Assembly: GCF_000024925.1 (NCBI RefSeq)
Contig: NC_013521.1
Coordinates: forward strand, 3,472,001-3,536,000
DNA from: Sanguibacter keddieii DSM 10542
GTDB lineage: Bacteria; Actinomycetota; Actinomycetes; Actinomycetales; Cellulomonadaceae
Reading direction: 5' to 3'
Length of the DNA: 64,000 bases
Below the pieces are notes generated by a model that made no database searches, had not been told where the DNA came from, and was given only the letters and a program-made list of their open reading frames with translations. This document shows positions 1 to 64,000 of the stretch, one piece after another. The position numbers and the translations under genes were made by a program. Each line of letters opens with the position of its first letter. Within the stretch, counting starts at the first letter, position 1.

Positions 1-610
1 TGCCCTCGACGCTCGCCGAGACGAGGTTGACGATGGACTGCACCTGGTCGTCGGTGAGCGTGACGCCGGATCGGGTCTTGACGAACACCGACGCGGTCGG
101 GTCGGTCGCCTGGTCGACGAACACGGACTCGGCCGGCATCGCGAGCTTGACGGTCGCGAGCTCGACGCCCTGCATCGAGGAGACGGTCTTGCCCATCTCG
201 CCCTCGAGCGCGCGCTTGTAGGTGACGTCCTGCTGGAACTCCGACGACGTCATGCCCATGTCGTCGAGGAGCGAGTAGCCGCCGTCGGCCGACGGCGACA
301 TCCCGCTCGCGGCGACCTTGAGGCGCATGTCGTAGACCGACTCGGTCGGCACGAGGACCGTGGACCCGCCGTTGGTCAGCTGGTACTTGACGCCCTGGGC
401 GGTGAGCTGGTCGACGATCGCGCTCGCGTCGGCCGGGGCCAGGTCGGTGTAGAGGGGGGAGAACTGCGGGCGGCTGAACCACATGCTCAGCGCGACCACG
501 CCGACCACGGCGACCGCCAGCCCGATGAGGGCGAGGGTGCGCTGCGCGACGGTGAACTCACGGATCGACGAGGTGACCCGGCCGAGCGCGGAGGTGATCT
601 GCTGGGGCAT
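1..610 (-). CDS. fliF: Flagellar M-ring protein FliF, N-terminal part (cut by window edge)
   Basis: FliF forms the MS ring in the cytoplasmic membrane, the base on which the flagellar rotor and export gate assemble. The visible 203 residues hold a short cytoplasmic N-terminus, one membrane helix at about residues 26-45, and the start of the YscJ/FliF ring-building domain (RPQFSPLYTDL, then the region around VKYQLTNGGSTVLVPT). The ATG overlaps the fliE stop as TGATG, so it is translationally coupled in flgB-flgC-fliE-fliF. The C-terminal FliG-binding part lies beyond position 1. Confidence 0.95.
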   Translation of the reverse strand, partial: MPQQITSALGRVTSSIREFTVAQRTLALIGLAVAVVGVVALSMWFSRPQFSPLYTDLAPADASAIVDQLTAQGVKYQLTNGGSTVLVPTESVYDMRLKVAASGMSPSADGGYSLLDDMGMTSSEFQQDVTYKRALEGEMGKTVSSMQGVELATVKLAMPAESVFVDQATDPTASVFVKTRSGVTLTDDQVQSIVNLVSASVEG

Positions 611-954
611 CAGGCCTGCATCCTCATGATCTCGGAGAAGGCCTCGACGGCCTTGTTCCGGACGGCGGCGGTGAGCTCGAGGGTCAGCTTCGCCTCGGAT
701 GAGGCGATGGTGTAGTCGTGGATGTCGTCGAGGTCACCGGTGACGGCGCGCACCGCGAGGGCGTTCGACTTCTCCTGGAGCGACTGCAGGTTGCCGACGG
801 CCCCGGTGAGGACCTCGCCGAAGGCGCTCGAGGTGCCCGAGACGCCGGAGGCGCCCTCGGGACGCCCGATGACGTCCGGGGAGGACAGGTAGCCGGTCGG
901 CGAGACGCCGCCCGCGCCGGAGAGGGACACGCCCTCGATCGCGGGGATGCTCAT
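610..954 (-). CDS. fliE: Flagellar hook-basal body complex protein FliE
   Basis: FliE joins the MS ring to the proximal rod and is an early export substrate. The 114-residue protein is of normal family length. The conserved part is the C-terminal half: SFxE-like AFGEVLTGAV, the SNALAVRAVTGD region that matches the family's DIHxV segment, and the end KAVEAFSEIMRMQA. The ATG at 954 is used because it overlaps the flgC stop as TGATG and starts MSIPAIEG. A longer upstream reading of the frame lies inside flgC and is not coding. Confidence 0.95.
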   Translation of the reverse strand: MSIPAIEGVSLSGAGGVSPTGYLSSPDVIGRPEGASGVSGTSSAFGEVLTGAVGNLQSLQEKSNALAVRAVTGDLDDIHDYTIASSEAKLTLELTAAVRNKAVEAFSEIMRMQA

Positions 955-1358
955 CAGGAACGTCCGATCTGCAGTGCTGCCTCGTAGGTGGCCTTCGCGC
1001 GGTCGACGACCGACGCGTTCGCCTGGTAGCCGCGCTGGGCCATGATCATCTGGGACATCTGGCCGGCCATGTCGACCTCGGGGTACTTGACGTAGCCCTC
1101 GGCGTCGGCGAGCGGGTGGTCGGGCTCGTGGACCATGCGGCCCTCGGCGCTGCCGAGCTCGATGCCGGCGACCTGGACCCCCTGGCCGTTCTCGGGGTAC
1201 CCGACGGCGCTCGCCACGACGTAGCGCGCCTGGAAGGCGGCCTCGTCCGAGGGGCGCACGGTGTTGATGTTGGCGAGGTTGTCGCTCACCGCGTCGAGCC
1301 ACTTGCGGTTCACGGTCATGCCCGTGCTCGCGATGCCGATCGCTCCGAAGGTTGTCAT
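954..1358 (-). CDS. flgC: Flagellar basal-body rod protein FlgC
   Basis: FlgC is a proximal rod subunit of the flagellar basal body. The 134-residue protein carries the N-terminal rod/hook signature (IASTGMTVNRKWLDAVSDNLANINT) in a family-typical position and a C-terminal amphipathic helix rich in MAQRGYQANASVVDRAKATYEAAL, the pair of helices that pack as the D0 domain. Start ATG overlaps the flgB stop (TGATG). Length is usual for FlgC. Confidence 0.96.
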   Translation of the reverse strand: MTTFGAIGIASTGMTVNRKWLDAVSDNLANINTVRPSDEAAFQARYVVASAVGYPENGQGVQVAGIELGSAEGRMVHEPDHPLADAEGYVKYPEVDMAGQMSQMIMAQRGYQANASVVDRAKATYEAALQIGRS

Positions 1359-1699
1359 CAGCTGGTCCTCATTGCGGTCCGGAGGGACGAGAAGGTGCCG
1401 TCCACCGCTTGGGTGGCCAGCTGGTAGCGCAGGTTGGTGTCGACGTTGAGCAGGGTCTCCGCGTCGAGGTTCACGTTGTTGCCGTCGAGGCGCGTGGGCT
1501 CGAGGGACCGTGCCTGGGTCGCGGTGACCGCGCCCGTCCCGCGGCGCACGGCGGAGGCGAGCTCGCTCTCGAAGGAGACGCGGCCGGCGAGGTAGTTCGG
1601 GGTGTTGATGTTCGCGACGTTGTTCGCGATCACCCGCTGGCGCAGGGCAAGGCCGTCCAGGGCGCTGTTGAGCGCCACGAAGGTCACGGAATCGAACAC
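1358..1699 (-). CDS. flgB: Flagellar basal-body rod protein FlgB
   Basis: FlgB is a proximal rod protein and here the first gene of a leftward rod/MS-ring operon. The 113-residue product has the N-terminal rod signature (LRQRVIANNVANINTPNYLAG) and a C-terminal helix (TNLRYQLATQAVDGTFSSLRTAM). The start is a GTG (VFDSVTF), since no ATG lies in a sensible place and a purine-rich GGGGA stands about 8 bases upstream; translating further upstream gives an Arg/Gly-rich extension unlike FlgB. A flagellar-type promoter motif lies about 75 bases upstream. Confidence 0.93.
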   Translation of the reverse strand: MFDSVTFVALNSALDGLALRQRVIANNVANINTPNYLAGRVSFESELASAVRRGTGAVTATQARSLEPTRLDGNNVNLDAETLLNVDTNLRYQLATQAVDGTFSSLRTAMRTS

Positions 1700-1773
1700 G
1701 AGAATCCCCACTCGAGGTGATGTGTCGGCCGATCCATGGCCTCCTGCGCGAGCCTTCCTGGCTCGTCCTGCAC

Positions 1774-1802
1774 TATCGGTCGGTCCTCGCAACTCATGAG
1801 GG
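1774..1802 (-). promoter_or_regulatory. Putative flagellar sigma promoter of flgBC-fliEF
   Basis: On the minus strand the site reads CCTCATG, 15 bases, CCGATAG. The -10 part resembles the GCCGATA of WhiG/FliA-type promoters. The same layout and spacing occur before fliC, fliS, the glycosyltransferase gene and flgN. An AT-rich GAGAAAA lies just upstream, as it does at fliC. The expected transcript leader is about 65-70 bases. Use by the nearby sigma factor is inferred. Confidence 0.7.
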
Positions 1803-1899
1803 GTTTTCTCACCCGGAGTGAGAACTCGCCCTCAGGTCGGGACCTGGGCCCGCTCGGCGGGCCCGGTGGGGCCTGTCGCAGGTCTGTCGTGGTGCGCTG

Positions 1900-2295
1900 T
1901 CAGCCGACGGCGTCGACGTACACCGAGGCCGTCGTGTCGTTCGTGCGGAGCGACCCGACCGCCCGGAGGTGGGCACGCGCGGCGCGCACGGCCTCCTCGA
2001 CGCGCGGGGCGAGCTCGGCCTGGCGGTCGAAGACCGCGACGGCGCGGGCCTGGAGACCGCTCGGGAGCGGGCCGAGGCCGGTAGGAGGCGTCCATGCCGC
2101 GCTGGGCAGGGCGTCGACGGTCTCGAGCAGGAAGCCCGGCGAGACGAGGGCCTCGGCCCGGTCGACCTCGGCCTCGAGCTCGTCGAGGGCGACCTCCCAG
2201 GGAGACCTGTCGTCGACCGGCGGTGCCGTGGTGGTCTCGTCCGAGACCTCTGCAGACGCCACGGCCGTCGTCTCTGCCGAGACCTCCGCAGACAT
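1900..2295 (-). CDS. Small protein after fliS, possible FliT-like flagellar chaperone
   Basis: This 131-residue acidic, helical protein is not recognised by sequence. Its ATG lies one base after the fliS stop (TGAGATG), so it is translated with fliS. The first 25 residues are Ser/Ala/Glu/Thr-rich and repetitive (SAEVSAETT, SAEVSDETT), and the body is predicted helical (WEVALDELEAEVDRAEAL, then a long helix ending in AARAHLRAVGSL). In many flagellar clusters a small helical FliT-type export chaperone follows fliS, which supports that role by position only. A GTG at 2307 inside the end of fliS is an alternative start. Confidence 0.6.
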   Translation of the reverse strand: MSAEVSAETTAVASAEVSDETTTAPPVDDRSPWEVALDELEAEVDRAEALVSPGFLLETVDALPSAAWTPPTGLGPLPSGLQARAVAVFDRQAELAPRVEEAVRAARAHLRAVGSLRTNDTTASVYVDAVG

Positions 2296-2296
2296 C

Positions 2297-2758
2297 TCAG
2301 CCGACACCGAGGACGCTCCCGGGTGCGCTCGGCGCGGCGCCCGCGAGGGCGGGCTCGGCGCGTCGCGTCGCGCCGCCGAGCTCGGCCGCGGCCTCGTGCC
2401 ACGCGGCACGGAGCGGCTCGACGACCGTCCGGCACTGCTGGGTGCGGTCGGCGTCGTGGGTGATGTTGGCCTGCACGAGCTCACCCATGAGGTGGGTGTA
2501 CACGGACTGCAGCGCCGGGCCGCCCGACCACGCCTCGACGTCGAGGGTGACCATCAGCTCGGCCACGATGTCCTGCGCGTGGATGAGCTGGACGTTCGCC
2601 TCGGCGAGGTCGCCGGCGCGCTGCGCCTTCTCGGCTCGGTCGAGGTCGAGCACCAGCCGGTCGTACAGCATGGTGAGGAGTCGAGCGGGGGTGGCGCTGA
2701 GGACGGCGTCGCTGAGGAACCGCGCGCGCTGCGCTTCGGAGCTGGTCACGTTGCTCAT
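2297..2758 (-). CDS. fliS: Flagellin export chaperone FliS
   Basis: FliS binds the C-terminal disordered part of flagellin in the cytoplasm and prevents premature polymerisation before export. The 153-residue protein has the family's four-helix core, including TPARLLTMLYDRLVLDLDRA and the segment from ANVQLIHAQDIVAELMVTLD to YTHLMGELVQANI. The last 25 residues are an Ala/Pro-rich tail beyond the usual FliS end. It lies 55 bases after fliD. A variant of the flagellar promoter motif sits just before the ATG, so it may also be transcribed separately. Confidence 0.95.
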   Translation of the reverse strand: MSNVTSSEAQRARFLSDAVLSATPARLLTMLYDRLVLDLDRAEKAQRAGDLAEANVQLIHAQDIVAELMVTLDVEAWSGGPALQSVYTHLMGELVQANITHDADRTQQCRTVVEPLRAAWHEAAAELGGATRRAEPALAGAAPSAPGSVLGVG

Positions 2759-2767
2759 ACGGTCCCC

Positions 2768-2794
2768 ATCGGCAGCCGCGGGGCGGACGTGAGG
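2768..2794 (-). promoter_or_regulatory. Putative flagellar sigma promoter before fliS (variant copy)
   Basis: The minus strand reads CCTCACG, 15 bases, CCGATGG. It differs at one base of the upstream box from the other copies and keeps the exact spacing. Its -10 box ends about 9 bases before the fliS ATG, so a transcript from here would have almost no leader. It lies in the 55-base fliD-fliS gap. This is the weakest of the five sites. Confidence 0.5.
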
Positions 2795-2813
2795 GAAGTG
2801 CCGGACCGGAAGG

Positions 2814-4196
2814 TCAGCTGTTCCAGCTCGGCAGCGACCCGATCTGGCCGGCGAGCCAGCTCGACTGGGACTGCAGCCCGCTGAGGGTGACCTCGAGTGC
2901 GGCATAGGTGCGCTGCAGGCCGGACCTGCGGGTCTCCAGACGACGGTCCCAGTCGCTGACCTGCTCGGTGAGCCCCTTGCTGAACGACTCCTGGCTCTTG
3001 ACCTTGAGGGTGAGGCTGCCGTCGATGGGGTCGGAGATCCGCTTCGAGGCGTCGGCGACGCGCTCACCCAGGCCGGAGACGACACGCTGGACCTTCTCCG
3101 GGTCCTTGCCGAGCGCCTCGGTGAACTTGGCCTGGTCGAAGGTGAAGGTGCCGTCCTTGTTGAGCGTGATGCCCACCTCGGACGGCGAGATGCCGTCGAC
3201 CGGGTACGACAGCGCCGTGGTGATGGACTGCCCGATGCCTCGGGTCGCGCTGTCGCCCGAGAGCACGCCACCGGCGATCACGGTGCGGCCGTCGGTCGAG
3301 GTCGTCGTGGTGGTGCTGGTCCGCGACGCGATCTCGGAGAGGACGACCCCGACCGACCCGACGAGGTCGGAGGCGAGCTTGGTCAGGGCCGCGTCGTTGC
3401 GGACGGTGGTGACGGTGACCGGGGTCGCCTCGACCGCCGACACCGTGAAGCTCACACCCTTGAGGACGTCGCTGAAGGTGTTGCTCGCCGAGGTGACCGG
3501 GGTGCCGTCCCAGAGGCTGATCTGGGCGTCGACCGCCTGCACCAGGGCCGTGGACCTGTCGACGACGAGGTCGGACGCCCCGGCCGCGAGGTCCTCTGCG
3601 GTGACCTTCCCGCGGTGGATGTCGAAGGCGCCGTCGACGCCCGTCGACTTCCCGGTGATCTGCAGGCGCGACTCGGTCGCGGAGACCTTCACCACGCTCG
3701 CGGTGATGCCGGAGCCGGCGGCGTTGAGCTTGGTGGCCAGCCCGGCGAGGTCGGTGACGCCGGCGAGGTCGACCGTGACGAGCGTGGGCTTGGACGCTGG
3801 GCCGGAGACGATGGTGAGGTTCTCGGGCACGCCGTCCGGGAAGTAGGAGTCGAGGTCCGTCACGGCGGCGCTCACCGAGGTCTGGGGCTTGGCCAGGCGG
3901 TCGACCGTGAAGCTCAGGGTCGAGGGCTGGGAGCCGGCGCTCGTGGTGACCTTGACGCTGGTCGCCGACGACGACGCGGTGGTCGCCTGCCAGGACTCGG
4001 GCTTCGCGGCCGTCTTGGCGACGTCCGCGAGCGAGGACACGCGGGTGTTGAGGCCCTGCAGGGCGGTGATGAACGCCTGGGTCGTGGTGACCTTCTGCTT
4101 GAGCATGGTCTGGGGCATCGCCTCGACCTGCATGAGCTGGTTGATGAGCTCGGAGGTCTTGAGACCGCTGATCATGCCGTCGACTGCCAGGGACAT
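2814..4196 (-). CDS. fliD: Flagellar hook-associated protein 2 (filament cap) FliD
   Basis: FliD forms the cap at the filament tip that folds incoming flagellin. The 460-residue protein has the FliD N-terminal domain (LAVDGMISGLKTSELINQLMQ near residue 3, coiled-coil after it) and a C-terminal FliD domain with SDWDRRLETRRSGLQRTYAALEVTLSGLQSQSSWL at the end, both of the expected type. The ATG at 4196 is chosen because GAGGAGCG precedes it by about 6 bases; a longer frame upstream runs into the fliC terminator hairpin. It is followed by fliS. Confidence 0.95.
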   Translation of the reverse strand: MSLAVDGMISGLKTSELINQLMQVEAMPQTMLKQKVTTTQAFITALQGLNTRVSSLADVAKTAAKPESWQATTASSSATSVKVTTSAGSQPSTLSFTVDRLAKPQTSVSAAVTDLDSYFPDGVPENLTIVSGPASKPTLVTVDLAGVTDLAGLATKLNAAGSGITASVVKVSATESRLQITGKSTGVDGAFDIHRGKVTAEDLAAGASDLVVDRSTALVQAVDAQISLWDGTPVTSASNTFSDVLKGVSFTVSAVEATPVTVTTVRNDAALTKLASDLVGSVGVVLSEIASRTSTTTTTSTDGRTVIAGGVLSGDSATRGIGQSITTALSYPVDGISPSEVGITLNKDGTFTFDQAKFTEALGKDPEKVQRVVSGLGERVADASKRISDPIDGSLTLKVKSQESFSKGLTEQVSDWDRRLETRRSGLQRTYAALEVTLSGLQSQSSWLAGQIGSLPSWNS

Positions 4197-4257
4197 CGCG
4201 CGCTCCTCGGGTGGCTCGTGGGTCGAGAGACGGCTGCGGGCCGCCCGGGACTTGAGA

Positions 4258-4293
4258 GACGGCGGTGAGGGACACGAGTCCCTCACCGCCGTC
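4258..4293 (-). terminator. Hairpin terminator after fliC
   Basis: A perfect 15-bp stem (4258-4272 with 4279-4293) with a 6-base loop lies about 85 bases after the fliC stop and before fliD. The stem is GC-rich and there is no strong U-tract, as is common in high-GC actinobacteria. It would limit read-through from the highly expressed fliC into fliD. Confidence 0.75.
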
Positions 4294-4378
4294 GGTCCTG
4301 CTGGTGGTGCTGGTGCTGCTGGTCGTGCGGGTGCTGCTGTGATGCTCGGTCAGCGGCTCTCACCGCCGGCTAGCGAGA

Positions 4379-5551
4379 TCAGCGCAGGAGCGAGAGGACG
4401 CCCTGGGGGATCTGGTTGGCCTGAGCGAGCATCGAGGTGCCAGCCTGCGAGAGGATCTGCGCACGGGTGAAGTTGACCATCTCGGACGCCATGTCCGTGT
4501 CGCGGATGCGGCTCTCCGAGGCGGAGAGGTTCTCGACCGAGACGTTGATGTTCTTGACCGTGTGCTCGAAACGGTTCTGCAGCGCACCGAGGTTGGCGCG
4601 AGCGGTCGACACGGACGAGATCTTCTCGTCGATCTTCGTGATGGACGCCTGAGCAGCGGCGGCGGACGAGAAGTCCAGGCCCTGCTGCGTGTTGGCGACC
4701 TGGTTGCCACCGTCGATGCCCGCACCCGGGTCGACGACCGCGACGTCGCCGCCGTTGAGAGCCTTGACCGAGATGCCGGTCGCAGCGCCGTTGGCGTCCT
4801 TGATGACGTTGACGGAGAAGTTCGCGTTGAAGTTCGTGTCCGCGGCGAGCGCGTCCGCGAGGCCCTGGACCGAGGTCGGGGCGGTCGCGAGGGTGACCGC
4901 GATGTCCGAGGTGACACCCGAGCCGTTGTCGACCGAGAAGGTGTACGCCGAGGCGGTGAGCGCAGCGGTCGAGACCGTGAACTCGGTGCCGCCGACAGCG
5001 AGCGAGCCCGTGCTGAGGTCCGCAGCGATCGCCTTGATGTTGGCGCCCGAGAGGTCCACCGTGATCTGGCTGTTGGCGTCGCCGTCAGCACCGACCTGGA
5101 ACTGGAGCTTGCCCGAGCCGCCACCGGCGGTGCCGTCGAGGAGGTTCGTGCCGTTGAAGTTGGTGGACTTCGAGATGCGGTCGAGCTCCGACACGAGCTG
5201 GGTGGCCTCGGTGTCGATGTTCTTGCGGGCCTCGGCGTTGTTCGAGTCGTTACCGGCCTGGACAGCCAGGTCACGGACACGCTGGAGGATGGCGTGCGTC
5301 TCGGTGAGCGCACCCTCAGCGGTCTGGACGACGGAGATACCGTCCTGGGCGTTGCGAGCCGCGACCTTGAGGCCACCGACCTGCGAGCGCAGGCCCTCGG
5401 AGATCGCCAGGCCGGCCGCGTCGTCAGCAGCACGGTTGATGCGGAAGCCGGAGGAGAGCTTCTCCAGCGACTTGCTCAGGTCGTTCTGCGTGTTCGAGAG
5501 GTTGCGGTAGGAGTTGACTGCCGCGATGTTCTGGTTGATCGAGAGACCCAT
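4379..5551 (-). CDS. fliC: Flagellin FliC
   Basis: This is the major filament subunit. The 390-residue protein has the conserved N-terminal D0/D1 helices (INQNIAAVNSYRNLSNTQ; GFRINRAADDAAGLAISEGL) and C-terminal D1/D0 helices (NRFEHTVKNINVSVENL; MLAQANQIPQGVLSLLR), with a variable surface region at about residues 130-300 rich in Thr, Ser, Ala and Gly. The ATG is preceded by GGAAGAAG at good spacing. It is monocistronic: its own flagellar promoter upstream, a hairpin downstream. Thr/Ser in the variable part could be the target of the glycosyltransferase next door; that is inference. Confidence 0.97.
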   Translation of the reverse strand: MGLSINQNIAAVNSYRNLSNTQNDLSKSLEKLSSGFRINRAADDAAGLAISEGLRSQVGGLKVAARNAQDGISVVQTAEGALTETHAILQRVRDLAVQAGNDSNNAEARKNIDTEATQLVSELDRISKSTNFNGTNLLDGTAGGGSGKLQFQVGADGDANSQITVDLSGANIKAIAADLSTGSLAVGGTEFTVSTAALTASAYTFSVDNGSGVTSDIAVTLATAPTSVQGLADALAADTNFNANFSVNVIKDANGAATGISVKALNGGDVAVVDPGAGIDGGNQVANTQQGLDFSSAAAAQASITKIDEKISSVSTARANLGALQNRFEHTVKNINVSVENLSASESRIRDTDMASEMVNFTRAQILSQAGTSMLAQANQIPQGVLSLLR

Positions 5552-5612
5552 GATGATCTTCTTCCGTGAGTGGGGCCGAGATGCGGCGCCCATCCGTGGG
5601 CTGCCACACGTC

Positions 5613-5641
5613 CTATCGGTCCTCCCCCGGAGGCCATGAGG
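5613..5641 (-). promoter_or_regulatory. Putative flagellar sigma promoter of fliC
   Basis: The minus strand reads CCTCATG, 15 bases, CCGATAG, identical in both boxes and spacing to the site before flgB. GAGAAAA lies directly upstream, also shared with flgB. The leader to the fliC ATG would be about 55 bases. Confidence 0.75.
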
Positions 5642-5671
5642 ATTTTCTCGACGAGTTTTTCGCGGGCCCGC

Positions 5672-7267
5672 TCAGGCCAGCGAGACGAGCCCCGGCGCGA
5701 CGACCTCGAGGTGCGAGGCGAGCTCCGCCTCGTGCTCGGGGGCGACGTCGGCGAGCGCGGCCTCGAGCCCGGGCAGCGCGCGCTCGTCGGAGTAGACGTC
5801 GACGGCGAGGGCCGCGGCGATCGCGCGCTGGCGCGGGTCCTGGGAGGGGTCCTGGCTGATCGCGACGAGCGGGCAGCGCTCGGCGAGACCGTGGGTGCGC
5901 AGGCGCACCGACCAGGCGACGGCCTCCTCGATGCTCAGGGCGCGGGCGAGCGAGGCACCGCTCAGCAGCACGGTGAGGTCACCGGGGCGCACGGCGTCCA
6001 TCTCCTCGAGGAAGACGCGAGCCGGGCGACTGCCGTCGGCGACCGCCTCCAGGGCCAGCCCGGACCAGATCGTCTCGTCGATCACGCCGACGAGGTCGGC
6101 GAGCGGCCGCCCCGCGTCCCGGAACACCCCGACGAGCCGCGCGGGCGCGACCGAGGCACGTCCGGACGCGGCCGCACGCACGGCGACCTCGGCGGCCTCG
6201 ACCGCCCGGTCGGTGGACAGCAGCGCCCAGACCTCGACGGGTGCGATCTCCGTGCGGTCGAAGCGGACGTCCTGGCCGTCGACGGCGGTCTCGGGGATCT
6301 GGTCGAGGACGTCGAGGGTCGCGCGGACGTCCTGGCGCAGCGCGAGGACGTAGGCCTTGCGGGCGAGCGGACGGGCGGAGAGCGTGTCGACCGCGAGCCA
6401 GGCGTCGAGCATCTCGTCGACCGCGTCGCCGTCACCGAGCGCGATGGCGAGCTCGACGAGGGCCGGGGCGAGCGACGCCGCGCCAGACCGGCTCAGCAGA
6501 CCGCTGGCGAGCACCTCCCGGCCGACCTCGAGGCCCTCGGCGTGGTCGCCGTGGAGCCCGAGCGACCGGGAGAGGTTGGCGCGCAGGAGCGCGACCTCGG
6601 CGGCGGGGCGCCCGTCGCGCTCGGCGGCTGCGACGTCGAGTCGGGCGAGGTCGAGGTTGCGGCGGGCCTTGCCGCGGTCGGCCATGCGCTCCGTGAGGTA
6701 GCCGCTGTGCACCAGGCGTGCGCCGGGGACGGGCGTCGCCGCCGCGAGGTCGACGCCGGGGGTGGACGGGACCATCTGCTCGTGCAGCCGGCCGGACCAC
6801 ACGAAAGCACCGCGCCGGTAGAGGCGGACCGAGGCCATGCTCTTGGTGACGGTGGCCTCGCCTGTCCCGCCCCCGGCGACGTTGTCGACGAGCAGGAGGT
6901 GGCAGCCGACCGCAGGGTCGAGCGCCGCGCGGAGCCCGTCGGGGTCGCCGACGAACACCTCGTCGGCGTCCACGGTCAGCACCCAGTCCCCCGTGGCGTG
7001 CGCCGCGGCACGGTTGCGGGCCGCGCCGAAGTCGTCGTCCCAGAACCCCTCGACCACCGTGCCGGTGTGCCGCGCGGCGATCTCGCGGGTGGAGTCGGTC
7101 GAGCCGGTGTCGTAGACGACGATCTCGTCGACCCAGCCGAGGGCGGCGAGGGACGCCTCGAGCACGTCCTCCTCGTCCTTGACGATGAAGACCGCGGAGA
7201 CACGCGGTCCGGCTCCGGGCGTGCCGGGGCGTGACGCGGTCGGCGCGGTCTGTCGGACGTGCGGCAT
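5672..7267 (-). CDS. Family 2 glycosyltransferase, likely flagellar glycosylation
   Basis: A cytoplasmic GT-A fold glycosyltransferase transferring a sugar from a nucleotide-sugar donor. The N-terminal 230 of 531 residues hold the GT2 hallmarks: SAVFIVKDEEDVLEASLAAL, the DTGSTDST turn and the metal-binding TVDADEVF. The C-terminal 300 residues are Ala/Leu-rich helices of TPR-like character. An ATG at 7294 is possible, but it falls inside the flagellar promoter motif; the ATG at 7267 has AGGAG six bases upstream and is preferred. It sits between fliC and the flagellar sigma gene with its own flagellar promoter, so flagellin or another filament protein is the likely acceptor; donor and acceptor are unknown. 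Confidence 0.82.
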   Translation of the reverse strand: MPHVRQTAPTASRPGTPGAGPRVSAVFIVKDEEDVLEASLAALGWVDEIVVYDTGSTDSTREIAARHTGTVVEGFWDDDFGAARNRAAAHATGDWVLTVDADEVFVGDPDGLRAALDPAVGCHLLLVDNVAGGGTGEATVTKSMASVRLYRRGAFVWSGRLHEQMVPSTPGVDLAAATPVPGARLVHSGYLTERMADRGKARRNLDLARLDVAAAERDGRPAAEVALLRANLSRSLGLHGDHAEGLEVGREVLASGLLSRSGAASLAPALVELAIALGDGDAVDEMLDAWLAVDTLSARPLARKAYVLALRQDVRATLDVLDQIPETAVDGQDVRFDRTEIAPVEVWALLSTDRAVEAAEVAVRAAASGRASVAPARLVGVFRDAGRPLADLVGVIDETIWSGLALEAVADGSRPARVFLEEMDAVRPGDLTVLLSGASLARALSIEEAVAWSVRLRTHGLAERCPLVAISQDPSQDPRQRAIAAALAVDVYSDERALPGLEAALADVAPEHEAELASHLEVVAPGLVSLA

Positions 7268-7294
7268 GCGGGCTCCTGAGGTGGTGGTGCTCAC

Positions 7295-7324
7295 CTCATC
7301 GGCACGGCGCAGGACGTCATGAGC
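7295..7324 (-). promoter_or_regulatory. Putative flagellar sigma promoter of the glycosyltransferase gene
   Basis: The minus strand reads GCTCATG, 15 bases, CCGATGAG. The boxes and spacing match the flgB, fliC and flgN sites, and the leader to the ATG at 7267 is about 20 bases and contains AGGAG. It places the glycosyltransferase in the flagellar regulon. Confidence 0.7.
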
Positions 7325-7442
7325 ACCTGCACGTCGTGAGCACCTGCGGTCGGTCGCCTCGCGGGACCGCGGGCCGGACGGGCGGCGGAGCTACCGGGCC
7401 AGGTGTGGGCCGGGCGCGGGCCGGCTGCGGGCAGGGCCCCGC

Positions 7443-8354
7443 TCAGCCGACGGCGACGAGGGGCTCGTGCGGCGCCGGGAAGGGGGCGACGGCCTGGGGC
7501 GCGGTGGTGCCGGGGGCCGCCGTGACGGCGCCGACCACGGAGGCGCTGGCTGCGACGGCCGTCGAGGCGTGCAGGCTGGCGCGCTCGGCGATCGCGGCGA
7601 AGTACGTCTCGCGGCGGCGCTGGGCGACGCCCTCGGGCTGGGCCGGGGCGGGGACCTGCGCGGGGTCGAGGTGGGTGTTGAGACCGTCGCGGAGCAGGAC
7701 CATGGCCTCGGCGCGCAGCTGGCTGACACGGGACTGGGTGACACCCATGTCCTTGGCGATGTCGGTGACCGTGCGGTCGTGGAAGAACACCTGCTCGACC
7801 ACGGTGCGCAGGCGCTCGGGGAGCGTCGAGACGGCGGCGTGCAGGTAGGTGAGGCGCTCGTCGAGGATGACCGACTCCTCGGGGCCGACCTCGCGGGCCG
7901 GGAGGACCTCGGCGAGGGCGCCGTCGTAGCCCTCGAGGCTGAGCACGCGGGTGGCGGCGGCCTCACGGGCGGTGTCGACCTCGGAGACGTCGACGCCGAG
8001 GGCGTGGGCGATCTCCTCACGGGTCGGGGCGCGACCGAGGTCGGCCGTGAGCTCGTCGGCGACGGTGGTGAGCTTGCGGGCACGCTGACGCGCGCCGCGG
8101 CTGACCCAGTCCATCGAGCGGAGCTCGTCGACCATGGCGCCCTTGATGCGGATCGCGGCGTACCGGTTGAAGGGCACCCCGGTCGTCGCGTCGTACGCTC
8201 GGGCGGCCTGGACCAGGGCGAGGGCCCCGGCGGACGCCAGATCATCTCGCGACACGTGGCTGGGGACACGCATGAGCATCTCGCTCACGTGGTACCCGAC
8301 CAGCGGGAGATTCTCGGTGACCAGGCGGTTCTGGTCGGCGTCCATGGGCTGCAT
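7443..8354 (-). CDS. RNA polymerase sigma factor, FliA/WhiG family
   Basis: Alternative sigma-70 family factor directing RNA polymerase to late flagellar promoters. Region 2 (RDDLASAGALALVQAARAYD, GVPFNRYAAIRIKGAMVDELRSMDWV) is close to FliA/WhiG, region 3 starts at SRGARQRARKL, and region 4 helix-turn-helix is TVTDIAKDMGVTQSRVSQLRAEAM. About 75 residues follow region 4, an Ala/Pro-rich tail absent from standard FliA. The start is uncertain: ATG at 8354 or 8345 gives about 300 residues; a TTG at 8444 would be longer. Neither ATG has a strong ribosome site. No anti-sigma FlgM is visible in the window. Divergent from flgN. Confidence 0.9.
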   Translation of the reverse strand: MQPMDADQNRLVTENLPLVGYHVSEMLMRVPSHVSRDDLASAGALALVQAARAYDATTGVPFNRYAAIRIKGAMVDELRSMDWVSRGARQRARKLTTVADELTADLGRAPTREEIAHALGVDVSEVDTAREAAATRVLSLEGYDGALAEVLPAREVGPEESVILDERLTYLHAAVSTLPERLRTVVEQVFFHDRTVTDIAKDMGVTQSRVSQLRAEAMVLLRDGLNTHLDPAQVPAPAQPEGVAQRRRETYFAAIAERASLHASTAVAASASVVGAVTAAPGTTAPQAVAPFPAPHEPLVAVG

Positions 8355-8457
8355 GGGACAACCATGCGGGGTGTTCCCAGGTTTCTTCAAGCCGTTGACA
8401 AACGTTTTCACCCGGTAACATCCACACGACCTCCTCACAGGCAATGGGGAGAACTAC

Positions 8458-8475
8458 CCATGGGGGTCCCCATGG
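8458..8475. promoter_or_regulatory. Perfect palindrome in the sigma-flgN divergent region
   Basis: CCATGGGG and CCCCATGG form a perfect inverted repeat with a 2-base centre. It lies about 100 bases before the sigma gene start and 280 before flgN, in a 400-base gap that otherwise holds the flgN promoter and a TTGACA at 8395-8400. The symmetry suits a dimeric regulator; the regulator is unknown. Confidence 0.45.
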
Positions 8476-8620
8476 CCCCCGCTTGCGGCCTCCGGCGGAG
8501 CGTGGATAACGCTTCCACCTGCACAAACGCAACCTCATCCTCGCCTGTTGCCTACAGTTGGACCTAGGGTGTGCATCGGTGCGAGGGTGAAATGGGTCAC
8601 CCTCGTGGTCTCGACGAATG

Positions 8621-8649
8621 CCTCATGGTGCGTGGGCAGCGACCGATGT
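8621..8649 (+). promoter_or_regulatory. Putative flagellar sigma promoter of flgN-flgK-flgL-fliW
   Basis: The plus strand reads CCTCATG, 15 bases, CCGATGT. It is the only plus-strand copy and lies before the only plus-strand flagellar operon of the window. The leader to flgN would be about 100 bases. Confidence 0.7.
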
Positions 8650-8755
8650 GGTCTGTGAGCCGCACCAGACCCCACCGGTCCCCTGGCTCCCGACCACCGG
8701 GTACCCACCGGTACGGCCCCATCCATCATCGGATCGACGAAGGAGTACGAGCGCG

Positions 8756-9238
8756 ATGAGTCTGCAAGCGCTGAGCAGCGTCCTGTGGCGCGAGCGCCAG
8801 CTCCTCGAGCTGCTCCTGTTCAAGCTCGAGGAGGAGCAGCTGCTCCTCACCAGCGGGAAGACCCGCTGGCTCGGCCACGCCACCCGCGAGGTCGAGAACG
8901 TCCTCGAGCAGATCCGCGAGGTCGAGCTCGGCCGGTCGGTCGAGTCCGACGCGGTCGCCCGCCTCCACGGCCTCGAGCCCGGCCGCAGCCTGCACGAGCT
9001 CTCCGAGGCCGTGCCGGCTCCCTGGGACGACCTGCTGCGCACGCACCGCCAGGCGTTCCTCGACATCACCCACCAGATCGAGTCCCTGGCCCAGGGGAAC
9101 CGCGAGCTCCTCTCCGCGTCGCACCGCGCGACGCAGGAGGCCCTCGCCAACCTCACGCAGGACTCCCACACCTACGACGCGACCGGGTCGACGGCGCACG
9201 GCGAGAGCACCGCCCGCATGCTCGACCAGGAATTCTGA
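8756..9238 (+). CDS. flgN: FlgN-like flagellar export chaperone
   Basis: FlgN chaperones the hook-filament junction proteins FlgK and FlgL during export, and here it directly precedes flgK. The 160-residue all-helical protein begins SLQALSSVLWRERQLLELLLFKLEEEQLLL, typical of the FlgN family in Gram-positives, and has long amphipathic helices throughout. AGGAG stands about 11 bases before the ATG. Upstream codons in frame are rejected because they overlap the promoter motif. The flgK start follows after 7 bases. Confidence 0.85.
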   Translation: MSLQALSSVLWRERQLLELLLFKLEEEQLLLTSGKTRWLGHATREVENVLEQIREVELGRSVESDAVARLHGLEPGRSLHELSEAVPAPWDDLLRTHRQAFLDITHQIESLAQGNRELLSASHRATQEALANLTQDSHTYDATGSTAHGESTARMLDQEF

Positions 9239-9245
9239 GGAACCC

Positions 9246-10673
9246 ATGAGCACCTTCTCCGGACTGTCCACAGCGCTGTCGTCGCTCATCACCCAGCGCC
9301 AGGCGCTCGAGGTCGCTGGCCAGAACCTCGCGAACATCAACACCCCCGGCTACACCCGCCAGCGGGTCGACATGCAGTCGGTCAGCGCCGGCCAGGGCGC
9401 GACGATGTTCTCGCAGGGCAACCAGGTCGGCAACGGCGTCCAGGCCGTCGGCGTCGCGCGCCTCGGCGACATCTTCATGGACGCCCGCGTGCGCACCACG
9501 TCGTCCTCGGCCGCCTACCTCGCCGCACGCACCGACGCCTTCAAGCGCCTCGAGTCGACGATCGCCGAGCCCGGCGCCAACGGCATCTCGGCCGACCTCG
9601 ACAAGCTCTGGGCCAGCTGGAGCGACGTGGTGAACTCCCCCACGAGCGACGCGGTCGGCGCGGTCCTCCTCGAGAACTCCGCAGCGGTCCAGCGCTCGAT
9701 CTCGACCGGCTACACGGCCGTCGTGACCCAGTGGGACCAGACCCGCAGCAAGGCCGAGTCGCTCGTCTCCGACGTGAACTCCGCAGCCGCCTCGGTCGCG
9801 CTCCTCAACGAGCAGATCCAGCAGATCACCGTCTCGGGCGGCAACGCCAACGAGCTCATCGACCAGCGCAACGTCCTCACCACCGCGCTCTCCTCCCTCG
9901 CCGGCGCCACGGTCCGCCTGCAGCCGAACGGCACGGCCGACGTCAACATCGGCGGCAACCCGATCGTCAGCGGCAGCAGCGCGCAGAAGCTCAAGCTCGT
10001 GGGCAGCCGCGAGATGGTCGGCGCCACCGGGAACGAGGTCCGCGTCGAGTGGGACCGCACGCCCGCCGGCACCCCGGCCCCCCTCGAGGGCGGCCAGCTC
10101 GCCGGCGTGCTGAGCGTCCTCGCCCCGGCCAGCGGCGGAGCCGGCGGCATGCTCGCCGAGGCGGCCGAGTCGTACAACGTGCTCGCCACGAAGCTCGCGA
10201 CCTCGGTCAACACCCTGCACTCGGCCGGCGCCGACCGCGCCGGCACCACGGGCGTCGACTTCTACTCGCTCCCCACCGACGGCACCCCGGCGGCGCTGGG
10301 CCTGCGCGTGGCGATCACCTCCCCGAGCCAGATCGCCGTGCGCAACCCCGCCAACGGCGCCAACGACACCTCGGTGGCCGACGCGATCGGCCAGCTCGGG
10401 GCGTCCAAGGACGGCCCCGACACCGTGTGGTCGACCTTCGTGGTCTCGACCGGCGTCAAGGCCAAGGCCGCGCTGCAGAGCGCGACGGTCGCCGAGGCCG
10501 CACGCCAGACGGCCGAGGGCCTCCAGCTCGCGCAGACGAGCGTGGACCAGGACGAGGAGAGCATCAACATGCTCTCGTTCCAGCGCGCCTACCAGGGTGC
10601 CGCACGTGTCATGACAGCGGTCGACGAGATGCTCGACCAGCTCATCAACCGGACAGGAGTCGTCGGACGATGA
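9246..10673 (+). CDS. flgK: Flagellar hook-associated protein 1 FlgK
   Basis: FlgK is the first hook-filament junction ring. The 475-residue protein has the N-terminal D0 rod/hook signature (RQALEVAGQNLANINTPGYTRQRV) and the C-terminal D0 helix (DEESINMLSFQRAYQGAARVMTAVDEMLDQLINRTGVVG). The central part is of normal FlgK length. Its TGA overlaps the flgL ATG (ATGA). Confidence 0.97.
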   Translation: MSTFSGLSTALSSLITQRQALEVAGQNLANINTPGYTRQRVDMQSVSAGQGATMFSQGNQVGNGVQAVGVARLGDIFMDARVRTTSSSAAYLAARTDAFKRLESTIAEPGANGISADLDKLWASWSDVVNSPTSDAVGAVLLENSAAVQRSISTGYTAVVTQWDQTRSKAESLVSDVNSAAASVALLNEQIQQITVSGGNANELIDQRNVLTTALSSLAGATVRLQPNGTADVNIGGNPIVSGSSAQKLKLVGSREMVGATGNEVRVEWDRTPAGTPAPLEGGQLAGVLSVLAPASGGAGGMLAEAAESYNVLATKLATSVNTLHSAGADRAGTTGVDFYSLPTDGTPAALGLRVAITSPSQIAVRNPANGANDTSVADAIGQLGASKDGPDTVWSTFVVSTGVKAKAALQSATVAEAARQTAEGLQLAQTSVDQDEESINMLSFQRAYQGAARVMTAVDEMLDQLINRTGVVGR

Positions 10674-11581
10674 TCACCCGAGTCACGCACCAGTCGACGC
10701 AGCGCGCCGCGCTCACCAACCTGCAGGCGACGCAGAGCCGCCTCGCGCAGCTCCAGGAGCGTGCGTCGAGCGGCAAGATGGTCACCAAGGCCTCGGACGA
10801 CCCCGCGAAGGCCGCCGACGCCATGGCGCTGCGCAAGGAGCAGCAGGCCTCGGCCCAGTACTCGCGCAACATCCAGGACGGCGTCAGCTGGCTCACGTCG
10901 ATCGACACCGCGATCAACACCTCGGTCGCCTACCTCAACCGGGTCCGCGACCTCACGGTCCGCGGTGCCAACACCGGTGCGATCAACGCCGAGGCTCGCG
11001 AGGCCCTCGCCGTCGAGATCGAGGGGCTGCGCGAGTCGCTCGCCGCGCAAGCCAACACCACGTACCTCGGACGGTCGGTCTTCGCCGGGACCAGCGACGG
11101 ACCGGCCTACACTCGAGACACTGTCACCGGCGAGTACACCTACAACAGCTCTGCGGGGACCGTCGAGCGCCGGACCGGTGCTGGCACGACGGTCCGTGTG
11201 GACGCGGACGGAGCAGCCGTGTTCGGCACCAGCAACGACCCCGACTCGCCCGACGCGTCGGTGTACGCACTCCTCACCGACATCGCGGCCACGCTCCGCG
11301 CGGGCGGCGACGTCCAGTCCGACATCACCCGGATCGACGCACGCAGGGACAAGATGCTCAGCGAGGTCACCGGGGTCGGCGCACGCACCAACCAGCTGGA
11401 GAGCGCCAAGGAGATCCTCGGGCACAAGGCGATGTCGCTCAAGGGCGACCTCTCGGCGGTCGAGGACATCGACCTGCCGGCCACGCTCATCGAGCTGCAG
11501 ATGCAGGAGGTCGCCTACCAGGCGGCCCTCGGTGCCACTGCGCGCGTGCTCCAGCCGAGCCTCCTGGACTACCTCAAGTGA
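10670..11581 (+). CDS. flgL: Flagellar hook-associated protein 3 FlgL
   Basis: FlgL is the second junction protein and a flagellin homologue. The 303-residue protein starts MITRVTHQSTQRAALTNLQATQSRLAQLQERASSGK, the flagellin-like N-terminal helix pair, and ends with the flagellin-type C-terminal helix (IELQMQEVAYQAALGATARVLQPSLLDYL). It overlaps flgK by ATGA at its start and fliW by GTGA at its end, so the three are translationally coupled. Confidence 0.96.
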   Translation: MITRVTHQSTQRAALTNLQATQSRLAQLQERASSGKMVTKASDDPAKAADAMALRKEQQASAQYSRNIQDGVSWLTSIDTAINTSVAYLNRVRDLTVRGANTGAINAEAREALAVEIEGLRESLAAQANTTYLGRSVFAGTSDGPAYTRDTVTGEYTYNSSAGTVERRTGAGTTVRVDADGAAVFGTSNDPDSPDASVYALLTDIAATLRAGGDVQSDITRIDARRDKMLSEVTGVGARTNQLESAKEILGHKAMSLKGDLSAVEDIDLPATLIELQMQEVAYQAALGATARVLQPSLLDYLK

Positions 11582-11964
11582 TCACCAGCCTGCACTTCCT
11601 CGAAGCGCTCCCGGGCCTGTCGTCCGCCACCGACTTCGACCTCACGTCCCTCGACGACGCCGGGCTGCTGTACAGCCTGCGCGGCGCGCAGGACTCGACG
11701 CGGCTGTTCGCGATCCAGCCCGGCCCGTACTTCAGCGAGTACGAGCCGACCTTCGGCTCCGAGGTGCTCTCGGCCCTCGCGCTCGAGGGTGCCGACGACG
11801 ACCGGCGCGCGGTGCTGGTCATCGTCACGCCGAGCCAGCCCGACACCCCGGCGACGGCCAACCTGCTGGCCCCGCTCGTGCTCAACACCGAGACCGGCGA
11901 CGCCCTCCAGGTCATCCTCGAGGGTGCCCCGTGGCCCCTGCGGGCCCCGCTCGTCGCTGCCTGA
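11578..11964 (+). CDS. fliW: Flagellar assembly factor FliW
   Basis: FliW binds cytoplasmic flagellin and, in organisms with CsrA, also binds CsrA, so that flagellin translation follows export. The 128-residue protein shows the family core: FLEALPGLSSATDFDLTSLDDAGLLYSL, IQPGPYFSEYEP and LVVITPS-like VLVIVTPSQPDTPATANLLAPLVLN. It starts with GTG overlapping the flgL stop. In many genomes csrA follows fliW; here an HDOD gene follows and no csrA is visible. Confidence 0.93.
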   Translation: MITSLHFLEALPGLSSATDFDLTSLDDAGLLYSLRGAQDSTRLFAIQPGPYFSEYEPTFGSEVLSALALEGADDDRRAVLVIVTPSQPDTPATANLLAPLVLNTETGDALQVILEGAPWPLRAPLVAA

Positions 11965-12027
11965 GCTGCCTGAGCACGACCGTCCCTCCCCCCGAGAGTC
12001 CCCTCGACCCACCACCAGAGGAGTCCG

Positions 12028-13284
12028 ATGGACCACCCCCGCGCGCTGCCGACGACCGACGCCATGCCCGGCACCTACGCCGCCCCCGTGCTCCCGGGCG
12101 AGGGCCTGTCCGACGTCTCGCCCACCTTCGGGCGCCTGGCGATCGTCGACCGCAAGCGCCAGGTCCTCGCCTACGCGCTGCCCGTGCTGACGGCCCTCGA
12201 CGGTGACGTCGCCGACGCGGCCGCCGCGGCCTCGCTGCACCAGGTCTACCGGACGGTCGACCTCGAGAAGTACGTCGCCGACCGTCCCGCCTTCATCTGG
12301 TCGACACCCGCGATGCTCGCCGGGCACGAGTCCGTCCCGCCGAGCCAGGGCGGGGTCGGCCTGCTCGTGCACCCGACCGCGACCCGTCGCGCCGACGGCG
12401 CGGAGCAGATCATCGCGCTGTCCGAGCGGGGCACGCCGACCGTCCTCGTGAAGTTCGCCGGCGAGCCTGGCCAGCGCGCGCTGCTGCCCTTCGTGTCGCA
12501 CGTGATGATCGACGTCGCGGACGGCACGCTCGACCTCGGAGAGCTCGTCACCGTCGCGCACAACGCGGGCGTCACCGTCATCGCCGAGAACGTGCAGGGC
12601 ACGCTCGGTCCCGCGAAGGCGTGGGGTCTCGGCGTCGACTTCCTCATGGGCTCGATCTACCACCACGAGAAACCCACGAAGGTCCGCAGCCTCGACCCGG
12701 GCGAGATCCAGTGCCTCGAGGTCGTCCGGCTCCTGTCGGCGCCCGAGGTCGACACGACGCGCATCGCCGAGGTGCTCTCGAGCGACCCCGAGATGACCGT
12801 CCGCGTGCTGCACCTCGTCAACTCGGTCGCGATCGGCCTGCCGCAGCGGGTGGACTCGCTGCACCGCGCGATCATCATGCTCGGGCCGTCGAAGCTGACC
12901 ACGCTCGTCATGGCCTCCCTCATCAGCTCGCGGATCCAGCAGATGGACGCCCTGTGGTTCCTCCTCGCGCGTGCCGCGGCCTGCCGCGAGCTCGCCGGGG
13001 ACGACGCCGGCTACACCGTGGGCCTGCTCTCGGCGTTCTCCGAGGAGACCGGGATCCCCGTGTCGGTGCTCGTCGAGAAGTCGCTCGTGTCCGAGGAGGT
13101 CGCGCGCGCGCTCGACTCCTACGAGGGTCACCTCGGTGCGACGCTCGCCGCCGTCGTGGCGCACGAGCACGGCGACGCGGCCGGTGTCGCGGCGACCGCG
13201 TGGCGGCCCGAGCAGGTGGCGCACGCCTACCTGGTCGCGCTCCCCTGGGCCCTCGAGACGGTCCGCCAGCTCAACCTCACCTGA
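12028..13284 (+). CDS. HDOD protein with degenerate EAL-like N-terminus (YuxH-like)
   Basis: The 418-residue cytoplasmic protein has two parts. Residues about 30-200 follow the EAL fold outline (LAIVDRKRQVLAYAL where EAL proteins have FDRKLNVYGYELL; VKFAGEPGQRALLPFVSHVMIDV) but lack the Glu-Ala-Leu and metal ligands, so cyclic-di-GMP hydrolysis is not expected. Residues about 210-400 are an HDOD domain (RLLSAPEVDTTRIAEVLSSDPEMTVRVLHLVNS; HRAIIMLGPSKLTTLVMASL), which lacks a full HD metal site. Such proteins usually act as signalling scaffolds. GAGGAG precedes the ATG. It is 63 bases after fliW and ends the flagellar run, so a motility role is likely but unproven. Confidence 0.82.
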   Translation: MDHPRALPTTDAMPGTYAAPVLPGEGLSDVSPTFGRLAIVDRKRQVLAYALPVLTALDGDVADAAAAASLHQVYRTVDLEKYVADRPAFIWSTPAMLAGHESVPPSQGGVGLLVHPTATRRADGAEQIIALSERGTPTVLVKFAGEPGQRALLPFVSHVMIDVADGTLDLGELVTVAHNAGVTVIAENVQGTLGPAKAWGLGVDFLMGSIYHHEKPTKVRSLDPGEIQCLEVVRLLSAPEVDTTRIAEVLSSDPEMTVRVLHLVNSVAIGLPQRVDSLHRAIIMLGPSKLTTLVMASLISSRIQQMDALWFLLARAAACRELAGDDAGYTVGLLSAFSEETGIPVSVLVEKSLVSEEVARALDSYEGHLGATLAAVVAHEHGDAAGVAATAWRPEQVAHAYLVALPWALETVRQLNLT

Positions 13285-13317
13285 GCCGCGACGCCCTGGC
13301 AGCACCGCACCACCTCA

Positions 13318-13347
13318 GACGGCGGTCGACCTCGGTCGGCCGCCGTC
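13318..13347. terminator. Bidirectional hairpin between convergent genes
   Basis: A 14-bp stem (13318-13331 with 13334-13347, one G-U pair) lies between the HDOD gene and the convergent sacsin-like gene. The tight loop and position suit a terminator for both strands. No U-tract is present. Confidence 0.65.
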
Positions 13348-13437
13348 CTGCGTCCCGGGACGAGCACCAGCTGCCCGACGCGCGGTGACGCAGCCGACCT
13401 GCGCGCCTCGCGACGTACCCGCCGTGCAGGACCGGGC

Positions 13438-16400
13438 TCAGCCCCAAGCGCCGTCGAGGTCGACGGCTCGGGCACGCGACGGGTCGGCGAGCAGGGTCTC
13501 GAGCAGGTACCGGTCGCCCCACCGGCCGCTGGCCTGGGCGAGGGCCTGCGCGAGGACGGCCTGCGGGGCACCGGCACGCAGGTGCACTCCCCCGTCGGCG
13601 GTCACCCACCAGTCGACGTCCTGGCCGTCGACCACGAGGTCGTCGTGCTCGAGCCAGCCGGCAGGCAGACCTGGCAGGAGGGCGCGCACCGCGGCAGGGA
13701 CGTCGCGGTGGGTCGCGTCGTCCGAGGTCTGCACCACGACGACGGCGGCGTCGGCGAGCGGGAGGTCCAGGGCGTCGGCGACCGCCTCGCCCGTCTGCCG
13801 CCCTGCGACCGGGACCACGGACCGGATCTGCGCCCACATGGGGTCGACGGCCACGACGACCGTCGACGCGTCGACCGTCCGGCAGGCACCGGCGCGCAGG
13901 GCCAGCAGGACCTGGGGGAGGTCGTCGAGCTCGAGACCGTCGACGGCGGCCCGTCCGAGCGCGTCCCAGACGGCGCGCGCGACGCGTGGGGGCACCGCCG
14001 CACCCTCCGGGCGTGCTGGGCTGTCCAGGGCGGTGAAGAGCCCGTCCCAGACCACCGGGTCGGGCGAGGCCAGCTGCCCGGAGAGCTGGTCGACGGTCGC
14101 CACGCCGCCGAGCGCCGCGAGGACCCGCGCGTCGAGGACGCCCTTGAGGTCGTCGTCGGCCAGCGGCAGCAGCGTGAGGAGGTCTACGTCGGGCTCGGCA
14201 GCGTCGACCCGGACCACGAAGGGCGCGTCGAAGACGTCGCGCAGGTACCACGCCGCGTACGAGAGGGCCGTCGGCCCGGAGGGGACGGCCGGCCCGACCG
14301 TCGTCACGACCGCCCGGCGCACGTCGGGGTCGCGCTCGGCGAGCCGGACGACGTCACCCCAGGAGTCGTCGTGCACGGCGTCGAGGTCGAGCAGCACCGG
14401 GAGCTCGTCGAGGTGGACACCGCGGCCCAGGACCGCGCAGAGGTACGCGTCGTAGTCGACCCAGCCGGCGACGTCGGGCGGGGTGCTCTCGGTGGAGCCC
14501 GCGGCGCCGACGAGGAGGTCGTCGCCCGTGTCGCCCGTGTCGTGGTCGACCGTCTGCACCACGAGCCCGGTCCGCACGCCGCAGGCGGCGGCCGACCGCT
14601 CGTCGAGCACGTGGTGCGGCAGCGCGTCGGGCGCCGCGGAGGCGGTCCGGCGCAGGGCACGCCCGAGCGCGGCCAGGTCGACCTCCTCGAGGTCGAGGTG
14701 CTCGGCCGCCCACGTCCCCGGCTGCGCCAGGTCGCCCGCCCGCGTCCACACCCCGTCGGCGCCGGGCAGCGGCAGGTCGCACCACCACGAGGGCAGGTGC
14801 TCGGGTGCGCGACCGTCGGCTCCGACCACGCCGTCGAGCAGCGCGAGGAGCCCCGGGAGGGCGCCCAGGTCGGGGTCCAGGTCTGCGTCATCAGGCCCGT
14901 CGACGTCGGCGCCGGTGAGCAGCTCGGCGACGTCCCGTACGGCGGACTCGACCGCGGCGAGACCGAGCACGGCGGGGTCGTGCACGTCGACCGCCCCCAG
15001 CCGACGGAGCAACGGGTCCACGGCGTCCGGGTGCACGAGGCGCAGCCCCGGGACGGTCAGCAGACCGTCGACCGGGCCTCCTGCCGGTGGGAGCACGAGA
15101 CCGCGCGGCCCGCGGGCGGTCGTCCCGTCGGCGAGCGGGACGAGCACCCCGTCGAGAGCCTCCCGGGCGGCCCGGTCGGTGTCGGCCGAGGTCGCGAGGG
15201 CCGCGTAGAGCGCCCGCCACTGCGTCGGGCTGAGGGCCGAGGGCAGCGCGTCGACGACGTCGGGCACGCTGAGCACGGGCATGCCGAGAGCTCGGGCGGC
15301 CGCTGTCCTGGCCGGCGGGACGTCGACCACCCCGAGCCCGGTCGGGGCGAGCGCCGCGAGGAGCGTCGGACCGGCGCCTGCCCCGAGGGCCGCGACGTCC
15401 CGTGCACGGCGACCGTCGAACAGCGGGGCGTCACGCAGCGCTGCCGTGACGGAGTCCCGGACCAGGGCGTCGAGCCGGCCTGCCGCCAGGCCCGTCGGCA
15501 CCAGCGCGAGGGGCTCGTCGAGAGCCGCCGCGAGCCGCGCGAGGACCGGCCCCGTCTGCTCGGCGACGAAGCCTGCGAGCGGGACGTCGGCGACGTGCCG
15601 CCGCGAAGGGTCGAGCGGGAAGGTCGCGACGAGGAGCGCCGGGACGGTGAGCCGCTCGTCGGTCGGGGTCGGTGCGTGGACGACGCCGTGCTGCGCGACC
15701 GTCCCGTCCGGGGAGGGCCCGCGACGGACCGCCCAGGTGATGGTCCACGTGGAACGGTCGCGTTCCTCGACGGGCCGGTCCGCGACGAGGGCCGCCGGGA
15801 CGGTGCCAGAACCGTGCGCGGTGAGCCACCGCGAGCCGACGTCGGCGAGCACGCGGTCGGGCGGGGTCGGCTCACCGTCGGGGCGCGAGCCTCCGTCGGT
15901 GGTCGCCCAGGTCCCACGGTGCTGGACCTCGACGGTCTCGAGGGCCGGGAGCGCGAGCAGCAGGGTGTCGTCGACCGCGTCGAGCTGGCGGCGCACCTCC
16001 GCGACGGCGGTGGCGTCGCGCAGCCGGAGCTCGACGACGGTCGCCCACGGGCTCTCGACGCCCGCGGCGGCGGCGAAGGGCAGCCGCAGCGCAGGCAGGG
16101 AGTCGCCGCGCGCGGCGACGACGGCCGCGAGCTCGTCGCCGGCCGGGGTCCCCGTCGAGCAGGCGGCGACGAGCGCGTCCCGCGTGAGCGCGACCGAGAA
16201 CCGCACCCCGCCGACGGCGGTCCGCACGACGACGTCGTCCGAGACGCCACGGACGGCCGCGAAGCCGACGCCGAAGCGACCGACCGTCGCGGCGGAGGCA
16301 GGGGCAGAGGCGGCAGCGGCGGCGGAGGAGGCCGAAGCAGGGGCGGTGATGCTCGTGGCAGGCGCGCCGGCGGTCTTGGCGGAGGCGCGCATCGAGGAGA

Positions 16401-16686
16401 GCGAGACGACACCGCGGGCGTCGAGCGGCTCACCGGGGCTGGCGGCGACGAGCGTCGCGCCCTGGTCGTCCTCCACCAGGCGCAGGAGCAGCGCGCCCGG
16501 TGTGCCGGCCCTGGCCGCGGCGTCGGCGGCGTTCTGGGCGAGCTCGACGACCACGCGGTCCCGGTAGTACCCGGTCGCGTGGTCCTCCTCGGTGTTGGCG
16601 TCCTCGCGGAGCCGGGTCGGGGAGCGCGACCACGCGTCGAGGACCGCGGCTCGCAGCGCCGCGGTCCCGAAGGGGTCGGCACTCAC
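13438..16686 (-). CDS. Sacsin/Hsp90-type ATP-binding protein
   Basis: A 1,082-residue cytoplasmic protein with a GHKL ATPase domain at the N-terminus: N-box VVELAQNAADAAARAG (about 47-62), a G1 segment AASPGEPLDARGVVSLSSMRASAK in which the usual Asp-Asn-Gly is absent, and GRFGVGFAAVRG (136-147). Between them, residues about 106-134 are an Ala/Ser/Pro low-complexity insert where the ATP lid is expected. The rest is an Ala/Leu/Val/Asp-rich sacsin-like repeat region of unknown role. The start is the GTG at 16686 with GAGGGT upstream, 10 bases after the DUF3027 stop; upstream in-frame sequence is Arg/Lys-rich shadow of DUF3027. Client and function are unknown; the order with DUF3027 and a cold-shock protein suggests joint function. 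Confidence 0.8.
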   Translation of the reverse strand: MSADPFGTAALRAAVLDAWSRSPTRLREDANTEEDHATGYYRDRVVVELAQNAADAAARAGTPGALLLRLVEDDQGATLVAASPGEPLDARGVVSLSSMRASAKTAGAPATSITAPASASSAAAAASAPASAATVGRFGVGFAAVRGVSDDVVVRTAVGGVRFSVALTRDALVAACSTGTPAGDELAAVVAARGDSLPALRLPFAAAAGVESPWATVVELRLRDATAVAEVRRQLDAVDDTLLLALPALETVEVQHRGTWATTDGGSRPDGEPTPPDRVLADVGSRWLTAHGSGTVPAALVADRPVEERDRSTWTITWAVRRGPSPDGTVAQHGVVHAPTPTDERLTVPALLVATFPLDPSRRHVADVPLAGFVAEQTGPVLARLAAALDEPLALVPTGLAAGRLDALVRDSVTAALRDAPLFDGRRARDVAALGAGAGPTLLAALAPTGLGVVDVPPARTAAARALGMPVLSVPDVVDALPSALSPTQWRALYAALATSADTDRAAREALDGVLVPLADGTTARGPRGLVLPPAGGPVDGLLTVPGLRLVHPDAVDPLLRRLGAVDVHDPAVLGLAAVESAVRDVAELLTGADVDGPDDADLDPDLGALPGLLALLDGVVGADGRAPEHLPSWWCDLPLPGADGVWTRAGDLAQPGTWAAEHLDLEEVDLAALGRALRRTASAAPDALPHHVLDERSAAACGVRTGLVVQTVDHDTGDTGDDLLVGAAGSTESTPPDVAGWVDYDAYLCAVLGRGVHLDELPVLLDLDAVHDDSWGDVVRLAERDPDVRRAVVTTVGPAVPSGPTALSYAAWYLRDVFDAPFVVRVDAAEPDVDLLTLLPLADDDLKGVLDARVLAALGGVATVDQLSGQLASPDPVVWDGLFTALDSPARPEGAAVPPRVARAVWDALGRAAVDGLELDDLPQVLLALRAGACRTVDASTVVVAVDPMWAQIRSVVPVAGRQTGEAVADALDLPLADAAVVVVQTSDDATHRDVPAAVRALLPGLPAGWLEHDDLVVDGQDVDWWVTADGGVHLRAGAPQAVLAQALAQASGRWGDRYLLETLLADPSRARAVDLDGAWG

Positions 16687-16696
16687 GGCCGGACCC

Positions 16697-17713
16697 TCAC
16701 GCGCCGGCGACCGACTCCTCGGACGCGGAACCGTCGGAGGAGGCCTGAGCAGGCGGTACGTCCTCGGCAGGAGCCTCGGCCTCGACAGGCTCGGAGACGT
16801 CGGTGCTCGCGTCTTCGGTGCTCGCGTCTTCCACGCTGCCGTCTTCTGCGCTCGTGTCTTCCGTGCTCGTGTCTTCCGTGCTCGTGCCCTCGGCGCCCGC
16901 AGCCGCGTCCGGCGTCTGAGCACCGCGGTCGACGATCTCCACGCTCATCTCGTCGATGACGGGGGCGTCGGCCGGCCAGTCGGTCGGGTGCGGCTCGACG
17001 TCCGTCTCCGAGTGCGCGCCGCAACCGTGGTCGAGGGAGACGACGCGGCCGTCGTCCTCGGACCACTCGTTCGCGCAGACCCCGAAGACCTGCCCGAGGG
17101 AGCCCTGCAGCATGACCAGGAACCCGCAGGACCCGCAGTCCGACGCGGCCTGGACGGCGCCGGGCGTGGTCGGGCCGCGCGAGCCGGCGTACCAGCGCTG
17201 GGCGGCCTCGTCCTTGCCGTCGACCGAGAGGACGCGGGTGCGCGCGAGCGCGAGCTCCTCGATCGCGACGCGGTCCTCCTCCTCGTCGCCGGTCGGGGTG
17301 TAGCCGGGCTCGAGGCGCGGGTCGTCGGCGCGGAAGGGCAGGACGTCGCCGGGACCGATGTCTCCGGGGCGGAGCCGCTCCGACCAGGGCAGCCACTCGG
17401 GGGCGAGGATCGCCTCGGCACCGGGGAGCAGCTCGACCTCGCAGACGGTGACGGTCTTGGAGCGGGGCGCACGGGCGACCGTGACGGTCCAGTGCCAGCC
17501 GCGGTAGCCGCGCATGGTGCACGCGAAGGTGTGCGAGGCGAGCCTGTCGGCGTCCATGGTCGCGGCGAGGTGATCGCCGACGTCCCCGGGGTGCTCGGCA
17601 GCCTCGCGCGCCGCGGCGAGCGCGACGTCGACCGCGTCGACCAGGACCGCGTCGGCCTTGGGCTTCGCGGTCCGGGTGCGCTTCGCCGGGGTGGGGAGTG
17701 TTGCAGCTGGCAT
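16697..17713 (-). CDS. DUF3027 family protein
   Basis: A 338-residue protein of an actinobacterial family of unknown function. The conserved core (about residues 20-250) has aromatic/Trp motifs (RGYRGWHWTVTVARA, PEWLPWSERLRPGDIGPGD) and a cysteine pair in ASDCGSCGFLV plus later Cys residues in VCANEW and HGCGAH, which together look like a zinc site. The last 80 residues are an acidic tail with an approximate five-residue repeat (STEDT, STEDT, SAEDG, SVEDA, STEDA) and are likely disordered. It is 6 bases downstream of the cold-shock gene and 10 bases upstream of the sacsin-like gene, so one operon is likely. Confidence 0.85.
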   Translation of the reverse strand: MPAATLPTPAKRTRTAKPKADAVLVDAVDVALAAAREAAEHPGDVGDHLAATMDADRLASHTFACTMRGYRGWHWTVTVARAPRSKTVTVCEVELLPGAEAILAPEWLPWSERLRPGDIGPGDVLPFRADDPRLEPGYTPTGDEEEDRVAIEELALARTRVLSVDGKDEAAQRWYAGSRGPTTPGAVQAASDCGSCGFLVMLQGSLGQVFGVCANEWSEDDGRVVSLDHGCGAHSETDVEPHPTDWPADAPVIDEMSVEIVDRGAQTPDAAAGAEGTSTEDTSTEDTSAEDGSVEDASTEDASTDVSEPVEAEAPAEDVPPAQASSDGSASEESVAGA

Positions 17714-17719
17714 GTGTTC

Positions 17720-18103
17720 CTAAGCCTCGATGTCGTCGGCGACGGCGCGCAGCACCGTGGCGACCTTCGTCGCGGTGGACTTCTCGGGGTAGCGTCCGCG
17801 ACGCAGCGAGTTGCCGACCGTGTCGAGCAGCGTGATGAGGTCCTCGACGATGACGGCCATGTCGTCGGCCGGCTTGCGCACGGCCTTGGCGACGGAGGGC
17901 ACCGGGTCGAGGAACGTCACCGAGAGCGCCTGCGGGCCCTTGCGGCCGTCAGCCACGCCGAACTCGACCTTGGCACCCGGCTTCGGGGCGGTGACGCCCT
18001 CGGGCAGGGCGGAGGCGTGCAGGAAGACCTGCTCGCCGTCGTCGCTGGCGATGAAGCCGAAACCGCGTTCGGTGTCGAAGAACTTGACCTTGCCGGTGGG
18101 CAC
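17720..18103 (-). CDS. Cold-shock-domain protein with C-terminal extension
   Basis: The first 65 of 127 residues form a cold-shock domain (GKVKFFDTERGFGFIASDDG with RNP-1-like KGFGFI and RNP-2-like VFLHASAL), which binds single-stranded nucleic acid. The following 60 residues (PADDMAVIVEDLITLLDTVGNSLRRGRYPEKSTATKVATVLRAVADDIEA) are a helical extension not found in CspA. A GTG start at 18103 is used because the domain begins there with the usual spacing. It heads the operon with DUF3027 and the sacsin-like gene. Confidence 0.9.
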   Translation of the reverse strand: MPTGKVKFFDTERGFGFIASDDGEQVFLHASALPEGVTAPKPGAKVEFGVADGRKGPQALSVTFLDPVPSVAKAVRKPADDMAVIVEDLITLLDTVGNSLRRGRYPEKSTATKVATVLRAVADDIEA

Positions 18104-18241
18104 GTGAAACCTCGAGGTGCTCGTCGGGACATGACCTCACAGGATACCGGGCACGCGCCCGACGGTGAGTCCCGATCATTATCCGCGCTCACCCCCTCTC
18201 TCACCTAACCGCAGCAGGTCTTCACCCGGTGACGCCCTCCC

Positions 18242-18247
18242 TACACT
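18242..18247 (+). promoter_or_regulatory. -10 element of the SDR gene (leaderless)
   Basis: TACACT ends 6 bases before the ATG at 18254, so transcription should start at or next to the start codon. No ribosome-binding site is present, consistent with a leaderless mRNA. Confidence 0.55.
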
Positions 18248-18253
18248 GTCCCG

Positions 18254-19036
18254 ATGGACCTCCAGCAGCTCTTCGGCCTCGACGGCCGCACCGCCCTCGT
18301 CACCGGAGGCAGCTCCGGGATCGGCCGCGGGATCGCCCTGGCTCTCGCAGGTGCCGGGGCGCACGTCCTGGTCGCCGCGCGCACGGTCGAGGCCCTCGAC
18401 GCGACGGTCGCGCATGTCCGCGACGAGGGCGGGTCGGCCGAGCGGCTGGTCGCCGACCTCTCGACGCGGGAGGGGGCGCACGCCCTGGCCGAGGCGGCAG
18501 AGGCTGCGGCCGGCAGGCGGGACGACGGTGGTGTCGACGTCCTGGTGTGCTCGGCGGGGATCAACCTGCGCCCGCCCATGCCCGAGCTCGACGAGGCCGT
18601 GTGGGACGCCACCATGGCGGTGAACCTCGACGCGCCCTTCGTGCTCGGTCAGCGCCTGGCCCCGGGGATGGCCGCGCGCGGGTACGGGCGACTGGTCCAC
18701 ATCAGCTCGCAGCAGGCGCACCGGCCCTTCGGCGCGAGCGGCGCCTACGGGGTCTCCAAGGCGGCCCTCGAGGCGCTCGCCCGGTCGCAGGCCGAGGCGT
18801 GGTCGCCGCACGGTGTCACGGCCAACGTCCTCGTACCCGGCTTCGTCCCGACCGCGCTCAACCGCCGGCTCTCGAGCGACCCCGCCACGGTCTCCGCGCT
18901 CGCCGCCCGGACCCTGGTCGGCCGCAACGGGCACCCGGACGACTTCGCCGGCGCCGCGGTGTTCCTCGCCAGCGGCGCGTCGGCCTACGTGACGGGCCAG
19001 TCCATCGCCGTCGACGGCGGGTTCTCGATGCACTGA
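18254..19036 (+). CDS. SDR family oxidoreductase
   Basis: A 260-residue classical short-chain dehydrogenase/reductase using NAD(P)H. Visible are the cofactor motif TGGSSGIG (17-24), NAG-like CSAGIN (99-104), the catalytic Ser151/Ser152, Tyr165 and Lys169 in YGVSK, and the C-terminal G-x-SIAVDGGFSMH end typical of 3-oxoacyl or gluconate-5-dehydrogenase-like members. Substrate cannot be told from sequence. It is a single gene between the divergent cold-shock operon and the AbiEi-like gene, and has a TACACT -10 six bases before the ATG. Confidence 0.9.
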   Translation: MDLQQLFGLDGRTALVTGGSSGIGRGIALALAGAGAHVLVAARTVEALDATVAHVRDEGGSAERLVADLSTREGAHALAEAAEAAAGRRDDGGVDVLVCSAGINLRPPMPELDEAVWDATMAVNLDAPFVLGQRLAPGMAARGYGRLVHISSQQAHRPFGASGAYGVSKAALEALARSQAEAWSPHGVTANVLVPGFVPTALNRRLSSDPATVSALAARTLVGRNGHPDDFAGAAVFLASGASAYVTGQSIAVDGGFSMH

Positions 19037-19195
19037 CCGCGGGGACTCGGGGCTCTGACGGTGGGTGGCGGGCGGCCCTCTGTCCGTGTCCCCCCCACGG
19101 CGGGTACCTGTCCACAGGACGTCGCCCGGCCGAGGCCTCCACAGGCACGTGCTGCTGGGGCGCGCAGGATCGCAGCCTGCCGGTGGGATGCACTC

Positions 19196-20314
19196 ATGAG
19201 TCTTGACGCAGCCTGCGGGCGCACGGAGGCCGACCACGGCGGCACGCGGAGCTCGACGGTGCACCGTCCGCCTGCGGCTGCGCTCCCTCGAGAACCGACG
19301 CCTCCATCACAGGCCCGACCAGTCCTCTCCCCTCCGGCGCAGGTACCTCGGGCTGCGCTCCCATCGACGCGGCTCCCGCCGGTGGTCCTGGCGCGCGACC
19401 TGCCGCGGGGTGTGCTGGACGCCGAGGTGCGGGCTGGCCGCCTCGTCCGGGTACGGCGGGGCGCCTACCTGCCGCTCGCGGAGCTCCCCCGGGACGATCT
19501 CAGCGCCCGGCTCCGTCTGGCACTGGCGCGGATCGCTGCCGTCGCTGCCCAGACCGGGTCCTCCCCCGTCGTGAGCCACCAGTCCGCGGCGCTCGTCTGG
19601 GGTCTGCCGGCCTGGCACCTCCCGACGACTGTCCACCTCCTCCTCCCCTTCCGACGGTCGGGACGGAGCGCTGCGGACGTCACGTGGCACCACCGCGGCA
19701 CGGCGGGACGGAAGCCAGTCGCCTTCTCGGGCTTGCACGTCACGGGCCTCGAGCAGACGGTGGTCGACTGCCTCACGACCGCACCCCCGCTGCACGCCGT
19801 GGTCGTCGCCGACGCGGCACTGGCCCGCGGAGCAGACCGCACCGAGATCGACCGGCTCCTGGTCATGCTCGGGAGCCGTCGCGGTGTCGCGCGCGGCCGT
19901 GAGCTCCTCGACCTGGCGGACAGAGGAGCGCAGTCTCCGTGGGAGAGCGTCTGCCGGGTGGTGGTTCAGGCCGTGGGGCTCCCGGCCCCGGGGACCCAGA
20001 TCAGGGTCGACACCGATCTCGGACGCTTCTACGCCGACATGGGATGGCGGCAGTGGCGGCTCCTCGTCGAGTTCGACGGCGCGGTCAAGTACGCCAGGTC
20101 GGGCCGGGAGGCGACCGCGGCCCTGATGGCCGAGAAGCGCCGTCAGCACGCCATGGAAGACGAGGGCTGGAGGGTGCTCCGCGTCACCGCCGCAGACCTG
20201 CGCCAGGACCTGCCCCTCCTCCGACGCCTCCGCAGACTCCTCCACGACACGGCCTTCCACTCCACCCGCCCCCGCCCCCACCTCCTCACCGACCTCCACC
20301 ACCCACCCCCCTGA
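19196..20314 (+). CDS. AbiEi-like winged-helix plus PD-(D/E)XK-like nuclease fold protein
   Basis: A 372-residue protein of a family common and multi-copy in Micrococcales, often labelled type IV toxin-antitoxin AbiEi antitoxin domain. After a Pro/Arg-rich, poorly conserved stretch (about residues 1-60) come an AbiEi-type N-terminal domain (VVLARDLPRGVLDAEVRAGRLVRVRRGAYLP), a middle domain, and a C-terminal Vsr/DUF559-like fold: WESVCRVVV, FYADMGW, LLVEFDGAVKYA, RRQHAMEDEGWRVLRVT. The E-D-ExDGxxK pattern looks like a nuclease active site. No AbiEii toxin gene is adjacent, so a classic toxin-antitoxin pair is not supported. The ATG at 19196 is provisional. Confidence 0.75.
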   Translation: MSLDAACGRTEADHGGTRSSTVHRPPAAALPREPTPPSQARPVLSPPAQVPRAALPSTRLPPVVLARDLPRGVLDAEVRAGRLVRVRRGAYLPLAELPRDDLSARLRLALARIAAVAAQTGSSPVVSHQSAALVWGLPAWHLPTTVHLLLPFRRSGRSAADVTWHHRGTAGRKPVAFSGLHVTGLEQTVVDCLTTAPPLHAVVVADAALARGADRTEIDRLLVMLGSRRGVARGRELLDLADRGAQSPWESVCRVVVQAVGLPAPGTQIRVDTDLGRFYADMGWRQWRLLVEFDGAVKYARSGREATAALMAEKRRQHAMEDEGWRVLRVTAADLRQDLPLLRRLRRLLHDTAFHSTRPRPHLLTDLHHPPP

Positions 20315-20372
20315 CCCTCCCTCCCCAGCGCTAGCTAACCCGCTGCTGCTGCCGCCGCAGCTGCCGCAGCTG

Positions 20373-20442
20373 CCGAGTTCGTGAGTTCGGAGCGAGTTCG
20401 GCACTTCTACGGCACGAACTCGCTCCAAGCTCACGAACTCGG
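20373..20442. repeat. Imperfect 28-bp inverted repeat
   Basis: Arms 20373-20400 and 20415-20442 are complementary at 26 of 28 positions, with the two differences as G-U-type changes, around a 14-base loop. Each arm is built from smaller CGAGTTCG/GTGAGTTCGG units. It lies after the AbiEi-like gene and before the helicase-associated gene, so it may end transcription, be a dispersed palindromic repeat, or both. Confidence 0.7.
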
Positions 20443-20556
20443 CGGGAGGTGGGCGCCGGGCGGCGGGCTGCGGGAGGCCGGACGGGACACAGGGGCTGGG
20501 TGGGCTGGGTGGGCCGGGCTGGGTGGGCTGGGGGTACGTGGCGGGGCGGTGGCGCG

Positions 20557-20562
20557 TAAAGT
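20557..20562 (+). promoter_or_regulatory. -10 element of the helicase-associated gene
   Basis: TAAAGT ends 7 bases before the ATG at 20570. With no ribosome site, a leaderless transcript is likely. Confidence 0.45.
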
Positions 20563-20569
20563 CGTGCGG

Positions 20570-23431
20570 ATGGTCACCTTCAGCGATTCCGTGCGGGCGA
20601 GAGACGACGCCCGGCTCGTCGCGCTGCTGGCCCGACGGCCTGACCTCGCGTCCCCCTCCCCCTCGACCCTGCTGTCCCTCGCCGCCCGGGCGATGAGCCG
20701 GGCGAGCGTGCACCGTGCGGTCGTGAGCCTCGACGTCGCGCACCTCGAGGTCCTCGAGTCCGTGCACGTCCTCGAGATGATCGGCGACGACGCGACCGCC
20801 GAGCGCGTGATCTCGGCGGTGCTGGGCACAGCGCCCGCCGCGGAGAGTGCCGCTGGCGCTGTCGGAGCAGACAGCAGCACACGCTCCACCGCCCCCGAGA
20901 AGGCCGAAGGTGCGGTGGCCCCTGCTCGCTCGACCGGGACGAGCGCCGCGCCCGACCCCACCGACGCCCCTGGTACCCCCGGCACCCTCGACCCTGGAGG
21001 CACATACGCCGCGGACGTCGCCCGCCTCCTCTCGGTCCTGTCCGACCTCGAGGAGATGGCGCTGCTGTGGCGGCCGACCCCGACCACCTACCGGGCCGCA
21101 CCGGGCGTCGACGAGGTGCAGGACACCTTCCCGGCGGGCCTCGGCCCGTCCTCGGCCGGGAGCCCCGCTCCGTCCTCGGCCAGCACCTCCTCGTCGGGGA
21201 ACCTCACGCCGACCTCGGCCAGGTACCTCACGCCCGAGGCGTCCGGCACCACCTCCGCGAGCGCTGCCGCCTCCGCGCACTCCCCCTCCGGGCCCGCGGG
21301 GCACCAGACCGACTGGGCGGCGGCCGTCACGCCCGAGATGCGGGCGGCCCTCGAGGACGCCCCGGCCGGTGCACGATCGATCCTCGCGGCGCTCACCTGG
21401 GGTCCGCCGGTCGGCCGGATGCCGAGCACGGCCGACGGTCCGACCGCGGCGCCGACCCGGTGGCTGCTCGAGCAGGGGTTCGTGCGCAAGGCCGACGCGC
21501 ACCACGTGCTGCTGCCCCGCGAGGTGGCGCTCGCGCTCCGTGGTGGTCGCACGCACCGCGGGCTGAGCACGCCGCCCCCGCTCCCGGAGCCCGCGCTCGA
21601 CCCGGCGACGGTCGAGGCCGAGTCGGCCCGGGCCGCTCAGGAGGTCGTGCGGCTGGTGACCGACCTGGTCGCGGTGTGGCAGGAGACGCCGGCGGCGACG
21701 TTGCGGTCGGGGGGCCTGGGGGTGCGCGACCTGCGGCGGCTCGCGCTGCGGCTCGAGGTCGACGAGCGCACCGCGGCCTTCGTCGTGGAGCTCGCGAGCA
21801 TGGCGGGTCTCGTGGTCGACGACGGCGACGACCCCGCGTCCTTCGCTCCGACGCTCGACGCGGACGACTGGCTCGCCGAGGACCTGCCCGGTCGCTGGGC
21901 GACCCTGGTGAGCGCGTGGCACTCGTCGGCGCGCACCCCGTGGCTGGTGGGCAGCCGTGACGAGCGCGGGACGCTGCGCAGCGCCCTCGAGCCGGAGCTG
22001 CACCGGGCGTGGGTGCCGCGGCTGCGCGGCGAGGTGCTCGGCGTGCTGCGTGCCGCCCCTGCTGCCTCCGTGCCGGCCGACGAGGTCACCGCCGTGCTGA
22101 GGTGGCGTGCTCCGCGCGCCGTCCCGCCGCACGAGGCCGTCGACGCCCTGCTCGCCGAGGCCGCCCTGCTGGGCGTGACCGGTGCCGGGGCGCTCTCGGC
22201 CGCGGGAGAGGTGCTCGCGGGGGTGCCCGTCCTCACCGTGGCCGACGACGCCGCCCGCACCGCGCTGGCGGGCGCCATGGCGGCGGCGCTCCCCGACGCC
22301 GTCGACGACCTGCTGCTGCAGGGCGACCTCACCGGGATCGTGCCCGGGCGCCCGACGCCGGGTCTCGAGGCGCTGCTCGCCGACTCGGCCGCCGTCGAGT
22401 CGCGCGGGTCTGCCATCACCGTGCGCTTCACGCCGGAGTCCGTGACCCGTGCGCTCGACGCCGGGCGGACGGGCGACGAGCTCCTCGCCGAGCTCGCGTC
22501 GCACTCGCGCTCGGGGCTCCCCCAGCCCCTCGAGTACCTGGTGCGGGACGCGGCACGCCGCCACGGCCAGCTGCGCCTCGGTGCGGCGTCGTCCTACGTG
22601 CGGGTCGAGGACCCGGTGCTGCTCGCCGGCCTGGTCGAGGACCCGCGGCTGCGCGGGCTGGGGCTGTTCCGCGTCGCACCCACCGTCCTCGCGGCGTCTG
22701 CCGCACCAGCCCAGCTGCTCGCCGCGCTGCGCGAGCGCGGGCTCGCCCCGGCGATGGAGGGCCCCGACGGTCAGGTGGTGCACGCCGACCGCCGGACGCC
22801 GCGGGTCCGTCTCGCCGGCCGGCGCGGTCGGCGCCGGTCGCCGGGCGTCGACGGCTCGACCCGCGGGCTCGCCCCGGAGCGTCCCGACCGTCTGCTGGCG
22901 CTCGTCGCGGTCCTGCGACGCGGCGAGGAGCAGGCCCGTGCGACCCAGGCCGCGGGTCCCGCCGCGCAGACCGACCGGCCCGGTGCTGGCGGCTCGGCAG
23001 GCACGTCCGCGAGCGCCACCCGCACCGCAGCCGGCGTCTCGGCCCGCCGCGCCCGCGGCACGAGCCCCTCCGCTGCCTCGACGAGGACCACCAGCACGAA
23101 CCCTGCCGGCTCCCCCACGAGCCCGGGCGCTGGCAGGTCCACCGGCGACCAGGGGGGCTCCGCGCAGGGCGACCCCGCCGCCGGTCCCCAGCTCTCCGAG
23201 GGAACAACGGAGCCCGTGGTCGCGTTGGCACTGCTGCGTGAGGCGGCGGCCGACGGTCGCGAGGTCCTCGTCGACATCGTCGGTCCCTCGGGGGACGTGA
23301 CACGTCGGCGGCTGCGCCCCATGCGTCTCGACGCGGGCCGCCTCCGGGCGGTCGACGTCGCTCGCGAGTCCGAGCTCACGGTCGCGGTGCACCGCATCGC
23401 GAACGTCGAGCCCATCCTGGCCACCCCATGA
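20570..23431 (+). CDS. Helicase-associated domain protein with WYL-like C-terminus
   Basis: A 953-residue protein of the actinobacterial helicase-associated family that precedes XPB-type helicase genes. Residues 1-80 are helical (DDARLVALLARRPDLASPSPSTLLSLAARAMS). Two Ser/Thr/Ala/Pro-rich linkers follow (about 85-145 and 175-255). The middle (about 260-760) is a chain of winged-helix-like and helicase-C-like segments, for example RWATLVSAWHSSARTPWL. After a third linker the last 85 residues (ALLREAAADGREVLVDIVGPSGDVTRRRLRPMRL ... ELTVAVHRI) look like a WYL domain. No Walker motifs are present, so it is likely a partner rather than a helicase. The downstream XPB gene supports a shared DNA repair or stress role. 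Confidence 0.8.
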   Translation: MVTFSDSVRARDDARLVALLARRPDLASPSPSTLLSLAARAMSRASVHRAVVSLDVAHLEVLESVHVLEMIGDDATAERVISAVLGTAPAAESAAGAVGADSSTRSTAPEKAEGAVAPARSTGTSAAPDPTDAPGTPGTLDPGGTYAADVARLLSVLSDLEEMALLWRPTPTTYRAAPGVDEVQDTFPAGLGPSSAGSPAPSSASTSSSGNLTPTSARYLTPEASGTTSASAAASAHSPSGPAGHQTDWAAAVTPEMRAALEDAPAGARSILAALTWGPPVGRMPSTADGPTAAPTRWLLEQGFVRKADAHHVLLPREVALALRGGRTHRGLSTPPPLPEPALDPATVEAESARAAQEVVRLVTDLVAVWQETPAATLRSGGLGVRDLRRLALRLEVDERTAAFVVELASMAGLVVDDGDDPASFAPTLDADDWLAEDLPGRWATLVSAWHSSARTPWLVGSRDERGTLRSALEPELHRAWVPRLRGEVLGVLRAAPAASVPADEVTAVLRWRAPRAVPPHEAVDALLAEAALLGVTGAGALSAAGEVLAGVPVLTVADDAARTALAGAMAAALPDAVDDLLLQGDLTGIVPGRPTPGLEALLADSAAVESRGSAITVRFTPESVTRALDAGRTGDELLAELASHSRSGLPQPLEYLVRDAARRHGQLRLGAASSYVRVEDPVLLAGLVEDPRLRGLGLFRVAPTVLAASAAPAQLLAALRERGLAPAMEGPDGQVVHADRRTPRVRLAGRRGRRRSPGVDGSTRGLAPERPDRLLALVAVLRRGEEQARATQAAGPAAQTDRPGAGGSAGTSASATRTAAGVSARRARGTSPSAASTRTTSTNPAGSPTSPGAGRSTGDQGGSAQGDPAAGPQLSEGTTEPVVALALLREAAADGREVLVDIVGPSGDVTRRRLRPMRLDAGRLRAVDVARESELTVAVHRIANVEPILATP

Positions 23432-23577
23432 CCTCTCCGACGACTCCTCCGACGACCTGACCTCCCGGTGGTCAGCCCGTGACGTGCCCTCCCCCGGCGG
23501 GGCACGACGGACGGACAGCCACCGGCGCACGACCGACCACCCGTGACACCCCCGTGACACCCCAGGGAGAACGCTGC

Positions 23578-25254
23578 ATGCCTGACGGCCCACTCATCGT
23601 CCAGAGCGACAAGTCCCTGCTGCTCGAGGTCGACCACCCGCAGTCGGACGCCGCGCGGCGAGCGATCGCCCCGTTCGCGGAGCTCGAGCGCGCCCCCGAG
23701 CACGTGCACACCTACCGGCTGACCCCGCTGGGTCTGTGGAACGCCCGGGCGGCGGGGCACGACGCCGAGCAGGTCGTCAACGTGCTGCTGGCCTTCAGCC
23801 GCTACGCGGTGCCGCACGCGCTCCTGGTCGACGTGGCCGAGACCATGTCGCGCTACGGCCGTCTGACCCTGTCGAAGCACCCGGTGCACGGCCTGGTCCT
23901 GGAGACGACGGACCGCGCTGTCCTCGCCGAGGTGATGAAGTCGAAGCGGACGGCCGGGCTCTTCGGCGAGCGCATCGACGACGACACGGTCCAGGTGCAC
24001 GCCTCGGAGCGCGGTCACCTCAAGCAGGTGCTGCTCAAGCTCGGGTGGCCGGCCGAGGACCTCGCGGGCTACGTCGACGGCGAGAAGCACCCGATCGACC
24101 TCAGCCCGACGGACCCGGGGCACGACGACAAGCCCTGGGAGATGCGTCCGTACCAGCAGCAGGCGGTCGACGGCTTCTGGCACGGCGGCAGCGGTGTCGT
24201 GGTGCTGCCCTGCGGCGCCGGCAAGACCATCGTCGGTGCCGGTGCCATGGCACGGTCGGGCACCACGACGCTGATCCTCGTGACCAACACGGTGTCGGCG
24301 CGGCAGTGGCGCGACGAGCTGGTGCGCCGCACGACCCTCACCGAGGACGAGATCGGCGAGTACTCCGGTGCCCGCAAGGAGATCCGCCCGGTGACCATCG
24401 CGACCTACCAGGTGCTCACCACCAAGCGGAAGGGCGTCTACACGCACCTCGAGCTGCTCGACGCCCGCGACTGGGGTCTCGTGGTCTACGACGAGGTCCA
24501 CCTGCTACCCGCGCCGATCTTCCGCATGACGGCGGACCTCCAGGCGCGCCGCCGGCTCGGACTGACGGCGACGCTCGTGCGCGAGGACGGCCGCGAGGAC
24601 GAGGTGTTCTCCCTCATCGGGCCCAAGCGCTACGACGCCCCGTGGAAGGACATCGAGGCGCAGGGCTACATCGCGCCCGCGGACTGCGTCGAGGTGCGGC
24701 TCACGCTGCCCGAGCGCGACCGCATGCTCTACGCGACGGCCGAGCCGGAGGACAAGTACCGGCTGGCGGCGTGCGCGCCGGGCAAGAACGCCATCGTCGA
24801 GCGTCTCGTCGCGCTGCACGAGGGCGACCCGACGCTCGTCATCGGGCAGTACATCGACCAGCTCGAGGAGCTCGGCGAGCACCTGGGCGCTCCGGTCATC
24901 ACCGGGGCGACGACGGTCAAGGAGCGGCAGCGGTTGTTCGACGCCTTCCGGACCGGCGAGATCACCAAGCTCGTGGTGAGCAAGGTCGCGAACTTCTCGA
25001 TCGACCTGCCCGAGGCCTCGGTGGCCATCCAGGTGTCGGGGTCCTTCGGGTCCCGGCAGGAGGAGGCCCAGCGCCTCGGCCGCGTCATGCGCCCCAAGGC
25101 CGACGGGCGCACCGCGCACTTCTACGCGGTGGTCGCGCGCGACACCGTCGACCAGGAGTTCGCCGCGCACCGCCAGCGCTTCCTCGCCGAGCAGGGCTAC
25201 GCGTACCGCATCGTCGACGCGGACGACATCGAGCACGTCCGCGACGACCACTGA
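23578..25254 (+). CDS. XPB/ERCC3-type DNA helicase
   Basis: Superfamily 2 DNA-dependent ATPase/helicase related to eukaryotic XPB, of 558 residues. Visible: Walker A PCGAGKT (211-217), motif Ia LVTNTVSARQWRDEL, DEVH box (305-308), motif III GLTATLVREDGRE, and motif VI QEEAQRLGRVMRPK (about 494-507). The N-terminal 180 residues are the damage-recognition/helicase-associated region of bacterial XPB. CAGGGAGA lies 8 bases before the ATG. A likely role is DNA repair or remodelling with the preceding protein; the bacterial function is not firmly known. A terminator hairpin follows. Confidence 0.93.
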   Translation: MPDGPLIVQSDKSLLLEVDHPQSDAARRAIAPFAELERAPEHVHTYRLTPLGLWNARAAGHDAEQVVNVLLAFSRYAVPHALLVDVAETMSRYGRLTLSKHPVHGLVLETTDRAVLAEVMKSKRTAGLFGERIDDDTVQVHASERGHLKQVLLKLGWPAEDLAGYVDGEKHPIDLSPTDPGHDDKPWEMRPYQQQAVDGFWHGGSGVVVLPCGAGKTIVGAGAMARSGTTTLILVTNTVSARQWRDELVRRTTLTEDEIGEYSGARKEIRPVTIATYQVLTTKRKGVYTHLELLDARDWGLVVYDEVHLLPAPIFRMTADLQARRRLGLTATLVREDGREDEVFSLIGPKRYDAPWKDIEAQGYIAPADCVEVRLTLPERDRMLYATAEPEDKYRLAACAPGKNAIVERLVALHEGDPTLVIGQYIDQLEELGEHLGAPVITGATTVKERQRLFDAFRTGEITKLVVSKVANFSIDLPEASVAIQVSGSFGSRQEEAQRLGRVMRPKADGRTAHFYAVVARDTVDQEFAAHRQRFLAEQGYAYRIVDADDIEHVRDDH

Positions 25255-25289
25255 GCGACTCGTCCCCGCAGCCTGACCCCTGCACGACG

Positions 25290-25334
25290 GACCCCGGTCG
25301 ACCGCCTCTCCCCACGAGCCGGTCGGCCGGGGTC
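25290..25334 (+). terminator. Hairpin terminator after the XPB helicase gene
   Basis: A 15-bp stem (25290-25304 with 25320-25334, one G-U pair) with a 15-base loop, starting 35 bases after the stop codon. TTCTGC follows. Confidence 0.65.
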
Positions 25335-25483
25335 TTCTGCGTCTCCGAGACGTCCGTCCCTCGACCGGGGGCTCCAGCCTCGCCGCTGGCGCCGCCCCCT
25401 GCCCCGGTCTCCTCCCCTGGTCGCGGCCGATCTCGGGCGCTGACCACGTTGCGGTCTCCTCGCAGGTAGCAGAGGATCACAGG

Positions 25484-27568
25484 GTGGACTCAGCGCGTGC
25501 GTACCCGACCGTCCTGGACCCGGCTGCGCCCCGAGCGCTGGCCCGACGCGGGACGGACGGACCGGTCGCGCGGCTGACCGCCCTGGTGGCGACCCTGTGC
25601 CTCACGCTCCTCGCTCTCCTCACGGTCGTGGTCACGCCGTCGGCAGCGCGCGCCGACGAGCCGCTCGACCTGCCGTCGGAGATCACCGACACCGCCGGCG
25701 TCCTCGACACCGACGCGGTGCAGTCCGCCCTCGTCGAGCTGCGGAGCGACACCGACCAGCAGCTGTTCGTCGCCTTCGTCCCCTCCTTCGACGGCACGGA
25801 CGGGCCCGCCTGGGCGCAGCAGACCTACGACCTGTCGGGCATGGGGACCAACGACGTGCTGCTCGCCGTGGCCGTCGACGACCGTCGCTACGCCCTGTAC
25901 GTGGGCTCGGGGAACCCCGTCACCGACGCGCAGCTGGACGCGGTCGAGATCGCGGTCGAGGACCGCCTCGCCGAGGACGACTGGACCGGTGGCGCGGTCG
26001 CCGCGGCCGACACCCTGCGGTCTGAGCTCACGGGCGGGTCGGGGACGAGCGCCGTCTCGGTGCTGCTCGTCGGCGGTCTGGTGGTCATCGCCCTGATCGC
26101 CCTCGTCGCCTGGGCGGCGAGCAGGCGTCGCCGCAGCGCGGGCAACCCGGCCGAAGGTCAGCTCTCGACCCTGTCGACGGACGAGCTCGAGCGGCGGGCC
26201 AGCAGCTCGCTGGTGGCCGTCGACGACGACCTGAAGAACGCCGAGCAGGAGCTCGGGTTCGCGCAGGCGCAGTTCGGCCCCGAGGCCACAGACGCCTTCG
26301 CGGCCGCGCTGCAGCAGTCGAAGGCGAAGGTCACGCGGGCCTTCACGCTGCGCCAGCAGCTCGACGACCACGCCCCCGAGGCCGAGCCCCAGAAGCGCGT
26401 CCTGCTCGCGGAGATCGTCACCCTGTGCCAGGACGTCACGGAGACCCTCGAGGCGGAGTCCGAGCAGTTCGCCGCGCTGCGCGACCTGCAGGCGACGGTC
26501 CCCCAGGTGCTCGCCGAGACGCGCGAGCGCATCGCCACGACCCGGGCGCGGACCGAGCCGGCCCGGGGCACGCTCTCGACCCTCGCCGTGAGCTACCCGG
26601 CGGCGGCGCTCGCCTCCGTGACGGGCAACCCCGACCAGGCGCTGCGCCTGCTCGACGCGGCGGGCGACTCGGTCACCTCGGGCGAGGCAGCCGTGACCGG
26701 CGGCGACCGCGCGACCGCCGTGGCGCACTCCCGTGCCGCGTCGCAGGCGGTCGCCCAGGCCTCGACGCTGCTCGACGCCGTCGAGTCGGCCGGGTCGGAC
26801 CTCGCGAGCGCGGGCCCCCGGCTCGACGCCGCCCTGACCTCGATCTCCTCGGACATCGCCGACGCCGACCGGCTCGGGGCGGGCGACCCCGCCGTCGGCG
26901 CGGCGGCCGAGCGCGCACGCGCGGTGGTCGCGCAGGCGCAGACCGCGCGCCAGGGCGGCGACCCGCTCGCGGCGGTCCGCGACGTCACCGAGGCCGAGGC
27001 GGCGCTCGACGCGGCGCTCGCCCCGCGCCGCGAGGCCGCCGAGCAGCGCACCCGCGCGACGGCCCTGCTCACCGAGACCCTCGGTCGCGTCGGCTCGCAG
27101 ATCCGGTCCGTCTCCGACTTCGTCGCCACGCGCAAGGGTGCCGTCGGCCCCGAGGCGCGCACCCGGCTCTCCGAGGCGTCACGCCTGCACGACGAGGCAC
27201 GCGCCCTGGCCGCCACCGACCCCGTCGCGGCGCTCGACACCGCGACCCGCTGCGAGCACCTGGTGCAGTCCGCCCAGCAGCTCGCCCAGGCCGACGTGCA
27301 GTCCTGGGAGAACCGCCAGGGCCCCGGGAGCGGCGGCACGAACGTCGGCGGGATGATCCTCGGCGGCATCCTCGTCGACTCGATCCTGCGCGGCGGCTCC
27401 GGCCGCGGCGGAGGGTTCGGGGGCGGTGGCGGCTTCGGGGGCGGCTTCGGCGGCGGAGGCTTCGGCGGCGGCTCGAGCCGCAGCGGCGGCCGCAGCCGGG
27501 GTGGCGGCTTCGGCGGGGGCGGTGGCAGCCGAGGCGGCGGCGGACGCAGCCGCGGCGGACGCTTCTGA
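25484..27568 (+). CDS. TPM-domain membrane protein with Gly-rich tail
   Basis: A 694-residue exported/membrane protein starting with GTG (VDSARAYPT). It has a signal peptide/first helix at about 30-58 (LTALVATLCLTLLALLTVVVTPSAARA), a TPM domain at about 65-180 (DTAGVLDTDAVQSALVELRSDTDQQLFVAFV, GTNDVLLAVAVDDRRYALYVG), a second membrane helix at about 187-207, a long cytoplasmic coiled-coil region (about 225-600) and a C-terminal tail of Gly, Phe, Arg and Ser repeats (FGGGGGFGGGFGG type). Orientation suggests TPM outside and coiled coil inside. The next gene encodes PspA, so membrane-stress or photosystem-assembly-like remodelling is the usual association; function here is inferred. Confidence 0.88.
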   Translation: MDSARAYPTVLDPAAPRALARRGTDGPVARLTALVATLCLTLLALLTVVVTPSAARADEPLDLPSEITDTAGVLDTDAVQSALVELRSDTDQQLFVAFVPSFDGTDGPAWAQQTYDLSGMGTNDVLLAVAVDDRRYALYVGSGNPVTDAQLDAVEIAVEDRLAEDDWTGGAVAAADTLRSELTGGSGTSAVSVLLVGGLVVIALIALVAWAASRRRRSAGNPAEGQLSTLSTDELERRASSSLVAVDDDLKNAEQELGFAQAQFGPEATDAFAAALQQSKAKVTRAFTLRQQLDDHAPEAEPQKRVLLAEIVTLCQDVTETLEAESEQFAALRDLQATVPQVLAETRERIATTRARTEPARGTLSTLAVSYPAAALASVTGNPDQALRLLDAAGDSVTSGEAAVTGGDRATAVAHSRAASQAVAQASTLLDAVESAGSDLASAGPRLDAALTSISSDIADADRLGAGDPAVGAAAERARAVVAQAQTARQGGDPLAAVRDVTEAEAALDAALAPRREAAEQRTRATALLTETLGRVGSQIRSVSDFVATRKGAVGPEARTRLSEASRLHDEARALAATDPVAALDTATRCEHLVQSAQQLAQADVQSWENRQGPGSGGTNVGGMILGGILVDSILRGGSGRGGGFGGGGGFGGGFGGGGFGGGSSRSGGRSRGGGFGGGGGSRGGGGRSRGGRF

Positions 27569-27663
27569 CCCGCACCGCACCAGACCAGGCACCGCACGAC
27601 TCGTCTCGGCTCAGGTCGAGACATCTCTACACAGGCAGCGCACACGAGAGAGAAGGCAGGCAC

Positions 27664-28434
27664 ATGGCACAGAAGCAGAGCATCTTCGGACGGGTCGCGC
27701 AGCTGGCGAAGGCGAACATCAACGCCCTCCTCGACGGGGCGGAGGACCCGCAGAAGATGCTGGACCAGCTGGTCCGCGACTACACCAACAACATCGCGGA
27801 GGCCGAGCAGGCCGTCGCGCTGACCATCGGCAACCTGCGGCTCGCCGAGCAGGACTACAACGAGGACGTCGCCGCCGTGCAGGAGTGGGGCGGCAAGGCC
27901 GTCGCCGCGTCGCAGCGCGCCGACCAGTACCGCTCGGCCGGCAACGCCGCGGACGCGGACAAGTTCGACAACCTCGCGAAGATCGCCCTGCAGAAGCAGA
28001 TCGACGCCGAGACCGAGGTCCGCCAGTCCGAGCCGTCGATCACCTCGCAGCGCGAGACGGTCGAGAAGCTCAAGACGGGCCTCGTCCAGATGAAGTCGAA
28101 GCTGGCCGACCTCAAGTCCCGGCGCGACTCGCTCGTGGCCCGGCAGAAGACCGCCGAGGCGCAGCAGACGGTGCAGGGCGCGCTCAGCTCGATCAACGTC
28201 CTCGACCCGACGAGCGAGATCTCGCGGTTCGAGGAGAAGGTGCGCCGCGAGGAGGCCAAGGCGATCGGCCAGGCCGAGGTCGCGGCGTCGTCCCTCGACG
28301 CGCAGTTCGAGGAGCTCGAGGCGTCAGGCGCCCAGATCGAGATCGAGGCTCGGCTCGCCGCGCTGAAGTCCGGCAGCAGCGCGGGGACGCCGCAGATCAG
28401 CAGCACCCCGGTCACACCCTCGATCGAGGGCTGA
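27664..28434 (+). CDS. PspA/IM30 family phage-shock protein
   Basis: A 256-residue ESCRT-III-like protein that coats and repairs the inner membrane and, in many bacteria, controls the stress regulator. It is almost entirely helical, with the family start SIFGRVAQLAKANINALLDGAEDPQKMLDQLVRDY (amphipathic first helix) and the long hairpin with KIALQKQIDAETEVRQSE and DPTSEISRFEEKVRREEAKAIGQAEV. A GAAGGCAGG region precedes the ATG. It follows the TPM gene by 95 bases and probably shares its transcript. A hairpin terminator follows. Confidence 0.95.
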   Translation: MAQKQSIFGRVAQLAKANINALLDGAEDPQKMLDQLVRDYTNNIAEAEQAVALTIGNLRLAEQDYNEDVAAVQEWGGKAVAASQRADQYRSAGNAADADKFDNLAKIALQKQIDAETEVRQSEPSITSQRETVEKLKTGLVQMKSKLADLKSRRDSLVARQKTAEAQQTVQGALSSINVLDPTSEISRFEEKVRREEAKAIGQAEVAASSLDAQFEELEASGAQIEIEARLAALKSGSSAGTPQISSTPVTPSIEG

Positions 28435-28494
28435 CCCGAACAGCCTGCAGAGCCAGCGGTCCGCGCCCAGAGCGACCGCGCTCAGACCGACGGG

Positions 28495-28527
28495 GGGCCC
28501 GCAGTCGTCACCGACGACCGCGGGCCC
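28495..28527. terminator. Bidirectional hairpin between pspA and the amidotransferase gene
   Basis: A 15-bp stem (28495-28509 with 28513-28527) with one mismatch and a 3-base loop, 60 bases after the PspA stop and before the convergent gene. Confidence 0.6.
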
Positions 28528-28556
28528 TCCGCACGTCACCTCAGGGCTCGTCACCC

Positions 28557-28590
28557 CTCAGAGCACGTCGCTCCTCAGAGCACGTCGCTC
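28557..28590. repeat. Two 17-bp tandem repeats
   Basis: Two exact copies of a 17-base unit starting CTCAGAGCACG abut the stop codon of the leftward amidotransferase gene, where a third, partial copy begins. Non-coding on the evidence here. Confidence 0.75.
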
Positions 28591-28591
28591 C

Positions 28592-29338
28592 TCAGACGAG
28601 CGCCGACTCCGGACGGGCGGCGAGGACCTGTCCGACGAAGGCGCGGGCGAGCTCGGCGCCGTTCGTCTCGGTCCGCTCCTGCGCCTCGGCGAGGCTCGCG
28701 AGGGCCGCGTCGCGGTCCTCTGCGTCGGCGTCGGCGAGCCAGTGCTCGACGAGCGCCGCGTCGGCCTCGGGGTGGAACTGCACGGCGAGCGCAGACCCCA
28801 GGCGGAAGGCCTGGAAGGGGTACATGTTCGACGAGGCGAGCCAGACGGCGTCCTGCGGGAGCTCGCTCACGGCGTCGGCGTGGCTCGTCGGGTACACCGA
28901 CGCGCGGCCGCCGACCTCGGCTGCGGCGCGTGCGGCGGCGCCGACCACCACGTCGGTCTTGGCCTCGGGGCGCCAGAAGATGCGGACGGCCCCGGCCTCA
29001 CGGCCGGGAGGTGCGGCGACGGTGACCTGCCCGCCGCCGGCGACGGCGAGGAGCTGGGCTCCGAGGCAGACCGCGAGGGTGGGGACGCCCGACGTGGCGG
29101 CGTCGAGGAGCAGCGAGCGCAGGCCGGGCAGCCAGGGCGTCGTGTCGTCGTCGTAGGCGGAGGCGTGGCCACCGAGGACGACGAGGCCCGCGCCGAGGTC
29201 GTCGACCGCGGGCAGCGGCTCGCCCGCGTGGGCGCGGACGGTGCGCACGGCGAGCCCGGCGTCGGCGAGGTGGTCGCCGAAGGAGCCGAGGGGGACGTCG
29301 GGGGCGTTCTCGATCACGGTCACGTGTGCTGCAGTCAT
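28592..29338 (-). CDS. Class I glutamine amidotransferase-like protein
   Basis: A 248-residue protein with the class I amidotransferase triad: nucleophile Cys91 in LAVCLGAQLLAVAGGG, His189 and Glu191 in QFHPEAD, and an oxyanion GGH (57-59). It resembles stand-alone GMP synthase-like amidotransferases such as those acting in stress or polyamine catabolism. Partner enzyme and substrate are not evident. The ATG at 29338 is chosen for AAGGA about 9 bases upstream; in-frame upstream sequence is Arg/Pro-rich and not family-like. The 293-base gap to the divergent NYN gene shows no other gene. Confidence 0.85.
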   Translation of the reverse strand: MTAAHVTVIENAPDVPLGSFGDHLADAGLAVRTVRAHAGEPLPAVDDLGAGLVVLGGHASAYDDDTTPWLPGLRSLLLDAATSGVPTLAVCLGAQLLAVAGGGQVTVAAPPGREAGAVRIFWRPEAKTDVVVGAAARAAAEVGGRASVYPTSHADAVSELPQDAVWLASSNMYPFQAFRLGSALAVQFHPEADAALVEHWLADADAEDRDAALASLAEAQERTETNGAELARAFVGQVLAARPESALV

Positions 29339-29619
29339 CAGAATCATCCTTGGGCTGGTGCACCGACGGTGCAGTGGCAGGAAGAAACGGTGGTCAGCAG
29401 CGCTGGTGACCGCTCGCCTGGGGGGCGAGTCCATCTGCACACGGTACGGCGACCGGCGGCAGGTCCCAAACGTCGAGGTCAGATCGTTACCATCTGGGAG
29501 CCGATCGCGCACCCGGGAGCGCTCCAGACCACCCGCAGGCGCACCCTGGTGCGCCCCGCCGGGCTCCGTGCCGCACTCCCGGACAGCACCTGGATGCCCC
29601 CTGGCCAGCCTCCACGCCC

Positions 29620-29625
29620 TACAGT
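29620..29625 (+). promoter_or_regulatory. -10 element of the NYN gene (leaderless)
   Basis: TACAGT ends 6 bases before the ATG at 29632, with no ribosome site between. Confidence 0.5.
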
Positions 29626-29631
29626 GAGGGC

Positions 29632-30210
29632 ATGTCCGGCTCAGAACAGCGCACCGCGCGCCCCACGTACCTGCTCGTCGACGGCGAGAACATCGACGCC
29701 ACGCTCGGGATGAACGTCCTGGGGCACCGCCCCGCCCCCGAGGAGCGCCCCCGCTGGGACCGCATCTCGGAGTTCGCGCAGACGCTGTGGGGCCAGCCCG
29801 TCACACCGCTGTTCTTCCTCAACGCCTCGTCCGGGCAGATGCCGATGCCCTTCGTCCAGGCGCTGCTCGCCATGGGCTACCGGCCCATCCCGCTGGCCGG
29901 TGCGAGCCACGAGAAGGTCGTGGACATCGGTATCCAGCGCACCCTCGAGGCGATCAAGGACGTCGACGGCGACGTCCTCCTCGCCAGCCACGACGGCGAC
30001 TTCCTGCCGCAGGTCGAGGCGCTCCTCGACGGCGAGCGCCGCGTGGGGCTCATGTGCTTCCGCGAGTTCGTCAACGGGCGCCTCAACGAGCTGAGCGCCC
30101 GCGGGCTCGAGTTCTTCGACCTCGAGGAGACCGTCGGGGCCTTCACGACGCCGCTGCCGCGCGTGCGCATCATCCCGATCGAGGAGTTCGACCCGCTGCG
30201 CTACATCTGA
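29632..30210 (+). CDS. NYN domain (PIN-like) protein
   Basis: A 192-residue protein with a NYN/LabA-type nuclease fold. Residues 12-20 (YLLVDGENI) and 118-130 (DVLLASHDGDFLP) carry the conserved Asp cluster that binds metal in PIN-like RNases; TLEAIKDVDG lies between. A PIN-like RNase activity is expected from the fold and not shown. The C-terminal 25 residues (PRVRIIPIEEFDPLRYI) are conserved-looking. It is upstream of the two-component system but probably separately transcribed. Confidence 0.85.
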   Translation: MSGSEQRTARPTYLLVDGENIDATLGMNVLGHRPAPEERPRWDRISEFAQTLWGQPVTPLFFLNASSGQMPMPFVQALLAMGYRPIPLAGASHEKVVDIGIQRTLEAIKDVDGDVLLASHDGDFLPQVEALLDGERRVGLMCFREFVNGRLNELSARGLEFFDLEETVGAFTTPLPRVRIIPIEEFDPLRYI

Positions 30211-30267
30211 GCCGGGCCGACACGGGACGACCCAGCCTGTTCTCAGGCAGCACTCAGCGAACGGTCG

Positions 30268-30273
30268 CACACT
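30268..30273 (+). promoter_or_regulatory. -10-like element of the response regulator gene
   Basis: CACACT ends 6 bases before the ATG at 30280, the same layout as TACACT at 18242 and TACAGT at 29620. Its first base is non-consensus, so it is weaker. Confidence 0.35.
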
Positions 30274-30279
30274 GGTGGC

Positions 30280-30999
30280 ATGACCGAACCCGAGGCACGT
30301 CTCGTCGTGGTCGACGACGAGCCGAACATCCGTGAGCTGCTCGCGACCTCGTTGCGCTTCGCCGGCTTCGAGGTCTTCGCCGCCGAGGACGGCATGAGCG
30401 CGCTCAAGCTCGTCCGCGACACCGAGCCCGACCTCGTCGTGCTCGACGTGATGCTGCCCGACATGGACGGCTTCACCGTGACCCGTCGCATGCGCGAGAA
30501 GGGCCAGCACATGCCCGTGCTGTTCCTCACCGCGCGCGACGACACGCAGGACAAGATCACCGGGCTGACCGTGGGCGGCGACGACTACGTCACCAAGCCG
30601 TTCAGCCTCGAAGAGGTGGTCGCGCGGATCCGCGCCGTGCTGCGCCGCACCCACCCGACCCCGGTCGACGACGCGGTGCTGCGCTTCGCGGACCTCGAGC
30701 TCGACGACGACTCGCACGAGGTCCGCCGTGCGGGACGGGTCGTCGACCTGTCCCCCACCGAGTTCAAGCTGCTGCGCTACCTCATGCTCAACCCGGGCCG
30801 GGTGCTGTCGAAGGCGCAGATCCTCGACCACGTGTGGCAGTACGACTGGGGCGGCGACGCGAACATCGTCGAGTCCTACATCTCCTACCTGCGACGCAAG
30901 ATCGACAACGCGCCGCTCCCGGACGGCTCGACCCCCGAGCCGCTCATCGCGACCAAGCGAGGCGTCGGCTACCTGCTCCGCCAGCCGCCCAAGAGGTAG
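30280..30999 (+). CDS. OmpR/PhoB-type response regulator
   Basis: A 239-residue DNA-binding response regulator. The receiver has the acidic pair DDE (12-14), phospho-acceptor Asp56 in VVLDVMLPDMDG, Thr84 in FLTAR and Lys106 in DDYVTKPF. The C-terminal winged helix has LSPTEFKLLRYLMLNPGRVLSKAQILDHVWQYD and IESYISYLRRKID. It resembles TcrX/MprA-type regulators of actinobacteria. The histidine kinase gene starts 3 bases after its stop. The promoter context suggests a leaderless transcript. Confidence 0.95.
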   Translation: MTEPEARLVVVDDEPNIRELLATSLRFAGFEVFAAEDGMSALKLVRDTEPDLVVLDVMLPDMDGFTVTRRMREKGQHMPVLFLTARDDTQDKITGLTVGGDDYVTKPFSLEEVVARIRAVLRRTHPTPVDDAVLRFADLELDDDSHEVRRAGRVVDLSPTEFKLLRYLMLNPGRVLSKAQILDHVWQYDWGGDANIVESYISYLRRKIDNAPLPDGSTPEPLIATKRGVGYLLRQPPKR

Positions 31000-31001
31000 T
31001 C

Positions 31002-32675
31002 GTGGCACAACCCCGCGACCACGGCGGGACAGAGGGCATGCCCCCTGTCCCGCCGCCCCCGGGCGACGCCGGCGGCGCGACGCCGGACGACACCGGTGGC
31101 ACCGGGCCGGACAGCACCGGCTCCCCGTCTGACGAGCCCGCGAGCGCGAACCCCGGCAGCGCAGACCCCGACGCCGGAACGTACGTCGGCCCGGTGACCT
31201 CCCTGTGGGCGCGGACGCCGCTGCGGGTGCGCCTCATCAGCATCGTGACGATCATGCTGCTTACCGGTCTCGGCATCAGCATGATGCTCACCTCGACGGT
31301 GCTGTCGCGGTACCTCACGAACCAGCTGGACTCACAGCTCAGGGTGACGGTCGAGAACACCCAGGTGATCTCGCAGGCGATCGACCAGTTCCGGTCGAGC
31401 GGGCAGAGCTACCTGCCCAACGACTACTACATCCTCGCGTTCTTCGAGGAGGGCAGCAGCGTCACCTTCGTCAACTCCACGACGACGCAGAGGTACGGGG
31501 TCCCGGCGCTCACCGCCTACACCTTCGCCGGGAAGACGCAGCCCAGCACGGTCTTCACCATCAACTCGGTCGCCGTCGGCGACAACGGGGGCAGCAGCGA
31601 CTGGCGTGCCGTCGGCTTCACGTACCCCGACGGCGGCGTCAAGGGCTACCTCGCCGTCCCCCTCGAACCGGTCGAGCACACGGTGTCCCAGATCCAGCGC
31701 ATCCTGCTGGTCTCGACCCTCGTGCTGACCACCCTCGGCGGGGCGATCGGCTACGTGGCCATCCGCCGCTCGCTGCGCCCGCTGCACACCATCGAGCGCA
31801 CGGCGGCGCGCATCGCCGACGGTGACCTGAGCCAGCGCGTCCCGCAGGCGCCGCGGACCACCGAGGTCGGCAGCCTCGCGCACTCCCTCAACTCGATGCT
31901 CGCGCAGATCGAGCAGTCCTTCGACGCGCAGGAGGCCTCCGAGGCACGCATGCGGCGCTTCGTGTCGGACGCGAGCCACGAGCTGCGCACCCCGCTCGCG
32001 ACGGTGCGCGGGTACGGCGAGCTGTACCGCATGGGTGCGCTGACGACCCCCGAGGCGATGGACGACACCATGCGTCGTATCGAGGACTCGGCGACCCGCA
32101 TGGGCACCCTGGTCAACGACCTGCTCGCGCTCGCCCGGCTCGACGAGGGCCGGGCGGTCCGGACGGACCCCGTGGACCTGCGGGTGCTGGCCCGGGACTC
32201 CGTCGACGACCTGCACGCCCTCGACCCGAGCCGCACGGTGCGCCTCACCGCGCTCGACGGGGTCTCGCCGGCACCGCCGGCCACCGTGGTCGGCGACGAG
32301 GACCGGCTGCGACAGGTGCTCACCAACCTCATCGGCAACGTCGCCCGGCACACCCCGGCCGGTACCGCGGCCGAGATCGCCCTGGGTCCCTCGGCCGACG
32401 GCCGGTCGGTGGTCCTCGAGGTCCGTGACCACGGCGAGGGCATCCCCGAGGACCAGGCGCACCGGGTCTTCGAGCGGTTCTACCGGGCCGACTCCTCGCG
32501 GAACAGGTCGTCGGGCGGCTCCGGTCTCGGGATGGCGATCGTCGCCGCGATCGTCGGTGCGCACCAGGGCACCGTGACCGTGGACCGCACCCCGGGCGGG
32601 GGCCTCACGGTCCGCGCCGAGCTGCCTGCCTCTCGTGCCGACGGCGTCGCCCCGGTGCCCGCTCCCCCGTCGTGA
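31002..32675 (+). CDS. Sensor histidine kinase
   Basis: A 557-residue membrane kinase, partner of the preceding regulator. Residues 1-66 are a Pro/Gly/Asp-rich cytoplasmic segment. Membrane helices lie at about 78-100 and 233-254, bracketing an extracytoplasmic sensor of about 130 residues (LTAYTFAGKTQPSTVFTINSV region). A HAMP domain follows (RRSLRPLHTIERTAARIADGDLSQRV), then the H-box SDASHELRTPL (His326) and the ATPase motifs (NLIGNVARHTP; DHGEGIPEDQ; FERFYRADSS; GLGMAIV). The GTG start is chosen for AGAGG upstream and coupling to the regulator stop. Confidence 0.95.
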   Translation: MAQPRDHGGTEGMPPVPPPPGDAGGATPDDTGGTGPDSTGSPSDEPASANPGSADPDAGTYVGPVTSLWARTPLRVRLISIVTIMLLTGLGISMMLTSTVLSRYLTNQLDSQLRVTVENTQVISQAIDQFRSSGQSYLPNDYYILAFFEEGSSVTFVNSTTTQRYGVPALTAYTFAGKTQPSTVFTINSVAVGDNGGSSDWRAVGFTYPDGGVKGYLAVPLEPVEHTVSQIQRILLVSTLVLTTLGGAIGYVAIRRSLRPLHTIERTAARIADGDLSQRVPQAPRTTEVGSLAHSLNSMLAQIEQSFDAQEASEARMRRFVSDASHELRTPLATVRGYGELYRMGALTTPEAMDDTMRRIEDSATRMGTLVNDLLALARLDEGRAVRTDPVDLRVLARDSVDDLHALDPSRTVRLTALDGVSPAPPATVVGDEDRLRQVLTNLIGNVARHTPAGTAAEIALGPSADGRSVVLEVRDHGEGIPEDQAHRVFERFYRADSSRNRSSGGSGLGMAIVAAIVGAHQGTVTVDRTPGGGLTVRAELPASRADGVAPVPAPPS

Positions 32676-32786
32676 CCTGCGACGGTGCGCCAGCGGCGCA
32701 GAACGGGGCTAGCATTGCCGGTCGTCCCCGCCTCCGGCACCCGGGACACCCGTAGCAGTCCCCCAGACTCGTCGAAAGTATGGTTC

Positions 32787-33521
32787 ATGCTTCCTGGAAG
32801 CGCAGACGCACCCCAGTGGCTCATGACGTCGTGGATCCGCAGCTGCCTGGCAGCCGGGGCGACCGCGTCCCAGCCGGAGCTCCGCTCGACCGGGCTCGCG
32901 CTGCTCGACCGGTGGAGCGAGCCGACGCGGTTCTACCACACGGTCAAGCACCTCGCCGACGTCCTCTCGCGGGTCGACGAGCTCGCCGAGGAGACGCACG
33001 AGCCCGACCTCGTCCGGCTGGCCGCCTGGTACCACGGGGCCATCTTCAACGCCGAGGCCCGGGTCGCGTACGCGAGCCAGGGCGGTGAGGACGAGGTCGC
33101 GAGCGCGGCCCTCGCCCGCGCCGAGCTCGTCGACCTCGGGGTGAGCGAGAAGCACGCCACGCGCGTCGCGGACCTCGTCACCGCGATGGCCCGCCACAAG
33201 CCGGCCCCCGGCGACTTCGACTGCGCGGTCCTCTGCGACGCCGACATGGCGATCCTCGCGTCCGAGCCGCAGCGGTACTCCTGCTACGTCCGGGACATCC
33301 GCAAGGAGTACGAGCACATCCCGGTGGACGACTACCTCGCCGCGCGGCACCGCATCCTCACCAAGCTCGTCGACCGCAAGTCGCTCTTCGCGAGCCCGCT
33401 CGCCGCGTCCTGGGAGGACGCCGCACGGCAGAACCTGGCCGGTGAGCTCGCCCGGGTCGAGCGGGAGATCTCGAAGCGCGAGGCCGGTTGCGCCGCGGGG
33501 TCGGCACCGCAGGACTCCTGA
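32787..33521 (+). CDS. HD-domain metal-dependent phosphohydrolase-like protein
   Basis: A 244-residue soluble protein of the predicted metal-dependent HD family (COG4339 type). The metal-binding pattern is spread over RFYHTVKHLADVLSRVDEL, AAWYHGAIFNAEARVA, MARHKPA and the LCDADMAILAS segment. Substrate is unknown. The ATG at 32787 precedes MLPGSADAPQWLMTSW; an AAGTAT lies 5 bases upstream as a possible -10. A convergent hairpin separates it from the sugar operon. Confidence 0.8.
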   Translation: MLPGSADAPQWLMTSWIRSCLAAGATASQPELRSTGLALLDRWSEPTRFYHTVKHLADVLSRVDELAEETHEPDLVRLAAWYHGAIFNAEARVAYASQGGEDEVASAALARAELVDLGVSEKHATRVADLVTAMARHKPAPGDFDCAVLCDADMAILASEPQRYSCYVRDIRKEYEHIPVDDYLAARHRILTKLVDRKSLFASPLAASWEDAARQNLAGELARVEREISKREAGCAAGSAPQDS

Positions 33522-33555
33522 GTCTCGGGTGCCCTGAGTCTCAGGCGCCCTGACT

Positions 33556-33606
33556 CTCGGGCGCTCCCCGGTCGACCCCGGCAGGGCCCACCGGGGAGCG
33601 CCCGAG
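33556..33606. terminator. Bidirectional hairpin between the HD gene and the alpha-glucosidase gene
   Basis: A perfect 17-bp stem (33556-33572 with 33590-33606) with a 17-base loop lies between convergent genes. Just before it, CCTGAGTCTCGGGTGC-like sequence is repeated three times (about 33520-33566). Confidence 0.75.
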
Positions 33607-33610
33607 CGGC

Positions 33611-35401
33611 TCACCTCAGGGTGGTCGTCCTCCGGTGCACCCGAACCTCCCACGGCGCGAGCGTCGTCGTCCGCGCGTCGCCCGGCACGTTCCCCAGCAC
33701 CAGCTCCTCGTCCGCCCAGCCGTCGAGCAGCGGCACGTCGAGCGGCTCCGCGGAGACGTTCCCCACCACGAGCAGCTGGTCGCCCTCGCCCTCGCGGGTG
33801 AAGGCGTACAGCCGCGGGTGCTCGGCCTCGAGCATCGTGAAGCTCCCGAGCGCGACCGTGCTGTCGGTGTGCCGCAGGTCGATCAGGCGCTGGTAGAAGG
33901 CGAAGACCGAGCGCTCCGAGGCCCGGTCGGCCTCGACGTTCACCTCGACGGACCGCGGGCTGACCGGGATCCAGGGCACGCCCGTGGTGAAGCCTGCGGT
34001 CGGGCTGGCGTCCCACTGGACGGGGGTCCGGGCGTTGTCGCGGCTCATGGCGCGCAGCCCGGCGAGGACCTCCTCCTCGGGCCGGCCGAGCTCGTCGACG
34101 TTCTCCCGGTAGTAGTTGACCGACTCGATGTCGCGGAAGTCGTCGATCCCGGTGAACGGCACGTTGGTCATGCCGATCTCCTCGCCCTGGTAGATGTACG
34201 GCGTGCCCCGGTGCAGGTGCAGCAGCGCCGCCCAGAGGGTCGCCGACTCGTAGCGGAAGGCGCCGTCGTCGCCGAACCGCGACACGAGCCGGGGCTGGTC
34301 GTGGTTGTCGAGGTACAGGCTGTTCCAGCCGACGTCCGCGAGCCCTTCCTGCCAGCGGCCGAGGGACCGCTTGAGGGCGACGAGGTCGAGCGGTCGGGGG
34401 TCGAACTTGTCGGCCCCCTGGTCGAGGGACACGTGCTCGAACTGGAACACCATGTCGAGCTCACGACGCGCAGGGTCGGTGACCAGTCGCGCCTCCTCGA
34501 CGGTGATCCCCGGCATCTCGCCCACGGTGATGAGGTCGGAGTCCCGGCCAGCGAAGACGGCCTCGTGCATCTCGTGGAGGAACTCGTGCAGGCGCGGTCC
34601 CGTCTGGAACCCGATCCCGGACGCCTCCGCTCCCCCGTCGACCTGCTCGAGACGCTTGGACACGAGGTTGATGACGTCCATGCGGAAGCCGTCGACCCCA
34701 CGGTCCAGCCACCGGTTCATCATCGCGTAGACGGCCTGCCGGACCTCGGGGTTCTCCCAGTTGAGGTCGGGCTGCTGCGGCGCGAAGAGGTGCAGGTAGA
34801 ACTGGCCGGTCGGCTCGTCGAAGGTCCACGCCGGCCCGCTGAAGGCGGAGCGCCAGTCGTTGGGCTCGACGGGCCGCGGCTCCTCGGCGGGCTCGACGGG
34901 CACCGCGGGCTCGACGGGCAGCGCGGACTCCGTGACGGTGCGTGCGTCGCGCCACCAGTACCAGTCGCGCTTCGGGCTGGTCAGGGACGACCGCGACTCC
35001 TGGAACCAGGGGTGCTGGTCGCTCGTGTGGTTGACCACCAGGTCCATGACGAGCTTCATGCCCCGGGCGTGCACCTCGGCGAGCAGCGCGTCGAAGTCCT
35101 CGAGGGTGCCGAAGAGCGGGTCGATGCCCTCGTAGTCGGAGATGTCGTACCCGTTGTCGTGCTGCGGCGAGGGGTAGACCGGCGACAGCCAGATCACGTC
35201 GACCCCGAGGTCGGCGAGGTGGTCGAGCCGGGACAGGATCCCGCCGAGGTCGCCGACGCCGTCGCCGTCCGAGTCGGCGAAGCTGCGCGGGTACACCTGG
35301 TAGACGACGGCCCGGGTCCACCAGGCCGGCGGGGCGGCCCCCGGGCCTGACGTGCCTGTGCCGGCGGCGGGTCCCTGTGCCTGGGGTGTCAGACGTGTCA
35401 T
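33611..35401 (-). CDS. GH13 alpha-glucosidase (oligo-1,6-glucosidase type)
   Basis: A 596-residue alpha-glucosidase that cleaves oligosaccharides in the cytoplasm after uptake. GH13 regions are present: DLVVNHTSD (120-128), nucleophile Asp242 in GFRMDVIN, acid/base Glu295 in VGEMPG, and Asp368 in NHDQPR. Between the (beta/alpha) strands, residues about 158-180 form an acidic Val-Glu-Pro-rich insert (EPAVPVEPAEEP). It is the last gene of the operon: its ATG overlaps the permease stop as ATGA. With GH36 upstream it would process glucose-containing oligosaccharides such as raffinose products. Confidence 0.92.
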   Translation of the reverse strand: MTRLTPQAQGPAAGTGTSGPGAAPPAWWTRAVVYQVYPRSFADSDGDGVGDLGGILSRLDHLADLGVDVIWLSPVYPSPQHDNGYDISDYEGIDPLFGTLEDFDALLAEVHARGMKLVMDLVVNHTSDQHPWFQESRSSLTSPKRDWYWWRDARTVTESALPVEPAVPVEPAEEPRPVEPNDWRSAFSGPAWTFDEPTGQFYLHLFAPQQPDLNWENPEVRQAVYAMMNRWLDRGVDGFRMDVINLVSKRLEQVDGGAEASGIGFQTGPRLHEFLHEMHEAVFAGRDSDLITVGEMPGITVEEARLVTDPARRELDMVFQFEHVSLDQGADKFDPRPLDLVALKRSLGRWQEGLADVGWNSLYLDNHDQPRLVSRFGDDGAFRYESATLWAALLHLHRGTPYIYQGEEIGMTNVPFTGIDDFRDIESVNYYRENVDELGRPEEEVLAGLRAMSRDNARTPVQWDASPTAGFTTGVPWIPVSPRSVEVNVEADRASERSVFAFYQRLIDLRHTDSTVALGSFTMLEAEHPRLYAFTREGEGDQLLVVGNVSAEPLDVPLLDGWADEELVLGNVPGDARTTTLAPWEVRVHRRTTTLR

Positions 35402-36309
35402 TTGATCGAGCCTCTCATGACGCCGGAGATCACCCAGCGCTGTGCGAACAGGTAGACGAGCAGCAGCGGCGCCATCGCCATGAGGTACGACGCGAAGGCG
35501 GCGGTGTAGTTGGTGTTGAACTGGCCCTGGAACACGTAGTTGGCCAGCGGGAGCGTCTGCGCCGCGGGGTCGGAGAGCACCACGAGCGGCAGGAGGAAGT
35601 CGTTCCACGCCCACACGCAGGTGAGGATGCCGACGGTCGCGAGCATCGGTGAGAGCAGCGGGAACACGATCTTGGTGAACACGGTCCATGTCGAGGCACC
35701 GTCGAGCAGGGCCGCCTCCTCGAGCTCGACCGGGATCGAGCGGATGAAGGCCGTGAAGAACAGGGTGTTCGTCGAGAGCCCGAACACCGTGTAGAGCAGG
35801 ATCAGGCCGGCCTGGTTGTCGAGCCCGAGCAGCGAGGTCTGCTTCACCACGGGGAGCATGATGATGGGGAACGGCACGAAGATCGCCGAGACCAGGTAGA
35901 AGAAGATCCCCTTGAACAGCCTGCGGTGCATGTTGCGGGCGATCGCGTAGGCGACCATCGCGTTGGTCGCGAGGGTCAGCAGCACCGCACCGACGGTGAT
36001 GAGCGCGGTGTTCATGAGCGCCCGCGGGAAGTTGGTGAGGTTCCACGCGTCGGCGAAGTTCTGCAGGTGGATCGACGTGGGGAGCCCGAAGCCGGAGCCG
36101 CCGAGCTGGTCCGGGGTCTTGAGGGCGGTGACGACCGTGAAGTAGAGCGGGACGAGGACCGTGAGCGCGCAGACGGCGAGCAGGGCGGTGAGCCACCAGT
36201 TGACCCGGCGGCCCTCCTCGTCGCGGCCTCCGCGGCGGCGGCGTCGGACGGGTGGGCGCTCGCTCGCGGCGGGCGGGACGGACTCTGGGGTGAGGGTTGG
36301 TGCAGTCAT
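35398..36309 (-). CDS. Sugar ABC transporter permease (MalG-like)
   Basis: A 303-residue inner-membrane permease with about six helices and the EAA loop (VELEEAALLDGASTWTVFTKIVFPLL), which docks to the ATPase. N-terminal 40 residues are cytoplasmic and rich in Arg. It pairs with the upstream MalF-like permease to import the sugar delivered by the lipoprotein. The start ATG overlaps the upstream stop (TGATG) and its stop overlaps the alpha-glucosidase start. Confidence 0.93.
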   Translation of the reverse strand: MTAPTLTPESVPPAASERPPVRRRRRGGRDEEGRRVNWWLTALLAVCALTVLVPLYFTVVTALKTPDQLGGSGFGLPTSIHLQNFADAWNLTNFPRALMNTALITVGAVLLTLATNAMVAYAIARNMHRRLFKGIFFYLVSAIFVPFPIIMLPVVKQTSLLGLDNQAGLILLYTVFGLSTNTLFFTAFIRSIPVELEEAALLDGASTWTVFTKIVFPLLSPMLATVGILTCVWAWNDFLLPLVVLSDPAAQTLPLANYVFQGQFNTNYTAAFASYLMAMAPLLLVYLFAQRWVISGVMRGSIK

Positions 36310-37250
36310 CAGAACGACGCCTCCCGACGCTGGAGCACTCGCAGCTGGAACACGGAGATGAGGACGATCACGACGAGGAAGATCACCGCGTTGGCCGTCT
36401 GGTAGGCGTACTCGCCGCCCTGGAAACCACCGCGGTAGATGAGCAGGGACACCGACTGCGTCGACGTCCCGGGCCCACCGGCCGTGAGCGCCATGATGTG
36501 GTCGAAGACCTGCAGGAAGTTCTTGAGCGACAGGACCATGTTGATGGTGAAGAACGGCCCGATGAGCGGGAAGGTGATGGACCTGAACGTCCGCCACACG
36601 CTGGCGCCGTCGAGCGAGGCGGCCTCGTAGAGCTCGCCCGGGATCGTCTGGAGCCCGGCGAGGTAGATGATGATGTTGAAGGCCGCCGCCTGCCAGACCG
36701 CGAGGATCACGATGCCCACCCACGCGAGGTCCGGGTTCGCCAGGATCGACGTGGACAGGGCGTCGATGCCGAGCCCCGAGGCGATCTCCGGGAGCGAGTT
36801 CGAGAACAGGTAGTTGAACACGTAGCCGATGACGAGGATCGACAGGATGTTCGGGATGAAGAAGATCCCGCGCAGGCCGGTCTTGAACTTGATCCGCGAG
36901 TTGAGGCCGAGGGCGATCGCGAGCGAGATGACGTTCACGAGGATCGTCGACACGAGCGCGAAGCCGAAGGTGAAGGCGTAGGCGTTGAGGACCTGGTCGT
37001 CCTTGAAGAGGTTGACGTAGTTGGCGAACCAGGTGAAGTCCCACTCGCCGTAGCCGGCGTAGTTGGTCATCGAGAAGAAGATCCCGTTGAGCACCGGGAT
37101 GGTGTGCAGGACGAAGAACAGCAGGACTGCGGGGAGCACCATCCAGTAGAAGGTCCGGGAGACCCGGCTCGTGCCGGGTCGGCGTCGCGCTGCCGCCCGG
37201 GGGTTCGTGGCGCGCGGTGCGCGCGCCGGGGCTGTCGAGGACGTGGTCAT
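36309..37250 (-). CDS. Sugar ABC transporter permease (MalF-like)
   Basis: A 313-residue inner-membrane permease with about six helices and the EAA loop (ELYEAASLDGASVWRTFRSITFPLIGP). First helix about 34-54 (FYWMVLPAVLLFFVLHTIPVL). It lies 10 bases after the substrate-binding protein gene and overlaps the second permease. No ATPase gene is in this operon; msiK at 59.8 kb is a likely shared one. Confidence 0.93.
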   Translation of the reverse strand: MTTSSTAPARAPRATNPRAAARRRPGTSRVSRTFYWMVLPAVLLFFVLHTIPVLNGIFFSMTNYAGYGEWDFTWFANYVNLFKDDQVLNAYAFTFGFALVSTILVNVISLAIALGLNSRIKFKTGLRGIFFIPNILSILVIGYVFNYLFSNSLPEIASGLGIDALSTSILANPDLAWVGIVILAVWQAAAFNIIIYLAGLQTIPGELYEAASLDGASVWRTFRSITFPLIGPFFTINMVLSLKNFLQVFDHIMALTAGGPGTSTQSVSLLIYRGGFQGGEYAYQTANAVIFLVVIVLISVFQLRVLQRREASF

Positions 37251-37260
37251 GGTCGGTCCC

Positions 37261-38637
37261 TCATCGCTGGTTGGAGCGGGCTGCGACCTTGCGCCACTCG
37301 CTGTCGAGGTTGGTGAGGAAGGCGTCGACGTCGCTGTCGATGATCAGCTGCTGCAGCATCGGCTGGAGCGGGACGGCCGCGGGGATCTGGTGGTCCAGGT
37401 ACCCGATGATCCGGCCCTCCTCGACGTAGTCGTTGAGCCCTGCGAGGTACGGGTTGGTCGAGGGCGGTGCGTCGACGAGCGGGGAGAAGGTCGACTGGGC
37501 GGTGCCGTAGGTCTCGACGTTCTCGGGTCGCATCATGTAGTCGACGAACTTCTCGACCTCGGCGCGGTGCGGGGTGTCCCGCCCCATGGCGAGCACGACG
37601 TCGACGCCGGTCACCAGGACGGTGTCGGCCGGGTCGTCGGTCGCGGGGTACGGGAAGGTCCCGAGGTCGAGGTCCGGGTTGTTCTCGAGGATGGGCGCGA
37701 TGGCATAGGTGCCCTGGAGGTACATGGCGGACTCGCCGTCGGCGAAGGCCTTGTTCCCCGCGTTGTAGTCCCGGCTGTCACGGTTCGGCTGGTTGTAGGA
37801 GAAGAGCGTCACGAGCTTCTCCGTCGCCTCCCGGTAGTCGGCCGAGAACGACGGGTCGGTGCCCGGGCCGGCGTCGGCGCCGAGCGCGCGGAGGTCGTCG
37901 AAGAACCCGTCGGGCTGGAGCGCGCCGCCGAGGTTGTTGAAGGAGGGCAGCACCGTCCACTGGTCCTTGAGGGTCCCGTAGAACGGGGTGACCCCGGCCG
38001 CCTGGAAGGTGTCGGCGGCGGCGATGAGCTCGTCCCAGGTCTGCGGCACCTCGACGTCGTGCTCGGCGAAGATCGTCTTGTTGTAGATGATGCTCGACGC
38101 GGCGAGCGCGAAGGGCACCCCGCTGATCTCGTCGCCGTTCTGGCCGAGGTCGGTGACGATCTTCACCGGGGCATCGGCGACCGTCTCCATCACCGGGAGG
38201 TCGGCCACGTCGGCGAAGACCCCGGCCCGGGCGAGCTCACCGAAGGTCGCACCCGCGTTGAGCGTCATGACGTCGGGCACCTTGTTCTTGACGAGCAGGG
38301 TGCGCAGGGCGGTGTCGGCGTTGGGCACGTGGTTCTGCACGACCTCGATGCCCGGGTTCTCCGCCTCGAAGCCGGCGATGATGTCGTCGAACTGCGCGAC
38401 GGCCTCGGGCTTGAACTGGAAGAAGTTCAGCGTGACGGTGCCGTCGTCGGCCCCGCTGCAACCGGCGGCGGCGAGCGCCACGAGCGCGGCGGCGGTCCCC
38501 GCTGCCACGGTGCGGGCCCAGGGCCGTCGTCGGCCCGGCGCGGTGCTCGTCGTGCTCGTGGTGCTCGTCGTGCGCTGGGTGATCCGAGTGCTCACCGGGT
38601 CCAGCGGCACCGGGGTCGGGTGGTGGTCGTGCGGCAT
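37261..38637 (-). CDS. Sugar ABC transporter substrate-binding lipoprotein
   Basis: A 458-residue extracellular lipoprotein (family 1 solute-binding) that captures oligosaccharide. The lipobox LAAAGC has its Cys at about residue 60, preceded by a 42-residue Thr/Arg-rich start (TTSTTSTT) longer than usual. The mature domain has NFFQFKPEAVAQFDDIIAGFEAENPGIEVV at the start and the type-1 signature region with NKTIFAEHDVEVPQTWDELIAAADTF. AAGGAGG lies 7 bases before the ATG, which supports this long start. Neighbours indicate alpha-galactosides or similar as ligands. Confidence 0.93.
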   Translation of the reverse strand: MPHDHHPTPVPLDPVSTRITQRTTSTTSTTSTAPGRRRPWARTVAAGTAAALVALAAAGCSGADDGTVTLNFFQFKPEAVAQFDDIIAGFEAENPGIEVVQNHVPNADTALRTLLVKNKVPDVMTLNAGATFGELARAGVFADVADLPVMETVADAPVKIVTDLGQNGDEISGVPFALAASSIIYNKTIFAEHDVEVPQTWDELIAAADTFQAAGVTPFYGTLKDQWTVLPSFNNLGGALQPDGFFDDLRALGADAGPGTDPSFSADYREATEKLVTLFSYNQPNRDSRDYNAGNKAFADGESAMYLQGTYAIAPILENNPDLDLGTFPYPATDDPADTVLVTGVDVVLAMGRDTPHRAEVEKFVDYMMRPENVETYGTAQSTFSPLVDAPPSTNPYLAGLNDYVEEGRIIGYLDHQIPAAVPLQPMLQQLIIDSDVDAFLTNLDSEWRKVAARSNQR

Positions 38638-38680
38638 GCTGCGCCTCCTTGCGCGTGCGGCCGGTCAGCAGGTGCTGACG

Positions 38681-40807
38681 TCAGCCGATGACTGTCGCCT
38701 CGAGGAGCACGAGCTCCTCGGGGTAGAGCACGGGGGCCTGGATGCCGGTCGTGCCGAGGGCACGTCCGGTGGACCGGGCGCCGTCGGACGCCCAGCGGAG
38801 GGGCGACTGGCCCGGTCCGGCGAGGGCCGCGGTGGGTGCGGCGAGCCGCACCCGGTAGCTGGCGTCGGGGTCGAGGCCGGGCAGGTGGACCCGTCCGGCC
38901 GGGTAGGTGAGGCTCGTGGCGGTCTGGGTGTAGGCGTAGAGCGCGCGGGAACGGTCCTGCGCGACGACGCCGCGCAGGTCGGCCGTCGCGACGGGCAGGT
39001 CGGCGTGCACGACGCGTCCCGTGTGCAGGAGGTCGCGTGCCTGCTTGTGGGCCTCGACCCACCGGCCGAGCGCGGCGAGCTGGTCGTCGTCGACGGTGGT
39101 GAGGTCCCACTCGATCCCGAGGTGCCCGAAGAACGCGACCCCGGCGCGCAGGTCGAGGTCGTGGGTGCGGTGCGTCGAGTGGGACCGCGGGCCGCCGACG
39201 TGCGCGCCGAGGAGCTCGGGCGGGACGAGGAGCCCGGTGTACCGCTGGTTGTCGAGGCGCTCGAGGGGGTCGATGCAGTCGCTCGTCCAGACGCGGTCGG
39301 TGCGCTCGAGGATGCCGAGGTCGACGCGGGCCCCACCCGAGGCGCAGGACTCGATCTCGAGCGCGGGGTGGCGCGCGTGCAGCTCGTCGAGGAGCCGGTA
39401 GAGCGCGAGGGTGTGCTCGTGGACGGTCGCGCGACCGGTGCGGGCGTCGCCGGCGCTGGTCAGCTCGCGGTTGTGGTCCCACTTGAGGTAGCTGATGGGG
39501 TGCTCGACGAGGAGCGCGTCGAGGCTCTCGAAGACGTGGGCGTAGGCGTCGGGGTCGGCGAGGTTGAGGACGTGCTGCTGACGCCCTTCGACGGGCAGGC
39601 GGCCACCCGGCTGGAGGATCCAGCCCGGGTGGGCGCGGGCGAGGTCCGAGTCGAGGTTGACCATCTCGGGCTCGACCCAGAGCCCGAACTCCATCCCGAG
39701 GCCGGTGACGGTCTCCACGAGCGGCGTGAGCCCATGGGGCCAGACGGCGGGGTCGACGGTCCAGTCGCCGAGGCCTGCGGTGTCGTCGCGCCGGCCGAGG
39801 AACCAGCCGTCGTCGAGGACGAAGCGCTCGACCCCGACCGCGGCGGCTCGCTCGGCGAGGGCCGTGAGGGTGGCGAGGTCGTGGTCGAAGTACACGGCCT
39901 CCCAGGTGTTGAGGGTGACCGGGCGCGGGCGCTGCGGGTGCCGCGGACGGCTGCGGAGCTCGGTGTGGAAGCGCGCCGAGAGCTCGGTGAGGCCGTCGCC
40001 CCAGGACCCGAGCACCCACGGGGTGGAGTAGGTGGCGCCCGGGGCGAGGTCGACCTCGCCCGGGGCGAGCAGCTCTCCTGCGGTGAGCGCCGACTCGGCC
40101 GTCACCGTGCGCTCCGCGGCCAGGCGGTGGTTGCCGCTCCAGGCGACGTGCACGGCGTGCACCTGGCCCCGCTCGAAGCCGAACCCAGGGGTGCCTGCGG
40201 CGAGGAGCAGCGTGGCGTCCGCGCCGGGGCGGCCCTTGCGGCTCTCGCGGAGGTGGGTGCCGACGGTGAGGGCCCGCCGCTGCGGGCTGCGCTCGCGCAG
40301 GTGCCGGCCCGTGGTGTCCATGATCTCGGTGGCTTGCGCCGGGAGGGGGAAGGTCGCGGCGAGCGCGAGCAGCGAGTAGTCGTCCGGACCGGTGTTGGTG
40401 AGCGAGAGCCGCTGCCGGACGAGCCCGGCGTCGGAGACCTCGAGCTCGACGACGAGGGTGAGGGCGCCGTGGTCGTCGACCGCCGTGATCGTCGCGGTGC
40501 TCGGCCCGTGCTCGACCGTGGAGAGGGCGAAGGACGGGGAGAAGACGCGCCCGCTGCGATGCCCCTCGAGCCCCGGGGTGCCGAGCCACCCGGCGGCGTC
40601 GAGCGGGAGGAGCGTGAGACGGGCCGGGACGTCGAGGCCGCCCGAGACACGCTGCGGCTCGGCGGCGAGGGCGAGCCCGTCGAGGTCCGCCTGGGCGGCG
40701 TCGCCCAGGTCGTGCCCCCAGTGGACGATCGTCGGGAGGCCCGGGGTGGTCGGGTCGATGACCAGGCTGGTGCCTCCGTTGCGGAGGTGGATCACGCGTC
40801 GTTGCAT
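38681..40807 (-). CDS. GH36 alpha-galactosidase
   Basis: A 708-residue cytoplasmic enzyme releasing terminal alpha-galactose from raffinose-family sugars or melibiose. GH36 signatures: DDGW (332-335), GLWVEPEM (375-382), nucleophile Asp444 in YLKWDHNRE, CASGGAR (488-494) and acid/base Asp510 in WTSDCIDPLERL. The length fits the family. It is the first gene of the five-gene sugar operon. The ATG at 40807 has no ribosome site and lies 7 bases after a TAGAAA -10, so the mRNA is probably leaderless. Repression by the divergent ROK regulator is inferred from an overlapping inverted repeat. Confidence 0.95.
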   Translation of the reverse strand: MQRRVIHLRNGGTSLVIDPTTPGLPTIVHWGHDLGDAAQADLDGLALAAEPQRVSGGLDVPARLTLLPLDAAGWLGTPGLEGHRSGRVFSPSFALSTVEHGPSTATITAVDDHGALTLVVELEVSDAGLVRQRLSLTNTGPDDYSLLALAATFPLPAQATEIMDTTGRHLRERSPQRRALTVGTHLRESRKGRPGADATLLLAAGTPGFGFERGQVHAVHVAWSGNHRLAAERTVTAESALTAGELLAPGEVDLAPGATYSTPWVLGSWGDGLTELSARFHTELRSRPRHPQRPRPVTLNTWEAVYFDHDLATLTALAERAAAVGVERFVLDDGWFLGRRDDTAGLGDWTVDPAVWPHGLTPLVETVTGLGMEFGLWVEPEMVNLDSDLARAHPGWILQPGGRLPVEGRQQHVLNLADPDAYAHVFESLDALLVEHPISYLKWDHNRELTSAGDARTGRATVHEHTLALYRLLDELHARHPALEIESCASGGARVDLGILERTDRVWTSDCIDPLERLDNQRYTGLLVPPELLGAHVGGPRSHSTHRTHDLDLRAGVAFFGHLGIEWDLTTVDDDQLAALGRWVEAHKQARDLLHTGRVVHADLPVATADLRGVVAQDRSRALYAYTQTATSLTYPAGRVHLPGLDPDASYRVRLAAPTAALAGPGQSPLRWASDGARSTGRALGTTGIQAPVLYPEELVLLEATVIG

Positions 40808-40809
40808 GG

Positions 40810-40832
40810 GTTACTTTCTAGACGGAAGCAAC
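40810..40832. promoter_or_regulatory. Candidate ROK operator overlapping the GH36 promoter
   Basis: GTTACTTTC and GGAAGCAAC (40810-40818 and 40824-40832) are imperfect inverted half-sites, 7 of 9 matching, separated by 5 bases. The site covers the -10 box and most of the spacer of the GH36 promoter, where a bound repressor would block RNA polymerase. Binding by the ROK protein is inferred. Confidence 0.6.
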
Positions 40833-40844
40833 CGGTGGTGTCAA
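40815..40844 (-). promoter_or_regulatory. Consensus promoter of the alpha-galactoside operon
   Basis: On the minus strand TTGACA (40844-40839), an 18-base spacer and TAGAAA (40820-40815) precede the GH36 ATG by 7 bases. It is one of the best sigma-70-type promoters in the window. Confidence 0.7.
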
Positions 40845-40938
40845 GGGGTGTGGGTGGGTGGCCTTGGATTGATCGACTGGCGCGTTGGTGGCATATCGTC
40901 GGCGTTGCTGTGGGACACAGACGCGCAACACCGTCGCA

Positions 40939-40964
40939 GTTAGTACACTCGCAGAAGTTATTAC
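40939..40964. promoter_or_regulatory. Direct repeat in the ROK-GH36 intergenic region
   Basis: GTTAGTAC and GTTATTAC are near-identical 8-mers with a 10-base gap. They share GTTA with the operator half-site at 40810. A TACACT within the repeat could be a -10 for the ROK gene. Possible second regulator site; weak. Confidence 0.35.
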
Positions 40965-41084
40965 GTCGTCCAGAGCCGTCCTGGGCCGGTGCCGGGTAGG
41001 TTGACTCGCGGGCACGAGCAGCGGGTACGGACGACGACGCGGACGTCGACGGCGATGTCGACGGCCGTGCGGACGTCGTCCGTG

Positions 41085-41162
41085 ACCAGCACCAGCACCA
41101 GCACCAGCGCCAGCGCCAGCACCAGCACCAGCACCAGCACCAGCACCAGCACCAGCACCAGC
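41085..41162. repeat. Hexanucleotide tandem repeat (13 units) before the ROK gene
   Basis: Thirteen contiguous 6-base units, eleven ACCAGC and two GCCAGC (units 5 and 6), end 22 bases before the ROK start codon. It lies in the 377-base gap between GH36 and the ROK gene. Copy number could vary by slippage and change promoter-to-gene distance. Read as protein it gives Thr-Ser repeats, but no supported gene covers it. Confidence 0.9.
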
Positions 41163-41184
41163 ACCATGACGAGGGGACCATCAG

Positions 41185-42327
41185 ATGAGCGAGGCTGGGC
41201 ACGGGGGCTCACCCGTCACCGACTCGGCGCGCGACCTCGCCCGCGAGGTCCTCGTCCACGGGCCGATCAGCCGCACCGAGCTGTCACGCCGCCTGGGCCT
41301 GTCCCCCGCGAGCCTCACCCGACTCAGCCGGACGTTCCTCGACAGCGGGATCCTCGTCGAGGGGCCCGAGGTGTCCGACGGAGCGGTCGGCCGCCCGGTC
41401 AAGCCGCTCGACGTCCGGGTCGACGCACGACGGTTCGTCGGCATCAAGCTCACCGGCGAGGCGGCGCTCGGCGTCAGCACCGACCTGCGCGCCGACCAGA
41501 CCGGGTCCGCGTCGTCCGACCTCGCGTCGACCACGCTCGACGGGGTCCTCGACGCGATCGAGCGGGTCGTCGGGGCCCTCGGCGGCCCGGCGGGCTTCGA
41601 CGGGATCGGCGTGAGCCTCGGCGGGAACGTGTCGGACGGCGTCGTGGACCGCGCACCGTTCCTCGGGTGGCGCGACGTCGACCTGCGCAGCGCGCTCGTC
41701 GACCGCCTCGGGATCCCGACGACCGTCGAGAACGACGTCGTCGCGCTCACCGCCGCCGAGCACTGGTTCGGGGCGGGGCGCGGCTCGACCGACTTCGCCG
41801 TGCTGACCATCGGCGCCGGTGTCGGCTACGGGCTCGTGGTCAACGACCACGTGGTCCGCACGGCCGACGTCGGGTTCGGCCTGCTCGGGCACTTCCCGCT
41901 CGACCCGACCGGCCCGCTGTGCATGGACGGCCACCGAGGGTGCTCGACGGCGATGCTCACCACCGGGAGCATGTGCGCCCAGGTGTCCGTCGCACTGGCT
42001 CGGCAGGTCACCTACGACGAGGTGCTGCTCCTCGCCGCGCAGGACCACCCGGTGGCCCGCGAGGTCGTGGGGAGCGCCGTGCGGTCCCTCGGTCGGCTCA
42101 TCGCCGCCATCACCAACATCGCCCTGGTGAGCACCGTGGTGCTCGCCGGCGAGGGTGTCGGCCTCGTCGAGGGCCGCGCCGCCGAGCTCGAGGCCGCGAT
42201 CGCGGCCGACCGCGACCCCGACGGCGGCCCCGTGCGGCTGGTGGTCGACGACAGTGGGTTCGTCCCCTGGGCGCGGGGCGCGGCGGCCGTCGCCATCCAG
42301 AGCAGCTTCGGGGTGCTCGGTACCTGA
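41185..42327 (+). CDS. ROK family transcriptional regulator
   Basis: A 380-residue regulator, divergent from the alpha-galactoside operon it probably controls in response to sugar. The N-terminal helix-turn-helix is at about 15-60 (ISRTELSRRLGLSPASLTRLSRTFLDSGIL) and the ROK sugar-kinase-like domain follows (GVSLGGNVSDG, VENDVVALTAAEHWFGAGRG). The usual zinc motif CxCGxxGCxE is degenerate: LCMDGHRGCSTA keeps two Cys, but the second Cys is Asp and the Glu is Thr. This suggests a regulator with altered or no zinc binding and no kinase activity. GAGGGG lies 9 bases before the ATG. Confidence 0.9.
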   Translation: MSEAGHGGSPVTDSARDLAREVLVHGPISRTELSRRLGLSPASLTRLSRTFLDSGILVEGPEVSDGAVGRPVKPLDVRVDARRFVGIKLTGEAALGVSTDLRADQTGSASSDLASTTLDGVLDAIERVVGALGGPAGFDGIGVSLGGNVSDGVVDRAPFLGWRDVDLRSALVDRLGIPTTVENDVVALTAAEHWFGAGRGSTDFAVLTIGAGVGYGLVVNDHVVRTADVGFGLLGHFPLDPTGPLCMDGHRGCSTAMLTTGSMCAQVSVALARQVTYDEVLLLAAQDHPVAREVVGSAVRSLGRLIAAITNIALVSTVVLAGEGVGLVEGRAAELEAAIAADRDPDGGPVRLVVDDSGFVPWARGAAAVAIQSSFGVLGT

Positions 42328-42352
42328 CGGCTGGCACGGCGCGTCGGGTCAC

Positions 42353-42500
42353 CGCGCGACGGCGGGCGTCGGCGGGCGTCGGCGAGCGTCGGTCCGCGGA
42401 GGACGGCTGTATGCGGCGGGCGCCGATGTGCGGTGGGCGTCGGCCTGCGGTGGGCGTCGGTCCGCGGCGGGCGCCGATGTGCGGTTCATGCCGGTCAGCG
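42353..42500. repeat. GC-rich degenerate repeats before the HNH gene
   Basis: The 299-base gap between the ROK gene and the HNH gene is filled with variants of GCGGTGGGCGTCGG. A 22-base unit occurs exactly twice (42413-42434 and 42464-42485), and TGCGGTGGGCGTCGG occurs twice 17 bases apart (42429-42443, 42446-42460). I see no gene or clear promoter here. Confidence 0.7.
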
Positions 42501-42626
42501 GCGCACGTCGGTCCGCGGCGGAGGTCGGGGGCGGAAGTCGGGGTCGGCGGGCGGGGCCGGTTGATAACGATCCGCGTGAGAAGTCGGCTTGCGCCGGATG
42601 TCGGTGGGTATCAGTAGGCTTCGAAC

Positions 42627-44282
42627 ATGAGTTCGAGGCAGCGGGACCACAGCGACGGTGCGTCGTCGACCACGCACCGGTGGTCGGCTGCGCGCCGGTG
42701 GTCGGCTGCGCGGGACGAGGTCCTGGGCGAGCTGCTCGACGAGGTCGTCCGTGCCGACCGTGCGATCGCCGCCGCACAGGCCCGGCGTCTGCGTGCGGTC
42801 GAGGCTGCGCGGGAGTGGGCTGCCGGGTCGCTCGCCCACCTGGCCCCGGGCGCCCCGACCGCCGACCTCGGGGACCCTCGCGCTCGCGCCGAGCTGCGCG
42901 TCGCCCGGGACCTCGCCGACCGCGCCCTCGTGTCTGAGGTCGGCTGCGCGCTGAGGACGCCGGAGATCACCGCACGAGGGATCGTCGAGCATGCCCGGAC
43001 GCTCGTCCACGACCTCCCGACCACTCTCGGGGCGCTCGAGCGCGGCGACGTCACCGTGCGGCACACGGAGGTCGTCGTCGAGCACACCGTAGCCCTGGAC
43101 GGTCCCGACCGGGCGGCCCTCGAGGCTCGCCTGCTCGAGAGGGCGACGATGTCGACGGTCTCCGACCTGCGCAGGTTCGCCCGCCGTGAGCGCGAGAGGA
43201 CGCACCCCCGACCGCTGCAGGAGCGCCACCGCGAGAAGCTCCTAGACCGTCAGGTCCAGGTCGAGCCCGCGCGCGACGGGATGATGTGGCTCCACCAGTA
43301 CCTCCCGGCGACCCAGGCCACCGCGATCTTCAACCGCCTCACCGACATCTCGGTGGCCCTCCAGGGCCCCGACGAGCCCCGTACCCTGGCACAGCTGCGG
43401 GCCGACGCCTTCACCGCGCTGATGCTCGACGACACGTGCGCCGTGGAGGCCCCGACGGTCACGGCACCCGCATCCATGGCAGGCGCAGCAGGAGCTCCTC
43501 CCGTCGAACCACGAGGCGACCGGGCGTCGGGTGCTCGGCCGGAAGACCCCTGGGGGCGCGGCGTACCGGCAGGGCAGTCCCTCCGCGGCGTCGTCCCGAC
43601 GGTCGCGGTCACCGTCCCTGTGCTGACACTGCTGGGTCACGGTGACGAGCCGGGGCACCTGGAGGGCTACGGCCCTGTCGACCCGGCCACCGCGCGCGAG
43701 CTCGCCGCGCGCGCCCCCTCCTTCGCACGCGTGCTCACGCACCCCGAGACCGGCGTCGTGCTGTCCGTGGGCCGCGACCGGTACGCCGTCCCCGCAGACC
43801 TCAAGACCTGGCTGCGGCTGCGTGACGAGACGTGCCGGTTCCCGGGATGCGCCCGCCGGGCGCAGCGGTGCGACATCGACCACCTGGTGCCGTGGCACCG
43901 CGGCGGCACGACCGACCACGAGAACCTCGTCCACCTCTGCCGCCACCACCACCGCCTCAAGCACGAGACAGGGTGGACGGTCGAGAGAGTCGTCGCCCAC
44001 CCACCGACGGGGCCCGACCGAGCGGCCCCGGACGACACGCCGGTCTCCGCCCAGGTCACCGGGCACGCCACCGCGCCGGTCTCCGTGCAGGGTCCAGCTC
44101 AGGTCTCCGCTCCTGGCGGCGCGCGGGGCACCTCCCACGAGGCGGACCTCCGGTGGACCTCCCCGGCCGGACGCGTCTACGACGCACGCCCGGCCCTCGC
44201 GCTCCCCGCGACACCTCCCGGGCACCCGGCGCGCGACCCCGCTGCCGCGGTCCCTGCCTTCCCGGAGCTCCCACCCTTCTGA
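42627..44282 (+). CDS. DUF222-HNH endonuclease-like protein
   Basis: A 551-residue protein of a family present in many copies in actinobacterial genomes. The N-terminal DUF222 domain covers about 35-270 (LDEVVRADRAIAAAQARRLRAVEAAREW; LPATQATAIFNRLTDISVAL). A Pro/Gly/Ala linker follows and the C-terminal HNH domain has CRFPGCARRAQRCDIDHLVPW, GGTTDHENL and LCRHHHRLKH: Cys-Cys zinc pair, catalytic His and final HHH. It is therefore probably an active nuclease. The last 100 residues are low-complexity. HRWSAARRWSAARD at the start is a short tandem repeat. Single gene, upstream repeats, spread suggests selfish mobility; target unknown. Confidence 0.85.
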   Translation: MSSRQRDHSDGASSTTHRWSAARRWSAARDEVLGELLDEVVRADRAIAAAQARRLRAVEAAREWAAGSLAHLAPGAPTADLGDPRARAELRVARDLADRALVSEVGCALRTPEITARGIVEHARTLVHDLPTTLGALERGDVTVRHTEVVVEHTVALDGPDRAALEARLLERATMSTVSDLRRFARRERERTHPRPLQERHREKLLDRQVQVEPARDGMMWLHQYLPATQATAIFNRLTDISVALQGPDEPRTLAQLRADAFTALMLDDTCAVEAPTVTAPASMAGAAGAPPVEPRGDRASGARPEDPWGRGVPAGQSLRGVVPTVAVTVPVLTLLGHGDEPGHLEGYGPVDPATARELAARAPSFARVLTHPETGVVLSVGRDRYAVPADLKTWLRLRDETCRFPGCARRAQRCDIDHLVPWHRGGTTDHENLVHLCRHHHRLKHETGWTVERVVAHPPTGPDRAAPDDTPVSAQVTGHATAPVSVQGPAQVSAPGGARGTSHEADLRWTSPAGRVYDARPALALPATPPGHPARDPAAAVPAFPELPPF

Positions 44283-44457
44283 GGCGCACGTCGTCGATCC
44301 GCACAGCAGCGTGCGGGTCTCGTCGGCGCGCGGCCGTCACCTGCAGCCCACCCGCGGTACCCGCGCATGACCGACCTCCGCCCCCTCTGACCACGCGTCT
44401 CCAACCCGCCCAGCACCACCACGCGGGTCCCCTCGGCGACTTCTCCTCCAGACGCAG

Positions 44458-44491
44458 CAGCGGCCCCCACCTCGAGAGGTGGGGGCCGCTG
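44458..44491. terminator. Hairpin between the HNH gene and groEL
   Basis: A perfect 15-bp GC-rich stem (44458-44472 with 44477-44491) with a CGAG loop lies 58 bases after the groEL stop. It would serve both convergent genes. The rest of the 266-base gap shows nothing. Confidence 0.75.
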
Positions 44492-44548
44492 TCGTGCGAG
44501 CAGGCGTGCGGTGCACGCTCACCCAGGTGCTGCTGGGTCAGGCGTGGA

Positions 44549-46330
<1,782 letters not shown>

Positions 46331-46334
46331 CGCC

Positions 46335-46364
46335 ATTATTGGCACTCTCCCCCCGAGAGTGCAA
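46335..46364 (-). promoter_or_regulatory. groEL promoter between and over the CIRCE elements
   Basis: On the minus strand TTGCAC (46364-46359), an 18-base spacer and AATAAT (46340-46335). The -35 and spacer overlap CIRCE 2 and the start point falls in CIRCE 1, giving a leader of about 145 bases. Confidence 0.6.
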
Positions 46365-46365
46365 G
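46339..46365. promoter_or_regulatory. CIRCE element 2 upstream of groEL
   Basis: On the plus strand TTGGCACTC, 9 bases, GAGTGCAAG. Half-sites match the HrcA consensus at 8 of 9 and 7 of 9, and the 9-base centre is exact. It overlaps the -35 box. Confidence 0.7.
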
Positions 46366-46464
46366 GGCGGACGGGCCCGCCGCAGGCCCTCCCGGTACGC
46401 CGGTGGCGGAACCTGCCGCCGCGACGACGACCGCTGCCACGATCCCGGTCCCGCGCGCGGTCGT

Positions 46465-46470
46465 TAGAGT
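46465..46470 (+). promoter_or_regulatory. -10 element of the GH15-like gene (leaderless)
   Basis: TAGAGT ends 8 bases before the ATG at 46479, with no ribosome site between. Confidence 0.4.
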
Positions 46471-46478
46471 GGTGCGCG

Positions 46479-48128
46479 ATGCCAGCGAACCCCGCCGATG
46501 CCTCGACCGCCCGGACGCCCGAGCCCCGCGACGTCACCCGACCGGCCGCACCCGGCGAGGACACCGACCGGCCCGAGCCCTGCGGGCCCTCGACCTCGCA
46601 GCCGGCAGCGGTGCTCGAGCCTGACGGTCCCGACCGCACGCCCGACGGCCCTGCCCGCACGCCTGACGGTCCCGTCCGGAGACCTCCCCGCGCGGCCGCC
46701 GCCGTCATCGTGCTCGTCGTGGTCCTCTCGCTCACCGGCACCGGTCGAGCCCTCGACCTCTGGCCCTTCAGCACGCCAGACGCCGACGTCCCCCTCTCCT
46801 CCGCCGGCATCTCGGTCGCACCGGACGGCACCCGCACCCCGGTCCCGCCCGGGGCAGACGTGCAGTTCCTCCCCGGCAGCCGCGTCGCGGTCCTCGACCC
46901 CGACGACGCGACCCCGGAGCAGCTCGACGCCGCCCAGGAGTCCCGCGACTGGCTGGCGTCAGGCACGGTCCCCGGCACGGGCACCCGCTACGAGGACATG
47001 GCCGTGTCGGCGCTGCTCGACATCCGGGCCCTCACCCTCGACGACGGCGCGGTCGTCGCCGGGTGGTCGCCCAACTGGCGCTACGCCTGGCCGCGTGACA
47101 ACGCCTTCGTCGCCCTCGCGCTCGCCCGCACCGGGCACGTCGACGAGGCGCTCCGCGTGCTCGACTTCCTCCAGCGGGTCCAGGCGCCCGACGGGTCGTT
47201 CCAGGCCCGGTACCTGCCCGACGGGTCGGGTCCGCCCGACGACCGTGGTGTCCAGACCGACGCGACCGGCTGGACGCTCTGGGCTGCCGCCTCCGTGCTC
47301 GCCGAGATCGACGACCCGACGGACCGCCGCGCCGCAGCCCTCGACCTGCAGCCCCTCGTCGACCGCAGCGTCGAGCACGTCCTCGCGCTCACCGACGACG
47401 GCACTCGCCTGCCACCGCCCTCCCCCGACTACTGGGAGGTGCGGACGAGCCAGCAGACCCTGGGGACCAGCGCCCCGCTCCTCATGGCGCTCACCGCCGC
47501 CCCGGTCGCCCTGCAGGCCCTCGACTCCCCCGCCCGCGCCGAGGAGGTCGCCGCCGTCGCCCAGACCTTCGACACCCTCGTGCACGAGGAGTTCTCGCCC
47601 GGCTACGGCCGGTTCCTCGGCGGGTCCAGCGTCGACACCGCCGTCGCGTTCCTCCTCCCACCGTTCCTCCCGGCCCCCGCCGACGGCGTCCCCCGCGGCG
47701 TCCTCGACGCGTGGGCCGCAGCGCCCGCGCAGATGGGACGCCCGGGCGGCGGCCTCGCGCCGGGGACCAGCTGGAAGCGAGACGGGATCTCGTGGACGCC
47801 CACCACGAGCGTCTTCGCCCTCGCCTCGGCCGGGCTCGCGTCCGCAGGGATCGACGACGTCGACGGCGCCGAGCGCTGGCTCTCCTGGCTCGACGACCAC
47901 CGCACGACCCTCGGGTCCATCCCCGAGAAGGTGCTCGCCGACGGCGCTCCCGCACAGCTCGCGCCCCTCGGGTGGTCCAGCGCGAACGTCCTGCTCGCGC
48001 TGGTGCTGCTCGACGAGACGACAGGCTCGGACGAGGAAGGTGCGACGGTGCCGGACGAGAGCGACGAGAGCGACCAGGGGGACGAGGGACACGAGCGGGA
48101 CGAGGGCGACGAGGGACACGAGGGCTGA
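46479..48128 (+). CDS. GH15-like (glucoamylase family) membrane-anchored protein
   Basis: A 549-residue protein with a Pro/Thr/Asp-rich N-terminus, one membrane helix at about 69-86 (AAAAVIVLVVVLSLTG) and an extracytoplasmic alpha/alpha-barrel of glucoamylase type: YEDMAVSALLDIRALT, GWSPNWRYAWPRDNAFVALALARTGHVDEALRVLDFLQRVQAPDGSFQARYLPDG. The PRDN and the Trp-rich pocket match GH15-type enzymes; the catalytic Glu cannot be assigned with certainty. The last 25 residues are Asp/Glu/Gly-rich (DESDESDQGDEGHERDEG). It is divergent from groEL. A -10-like TAGAGT stands 8 bases before the ATG. Confidence 0.78.
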   Translation: MPANPADASTARTPEPRDVTRPAAPGEDTDRPEPCGPSTSQPAAVLEPDGPDRTPDGPARTPDGPVRRPPRAAAAVIVLVVVLSLTGTGRALDLWPFSTPDADVPLSSAGISVAPDGTRTPVPPGADVQFLPGSRVAVLDPDDATPEQLDAAQESRDWLASGTVPGTGTRYEDMAVSALLDIRALTLDDGAVVAGWSPNWRYAWPRDNAFVALALARTGHVDEALRVLDFLQRVQAPDGSFQARYLPDGSGPPDDRGVQTDATGWTLWAAASVLAEIDDPTDRRAAALDLQPLVDRSVEHVLALTDDGTRLPPPSPDYWEVRTSQQTLGTSAPLLMALTAAPVALQALDSPARAEEVAAVAQTFDTLVHEEFSPGYGRFLGGSSVDTAVAFLLPPFLPAPADGVPRGVLDAWAAAPAQMGRPGGGLAPGTSWKRDGISWTPTTSVFALASAGLASAGIDDVDGAERWLSWLDDHRTTLGSIPEKVLADGAPAQLAPLGWSSANVLLALVLLDETTGSDEEGATVPDESDESDQGDEGHERDEGDEGHEG

Positions 48129-48221
48129 CCGGCGGCGCTCCCAGGTCTTATCAGACCCTCTCGGCGTCGGCTGCTCAGCCTCTCTCGGTGTCGTCTGCTC
48201 AACCCTGCCGGCGAGGTCTTC

Positions 48222-49733
48222 TCAGCCCCTCCCGATGCCCGTGCGCTGTCCGGCGGTGGGCCCGAGATCAGGCATCTCCCGTCGCCCGAACCGGTCCCGC
48301 AGCACCTGGCGTGCGGCGAACCACCCGGCCATGCCGTGCACGCCCGGACCGGGCGGCGTCGACGACGAGCACAGGTACACCCCGTCAGCACCGGTCGACC
48401 AGGGGGACGGTCGTAGCGACGGGCGGGCGACCATCTGCCACATCGTCACCGCACCCGCGGCGATGTCCCCACCGACGTAGTTCTCGTCGTGCTCCGACAT
48501 CTGGGAGGCCGGGGTCGACCGCGACGACACGACGACGTCGCGGAAGCCCGGCGCGAAACGCTCGAGCTGCGCGGTCACCGCCTCGGTGGGGTCCACGGTC
48601 GACCCTGCCGGGACGTGGGCGTAGGTCCACAGCGGCCGCAGGCCGCCGACCTCACGGTCCGGGTCGACGACCACCGGGTCGCTCACGAGCACGAGCGGGT
48701 GCTCGGCGTGCCGTCCCGCCGCGACGGCCTTCTCGGCCTCGACCAGCTGCGCCCTGCTGCCGCCGAGGTGCACGGTGCCGGCCTGGCCGACCTCGGCGTT
48801 CGCCCAGGGCACCGGACCGTCGAGCACGAAGTCGACCTTCGCCGCCGCGTCGCCGTAGCGGAACCTGCGCAGCGCCCTGTCAGCGCGCTGCGGCAGGTGG
48901 CTGCCGAGGATCTCGGCAGCCGCCAGCGGAGAGGTGTCGAAGACGTAGGCGCGCGCCGGCGGGAGGTCGGCGGTCGAGCCCACCCGGACCCCGGTCCGCA
49001 CCTGGCCGCCGTGCGCCTCCAGGTCGTCGAGCAGAGCGCGGGTGATCGCACCCGACCCACCCCGGGGCAGCGGCCACCCGTGGGAGTGCGCGAGCGAGGC
49101 GAGCATGAGGGCCGTCCCGGCCGCGGCGAGGGTCGGCAGCGGCGTGATCGAGTGCGCGGCCACCCCGGTGAGGAGCGCGGGCGCCACGTCTCCCTCGAAG
49201 CGGCGGTCCCACAGCCTCGTCCCCTGCTCGATCACCCCGAGGCCGAACCGGGCCGTCGTCAGCAGCCCCGAGACGCTCTTCCACGCCTCCGGCGGGATGC
49301 TGCGACGGTCGCCGAGCCCCGCACCCAGGAGCGCGTCCGGGTCTGCGGCCAGCCGCCCGACGAGGTCGAGCCAGGCCTGGCCGTCGACGCCCAGCCCCGC
49401 CGCGGTCCGGGCGGCGTCCCGGTAGGCGAGGCCCGCGCGGCCTCCGTCGAGCGGGTGCGCGAACTGCACCGGCGGCTCGACGAGCTCGACACCGCGCGCC
49501 GCGAGGTCGAAGGACCTGAAGAACGGCGACGCGGCCGCCATCGGGTGGACCGCCGAGCAGACGTCGTGGACCAGCCCGGTCTCCGACCCGGGGAGCGGGA
49601 GCGTCCGGGCTCCCCCGCCGGCCTCCGGCTGGGCCTCGAGGACCAGCACGCCCAGGCCGGCGCGGGCGAGGGTGACCGCGGCGGCGAGGCCGTTGGGCCC
49701 CGAGCCGACGACCACCACGTCGTGCCCGCTCAT
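48222..49733 (-). CDS. FAD-dependent oxidoreductase, phytoene-desaturase-like
   Basis: A 503-residue flavin amine-oxidoreductase/phytoene-desaturase-type protein. The dinucleotide-binding motif VVVVGSGPNGLAAAVTLARAG starts at residue 6, followed by EAQPEAGGGARTLPLPG. The C-terminal FAD motif is around DGVYLCSSSTPPGPGVHGMAGWFAAR. Substrate is not evident; carotenoid genes are not adjacent, so an unknown redox reaction is as likely. It follows the LytR_C gene by 11 bases and so may be co-transcribed. Confidence 0.85.
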   Translation of the reverse strand: MSGHDVVVVGSGPNGLAAAVTLARAGLGVLVLEAQPEAGGGARTLPLPGSETGLVHDVCSAVHPMAAASPFFRSFDLAARGVELVEPPVQFAHPLDGGRAGLAYRDAARTAAGLGVDGQAWLDLVGRLAADPDALLGAGLGDRRSIPPEAWKSVSGLLTTARFGLGVIEQGTRLWDRRFEGDVAPALLTGVAAHSITPLPTLAAAGTALMLASLAHSHGWPLPRGGSGAITRALLDDLEAHGGQVRTGVRVGSTADLPPARAYVFDTSPLAAAEILGSHLPQRADRALRRFRYGDAAAKVDFVLDGPVPWANAEVGQAGTVHLGGSRAQLVEAEKAVAAGRHAEHPLVLVSDPVVVDPDREVGGLRPLWTYAHVPAGSTVDPTEAVTAQLERFAPGFRDVVVSSRSTPASQMSEHDENYVGGDIAAGAVTMWQMVARPSLRPSPWSTGADGVYLCSSSTPPGPGVHGMAGWFAARQVLRDRFGRREMPDLGPTAGQRTGIGRG

Positions 49734-49744
49734 GTCACCAGCCC

Positions 49745-50365
49745 TCAGGACCCGGCGAGGATCACCGAGAGCGGGCCGCGCAGCTCAGGCACGAGCGTCA
49801 CCTGCTCGGCAGGGATCTCGAGGACCGCTGCGACGGCGAGCGCCTCGTCGGCGAGGTCCTCGGTCTGGTACCAGACGACCGTCGCGTTGAGCGGCTCGCC
49901 CGTGTAGTTGTCGGCCGACACGTCGCTCCAGCCGGACGCCGTGAGCGCGTCCGCAGCGGTGGCGGCGACACCCGACCGGCCGGTGCCGTTGAGCACGCGG
50001 ACGGCGACCGCCGTGTCGACGACCGGGGCCTCTGGAGCAGGCTCCTCCGGAGCGGGCTCCTCGACCGGCGCCTCGCCCTCGACAGGGGCCTCACCCTCGA
50101 CGGGCGCCTCACCCTCCTCGGTGCCGGGGTCACCCTCTCCCTCGCCCGCGTCGGCCGAGGCGCTCGGCGACGTCACCGCCTCGAGCGGCGAACCCGGGGT
50201 GCGGGCCATGACGTAGACGGCGGTGACGGCGAGCGCCGCGCACAGCACGACGACGACGACGAAGGGCGCGATCTTGCTCCAGGCCGACCGCGGCGTCCGG
50301 TGGACGCCGGCGGGCAGGCCGAGCTCGTCGATCTGGTCGAACTCGTCTTCGGGGTACTTGCTCAC
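49745..50365 (-). CDS. LytR C-terminal domain membrane protein
   Basis: A 206-residue membrane protein. Residues about 32-54 are a membrane helix (IAPFVVVVVLCAALAVTAVYVM), followed by an extracytoplasmic acidic linker with repeats (GEAPVEGEAPVEGEAPVEEP) and a C-terminal LytR_C domain (VAVRVLNGTGRSGVAATAADALTASGWSD). LytR_C stand-alone proteins are linked to cell-envelope functions, of unclear reaction. It lies upstream of the FAD enzyme and downstream of DUF3263, all leftward, 58 bases apart. Confidence 0.87.
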   Translation of the reverse strand: MSKYPEDEFDQIDELGLPAGVHRTPRSAWSKIAPFVVVVVLCAALAVTAVYVMARTPGSPLEAVTSPSASADAGEGEGDPGTEEGEAPVEGEAPVEGEAPVEEPAPEEPAPEAPVVDTAVAVRVLNGTGRSGVAATAADALTASGWSDVSADNYTGEPLNATVVWYQTEDLADEALAVAAVLEIPAEQVTLVPELRGPLSVILAGS

Positions 50366-50423
50366 CGAGCAAGGCTAACCGAGGCCGGTGGCGACGTCCG
50401 GCAGGCAGACGTGCAGGTCCTGG

Positions 50424-50798
50424 TCAGACCTGGCTGCGGCGCTGCGTCCGCTCGCGCTGGCGCGACGCCCGCATCCGCCGGAGCCGCTTGACGAGCATCG
50501 GCTCGGCCGCGAGCGCCGCGGGCGAGTCGATGAGGGTGTTGAGCACCTGGTAGTACTGCGTGGCCGACAGCCCGAAGAGCTCACGGACGGCCTGCTCCTT
50601 GGCCCCGGCGTACTTCCACCACTGCTTCTCGAAGTCGAGGACCGCGGCGTCACGCTCGGTCAGGCCGGGGTGCGTGGGCTGCTCGTCGGTGGTGGGCTCT
50701 GCGCCGGCGGTGGAGGGCTGCTCGGAGCCAGGGCTCGTGACGGCAGCGCCGGTCGCGCCGTCCGTCGTCTCGTCGATGTCGGGTACTGCTTCGATCAT
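50424..50798 (-). CDS. DUF3263 family protein
   Basis: A 124-residue actinobacterial protein. The conserved domain is the C-terminal 75 residues ([46 protein letters not shown]), which looks like a helix-turn-helix DNA-binding fold. The first 50 residues are Asp/Thr/Ser-rich. The ATG at 50798 ([10 protein letters not shown]) has GAGGAG upstream; an ATG at 50942 would add an Arg-rich, implausible start. It is adjacent to lytR_C, as in many actinobacteria. Function unknown. Confidence 0.88.
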
Positions 50799-51033
50799 CG
50801 GTCCGCTCCTCGCCCTGTCGGTCTCGCCCCGCAGCAGGTCTCGCCCCGCAGCCTGTCGCGCTCTGCGGTCTGCCTCGCTCTGCGCGGTCTCTCTACGCTC
50901 TGCGCCGCCACCGATCGTACGCGCGAATGACATGGCTGTCATTCACCCGGGCGGCCCCGAGACCGACCGGGGAGCCGGCCCTCGGCGAGGTCTGGGTGGC
51001 GAGGCGACGCCCTGGGATGACAGGCTCGAACCC

Positions 51034-51813
51034 ATGGCCCACGACCCGCACGACGGCGCGCACCACGACACCGACCACGACACCCACCACGGCGAGACCG
51101 CGGCCCTCAGCCCCTCCGCGCACCGGCGCAGCCTGCTCGACGACGTGGCCCCGGACTGGGCCCTCGCCCTTCGCCCCGTCGCCGAGGTCGTCGACCGCCT
51201 CGACGACGAGCTCCTCGCGAGTGCGGCGCCCGGCGACGTCCTCCCGGCCCGCGAGGACGTCATGCGGGCCTTCCGTGAGCCTCTCGCCGACGTCAAGGTG
51301 CTCGTGGTCGGGCAGGACCCCTACCCCACCCCCGGCCACGCCATGGGGCTGTCCTTCTCCGTCCAGCCGCACGTCCGCCCACTCCCACGGTCGCTGGCCA
51401 ACATCGTCACCGAGCTCCACGACGACCTGGGGCTGCCGGCCCCCGCGACCGGCGACCTCTCCCCGTGGTCGCGTCAGGGCGTCATGCTCTGCAACCGGGT
51501 GCTCACCGTCGCCGCCGGCGACGCGGGGTCGCACCGCCGTCGGGGCTGGGAGCAGGTGACCGACCGTGCCATCCAGGCGCTCGTCGAGCGCGGCGGTCCG
51601 CTCGTCGCCGTCCTCTGGGGACGAGACGCGGCCACGCTCCGGCCCGCCCTCGGCGACGTGCCCGTCGTGGAGTCGGCGCACCCCAGCCCGCTGTCAGCAC
51701 GCCGCGGGTTCTTCGGCTCGCACCCGTTCTCGGCGGTCAACGACCTCCTCGTCGCGCAGGGAGCCAGCCCCGTCGACTGGTCGCTGCCCGCCTCGGACGA
51801 CGCGCTCTTCTGA
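51034..51813 (+). CDS. ung: Uracil-DNA glycosylase (family 1)
   Basis: Removes uracil from DNA, the first step of base-excision repair. The 259-residue protein has the catalytic motif [18 protein letters not shown] (93-110) with catalytic Asp, and [12 protein letters not shown] (216-227) with catalytic His. The first 20 residues are His/Asp-rich (seven His in the first 19), an extension not needed by the enzyme. The ATG at 51034 has no clear ribosome site, and other starts are absent for 75 codons. It is divergent from DUF3263 and lies before the SGNH gene. Confidence 0.95.
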
Positions 51814-51876
51814 GGAGCGGCAGGAGCGCCGGCGCGCTCCACGGAGACAGGCAGGAGCGCCAGCGCACCCCGCGGG

Positions 51877-51882
51877 TACAAG
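51877..51882 (+). promoter_or_regulatory. -10 element of the SGNH gene (leaderless)
   Basis: TACAAG ends 8 bases before the GTG at 51891, without a ribosome site. Confidence 0.4.
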
Positions 51883-51890
51883 ATGGACAC

Positions 51891-52871
51891 GTGACTCACG
51901 ACGACACTCACGACGACACCGCAACCGAGCACGGCGCTCCCCAGGACGCCAGCATCTCGACCACCACCCCGGCGCCGAGCACCCCGGACGGGGCACCCGG
52001 ACCGTCCGAGAGGTCCCAGCACTCTGGAGGCAGCTCGACCTCCCAGAGTGCACAGCCCTCCGAGGGCTCCGAGCACCTGCCCGCGCCCGGGCCGTGGGCG
52101 AGCTACGTCGCGATCGGCGACTCCTTCACCGAGGGGCTCTGGGACCGGGAGCCGGGCGAGGCCGACCAGTGCCGTGGCTGGGCCGACCTGCTCGCCCGGT
52201 CCCTGTCCCACCGCCGGATCGACGCCGGCAAGGACCCGCTGCTCTACGCCAACCTCGCCATCCGTGGCAAGCAGCTGCGCTCCATCCTCGACGACCAGCT
52301 GCCCGTGGCACTCGGCATGGCACCCGACCTCGTGAGCATCGTCGGCGGGGGCAACGACATCCTGCGCCCCTCGGTCGACATCGACCGGCTGGCACGGAGC
52401 ATCGAGGACGCCGTCGTCCAGGCCCGGGCCACCGGGGCGGACGTGCTGCTCAGCACCGGCTTCGACGCGTCGACGAGCCCGCTCGTCGGCATGACGCGCG
52501 GGCGCGCCGGGATCCTCAACTCCCACCTCTGGTCGATCGCCCACCGGCACGGCGCCTACGTCGTCGACCTCTGGGGCATGCGCTCGCTCCACGACTGGCG
52601 CATGTGGGCCGACGACCGCATCCACCTCACCACCGACGGTCACCGCAGGGTGAGCCAGGCCGCCCTCGTCGGGCTCGGACAGGCCGTCGACGACGCCGGC
52701 TGGGACGACCCGCTCACCCCGCTGCCCCCGGTGCCCCGCGTCGAGTGGGTCCGCGAGAACGCCCACTGGCTGCGGGAGCACGTCGGGCCGTGGGCCTCAC
52801 GGCGGCTGCGCCGCCAGTCCTCGGGCGACAGCCGCAGCGCCAAGTACCCCGAGCTGGTGCCGGTGGTCTGA
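51891..52871 (+). CDS. SGNH/GDSL hydrolase
   Basis: A 326-residue esterase/lipase-type protein without an obvious signal peptide. The catalytic blocks are IGDSFTEGL (Ser, block I), GGGNDI (block III) and DDRIHLTTDGHR (Asp/His, block V), about 90-250. The first 65 residues are Ser/Thr/Pro-rich with THDDTHDDT at the start. The GTG is chosen because it starts right after a TACAAG -10. Acyl substrate unknown. Short repeats of its 3' end follow the stop. Confidence 0.9.
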   Translation: MTHDDTHDDTATEHGAPQDASISTTTPAPSTPDGAPGPSERSQHSGGSSTSQSAQPSEGSEHLPAPGPWASYVAIGDSFTEGLWDREPGEADQCRGWADLLARSLSHRRIDAGKDPLLYANLAIRGKQLRSILDDQLPVALGMAPDLVSIVGGGNDILRPSVDIDRLARSIEDAVVQARATGADVLLSTGFDASTSPLVGMTRGRAGILNSHLWSIAHRHGAYVVDLWGMRSLHDWRMWADDRIHLTTDGHRRVSQAALVGLGQAVDDAGWDDPLTPLPPVPRVEWVRENAHWLREHVGPWASRRLRRQSSGDSRSAKYPELVPVV

Positions 52872-52877
52872 GCAGGG

Positions 52878-52972
52878 GTGGTCTGAGCAGAGCTGGGCTG
52901 GAGACGCAGGAGGACCCCGCGCTCGTCCCAGTGGTCTGAGGAGAGCTGGTCAGGAGACGCAGGAGGACCCCG
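52878..52972. repeat. Direct 42-base near-duplication after the SGNH gene
   Basis: Segments 52878-52919 and 52931-52972 are near-identical, including an exact 19-base core. The same GTGGTCTGAG word also ends the SGNH gene at 52865. The pattern looks like small tandem duplications of the gene's 3' end. Confidence 0.65.
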
Positions 52973-52993
52973 ACCATCGGTCGGGGTCCTCCT
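52961..52993. terminator. Bidirectional hairpin between the SGNH and DsbA-like genes
   Basis: A perfect 15-bp stem (52961-52975 with 52979-52993) with a 3-base loop, between convergent genes. Its left arm lies in the second copy of the duplicated segment. Confidence 0.75.
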
Positions 52994-53027
52994 GGCTCGC
53001 AGCCGACGACGTCCGTCAGCGCGGGGG

Positions 53028-53858
53028 TCAGCCCTTGGCGGCCTGGATCTCCGCGGTGAGGTTGCCGGGGACGGTCCAGTTCGAGGTGATCGGTGCGCCG
53101 TCGATGAGGATCGTCGGGGTGCCGAAGCTGCCCTGAGCGTTCTTGAGGTCCGGGTCCGCGAGCGCGACCTGCGTCTTGGCCTGGACGAACTGCTTGAAGG
53201 TGAGGTCGGGGATCTGCGCCGCGACGTCGGTCGGGACGCCGACGCTCTCGGCGATCGACACGAGCTGGTCGTCGGTCAGGCCCGCGGTGTTCTCGGTGGG
53301 CTGCTGGGCGAAGAGCGCCTCGTTGAAGGCGAGCGCCTGCTCGGGGGCACGGTCCGCGATGAAGGCGAAGGCCTGGGCCGAGCGGGTGGAGTACGCCGAC
53401 CCCTGCGACACGCGGTCGAGGATCGAGATCGCGTGGACGGTGAGCGTGATGTCGCCCGCCTCGCGCAGCTCGTCGAGGGCCTGCTGGTTCGTGTCCTCGA
53501 ACTGACCGCAGATGGGGCACATGTAGTCGAGGTACACGTCGACGTTCACCGCGTCGTCACCCGACGTGGTGCCGGCGACGCCGTCGACGCCGAAGGTCAC
53601 GCCACCCTCGGCGTTCGCGGTCGCGGGCTGCTCGACGTCCGCGGGGATCGACTGGGCGCCCGCGAAGTCGTCCTCCTGGGACTGGAGGATGAAGAACGCG
53701 ACGAGGCCCACGACGATGAGCCCGGCGACGACCGAGGCCAGGATCGTGATGCGGGTGCGCTTCTCGCGTCGCAGCTGCTCCTGCTGGAGCTTGAGCGCCT
53801 GGGCGCGCGCAGCTTCGCGGCGGTCGGCCTTGGGCGACTGCGGGGGCTTGGTGACCAT
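53028..53858 (-). CDS. Membrane-anchored DsbA-like thioredoxin protein (copy 1)
   Basis: A 276-residue thiol-disulfide protein facing outside the membrane. A basic N-terminus (DRREAARAQ) precedes a membrane helix at about 37-58, then a linker and a thioredoxin-fold domain with the redox motif CPIC (114-117) and the cis-Pro region GTPTILIDG. The paralogue at 54282 has the same layout, with its CxxC at the same residue numbers and the same opening MVT-PP-SP-ADRR; this supports the ATG at 53858 rather than the one at 53873. It probably oxidises or reduces exported proteins; the redox partner is not visible. Confidence 0.9.
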   Translation of the reverse strand: MVTKPPQSPKADRREAARAQALKLQQEQLRREKRTRITILASVVAGLIVVGLVAFFILQSQEDDFAGAQSIPADVEQPATANAEGGVTFGVDGVAGTTSGDDAVNVDVYLDYMCPICGQFEDTNQQALDELREAGDITLTVHAISILDRVSQGSAYSTRSAQAFAFIADRAPEQALAFNEALFAQQPTENTAGLTDDQLVSIAESVGVPTDVAAQIPDLTFKQFVQAKTQVALADPDLKNAQGSFGTPTILIDGAPITSNWTVPGNLTAEIQAAKG

Positions 53859-54048
53859 GAGTTTCGGAACCATTCGTCAGATGAGGGTCGGCGTGAGGAG
53901 AGTACGGCGCGATCCTGGACAGATGCTGGATACGCGGGAGGTGTGGGCACGACGCTACCGGAGGCGGGCGGGGCGCTGGGGGCGGCGCGGGCCGGGGGGC
54001 GGGTGAGACCGCGGGGCGCCGGCAGGCGAGACTGCCGGGCAAGGACGG

Positions 54049-54121
54049 AGCCGCCTGTCGGGTTCGAACCGACGACCTTCCGCTTACAAGGCGGATGCTC
54101 TACCAGCTGAGCTAAGGCGGC
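54049..54121 (-). tRNA. tRNA-Thr (anticodon UGU)
   Basis: The minus strand folds into a standard cloverleaf: acceptor GCCGCCT with AGGCGGC, D arm GCTC/GAGC with AGCTGGTA loop, anticodon stem TCCGC/GCGGA with loop CTTGTAA (anticodon TGT), T arm GTCGG/CCGAC with TTCGAAC. Length is 73. The CCA end is not encoded. It reads ACA codons. Confidence 0.97.
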
Positions 54122-54281
54122 ACGCGCGGGCGCACCCGTGCGGTGCGACACTCTACCCGGTCGTCTGCGGAGGCTGAACCCGAGGGCTCGCACCCTGGAT
54201 CCCCGAGACGTCGTCGCCCCGTCGAGAAGACGTCGCCTCGTCAGAGCGCGGCCACCGCCTCGTCAGGACGCCGCCGCCTCG

Positions 54282-55115
54282 TCAGGAGGCCGCTGCCGCC
54301 TCCACCGCCGCGCGCAGCGCACCGGGGGCGCTCCAGTCTCCGGCGAACACGGTGCCGTCCACGAGGACCGTCGGCGTCGTGAAGCGTCCCTGGTCGTCGA
54401 GGAGGTCCGGGTCGCCGAACGCGACCTGCGTGAGCGCCCCGACGAAGTCGCGGTACCGCTGGTCCGAGATGCCGTCGGCGACGGTCGCCGGGACGCCGGC
54501 CTCCTCGGCGATCTGCTCGAGCCGGGCGTCGTCCGGCGCGGGCTCGCCCTCGACGGGCTGGTGGTCGAACAGCGCGACCTGGAAGTCGTAGGCGGCCTCC
54601 GGCGCCTCCTCCGCGACGTAGGAGAACGCCGCGGCAGCCCGGGTCGAGTAGCTCGACCCGTCGGACCGGCCGTCGAGGAAGCTGATGGTGTGCAGCACGA
54701 CGGTCGCCGTGCCGTCCGCGCGCAGCGCCTCGAGGTCCGCGCCGTTGACGTCCTCGAACGCACCGCACCCGGGGCAGAGGAAGTCCACGTAGAGGTCGAC
54801 CCGCACGGCGTCGTCGCCCGAGGTCGACCCGGCCTCGCCGGACGCCCCGAAGCTGATGCCGCCGTGGTCGTCGGACACCGACGGCACGTCGATGCCGTCG
54901 GGCAGCTGCGAGATGCCCTCGACCTCGGAGCCGCCGCGGCTCAGCACGAACCACACCACGGCACCCACGAGCAGCACGGCGGCGAGCACCGCGGCACCGA
55001 CGGCGGTGCGGGTCCGTCGCCGGCGTCGCGCCTGCTCTGCTGTGGTCTGCTCGGCCTGGGCGCGCGCTGCGGCGCGACGGTCGGCCGGCGACCGTGGGGG
55101 GTGTGTGGTGACCAT
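54282..55115 (-). CDS. Membrane-anchored DsbA-like thioredoxin protein (copy 2)
   Basis: A 277-residue paralogue of the protein encoded at 53028, same strand, on the other side of the tRNA-Thr. Membrane helix at about 37-58, CPGC motif at 114-117 and the cis-Pro segment FTTPTVLVDG. The active-site dipeptide differs (PG versus PI), which usually changes redox potential, so the two may have different duties. Between stop and tRNA lie Gly-coding-like remnants with CGCCTCGTCAG repeated three times. Confidence 0.9.
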   Translation of the reverse strand: MVTTHPPRSPADRRAAARAQAEQTTAEQARRRRRTRTAVGAAVLAAVLLVGAVVWFVLSRGGSEVEGISQLPDGIDVPSVSDDHGGISFGASGEAGSTSGDDAVRVDLYVDFLCPGCGAFEDVNGADLEALRADGTATVVLHTISFLDGRSDGSSYSTRAAAAFSYVAEEAPEAAYDFQVALFDHQPVEGEPAPDDARLEQIAEEAGVPATVADGISDQRYRDFVGALTQVAFGDPDLLDDQGRFTTPTVLVDGTVFAGDWSAPGALRAAVEAAAAS

Positions 55116-55187
55116 GCCTGGGGCTCTCGGACGCTGCTGGGGGACGGGGGGTCTCGCAGACCGCTGGGGCTGCGGGCTCTGCCGAGA

Positions 55188-57119
55188 CTACCGATCGAAT
55201 CTGGGCGGCGGCTGAAGGGGCGACCACTCGACGACGCGCCCGTCGAGCACCGCCCCCAGGAACAGCCAGGAGGCCAGCGCGGCGAGCAGCACGAGGACGA
55301 GCGTGCCGACCCATCCGGGGGCCACCACGTTGAGCGCGACGCGGGCGCCGTGCCGGGCGAGCGACGTCACCGGCCCGAACCACAGGAGCACCGCTGTGAG
55401 GAACGCGGCGACACCGAGCACGATCGCGTAGACCCACGGCTCGTTCCCGCCGTCGGGCGCCGTCCCTCCGCCTGAGCCGTTCGACCCGATGACCAGCCGG
55501 TCGGTCTGCAGCAGCCACCACACGGGGCCGCACAGCACGACGACGGCGCTCGCCGCGACGAGCAGGGACGGGATCGTGGTGAGCAGCGCTCGCACCACGT
55601 GCCACGGCCCGCGGAGCACCGCCTGGACACCGTCAGAACCACGGACACCACGTTGCGCACGCCGTCCGTGCAGGCTCGAGTGGCTGATCCCGACGACGCG
55701 GCACAGCACCACCGCGACGAGGAGCGCGACGAGCGTGCGGCCCGGGAAGGTCGCGCCGGCGATGACGAAGGGCACCGCGAGCGCCAGCACCGCGAGGGTG
55801 CGGTGCGGCACCGGCGGCGGCACGTAGCCGCGCTCACCACCCTGCTGGTAGCCGGGGAGGACGGGGTCGAAGCCGGCCGGTGGGCCGGGCTGGTAGGGCT
55901 GCTCGCCGGGACCGGGCTGGTCGTAGCGCCCCTGCTGGTCGTACGCGCCTGGCTGGCTGTGCGGGCCAGCGTGGCCCGGCCCGTAGGACGGTGGCATCTG
56001 CTGGGGCTGCTGCCGGTCGGGCGACTGGTAGGCGGGCATGACGGAGGTCCCCGTCCCGGCGCCGCCGGCCGCTCCCCACGCTGCGACCTGCGTGCCGTCC
56101 TCCTGCGGGGAGGCCGGGTAACCGTGGTCGGACCCGCGGCCGTACCCGGAGTGGTCGGGACCGACGACCTCCGTGCCCTGCGGGGCGTCCTTCACGAGGC
56201 TCGTCGCGCCGGGGTGCGCGGCCGCGGCGGCGGCCGCTCCCGCTGCTGCGGTCCCTGCGGCGAGCGAGCCGTAGCCGCCCAGGCCCGACCAGCTGGTGCC
56301 GGGGACGTCGCCGCGGTCGGCGGCCACCCGCAGCGCCTCGACGACGCGCTCGGCCGACCAGCGCCGTGACGGGTTGGCGTCGAGGGCGCCGCGCAGCGCG
56401 GCGGTGGTGACGGGTCCGAGCCCGGCGGTGTCGGGGTCGCCCGAGTGGGCGCGGGCGATCACCGCGTCGAGGGGGCGGACGCCGAAGGGCGCCCGGCCGG
56501 TCGCCGCGTACACGAGCATGGCCGCCCAGCCCCACCAGTCGCTCGCGGGCGACGGGTCGCCGCGGTCGATGAGCTCGGGCGCCAGGTACCCCGGCGTCCC
56601 CATGACGAACCCGACCGAGGTCATGCGGGCGTCCTCGAGGCCGTGCGCGATGCCGAAGTCGATGAGGACAGGGCCCTCGGGGCTGATGAGCACGTTGCTC
56701 GGCTTGAGGTCGCGGTGGATCACACCGGCGCCGTGGACCGCGACGAGCGCGTCGGCCAGCTGGTCGGCGAGCTCGTAGAGGTCGGTCGGCCCGAGCGGGC
56801 CGCCGTCGGCGATCTCGGCCTCGAGGGTCGGCCCGTCGACGAGCTCGGTGACGATGAACATCTCGGAGGCGTCGGGCTCGGCGTCGAGCAGGTGCGCGAC
56901 CGCCGGGTGGTCGACGCGCCGCAGCGCCGCGATCTCCCGGCCCAGCCGGGCGCGCATGTCTGCGTCGGCCGCGACGTGCGCGTGGAGGACCTTGAAGGCG
57001 ACGACGTTGCCGTCGCCGTCCACGGCGCGGTACACCGCGCCCATCGCGCCCGCCCCGAGGGGCGACACGATCCGGTACCCGCCGACCTCTGTGCCGGGCT
57101 CTAGTCCGATCCGCTCCAT
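55188..57119 (-). CDS. Serine/threonine protein kinase with membrane C-terminus
   Basis: A 643-residue PknB-type kinase. The catalytic domain (about 12-265) has the P-loop GAGAMG (22-27), Lys43, HRDLKPSN (135-142), DFG (154-156) and the activation segment ending MGTPGYLAPELI. A long Gly/Pro/Gln-rich linker (about 280-435) precedes a C-terminal region with about four or five membrane helices (435-635). PASTA repeats are absent, so the sensed signal is unknown. A TACGGT -10 lies 6 bases before the ATG, suggesting a leaderless mRNA. It is divergent from otsA. Confidence 0.93.
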   Translation of the reverse strand: MERIGLEPGTEVGGYRIVSPLGAGAMGAVYRAVDGDGNVVAFKVLHAHVAADADMRARLGREIAALRRVDHPAVAHLLDAEPDASEMFIVTELVDGPTLEAEIADGGPLGPTDLYELADQLADALVAVHGAGVIHRDLKPSNVLISPEGPVLIDFGIAHGLEDARMTSVGFVMGTPGYLAPELIDRGDPSPASDWWGWAAMLVYAATGRAPFGVRPLDAVIARAHSGDPDTAGLGPVTTAALRGALDANPSRRWSAERVVEALRVAADRGDVPGTSWSGLGGYGSLAAGTAAAGAAAAAAAHPGATSLVKDAPQGTEVVGPDHSGYGRGSDHGYPASPQEDGTQVAAWGAAGGAGTGTSVMPAYQSPDRQQPQQMPPSYGPGHAGPHSQPGAYDQQGRYDQPGPGEQPYQPGPPAGFDPVLPGYQQGGERGYVPPPVPHRTLAVLALAVPFVIAGATFPGRTLVALLVAVVLCRVVGISHSSLHGRRAQRGVRGSDGVQAVLRGPWHVVRALLTTIPSLLVAASAVVVLCGPVWWLLQTDRLVIGSNGSGGGTAPDGGNEPWVYAIVLGVAAFLTAVLLWFGPVTSLARHGARVALNVVAPGWVGTLVLVLLAALASWLFLGAVLDGRVVEWSPLQPPPRFDR

Positions 57120-57125
57120 CGGGCT

Positions 57126-57131
57126 ACCGTA
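57126..57131 (-). promoter_or_regulatory. -10 element of the Ser/Thr kinase gene (leaderless)
   Basis: TACGGT on the minus strand ends 6 bases before the ATG at 57119. Confidence 0.45.
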
Positions 57132-57187
57132 CGCTGGAGAGGAGCCTCACACGGGCTCATCCAGCACCGCGCGCACAGTGTCTATAC

Positions 57188-57207
57188 CCTTGGACCACAT
57201 TCCAAGG
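57188..57207. promoter_or_regulatory. Inverted repeat before otsA
   Basis: CCTTGG and CCAAGG (57188-57193, 57202-57207) flank an 8-base centre. The right arm overlaps the AAGGAG ribosome-binding site of otsA at 57204-57209, so the repeat could act as operator or hide the site in the RNA. A TATACC lies just upstream as a possible -10. Confidence 0.5.
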
Positions 57208-57219
57208 AGTTGATCATGC

Positions 57220-58719
57220 ATGGGTAAAGATGGCTTCAACCTCGTCGTCGTGGCGAACCGCCTCCCCGTAGACATGTCCGTGGCCGACGACGGCACCGTC
57301 AGCTGGCAGAGATCCCCTGGTGGCCTGGTCACGGCCCTCGAGCCCGTCATGCAGAGCGCCGACGGCGCCTGGGTCGGCTGGGCCGGCTCGCCGGGCCTCG
57401 AGGCCGACCCCTTCGACGCCGACGACATGCGCCTCGTGCCCGTGACCCTCAGCGCTGGCGAGGTCGAGCGCTATTACGAGGGCTTCTCCAACGACACCCT
57501 GTGGCCGCTGTACCACGACGTCATCGCGCCGCCCGCGTTCCACCGGCAGTGGTGGGACACCTACCGCAAGGTGAACCAGCGCTTCGCCGAGGCCGCGGCC
57601 GAGCAAGCCGCCGACGGCGCCATGGTCTGGGTGCAGGACTACCAGCTCCAGCTGGTCCCGGGCATGCTCCGCCGTCTCCGGCCCGACCTCAAGATCGGGT
57701 TCTTCGACCACATCCCGTTCCCGCCGCTCGAGATCTTCCAGCAGCTCCCCTGGCGCCGCCAGGTCGTCGAGGGCCTGCTGGGTGCCGACCTCATCGGCTT
57801 CCAGCGCGCCGGCGACGCCGCGAACTTCTCGCGCGCGGTCCGCCGTCTGACGGACCTCACCACGCGCGGGCAGATGATCCAGGTGCCCGCCGACGGCGAC
57901 CTGCCCGCGCGGGCCGTGCGCGCGGCGCCGTTCCCCATCTCGATCGACTCCAAGCGGTTCGACGAGCTGGCCCGCACCCCCGAGGTGCAGGCCCGCGCGA
58001 AAGAGATCCGCAAGGACCTCGGCGACCCGAAGATCGTCATGCTCGGCGTCGACCGTCTCGACTACACCAAGGGCATCCGCCACCGCATCAAGGCCTACGG
58101 CGAGCTGCTGCAGGACGGCAGCCTCGACCCGGCCGAGTGCACCCTCGTCCAGGTCGCGAGCCCGAGCCGCGAGAACGTCGGCGCCTACCAGGAGCTGCGC
58201 GAGCACGTCGAGGTCCTCGTCGGTCGCATCAACGGCGAGTACGGCGAGATCGGCCACAGCGCCATCCACTACCTGCACCACTCCTACCCTCCCGAGGAGA
58301 TGGCGGCCCTGTACCTCGCGGCCGACGTCATGCTCGTCACCTCGCTGCGCGACGGCATGAACCTCGTCGCCAAGGAGTACGTCGCGGCCCGCTCCGACGA
58401 CGCCGGCGTCCTCGTGCTCTCGGAGTTCACCGGGGCGGCCGACGAGCTCTCGGGCGCGGTGCTGGTCAACCCGCACGACATCGACGGCATGAAGGACGCG
58501 ATCCTGCGTGCCGCGACCATGGACCCCAAGGAGCAGCGCAAGCGCATGCGACGCCTGCGCCGCAAGGTCCTCACCGACGACGTCGCCAAGTGGTCGAGCC
58601 GGTTCCTCACGACGCTCGCCATCCCGCAGGCCGGCGACCAGACCGGCTCCGACGACGCACGCGGCGACGCGACCGCAGCCGCGCACCGACGGGACCTCGC
58701 GTCCCACGACCGAGGATGA
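57220..58719 (+). CDS. otsA: Trehalose-6-phosphate synthase OtsA
   Basis: Transfers glucose from UDP- or GDP-glucose to glucose-6-phosphate, the first step of trehalose synthesis. The 499-residue GT20 enzyme has [58 protein letters not shown] and [15 protein letters not shown], plus the sugar-nucleotide motif [20 protein letters not shown]. The ATG at 57220 is chosen: the closer ATG at 57215 opens a 3-codon frame. otsB overlaps by ATGA. Trehalose protects against osmotic and heat stress. Confidence 0.96.
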
Positions 58720-59549
58720 CGATGCCCCTCTCCCCCGACCTCACCGACGCGCTGGCCACCTTCGTGGCCGGCCGCTCACCCGGGCACCCGGTGCTCGTCG
58801 CGAGCGACTTCGACGGCGTCCTCTCGCCGCTGGTCGACGACCCGTCGGCCTCGGCCCCCACCCCGGAGGCCACCGAGGCCCTCGGGCGGCTCGCGACGCT
58901 GCCCGCCTCCGACGTCCGGCTCGCCCTGGTGTCGGGACGCGACCTCGAGACCCTCGCGACGCTCTCCCGGGCGCCGCTGGGCACCGAGCTGGTCGGCAGC
59001 CACGGCGCCGAGCAGGGTGTCGTCGTGGGCACAGCCGGCCGGGACGACGGAGACGAGCCAGCCAGCACCACGGTCGAGGGGCACCCCTTCGCCCTCACCG
59101 ACGACGAGCGCAGCAGGCTCGACGCCGTGCGCAGCGGCCTCGAGGCGATCGCCCACGACGCCGAGGGCGCCTGGGTCGAGGACAAGCCCTCCGCCGCGGT
59201 CCTGCACACCCGACGCGCGGAGCCGGACCGGGCTGCGCGCGCCGGAGACGCGGCCCGTGCGCTCGGGGCCCAGCACGACGCCCACACGATGACCGGCAAG
59301 GACGTCGTCGAGATCGCCGTGGTCGACACCTCGAAGGGCGTCGCGCTCGTCCGCCTGCGTGACGAGCTCGACGCGGCCGCGGTCCTCTACCTCGGCGACG
59401 ACGTCACCGACGAGCGCGCCTTCGAGGCGCTCTCGTCGACCGACGTGACCGTCAAGGTCGGGCCGGGCGAGACCGTCGCCCGGTTCCGGGTCGACACTGT
59501 CGAAGACGCCGCGGCCGTGCTCGCCGAGGTCGCGCGGCTGCTCGCCTGA
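58716..59549 (+). CDS. otsB: Trehalose-6-phosphate phosphatase OtsB
   Basis: A HAD-family phosphatase that makes trehalose from trehalose-6-phosphate. In the 277-residue protein the HAD motif I is [10 protein letters not shown] (Asp31, Asp33), motif II lies around LALVSGRDL, and motif IV is [13 protein letters not shown]. Its ATG overlaps the otsA stop (ATGA); a second ATG at 58722 is also possible. Ends 258 bases before msiK, in a gap that holds only regulatory-looking sequence. Confidence 0.95.
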
Positions 59550-59730
59550 GCTTCTCCCGACGCGTCTGCCGACTCGTCGTCCGACGCGTCTCCTGAGTGC
59601 TCGTGGGCGGTGCTGCCGGTGCCCCTGAGGTGCCTGCGGCGCCGCCGACGACCGAGACCAGATCGAGACACCAGCCCACGATTTGTGTGGCAGGATGAGT
59701 CCTGGCTCACACCATCGCTGGTGCGGGGCT

Positions 59731-59755
59731 GTGTCAGCGAAGACGCTTCTGACAC
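59731..59755. promoter_or_regulatory. Inverted repeat in the msiK leader
   Basis: GTGTCAG and CTGACAC (59731-59737 and 59749-59755) flank 11 bases, 52 bases before the msiK ATG. It is a possible regulator site or hairpin. Confidence 0.45.
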
Positions 59756-59807
59756 CTTTCACAACGGATCGTCCGGCACGTACCTGCCGGTGAAGGGCTG
59801 TATCGCC

Positions 59808-60938
59808 ATGGCAACTGTCACTTACGACCACGCGAGCCGCATCTACCCCGGGACCGAGCGCCCTGCGGTGGACCAGCTCGACCTCCACGTCGAGGACGGC
59901 GAGTTCCTCGTCCTCGTCGGACCCTCGGGCTGTGGCAAGTCCACCTCGCTGCGCATGCTCGCCGGCCTCGAGGACGTCAACGCCGGCCGCATCCTCATCG
60001 GTGACCGCGACGTCACCGACGTGCAGCCCAAGGACCGCGACATCGCGATGGTGTTCCAGAACTACGCGCTGTACCCGCACATGTCGGTCGCCGACAACAT
60101 GGGCTTCGCGCTCAAGATCGCCGGCAAGCCGAAAGCCGAGATCCGCAGCCGTGTCGAAGAGGCCGCGAAGATCCTCGACCTCACCGAGTACCTCGACCGC
60201 AAGCCGAAGGCCCTCTCGGGCGGTCAGCGTCAGCGCGTCGCCATGGGCCGTGCCATCGTGCGCCAGCCGCAGGTGTTCCTCATGGACGAGCCGCTGTCGA
60301 ACCTCGACGCCAAGCTCCGCGTCCAGACCCGTACGCAGATCGCGTCGCTCCAGCGCCGCCTCGGCGTCACGACCGTCTACGTCACGCACGACCAGACCGA
60401 GGCGCTCACCATGGGTGACCGCATCGCTGTCCTCAAGGACGGCCTCCTCCAGCAGGTCGGCACGCCCCGCGAGATGTACGACTCCCCGAAGAACGTGTTC
60501 GTCGCCGGCTTCATCGGCTCCCCCGCCATGAACCTCGGTACCTTCACGGTCTCCGACGGCATCGCGCAGATCGGCAAGGCGCGCATCCCGCTGTCCCGCG
60601 AGGCAGCCGCCGGCCTCACCGCCGACGACAAGGGCAAGGTCACCCTCGGGTTCCGCCCCGAGGCCCTCGACATCGTCAGCGAGACCGACCCGGCCGCGCT
60701 CGAGGTCCAGGTCAACATCGTCGAGGAGCTCGGCTCCGACGCGTTCGTCTACGGCACCCTCAAGGGCGACCTCGCAGGCGCCGACCTCTCGTCCGCCGGT
60801 GCCGGCGACCACGAGGTCATCGTCCGCATCAACCCGCGCACCGCACCCGCCAAGGGCGAGCGCATCTACGTCTCCATCCGTCAGGGCCAGGAGCACGTCT
60901 TCTCGCCCAGCACGGGCCTGCGCCTCTCCAGCCAGTGA
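59808..60938 (+). CDS. msiK: MsiK/UgpC-type sugar ABC transporter ATPase
   Basis: A 376-residue ATPase that powers several oligosaccharide ABC importers in actinobacteria. Walker A GPSGCGKS (38-45), Q-loop VFQNYALYPHM, signature LSGGQRQRV (136-144), Walker B FLMDEPLSNLD (157-167), switch His in VTHDQTEA; the C-terminal TOBE domain begins about residue 240. No permease or binding-protein gene is adjacent. The alpha-galactoside operon at 35-41 kb lacks an ATPase, so this protein is a good candidate for it. The symbol is by family resemblance. Confidence 0.9.
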   Translation: MATVTYDHASRIYPGTERPAVDQLDLHVEDGEFLVLVGPSGCGKSTSLRMLAGLEDVNAGRILIGDRDVTDVQPKDRDIAMVFQNYALYPHMSVADNMGFALKIAGKPKAEIRSRVEEAAKILDLTEYLDRKPKALSGGQRQRVAMGRAIVRQPQVFLMDEPLSNLDAKLRVQTRTQIASLQRRLGVTTVYVTHDQTEALTMGDRIAVLKDGLLQQVGTPREMYDSPKNVFVAGFIGSPAMNLGTFTVSDGIAQIGKARIPLSREAAAGLTADDKGKVTLGFRPEALDIVSETDPAALEVQVNIVEELGSDAFVYGTLKGDLAGADLSSAGAGDHEVIVRINPRTAPAKGERIYVSIRQGQEHVFSPSTGLRLSSQ

Positions 60939-60945
60939 CGTGACA

Positions 60946-60987
60946 CGGAGGGCGGGTACGGGCCACACGGCCTGTGCCCGCCCTCCG
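60946..60987 (+). terminator. Hairpin terminator after msiK
   Basis: An 18-bp stem (60946-60963 with 60970-60987, two G-U pairs) with a 6-base loop, starting 8 bases after the stop. Confidence 0.75.
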
Positions 60988-61158
60988 TCGTACTCCCCGC
61001 GCACGGTGACCGCCCGTGTGCTCATCGTCTCGCCCTGTCGCGCTTCGTCCGTGGCCCCACCTGTGGTCCACTGGCTGGTGGCACCGGCGCGCCCTGATCC
61101 CTGCGCACCGACACACACGGCCGAGCCCCGGCGCTCCACCACGGAAAGGACCGCACCC

Positions 61159-62400
61159 GTGGCCCAGAACCTCCAGATCACCGCCGCCTCCCCGGACCCG
61201 GCGCTGCTCGACCTGCCGTGGGACGTGCCGCTCGAGCAGTGGCCCTCCTCCGTGCTCGCCGCCCTCCCCCGAGGCATCTCCCGGCACATCGTGCGCTTCG
61301 TCAAGATGTCCGGAGGCGTGATCGCCGTCAAGGAGATCGGCGAGTCCGTCGCCTACCGCGAGTACGAGCTGCTCCGGCAGCTCAGCCGGATCAGCGTCCC
61401 CAGCGTCGAGCCCGTCGGGGTCATCACCGGCCGCCAGGACGCGAACGGCGAGCGCCTCGAGGCGGTGCTCATCACCAAGCACCTCCAGTTCTCGCTGCCC
61501 TACCGCTCGCTCTTCAGCCAGATGCTGCAGCCCGACACCGCGACCCGCCTCATCGACGCGCTCGCCGTGCTCCTCGTGCGCCTGCACCTCATCGGCTTCT
61601 ACTGGGGCGACGTCTCCCTGTCGAACACCCTGTTCCGCCGCGACGCCGAGACCTTCGCCGCCTACCTCGTCGACGCCGAGACCGGCGACCTGCACCCCCA
61701 GCTCACCGACGGCCAGCGCACCTACGACGTCGACCTCGCCCGCACCAACATCATCGGCGAGCTCATGGACCTCGCCGCCGGTGAGCTCCTCGACGAGGAC
61801 ACCGACACCATCGCCATCGGCGACGCGCTCGTCGAGCGGTACGAAGAGCTCTGGAGCGCACTCACCGACGAGGAGTCCTTCGACTCCGAGGAGCGGTGGC
61901 GCGTCGCGGCCCGCATCGAGCGCCTCAACCACCTCGGCTTCGACGTCGGCGAGCTCGAGATCACCACGGACATCGACGGCACGAGCGTCCAGATCCAGCC
62001 GAAGGTCGTCGACGCCGGCCACCACTCGCGCCGTCTGCTGCGCCTCACCGGCCTCGACGTCCAGGAGAACCAGGCACGCCGCCTGCTCAACGACCTCGAC
62101 TCCTACCGCGCGGCGACCGACCGGCAGAACGACGAGGAGGAGTTCGTCGCCCACGACTGGCTCTCCGGCGTCTTCGAGCCCACCGTCCGCGCCGTCCCCC
62201 GCGACCAGCGCCGCAAGCTCGAGCCCGCCCAGCTGTTCCACGAGGTGCTCGACCACCGGTGGTTCATCTCCGAGCAGCAGGGCCGGGACGTCCCCCTCGC
62301 CGAGGCGGTCTCGAGCTACGTCGAGAACGTCCTGCGCGACCGCCCCGACGAGATGGCGATCCTCGGCCTCCCGCCCGAGTCCGCCGACCAGCAGGAGTAG
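61159..62400 (+). CDS. DUF4032 protein with kinase-like fold
   Basis: A 413-residue protein. Its N-terminal two-thirds resemble a lipopolysaccharide-kinase-type protein kinase fold: GISRHIVRFVKMSGGVIAVKEIGESVAYREYELLRQL (ATP-binding lobe with the VAVKE-like Lys), LLVRLHLIGFYWGDVSLSNTLFRRDA (HRD-like HxxGxxWGDxSLxN catalytic loop) and AYLVDAETGDLH (DFG-like). The C-terminal DUF4032 follows (about 220-400). It probably phosphorylates a small molecule or protein; the substrate is unknown. GTG start with AAGGA 9 bases upstream. It follows the msiK terminator by about 170 bases. Confidence 0.82.
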   Translation: MAQNLQITAASPDPALLDLPWDVPLEQWPSSVLAALPRGISRHIVRFVKMSGGVIAVKEIGESVAYREYELLRQLSRISVPSVEPVGVITGRQDANGERLEAVLITKHLQFSLPYRSLFSQMLQPDTATRLIDALAVLLVRLHLIGFYWGDVSLSNTLFRRDAETFAAYLVDAETGDLHPQLTDGQRTYDVDLARTNIIGELMDLAAGELLDEDTDTIAIGDALVERYEELWSALTDEESFDSEERWRVAARIERLNHLGFDVGELEITTDIDGTSVQIQPKVVDAGHHSRRLLRLTGLDVQENQARRLLNDLDSYRAATDRQNDEEEFVAHDWLSGVFEPTVRAVPRDQRRKLEPAQLFHEVLDHRWFISEQQGRDVPLAEAVSSYVENVLRDRPDEMAILGLPPESADQQE

Positions 62401-62420
62401 CGGAGCAGCAGCAGCACCAC

Positions 62421-62462
62421 GCAGAGCGACCCCGGGACCGTGCGGTCCCGGGGTCGCTCTGC
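62421..62462. terminator. Bidirectional hairpin between the DUF4032 gene and rlmB
   Basis: A perfect 19-bp stem (62421-62439 with 62444-62462) with a GTGC loop, 20 bases after the DUF4032 stop. It is the longest perfect stem in the window. Confidence 0.8.
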
Positions 62463-62520
62463 GTTCAGGTGCTGTGCGTTCAGGTGCTGTGCATTCAGGT
62501 GCTCTGCGTTCAGGTGCTGT
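62461..62520. repeat. Four 15-bp tandem repeats
   Basis: Four contiguous 15-base units (62461-62475, 62476-62490, 62491-62505, 62506-62520). Units 1, 2 and 4 are identical and unit 3 differs at two positions. They end 3 bases before the rlmB stop codon and begin at the edge of the terminator stem. Copy number may vary between strains. Confidence 0.9.
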
Positions 62521-62523
62521 GCG

Positions 62524-63543
62524 TCAGGCCTCGGCGGCGCGGACCTTCGCGACCTCGTAGAGGGCGATGCCCGCTGCGACGCCGGCGTTGAGCGACTCGA
62601 CGGCCGAGGCGATCGGGATCGACGCGATGGCGTCGCAGGTCTCGCGGACGAGGCGCGACAGGCCCTTGCCCTCGGAGCCGACGACCAGCACGATCGGGTC
62701 GACCGAGAACGCGAGGTCGCCGACCGACACCTCCCCGCCGCCGTCGAGACCGACGATGAAGCACCCGGCCGACTTGTACTCGAGGAGCGTGCGCGTGAGG
62801 TTGGTCGCGCGAGCCACGGGCACGCGGGCCGCGGCGCCGGCCGAGACCTTCCATGCCGACGCCGTGACGCCGGCCGAGCGGCGCTCGGGGACGAGCACGC
62901 CGTGGGCGCCGAAAGCACCGGCGGACCGCAGGACCGCACCGAGGTTGCGCGGGTCCGTGACACCGTCGAGCGCGACGATGAGCGCGGGCTGCTCGAGCTC
63001 GGCAGCGATGTCGAGGAGGTCCTCGGGGTCGCGGTACTCGTACGGCGGCACCTGGATGGCGACGCCCTGGTGCACGGAGTCGTCCGTCAGGCGGTCGAGC
63101 TCGGGCTTGGTGACCTCGAGCAGGTTGTAGCCACGACCCGAGGCGATCTGCAGGATCTCGCGCGTGCGGTCGTCAGCCTCGAGACGCGTCCCGATGTAGA
63201 CCGTCGTCACGGGGATGCGGGCGCGCAGCGCCTCGAGGACGGCGTTGCGCCCCGAGACCATCTCGTGCGTGGCCGACCCCGACTTCTTGGGTCCCTTGCC
63301 GCGTCCGCTCGGTCGGCTGCCGCCGCTCGGGCGTCCGTTCGAGCGCGGTGCCGTGCCGGTCGCGCCGGCGCGCTCGGCACCGGCCTTGCGCTTCGCGGCG
63401 ACGTGGTACGGACGCTCCTCGGCCTTCGGGGTGGGCCCGCGGCCCTCGAGGGCCTGACGGCCCCATCCGCCCGAACCGGTCTTCGCGCCCTTCTTCGAAC
63501 CGGGCTTGCGCACCGCTCCGCGGCGCTGTGAGTTGCCTGCCAT
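62524..63543 (-). CDS. rlmB: 23S rRNA 2'-O-methyltransferase, RlmB/TrmH family
   Basis: A 339-residue SPOUT-type methyltransferase using S-adenosylmethionine. The C-terminal 155 residues have the three knot motifs: VALDGVTDPRNLGAVLRSAGAFGAHGVLVP, PIVLVVGSEGKGLSRLVRE and IPIASAVESLNAGVAAGIALYEV. An 80-residue substrate-binding domain (MVSGRNAVLEALRARIPVTTVYIG) precedes it. The first 95 residues are Lys/Arg/Gly-rich, as in the actinobacterial family. The ATG overlaps the cysS stop (TGATG), so it is coupled to cysS. Confidence 0.93.
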   Translation of the reverse strand: MAGNSQRRGAVRKPGSKKGAKTGSGGWGRQALEGRGPTPKAEERPYHVAAKRKAGAERAGATGTAPRSNGRPSGGSRPSGRGKGPKKSGSATHEMVSGRNAVLEALRARIPVTTVYIGTRLEADDRTREILQIASGRGYNLLEVTKPELDRLTDDSVHQGVAIQVPPYEYRDPEDLLDIAAELEQPALIVALDGVTDPRNLGAVLRSAGAFGAHGVLVPERRSAGVTASAWKVSAGAAARVPVARATNLTRTLLEYKSAGCFIVGLDGGGEVSVGDLAFSVDPIVLVVGSEGKGLSRLVRETCDAIASIPIASAVESLNAGVAAGIALYEVAKVRAAEA

Positions 63544-64000
63544 CAGTCCTGGTCCTCCGTAGTCGTGGCCGCGAGTGTCCATCGCGCGCCGAGAGTCGAG
63601 TCCTCGACGACGATCCCGGCCCGCGCGAGGCGGTCCCGGATGGCGTCCGAGGTGGCGAAGTCCTTGGCCGCGCGCGCCTGCGCACGTGCCTCGAGCTCGC
63701 AGGTGACGAGCGCGTCGAGCGCCGTCGTCGAGCTGGTGCTGGTCGACGACGTCGACCACGCCGCCGGGTCGAGGCCGAGCACGTCGAGCATCGAGCGGAC
63801 CAGCACCAGCTCGGTGCGGGCCGCCGCGTCGTCGCCCCCGGCGAGAGCCGTGTTGCCGGCCTTGAGGTGCTCGTGCACGGCCGCGAGTGCTGCCGACACG
63901 TTGAGGTCGTCGTCCATCGCCGCGACGAAGCCCGCCGGGAGCGCTGCCGCCACGACCTCCTCCGCCGGCACGGTGCCGACCCGCTCGGTCGCGCGGTCGA
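63543..64000 (-). CDS. cysS: Cysteine-tRNA ligase, C-terminal part (cut by window edge)
   Basis: The visible 151 residues are the C-terminal part of class I cysteinyl-tRNA synthetase, including the DALR anticodon-binding domain. [26 protein letters not shown] is a family hallmark, followed by [42 protein letters not shown] Ser/Thr stretch ([17 protein letters not shown]) interrupts the helices. The catalytic half (HIGH and KMSKS motifs) lies beyond the window. The stop overlaps the rlmB start. Confidence 0.95.

Follow-up and report, generated by a model that had tools for sequence, protein, structure and literature searches.

Organization of the flagellar block

The 64,000-nucleotide stretch of the Sanguibacter keddieii DSM 10542 genome analysed here (hereafter, the window; GC fraction 0.726) carries a compact block of flagellar genes. 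On the minus strand lie flgB (1358–1699; PF00460, a rod-protein family, the name flgB being taken from gene order), the flagellin chaperone gene fliS (2297–2758; PF02561), the filament cap gene fliD (2814–4196; PF07195 and PF02465), the flagellin gene fliC (4379–5551; PF00669 and PF00700), a family 2 glycosyltransferase gene (5672–7267; PF00535) and fliA (7443–8354), which encodes a divergent sigma factor of the FliA/WhiG family (TIGR02479, 177.2 bits). The place of the glycosyltransferase gene is our one reason to guess that it may take part in flagellin glycosylation. On the plus strand, the export chaperone gene flgN (8756–9238; PF05130) heads a unit that reaches fliW (11578–11964; PF02623, the family of CsrA antagonists). 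A gene for the anti-sigma factor FlgM was not found in the genome, whose top match scored 12.2 bits against a cut-off of 25. A 2013 review (PMC4255298) likewise states that no genome of the simple motile actinobacteria encodes a FlgM-like protein.

Five promoter-like sites with a fixed spacing

A pattern scan of the whole window found five copies of CTCAYG-N15-CCGAT, located before flgB, fliS, fliC, the glycosyltransferase gene and flgN. The same two boxes did not occur in the window at spacings of 10–14 or 16–21 bases, in agreement with the original prediction that 15 bases always separate them. That prediction had written the upstream box as CCTCAYG in all five copies. This longer form has four exact matches in the window (100 shuffles gave a mean of 0.04 and at most 1), and since the glycosyltransferase copy starts with GCTCATG, the motif common to all five is the shorter one. 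The letters following CCGAT are as first described: AG at flgB and fliC, GG at fliS, GA at the glycosyltransferase gene and GT at flgN.

To score the sites, we used a matrix learned from the flagellin upstream regions of other families, with the own family left out of training but with the window's own fliC site as the seed. Among 12 random starts, one converged on the same two-box motif and one on its −10 half, while the others settled on parts of the leader. The putative FliA-type promoter of the flgB operon (1772–1800, minus strand; exact CCTCAYG match at 1775–1801) reads CTCATG-N15-CCGATAGT and scores 12.2 bits. That of fliS (2765–2793, minus; exact match 2768–2794) reads CTCACG-N15-CCGATGGG and scores highest, at 18.8 bits. 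The putative fliC promoter (5612–5640, minus; exact match 5615–5641) is CTCATG-N15-CCGATAGG with 15.3 bits, that of the glycosyltransferase gene (7295–7323, minus) is CTCATG-N15-CCGATGAG with 16.8 bits, and that of the flgN-flgK-flgL-fliW unit (8622–8650, plus; exact match 8621–8647) is CTCATG-N15-CCGATGTG with 14.6 bits. The 29-base site of fliS stops 6 bases short of the ATG, a place kept in all five same-genus relatives, so that a leaderless or almost leaderless fliS message would be expected.

The upstream regions of fliA (2.8 bits), fliD (3.0 bits), flgK, flgL and fliW lack the motif, with matrix scores of 2.8–5.1 bits. Beyond the block, the best score among 28 control genes of the window (the called genes beyond 13 kb with an upstream gap of at least 40 bases) was 7.7 bits, as compared to 12.2–18.8 bits for the five sites, which bears out the statement that no other gene start of the window has a copy nearby.

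Conservation in relatives and across the class

In the same-genus relatives, the fliS and flgN sites are each present in 5/5, the flgB site in 4/5 (9.7 bits or more) and the fliC site in 4/5, the fifth having a spacing of 14. The glycosyltransferase site occurs in all three of the five relatives where the gene was found. The fliD, fliA and flgK upstream regions of these relatives have no site (0/15). One of the eight stretches used for this comparison (L309) yielded no gene calls. Within the family, the stricter pattern CTCAYG-N15-CCGATA matched in 35 of 121 genomes and was too strict to separate flagellated genomes. Seven of 26 named loci examined had a flagellin start, and six of the seven score 13 or more, with Demequina at 9.8; L333 is probably the same genome as G760 and is therefore not independent.

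The matrix also recognises a site in most flagellin upstream regions outside the family (45 of 47). Of these sites, 44 begin 82–132 bases 5′ of the start codon and one at 182, and four score below 9 bits. The simple pattern TCA-N17-CCGAW is found in 15/30 flagellin upstream regions and in 13/25 of a class-only set, which includes three genomes (L159, L161 and L163) that belong to the own order, as compared to shuffle means of 0.23 and 0.20; the TNA and looser variants of this pattern were picked after the data were seen. In other classes of the phylum, the pattern occurs in only 3 of 26 flagellin upstream regions (a 27th, L101, was dropped as too short); several of the regions have TAAA-type sites and others nothing clear. 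On this comparison of sequences we claim that the TCA promoter form would hold for the class only, and not for the other classes of the phylum.

Relation to known flagellar promoters

Promoters of sigma-28/WhiG factors have been searched for in Rubrobacter as TAAA and GCCGATAA (PMC8325347). Aligned in register with them, the site here is TCAN-N15-NCCGAT, and all five copies are TCAY-N15-NCCGAT (TCAT or TCAC). The two forms thus agree in the −10 box NCCGAT, as the original prediction held, and in having 15 bases between the boxes, whereas the −35 box is TCAN, which departs from the TAAA of the classical TAAA-N15-GCCGATAA mainly at one base. The earlier view of an upstream box unlike TAAA is accordingly not upheld. 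The CTCA box of the consensus derived from other families was found in 5/5 sites, as was the −10 box NCCGAT(A/G) at spacing 15; by the classical sigma-28 definition, the TAAA box is absent from all five sites and the 15-base gap is present in all five. The classical form, searched with up to one mismatch, does not occur in this genome.

Flagellar promoters of Actinoplanes missouriensis reportedly have the consensus CTCA(N15–17)GCCGAA (Jang et al. 2016, J Bacteriol), near-identical to the form described here. Both systems would share a CTCA box, a gap of about 16 bases, a CCGA box and a single promoter class for the flagellar units. In that organism, 33 genes are transcribed together, as cited in PMC8306008. 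The present case differs in having CCGAT(A/G) rather than CCGAA, in belonging to another family and in including chemoreceptor genes that lie elsewhere than in the cluster. The two −10 forms, CCGAT(A/G) and CCGAA, both occur at flagellin sites of Nocardioides. These comparisons support the view that the motif is a form of the flagellar sigma-factor promoter common among actinobacteria. It had been proposed as a lineage-specific sigma promoter; with sites in 45 of the 47 flagellin upstream regions of other families, the reading as a FliA-promoter form stands, but its range is the class and not one lineage.

Genome-wide distribution

In the whole 4.25-Mb genome, CTCAYG-N15-CCGAT has 17 matches, five of them the window copies, as compared to five for the reversed pattern. 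Given these counts, a fair part of the lone matches are probably due to chance, CTCA and CCGAT being common words in a GC-rich genome, and individual sites not associated with motility genes may be among them. As an account of the motif, however, chance is scarcely credible: all five window copies precede flagellar units at one spacing, the flagellin upstream regions of the class carry TCA-N17-CCGAW far above their shuffle means, and for the five sites taken together chance is refuted. A class-derived pattern gave 16 genome matches as compared to one for its reversed control. Eight of the 16 precede motility genes and the other eight have no recognised motility gene downstream.

At a threshold of at least 10 bits, the matrix marked 19 of 31 motility upstream regions of this genome, comprising 10/19 in the cluster and 9/12 of the chemoreceptor genes outside it. 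It also marked 5/498 random blocks and 4/50 control genes. Of these four genes, three lie in loci chosen for holding the motif and one heads an apparent chemoreceptor operon; none of the 28 controls from the window was marked. The sites are rarer at random places than before motility genes, whereas equal frequencies would have spoken against the idea. Overall, 12 of the 17 chemoreceptor genes of the genome have a site, nine of them outside the cluster. Weaker copies lie just beyond the window, before three of the five chemoreceptor genes of the cluster, cheA and an flbD/swrD gene. The 12 motility upstream regions below 10 bits include those of fliA, fliM, csrA and two cluster chemoreceptor genes, and some of them may lie inside operons. 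The hope that the whole regulon could be read from sequence is thus only partly realized: the motif finds most chemoreceptor genes and is rare elsewhere, but the list that it gives is incomplete.

The probable sigma factor reading the sites

The genome encodes two candidate sigma factors. For the block sigma (7443–8354), TIGR02479 is the best of all families, with 177.2 bits as compared to 103.7 for SigBFG, and FliA and WhiG structures are its top PDB matches by sequence (6pmi, 6pfv and 1rp3). The score is below the curated FliA_WhiG cut-off of 189.6, so that the FliA/WhiG sigma gene predicted in the block is present, but as a divergent member. The second, of the WhiG type (G000:C1:2630488-2631165), scores 258.3 bits as FliA_WhiG. 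According to the 2013 review, the roles of WhiG in the motility of simple motile actinobacteria had not yet been analysed (PMC4255298).

That the WhiG-type sigma reads the five sites, leaving the FliA-like sigma of the block to read something else, is improbable. Its FliA_WhiG score is the higher of the two, and WhiG has the same consensus as flagellar promoters, TAAA and GCCGATAA (PMC8325347). Against this, among those genomes of the own family that appeared in both searches, the block sigma has a strong match in 9/9 with flagellin and in 0/10 of those listed without it, whereas matches in the range of the WhiG-type sigma occur in three of the ten listed flagellin-less genomes (about 1e-30; G004, G025 and G041). 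Furthermore, three genomes of family f4 (G205, G509 and G636) combine TCA flagellin promoters with a FliA next to fliC, yet contain no match above 200 bits, the WhiG-type range. The sites are likely to be read by the block's own divergent FliA-like sigma and not by the separate WhiG-type sigma.

We also considered how the −35 box might have changed. Residue 214 in the recognition helix is R in 51/52 FliA-type rows and H in 34/36 readable WhiG-type rows, but a one-residue code (R214 versus H) as the cause of the change from TAAA to TCAN failed, with counterexamples in both directions. G328 and G198 have TCAA-GCCGATAA flagellin promoters, yet H in their sole matches above 120 bits (a few weaker sigmas being left out), and G338 has a TCAA promoter with H in both matches above 200 bits. 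Conversely, G656 and G685 have TAA boxes with the R helix, and G437 and G569 (TTA boxes) share their helix with G421 and G543 (TCA). The second −35 base is loosely held in the matrix (C 0.71, A 0.15 and T 0.13). In L272–L274 (families f5 and f2), the helix has A for R and Q for L, and the flagellin boxes in the loci seen are TAAC or TTAC, with one unclear.

Nor was an insulation of two regulons in one cell, with WhiG on TAAA and FliA on TCAN, supported, the genome having no TAAA-N15-GCCGATAA site at up to one mismatch. In the genomes searched, TCA boxes are present without any sigma match as high as 200 bits in 3/3 of family f4, 3/3 of f100 and 8/9 of f9, and the −35 shift therefore does not call for insulation from WhiG as its explanation.

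A probable CsrA-type hairpin in the flagellin leader

The fliC leader contains a predicted hairpin, CCC-ACGGAT-GGG (5589–5600, minus strand), a probable CsrA site as judged from its stem and covariation. A stem of four or more with an ANGGA loop was found in 48 of 55 flagellin leaders, counting the best stem per leader (at −18 in L147 and −89 in L090). Across 46 rows, 68 cells changed on both sides of the stem, as compared to 24.9 after shuffling; six duplicates and L147, L150 and L172, with their best site elsewhere, were left out of the 55, and the choice of the best stem favours pairing. A covarying hairpin that resembles CsrA sites is thus a feature of these flagellin leaders.

The hag leader of Bacillus subtilis has a two-site CsrA layout. 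The likeness to its control by CsrA and FliW (PMC4682653) lies in an ANGGA that sits in the loop of a hairpin, in another GGA near the ribosome-binding (Shine-Dalgarno) region, and in the presence of csrA and fliW in the cluster here. Among the papers listed by one literature search on CsrA-FliW control of flagellin, there was no actinobacterial account of such a hairpin.

A proposed single promoter class for motility genes

Taken together, the five sites are very probably promoters read by RNA polymerase with the divergent FliA-like sigma of the block. Region 4 of the sigma would contact the TCAN box, where the change from TAAA is chiefly in the second position. Region 2 would contact the NCCGAT(A/G) box, which lies 15 bases further along, and transcription is predicted to begin several bases beyond this −10 box. 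A pair of boxes at a fixed distance would also suit a dimeric or two-domain regulator, but an operator in place of a promoter is very unlikely: the two boxes do not repeat one another, they keep a single order, orientation and gap throughout, and the downstream one is the −10 box of sigma-28 promoters. A consensus scan of positions 1–9300 showed no sigma-70-type promoter that could make the site redundant, a weak argument in GC-rich DNA.

With these sites taken as sigma-dependent promoters, the presence of the same site before chemoreceptor genes inside and outside the cluster, cheA and flbD/swrD would place the rod, filament, export-chaperone and chemotaxis units in one promoter class. No split into early and late flagellar units would then be visible at the promoter level. 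More tentative, and in our view possible rather than probable, is a model for the whole class in which the flagellar sigma forms its own lineage apart from WhiG, with a −35 TCA for TAA, and reads all flagellar tiers and the scattered chemoreceptor genes at once without FlgM, whose checkpoint would be replaced by FliW and the CsrA hairpin of the flagellin leader acting jointly.

The promoter form offers a simple way to test which sigma reads the motility regulon. It would let much of this regulon in simple motile actinobacteria be listed from sequence, and it hints at a function for uncharacterised genes that follow the motif, among them one with a VanY domain located outside the cluster.

A two-box motif before five flagellar units

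The window lies on a single 4.25-Mb contig (3472001-3536000). From gene calls in the window and in an adjacent 40 kb, with Pfam run on chosen products, we delimited a single flagellar-chemotaxis cluster that extends, in window coordinates, from roughly -37 kb to +13 kb. Its first part comprises chemotaxis genes, five chemoreceptor genes, cheA, csrA, flhA to fliM and the flbD/swrD gene, followed by the hook and rod genes, fliE, flgB, fliS, fliD, fliC, a glycosyltransferase gene and fliA, and, divergent from fliA, by flgN, flgK, flgL and fliW. Some names, such as flgK, flgL, flhB and those of the motor genes, are provisional and go by general likeness to such sequences. Immediately after fliW, at 12028-13284 (+), Pfam identifies an HDOD-domain protein gene, which has no matrix-scored motif of its own.

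Five copies of the motif CTCAYG-N15-CCGAT are present in the window, one each before flgB, fliS, fliC, the glycosyltransferase gene and flgN. Between 10 and 21, no other spacing of the two boxes is found there. The longer form originally proposed, CCTCAYG-N15-CCGAT, holds in four of the five copies and fails in one. From the end of the 29-base site to the start codon, the distances are 72 bases for flgB, 6 for fliS, 60 for fliC, 27 for the glycosyltransferase gene (from the ATG at 7267; an alternative longer frame would start at 7294, right at the site's end) and 105 for flgN. Shuffled windows contain a mean of 0.04 matches to the long form, and chance is ruled out as the source of all five window copies together. 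Since the whole genome has 17 exact matches as compared to 5 with the reversed pattern, lone matches remote from motility genes may be chance.

Flagellin promoters of relatives

A PF00669 search for flagellin gave matches in 77 of 248 genomes of the order, 41 of 296 of the class and 50 of 296 of the phylum. The upstream regions that we examined were a subset: 30 belong to the order, the class search contributed 25 more, including 3 of the same order, and 26 represent other classes. Within 200 bases upstream of flagellin, TCA-N17-CCGAW, which is close to the window's motif, is present in 15/30, 13/25 and 3/26 of these, respectively; shuffling gives means of 0.23, 0.20 and 0.20.

Expectation-maximisation on 47 upstreams from the order and class, leaving out the organism's own family, then gave a promoter weight matrix. 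A site was assigned in 45 of the 47 (posterior > 0.5), and 44 of these 45 start 82-132 bases ahead of the flagellin start. The consensus is CTCA(A/G)(G/C)-N14-GCCGAT(G/A)(A/G)G, or TCAN-N15-GCCGATRR in register, which usually differs at one -35 base from the classical TAAA-N15-GCCGATAA as it appears in PMC8325347. Among 26 named loci, seven hold a flagellin start, and of the six whose scores are listed, five reach at least 13 bits (Planomonospora 20.1; Dactylosporangium 13.1; Nocardioides 16.3, 16.5 and 13.1), while Demequina scores 9.8.

Extent and conservation of the proposed regulon

Applied to the organism's own genome at a threshold of 10 bits, the matrix detects 10 of 19 cluster upstreams, namely the five described here, three of the five chemoreceptor genes, cheA and flbD/swrD, as well as 9 of 12 chemoreceptor genes outside the cluster. 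Only 4 of 50 control genes pass, none of them among the 28 window controls; three of the four are in loci fetched for the exact motif, and the other is at the head of an apparent chemoreceptor operon. Random 200-base blocks pass in 5 of 498 cases.

Searching the genome with a plain pattern based on the class consensus gives 16 matches, as compared to 1 with its reversed form. Eight are upstream of motility genes, five end 51-74 bases ahead of other genes, and three are within genes or have no called start nearby. One of these five, a clean copy, lies 58 bases ahead of a VanY-domain gene (locus L327, 853-1443 (-), near 3.97 Mb in the genome), whose product resembles a flagellar-cluster protein, by eye, at its N-terminus; this gene may encode a flagellar cell-wall enzyme away from the cluster. 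At loci L312, L318, L325 and L326, four further clean copies stand 51-74 bases ahead of genes without assigned function, which are possible new motility genes.

For comparison, eight stretches were taken from the same genus and more distant genera, of which seven gave gene calls. In five same-genus genomes, the site is kept at flgB in 4, fliS in 5, fliC in 4 (the fifth has spacing 14) and flgN in 5, and at the glycosyltransferase gene in all three found. The spacers vary while the sites are kept. At fliD, fliA and flgK, none of the 15 upstreams reaches 8 bits. Two more distant genera have the site at flgB (2/2), fliC (2/2) and flgN (1/2), but not at fliS (0/2). The fliS site is at position -35 in all five same-genus genomes, so the fliS mRNA is predicted to have no leader, or almost none.

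The sigma factor probably reading the sites

The FliA-like sigma of the block (7443..8354 (-)) has FliA_WhiG as its best match, at 177.2 bits, under the 189.6 cut-off, and FliA and WhiG as its best structure matches. Its nearest named relatives are in Cellulomonas triticagri (60% identity), Demequina, Actinoplanes, Planomonospora and Nocardioides, which places the organism in the class Actinomycetes. The genome also encodes a second, WhiG-type sigma at 2.63 Mb (L275, 571-1629 (-)). Despite this separate gene, the genome has no TAAA-N15-GCCGATAA with at most one mismatch.

Among the family genomes covered by both searches, all nine with flagellin have a strong match to the block's sigma. None of the 10 listed without flagellin has one; three of these carry a match that falls within the second sigma's range. 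In family f4, three genomes with TCA flagellin promoters and FliA adjoining fliC have no match above 200 bits, the range of the WhiG type. Because the block's sigma thus tracks flagellin in the family, and because the f4 TCA promoters occur without a match above 200 bits, we infer that the block's sigma is the factor reading the sites.

There is no site before fliA itself (2.8 bits). FlgM was not found in the genome (best 12.2 bits; cut-off 25), in agreement with flagellated actinobacteria reported without FlgM in PMC2587704 and PMC4255298.

In families f5 and f2, the recognition helix of the FliA-like sigmas at L272, L273 and L274 carries A in place of R and Q in place of L, and the flagellin boxes seen there are TAAC or TTAC, with one ambiguous. 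A second -35 shift may have occurred.

A conserved hairpin in the fliC leader

Between the fliC promoter and start, CCC-ACGGAT-GGG (5589-5600 (-)) forms a hairpin with an ACGGAT loop. Of 55 flagellin leaders from the order and the class, 48 have an A(N)GGA(N) loop on a stem of four or more pairs (shuffle mean 0.81, maximum 3). The stem covaries strongly: in 46 of those rows, 68 stem cells are changed on both sides versus 24.9 when shuffled, and 84.8% of cells pair versus 23-53% when slid, although the rows were chosen by best stem, which biases them towards pairing. No Rfam family covers the stretch, which gave two chance-level matches. A further GGA is located at the Shine-Dalgarno region. 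With csrA and fliW both encoded in the cluster, the hairpin is probably a CsrA site of the kind known from hag in Bacillus subtilis.

Relation to known flagellar promoters

Jang et al. in 2016 reportedly mapped flagellar starts in Actinoplanes missouriensis to a conserved promoter, CTCA(N15-17)GCCGAA, with one sigma for all. The sites described here, CTCA-N16-NCCGAT, are of this kind. In that organism, 33 flagellar genes are transcribed together, according to a review citing Jang et al. 2016 (PMC8306008). Our literature searches showed no further account of a promoter consensus for other motile actinobacteria. The original finding, that the five copies define a flagellar regulon, was right and is useful; the promoter kind itself is already known, and the sites described here add to that kind.
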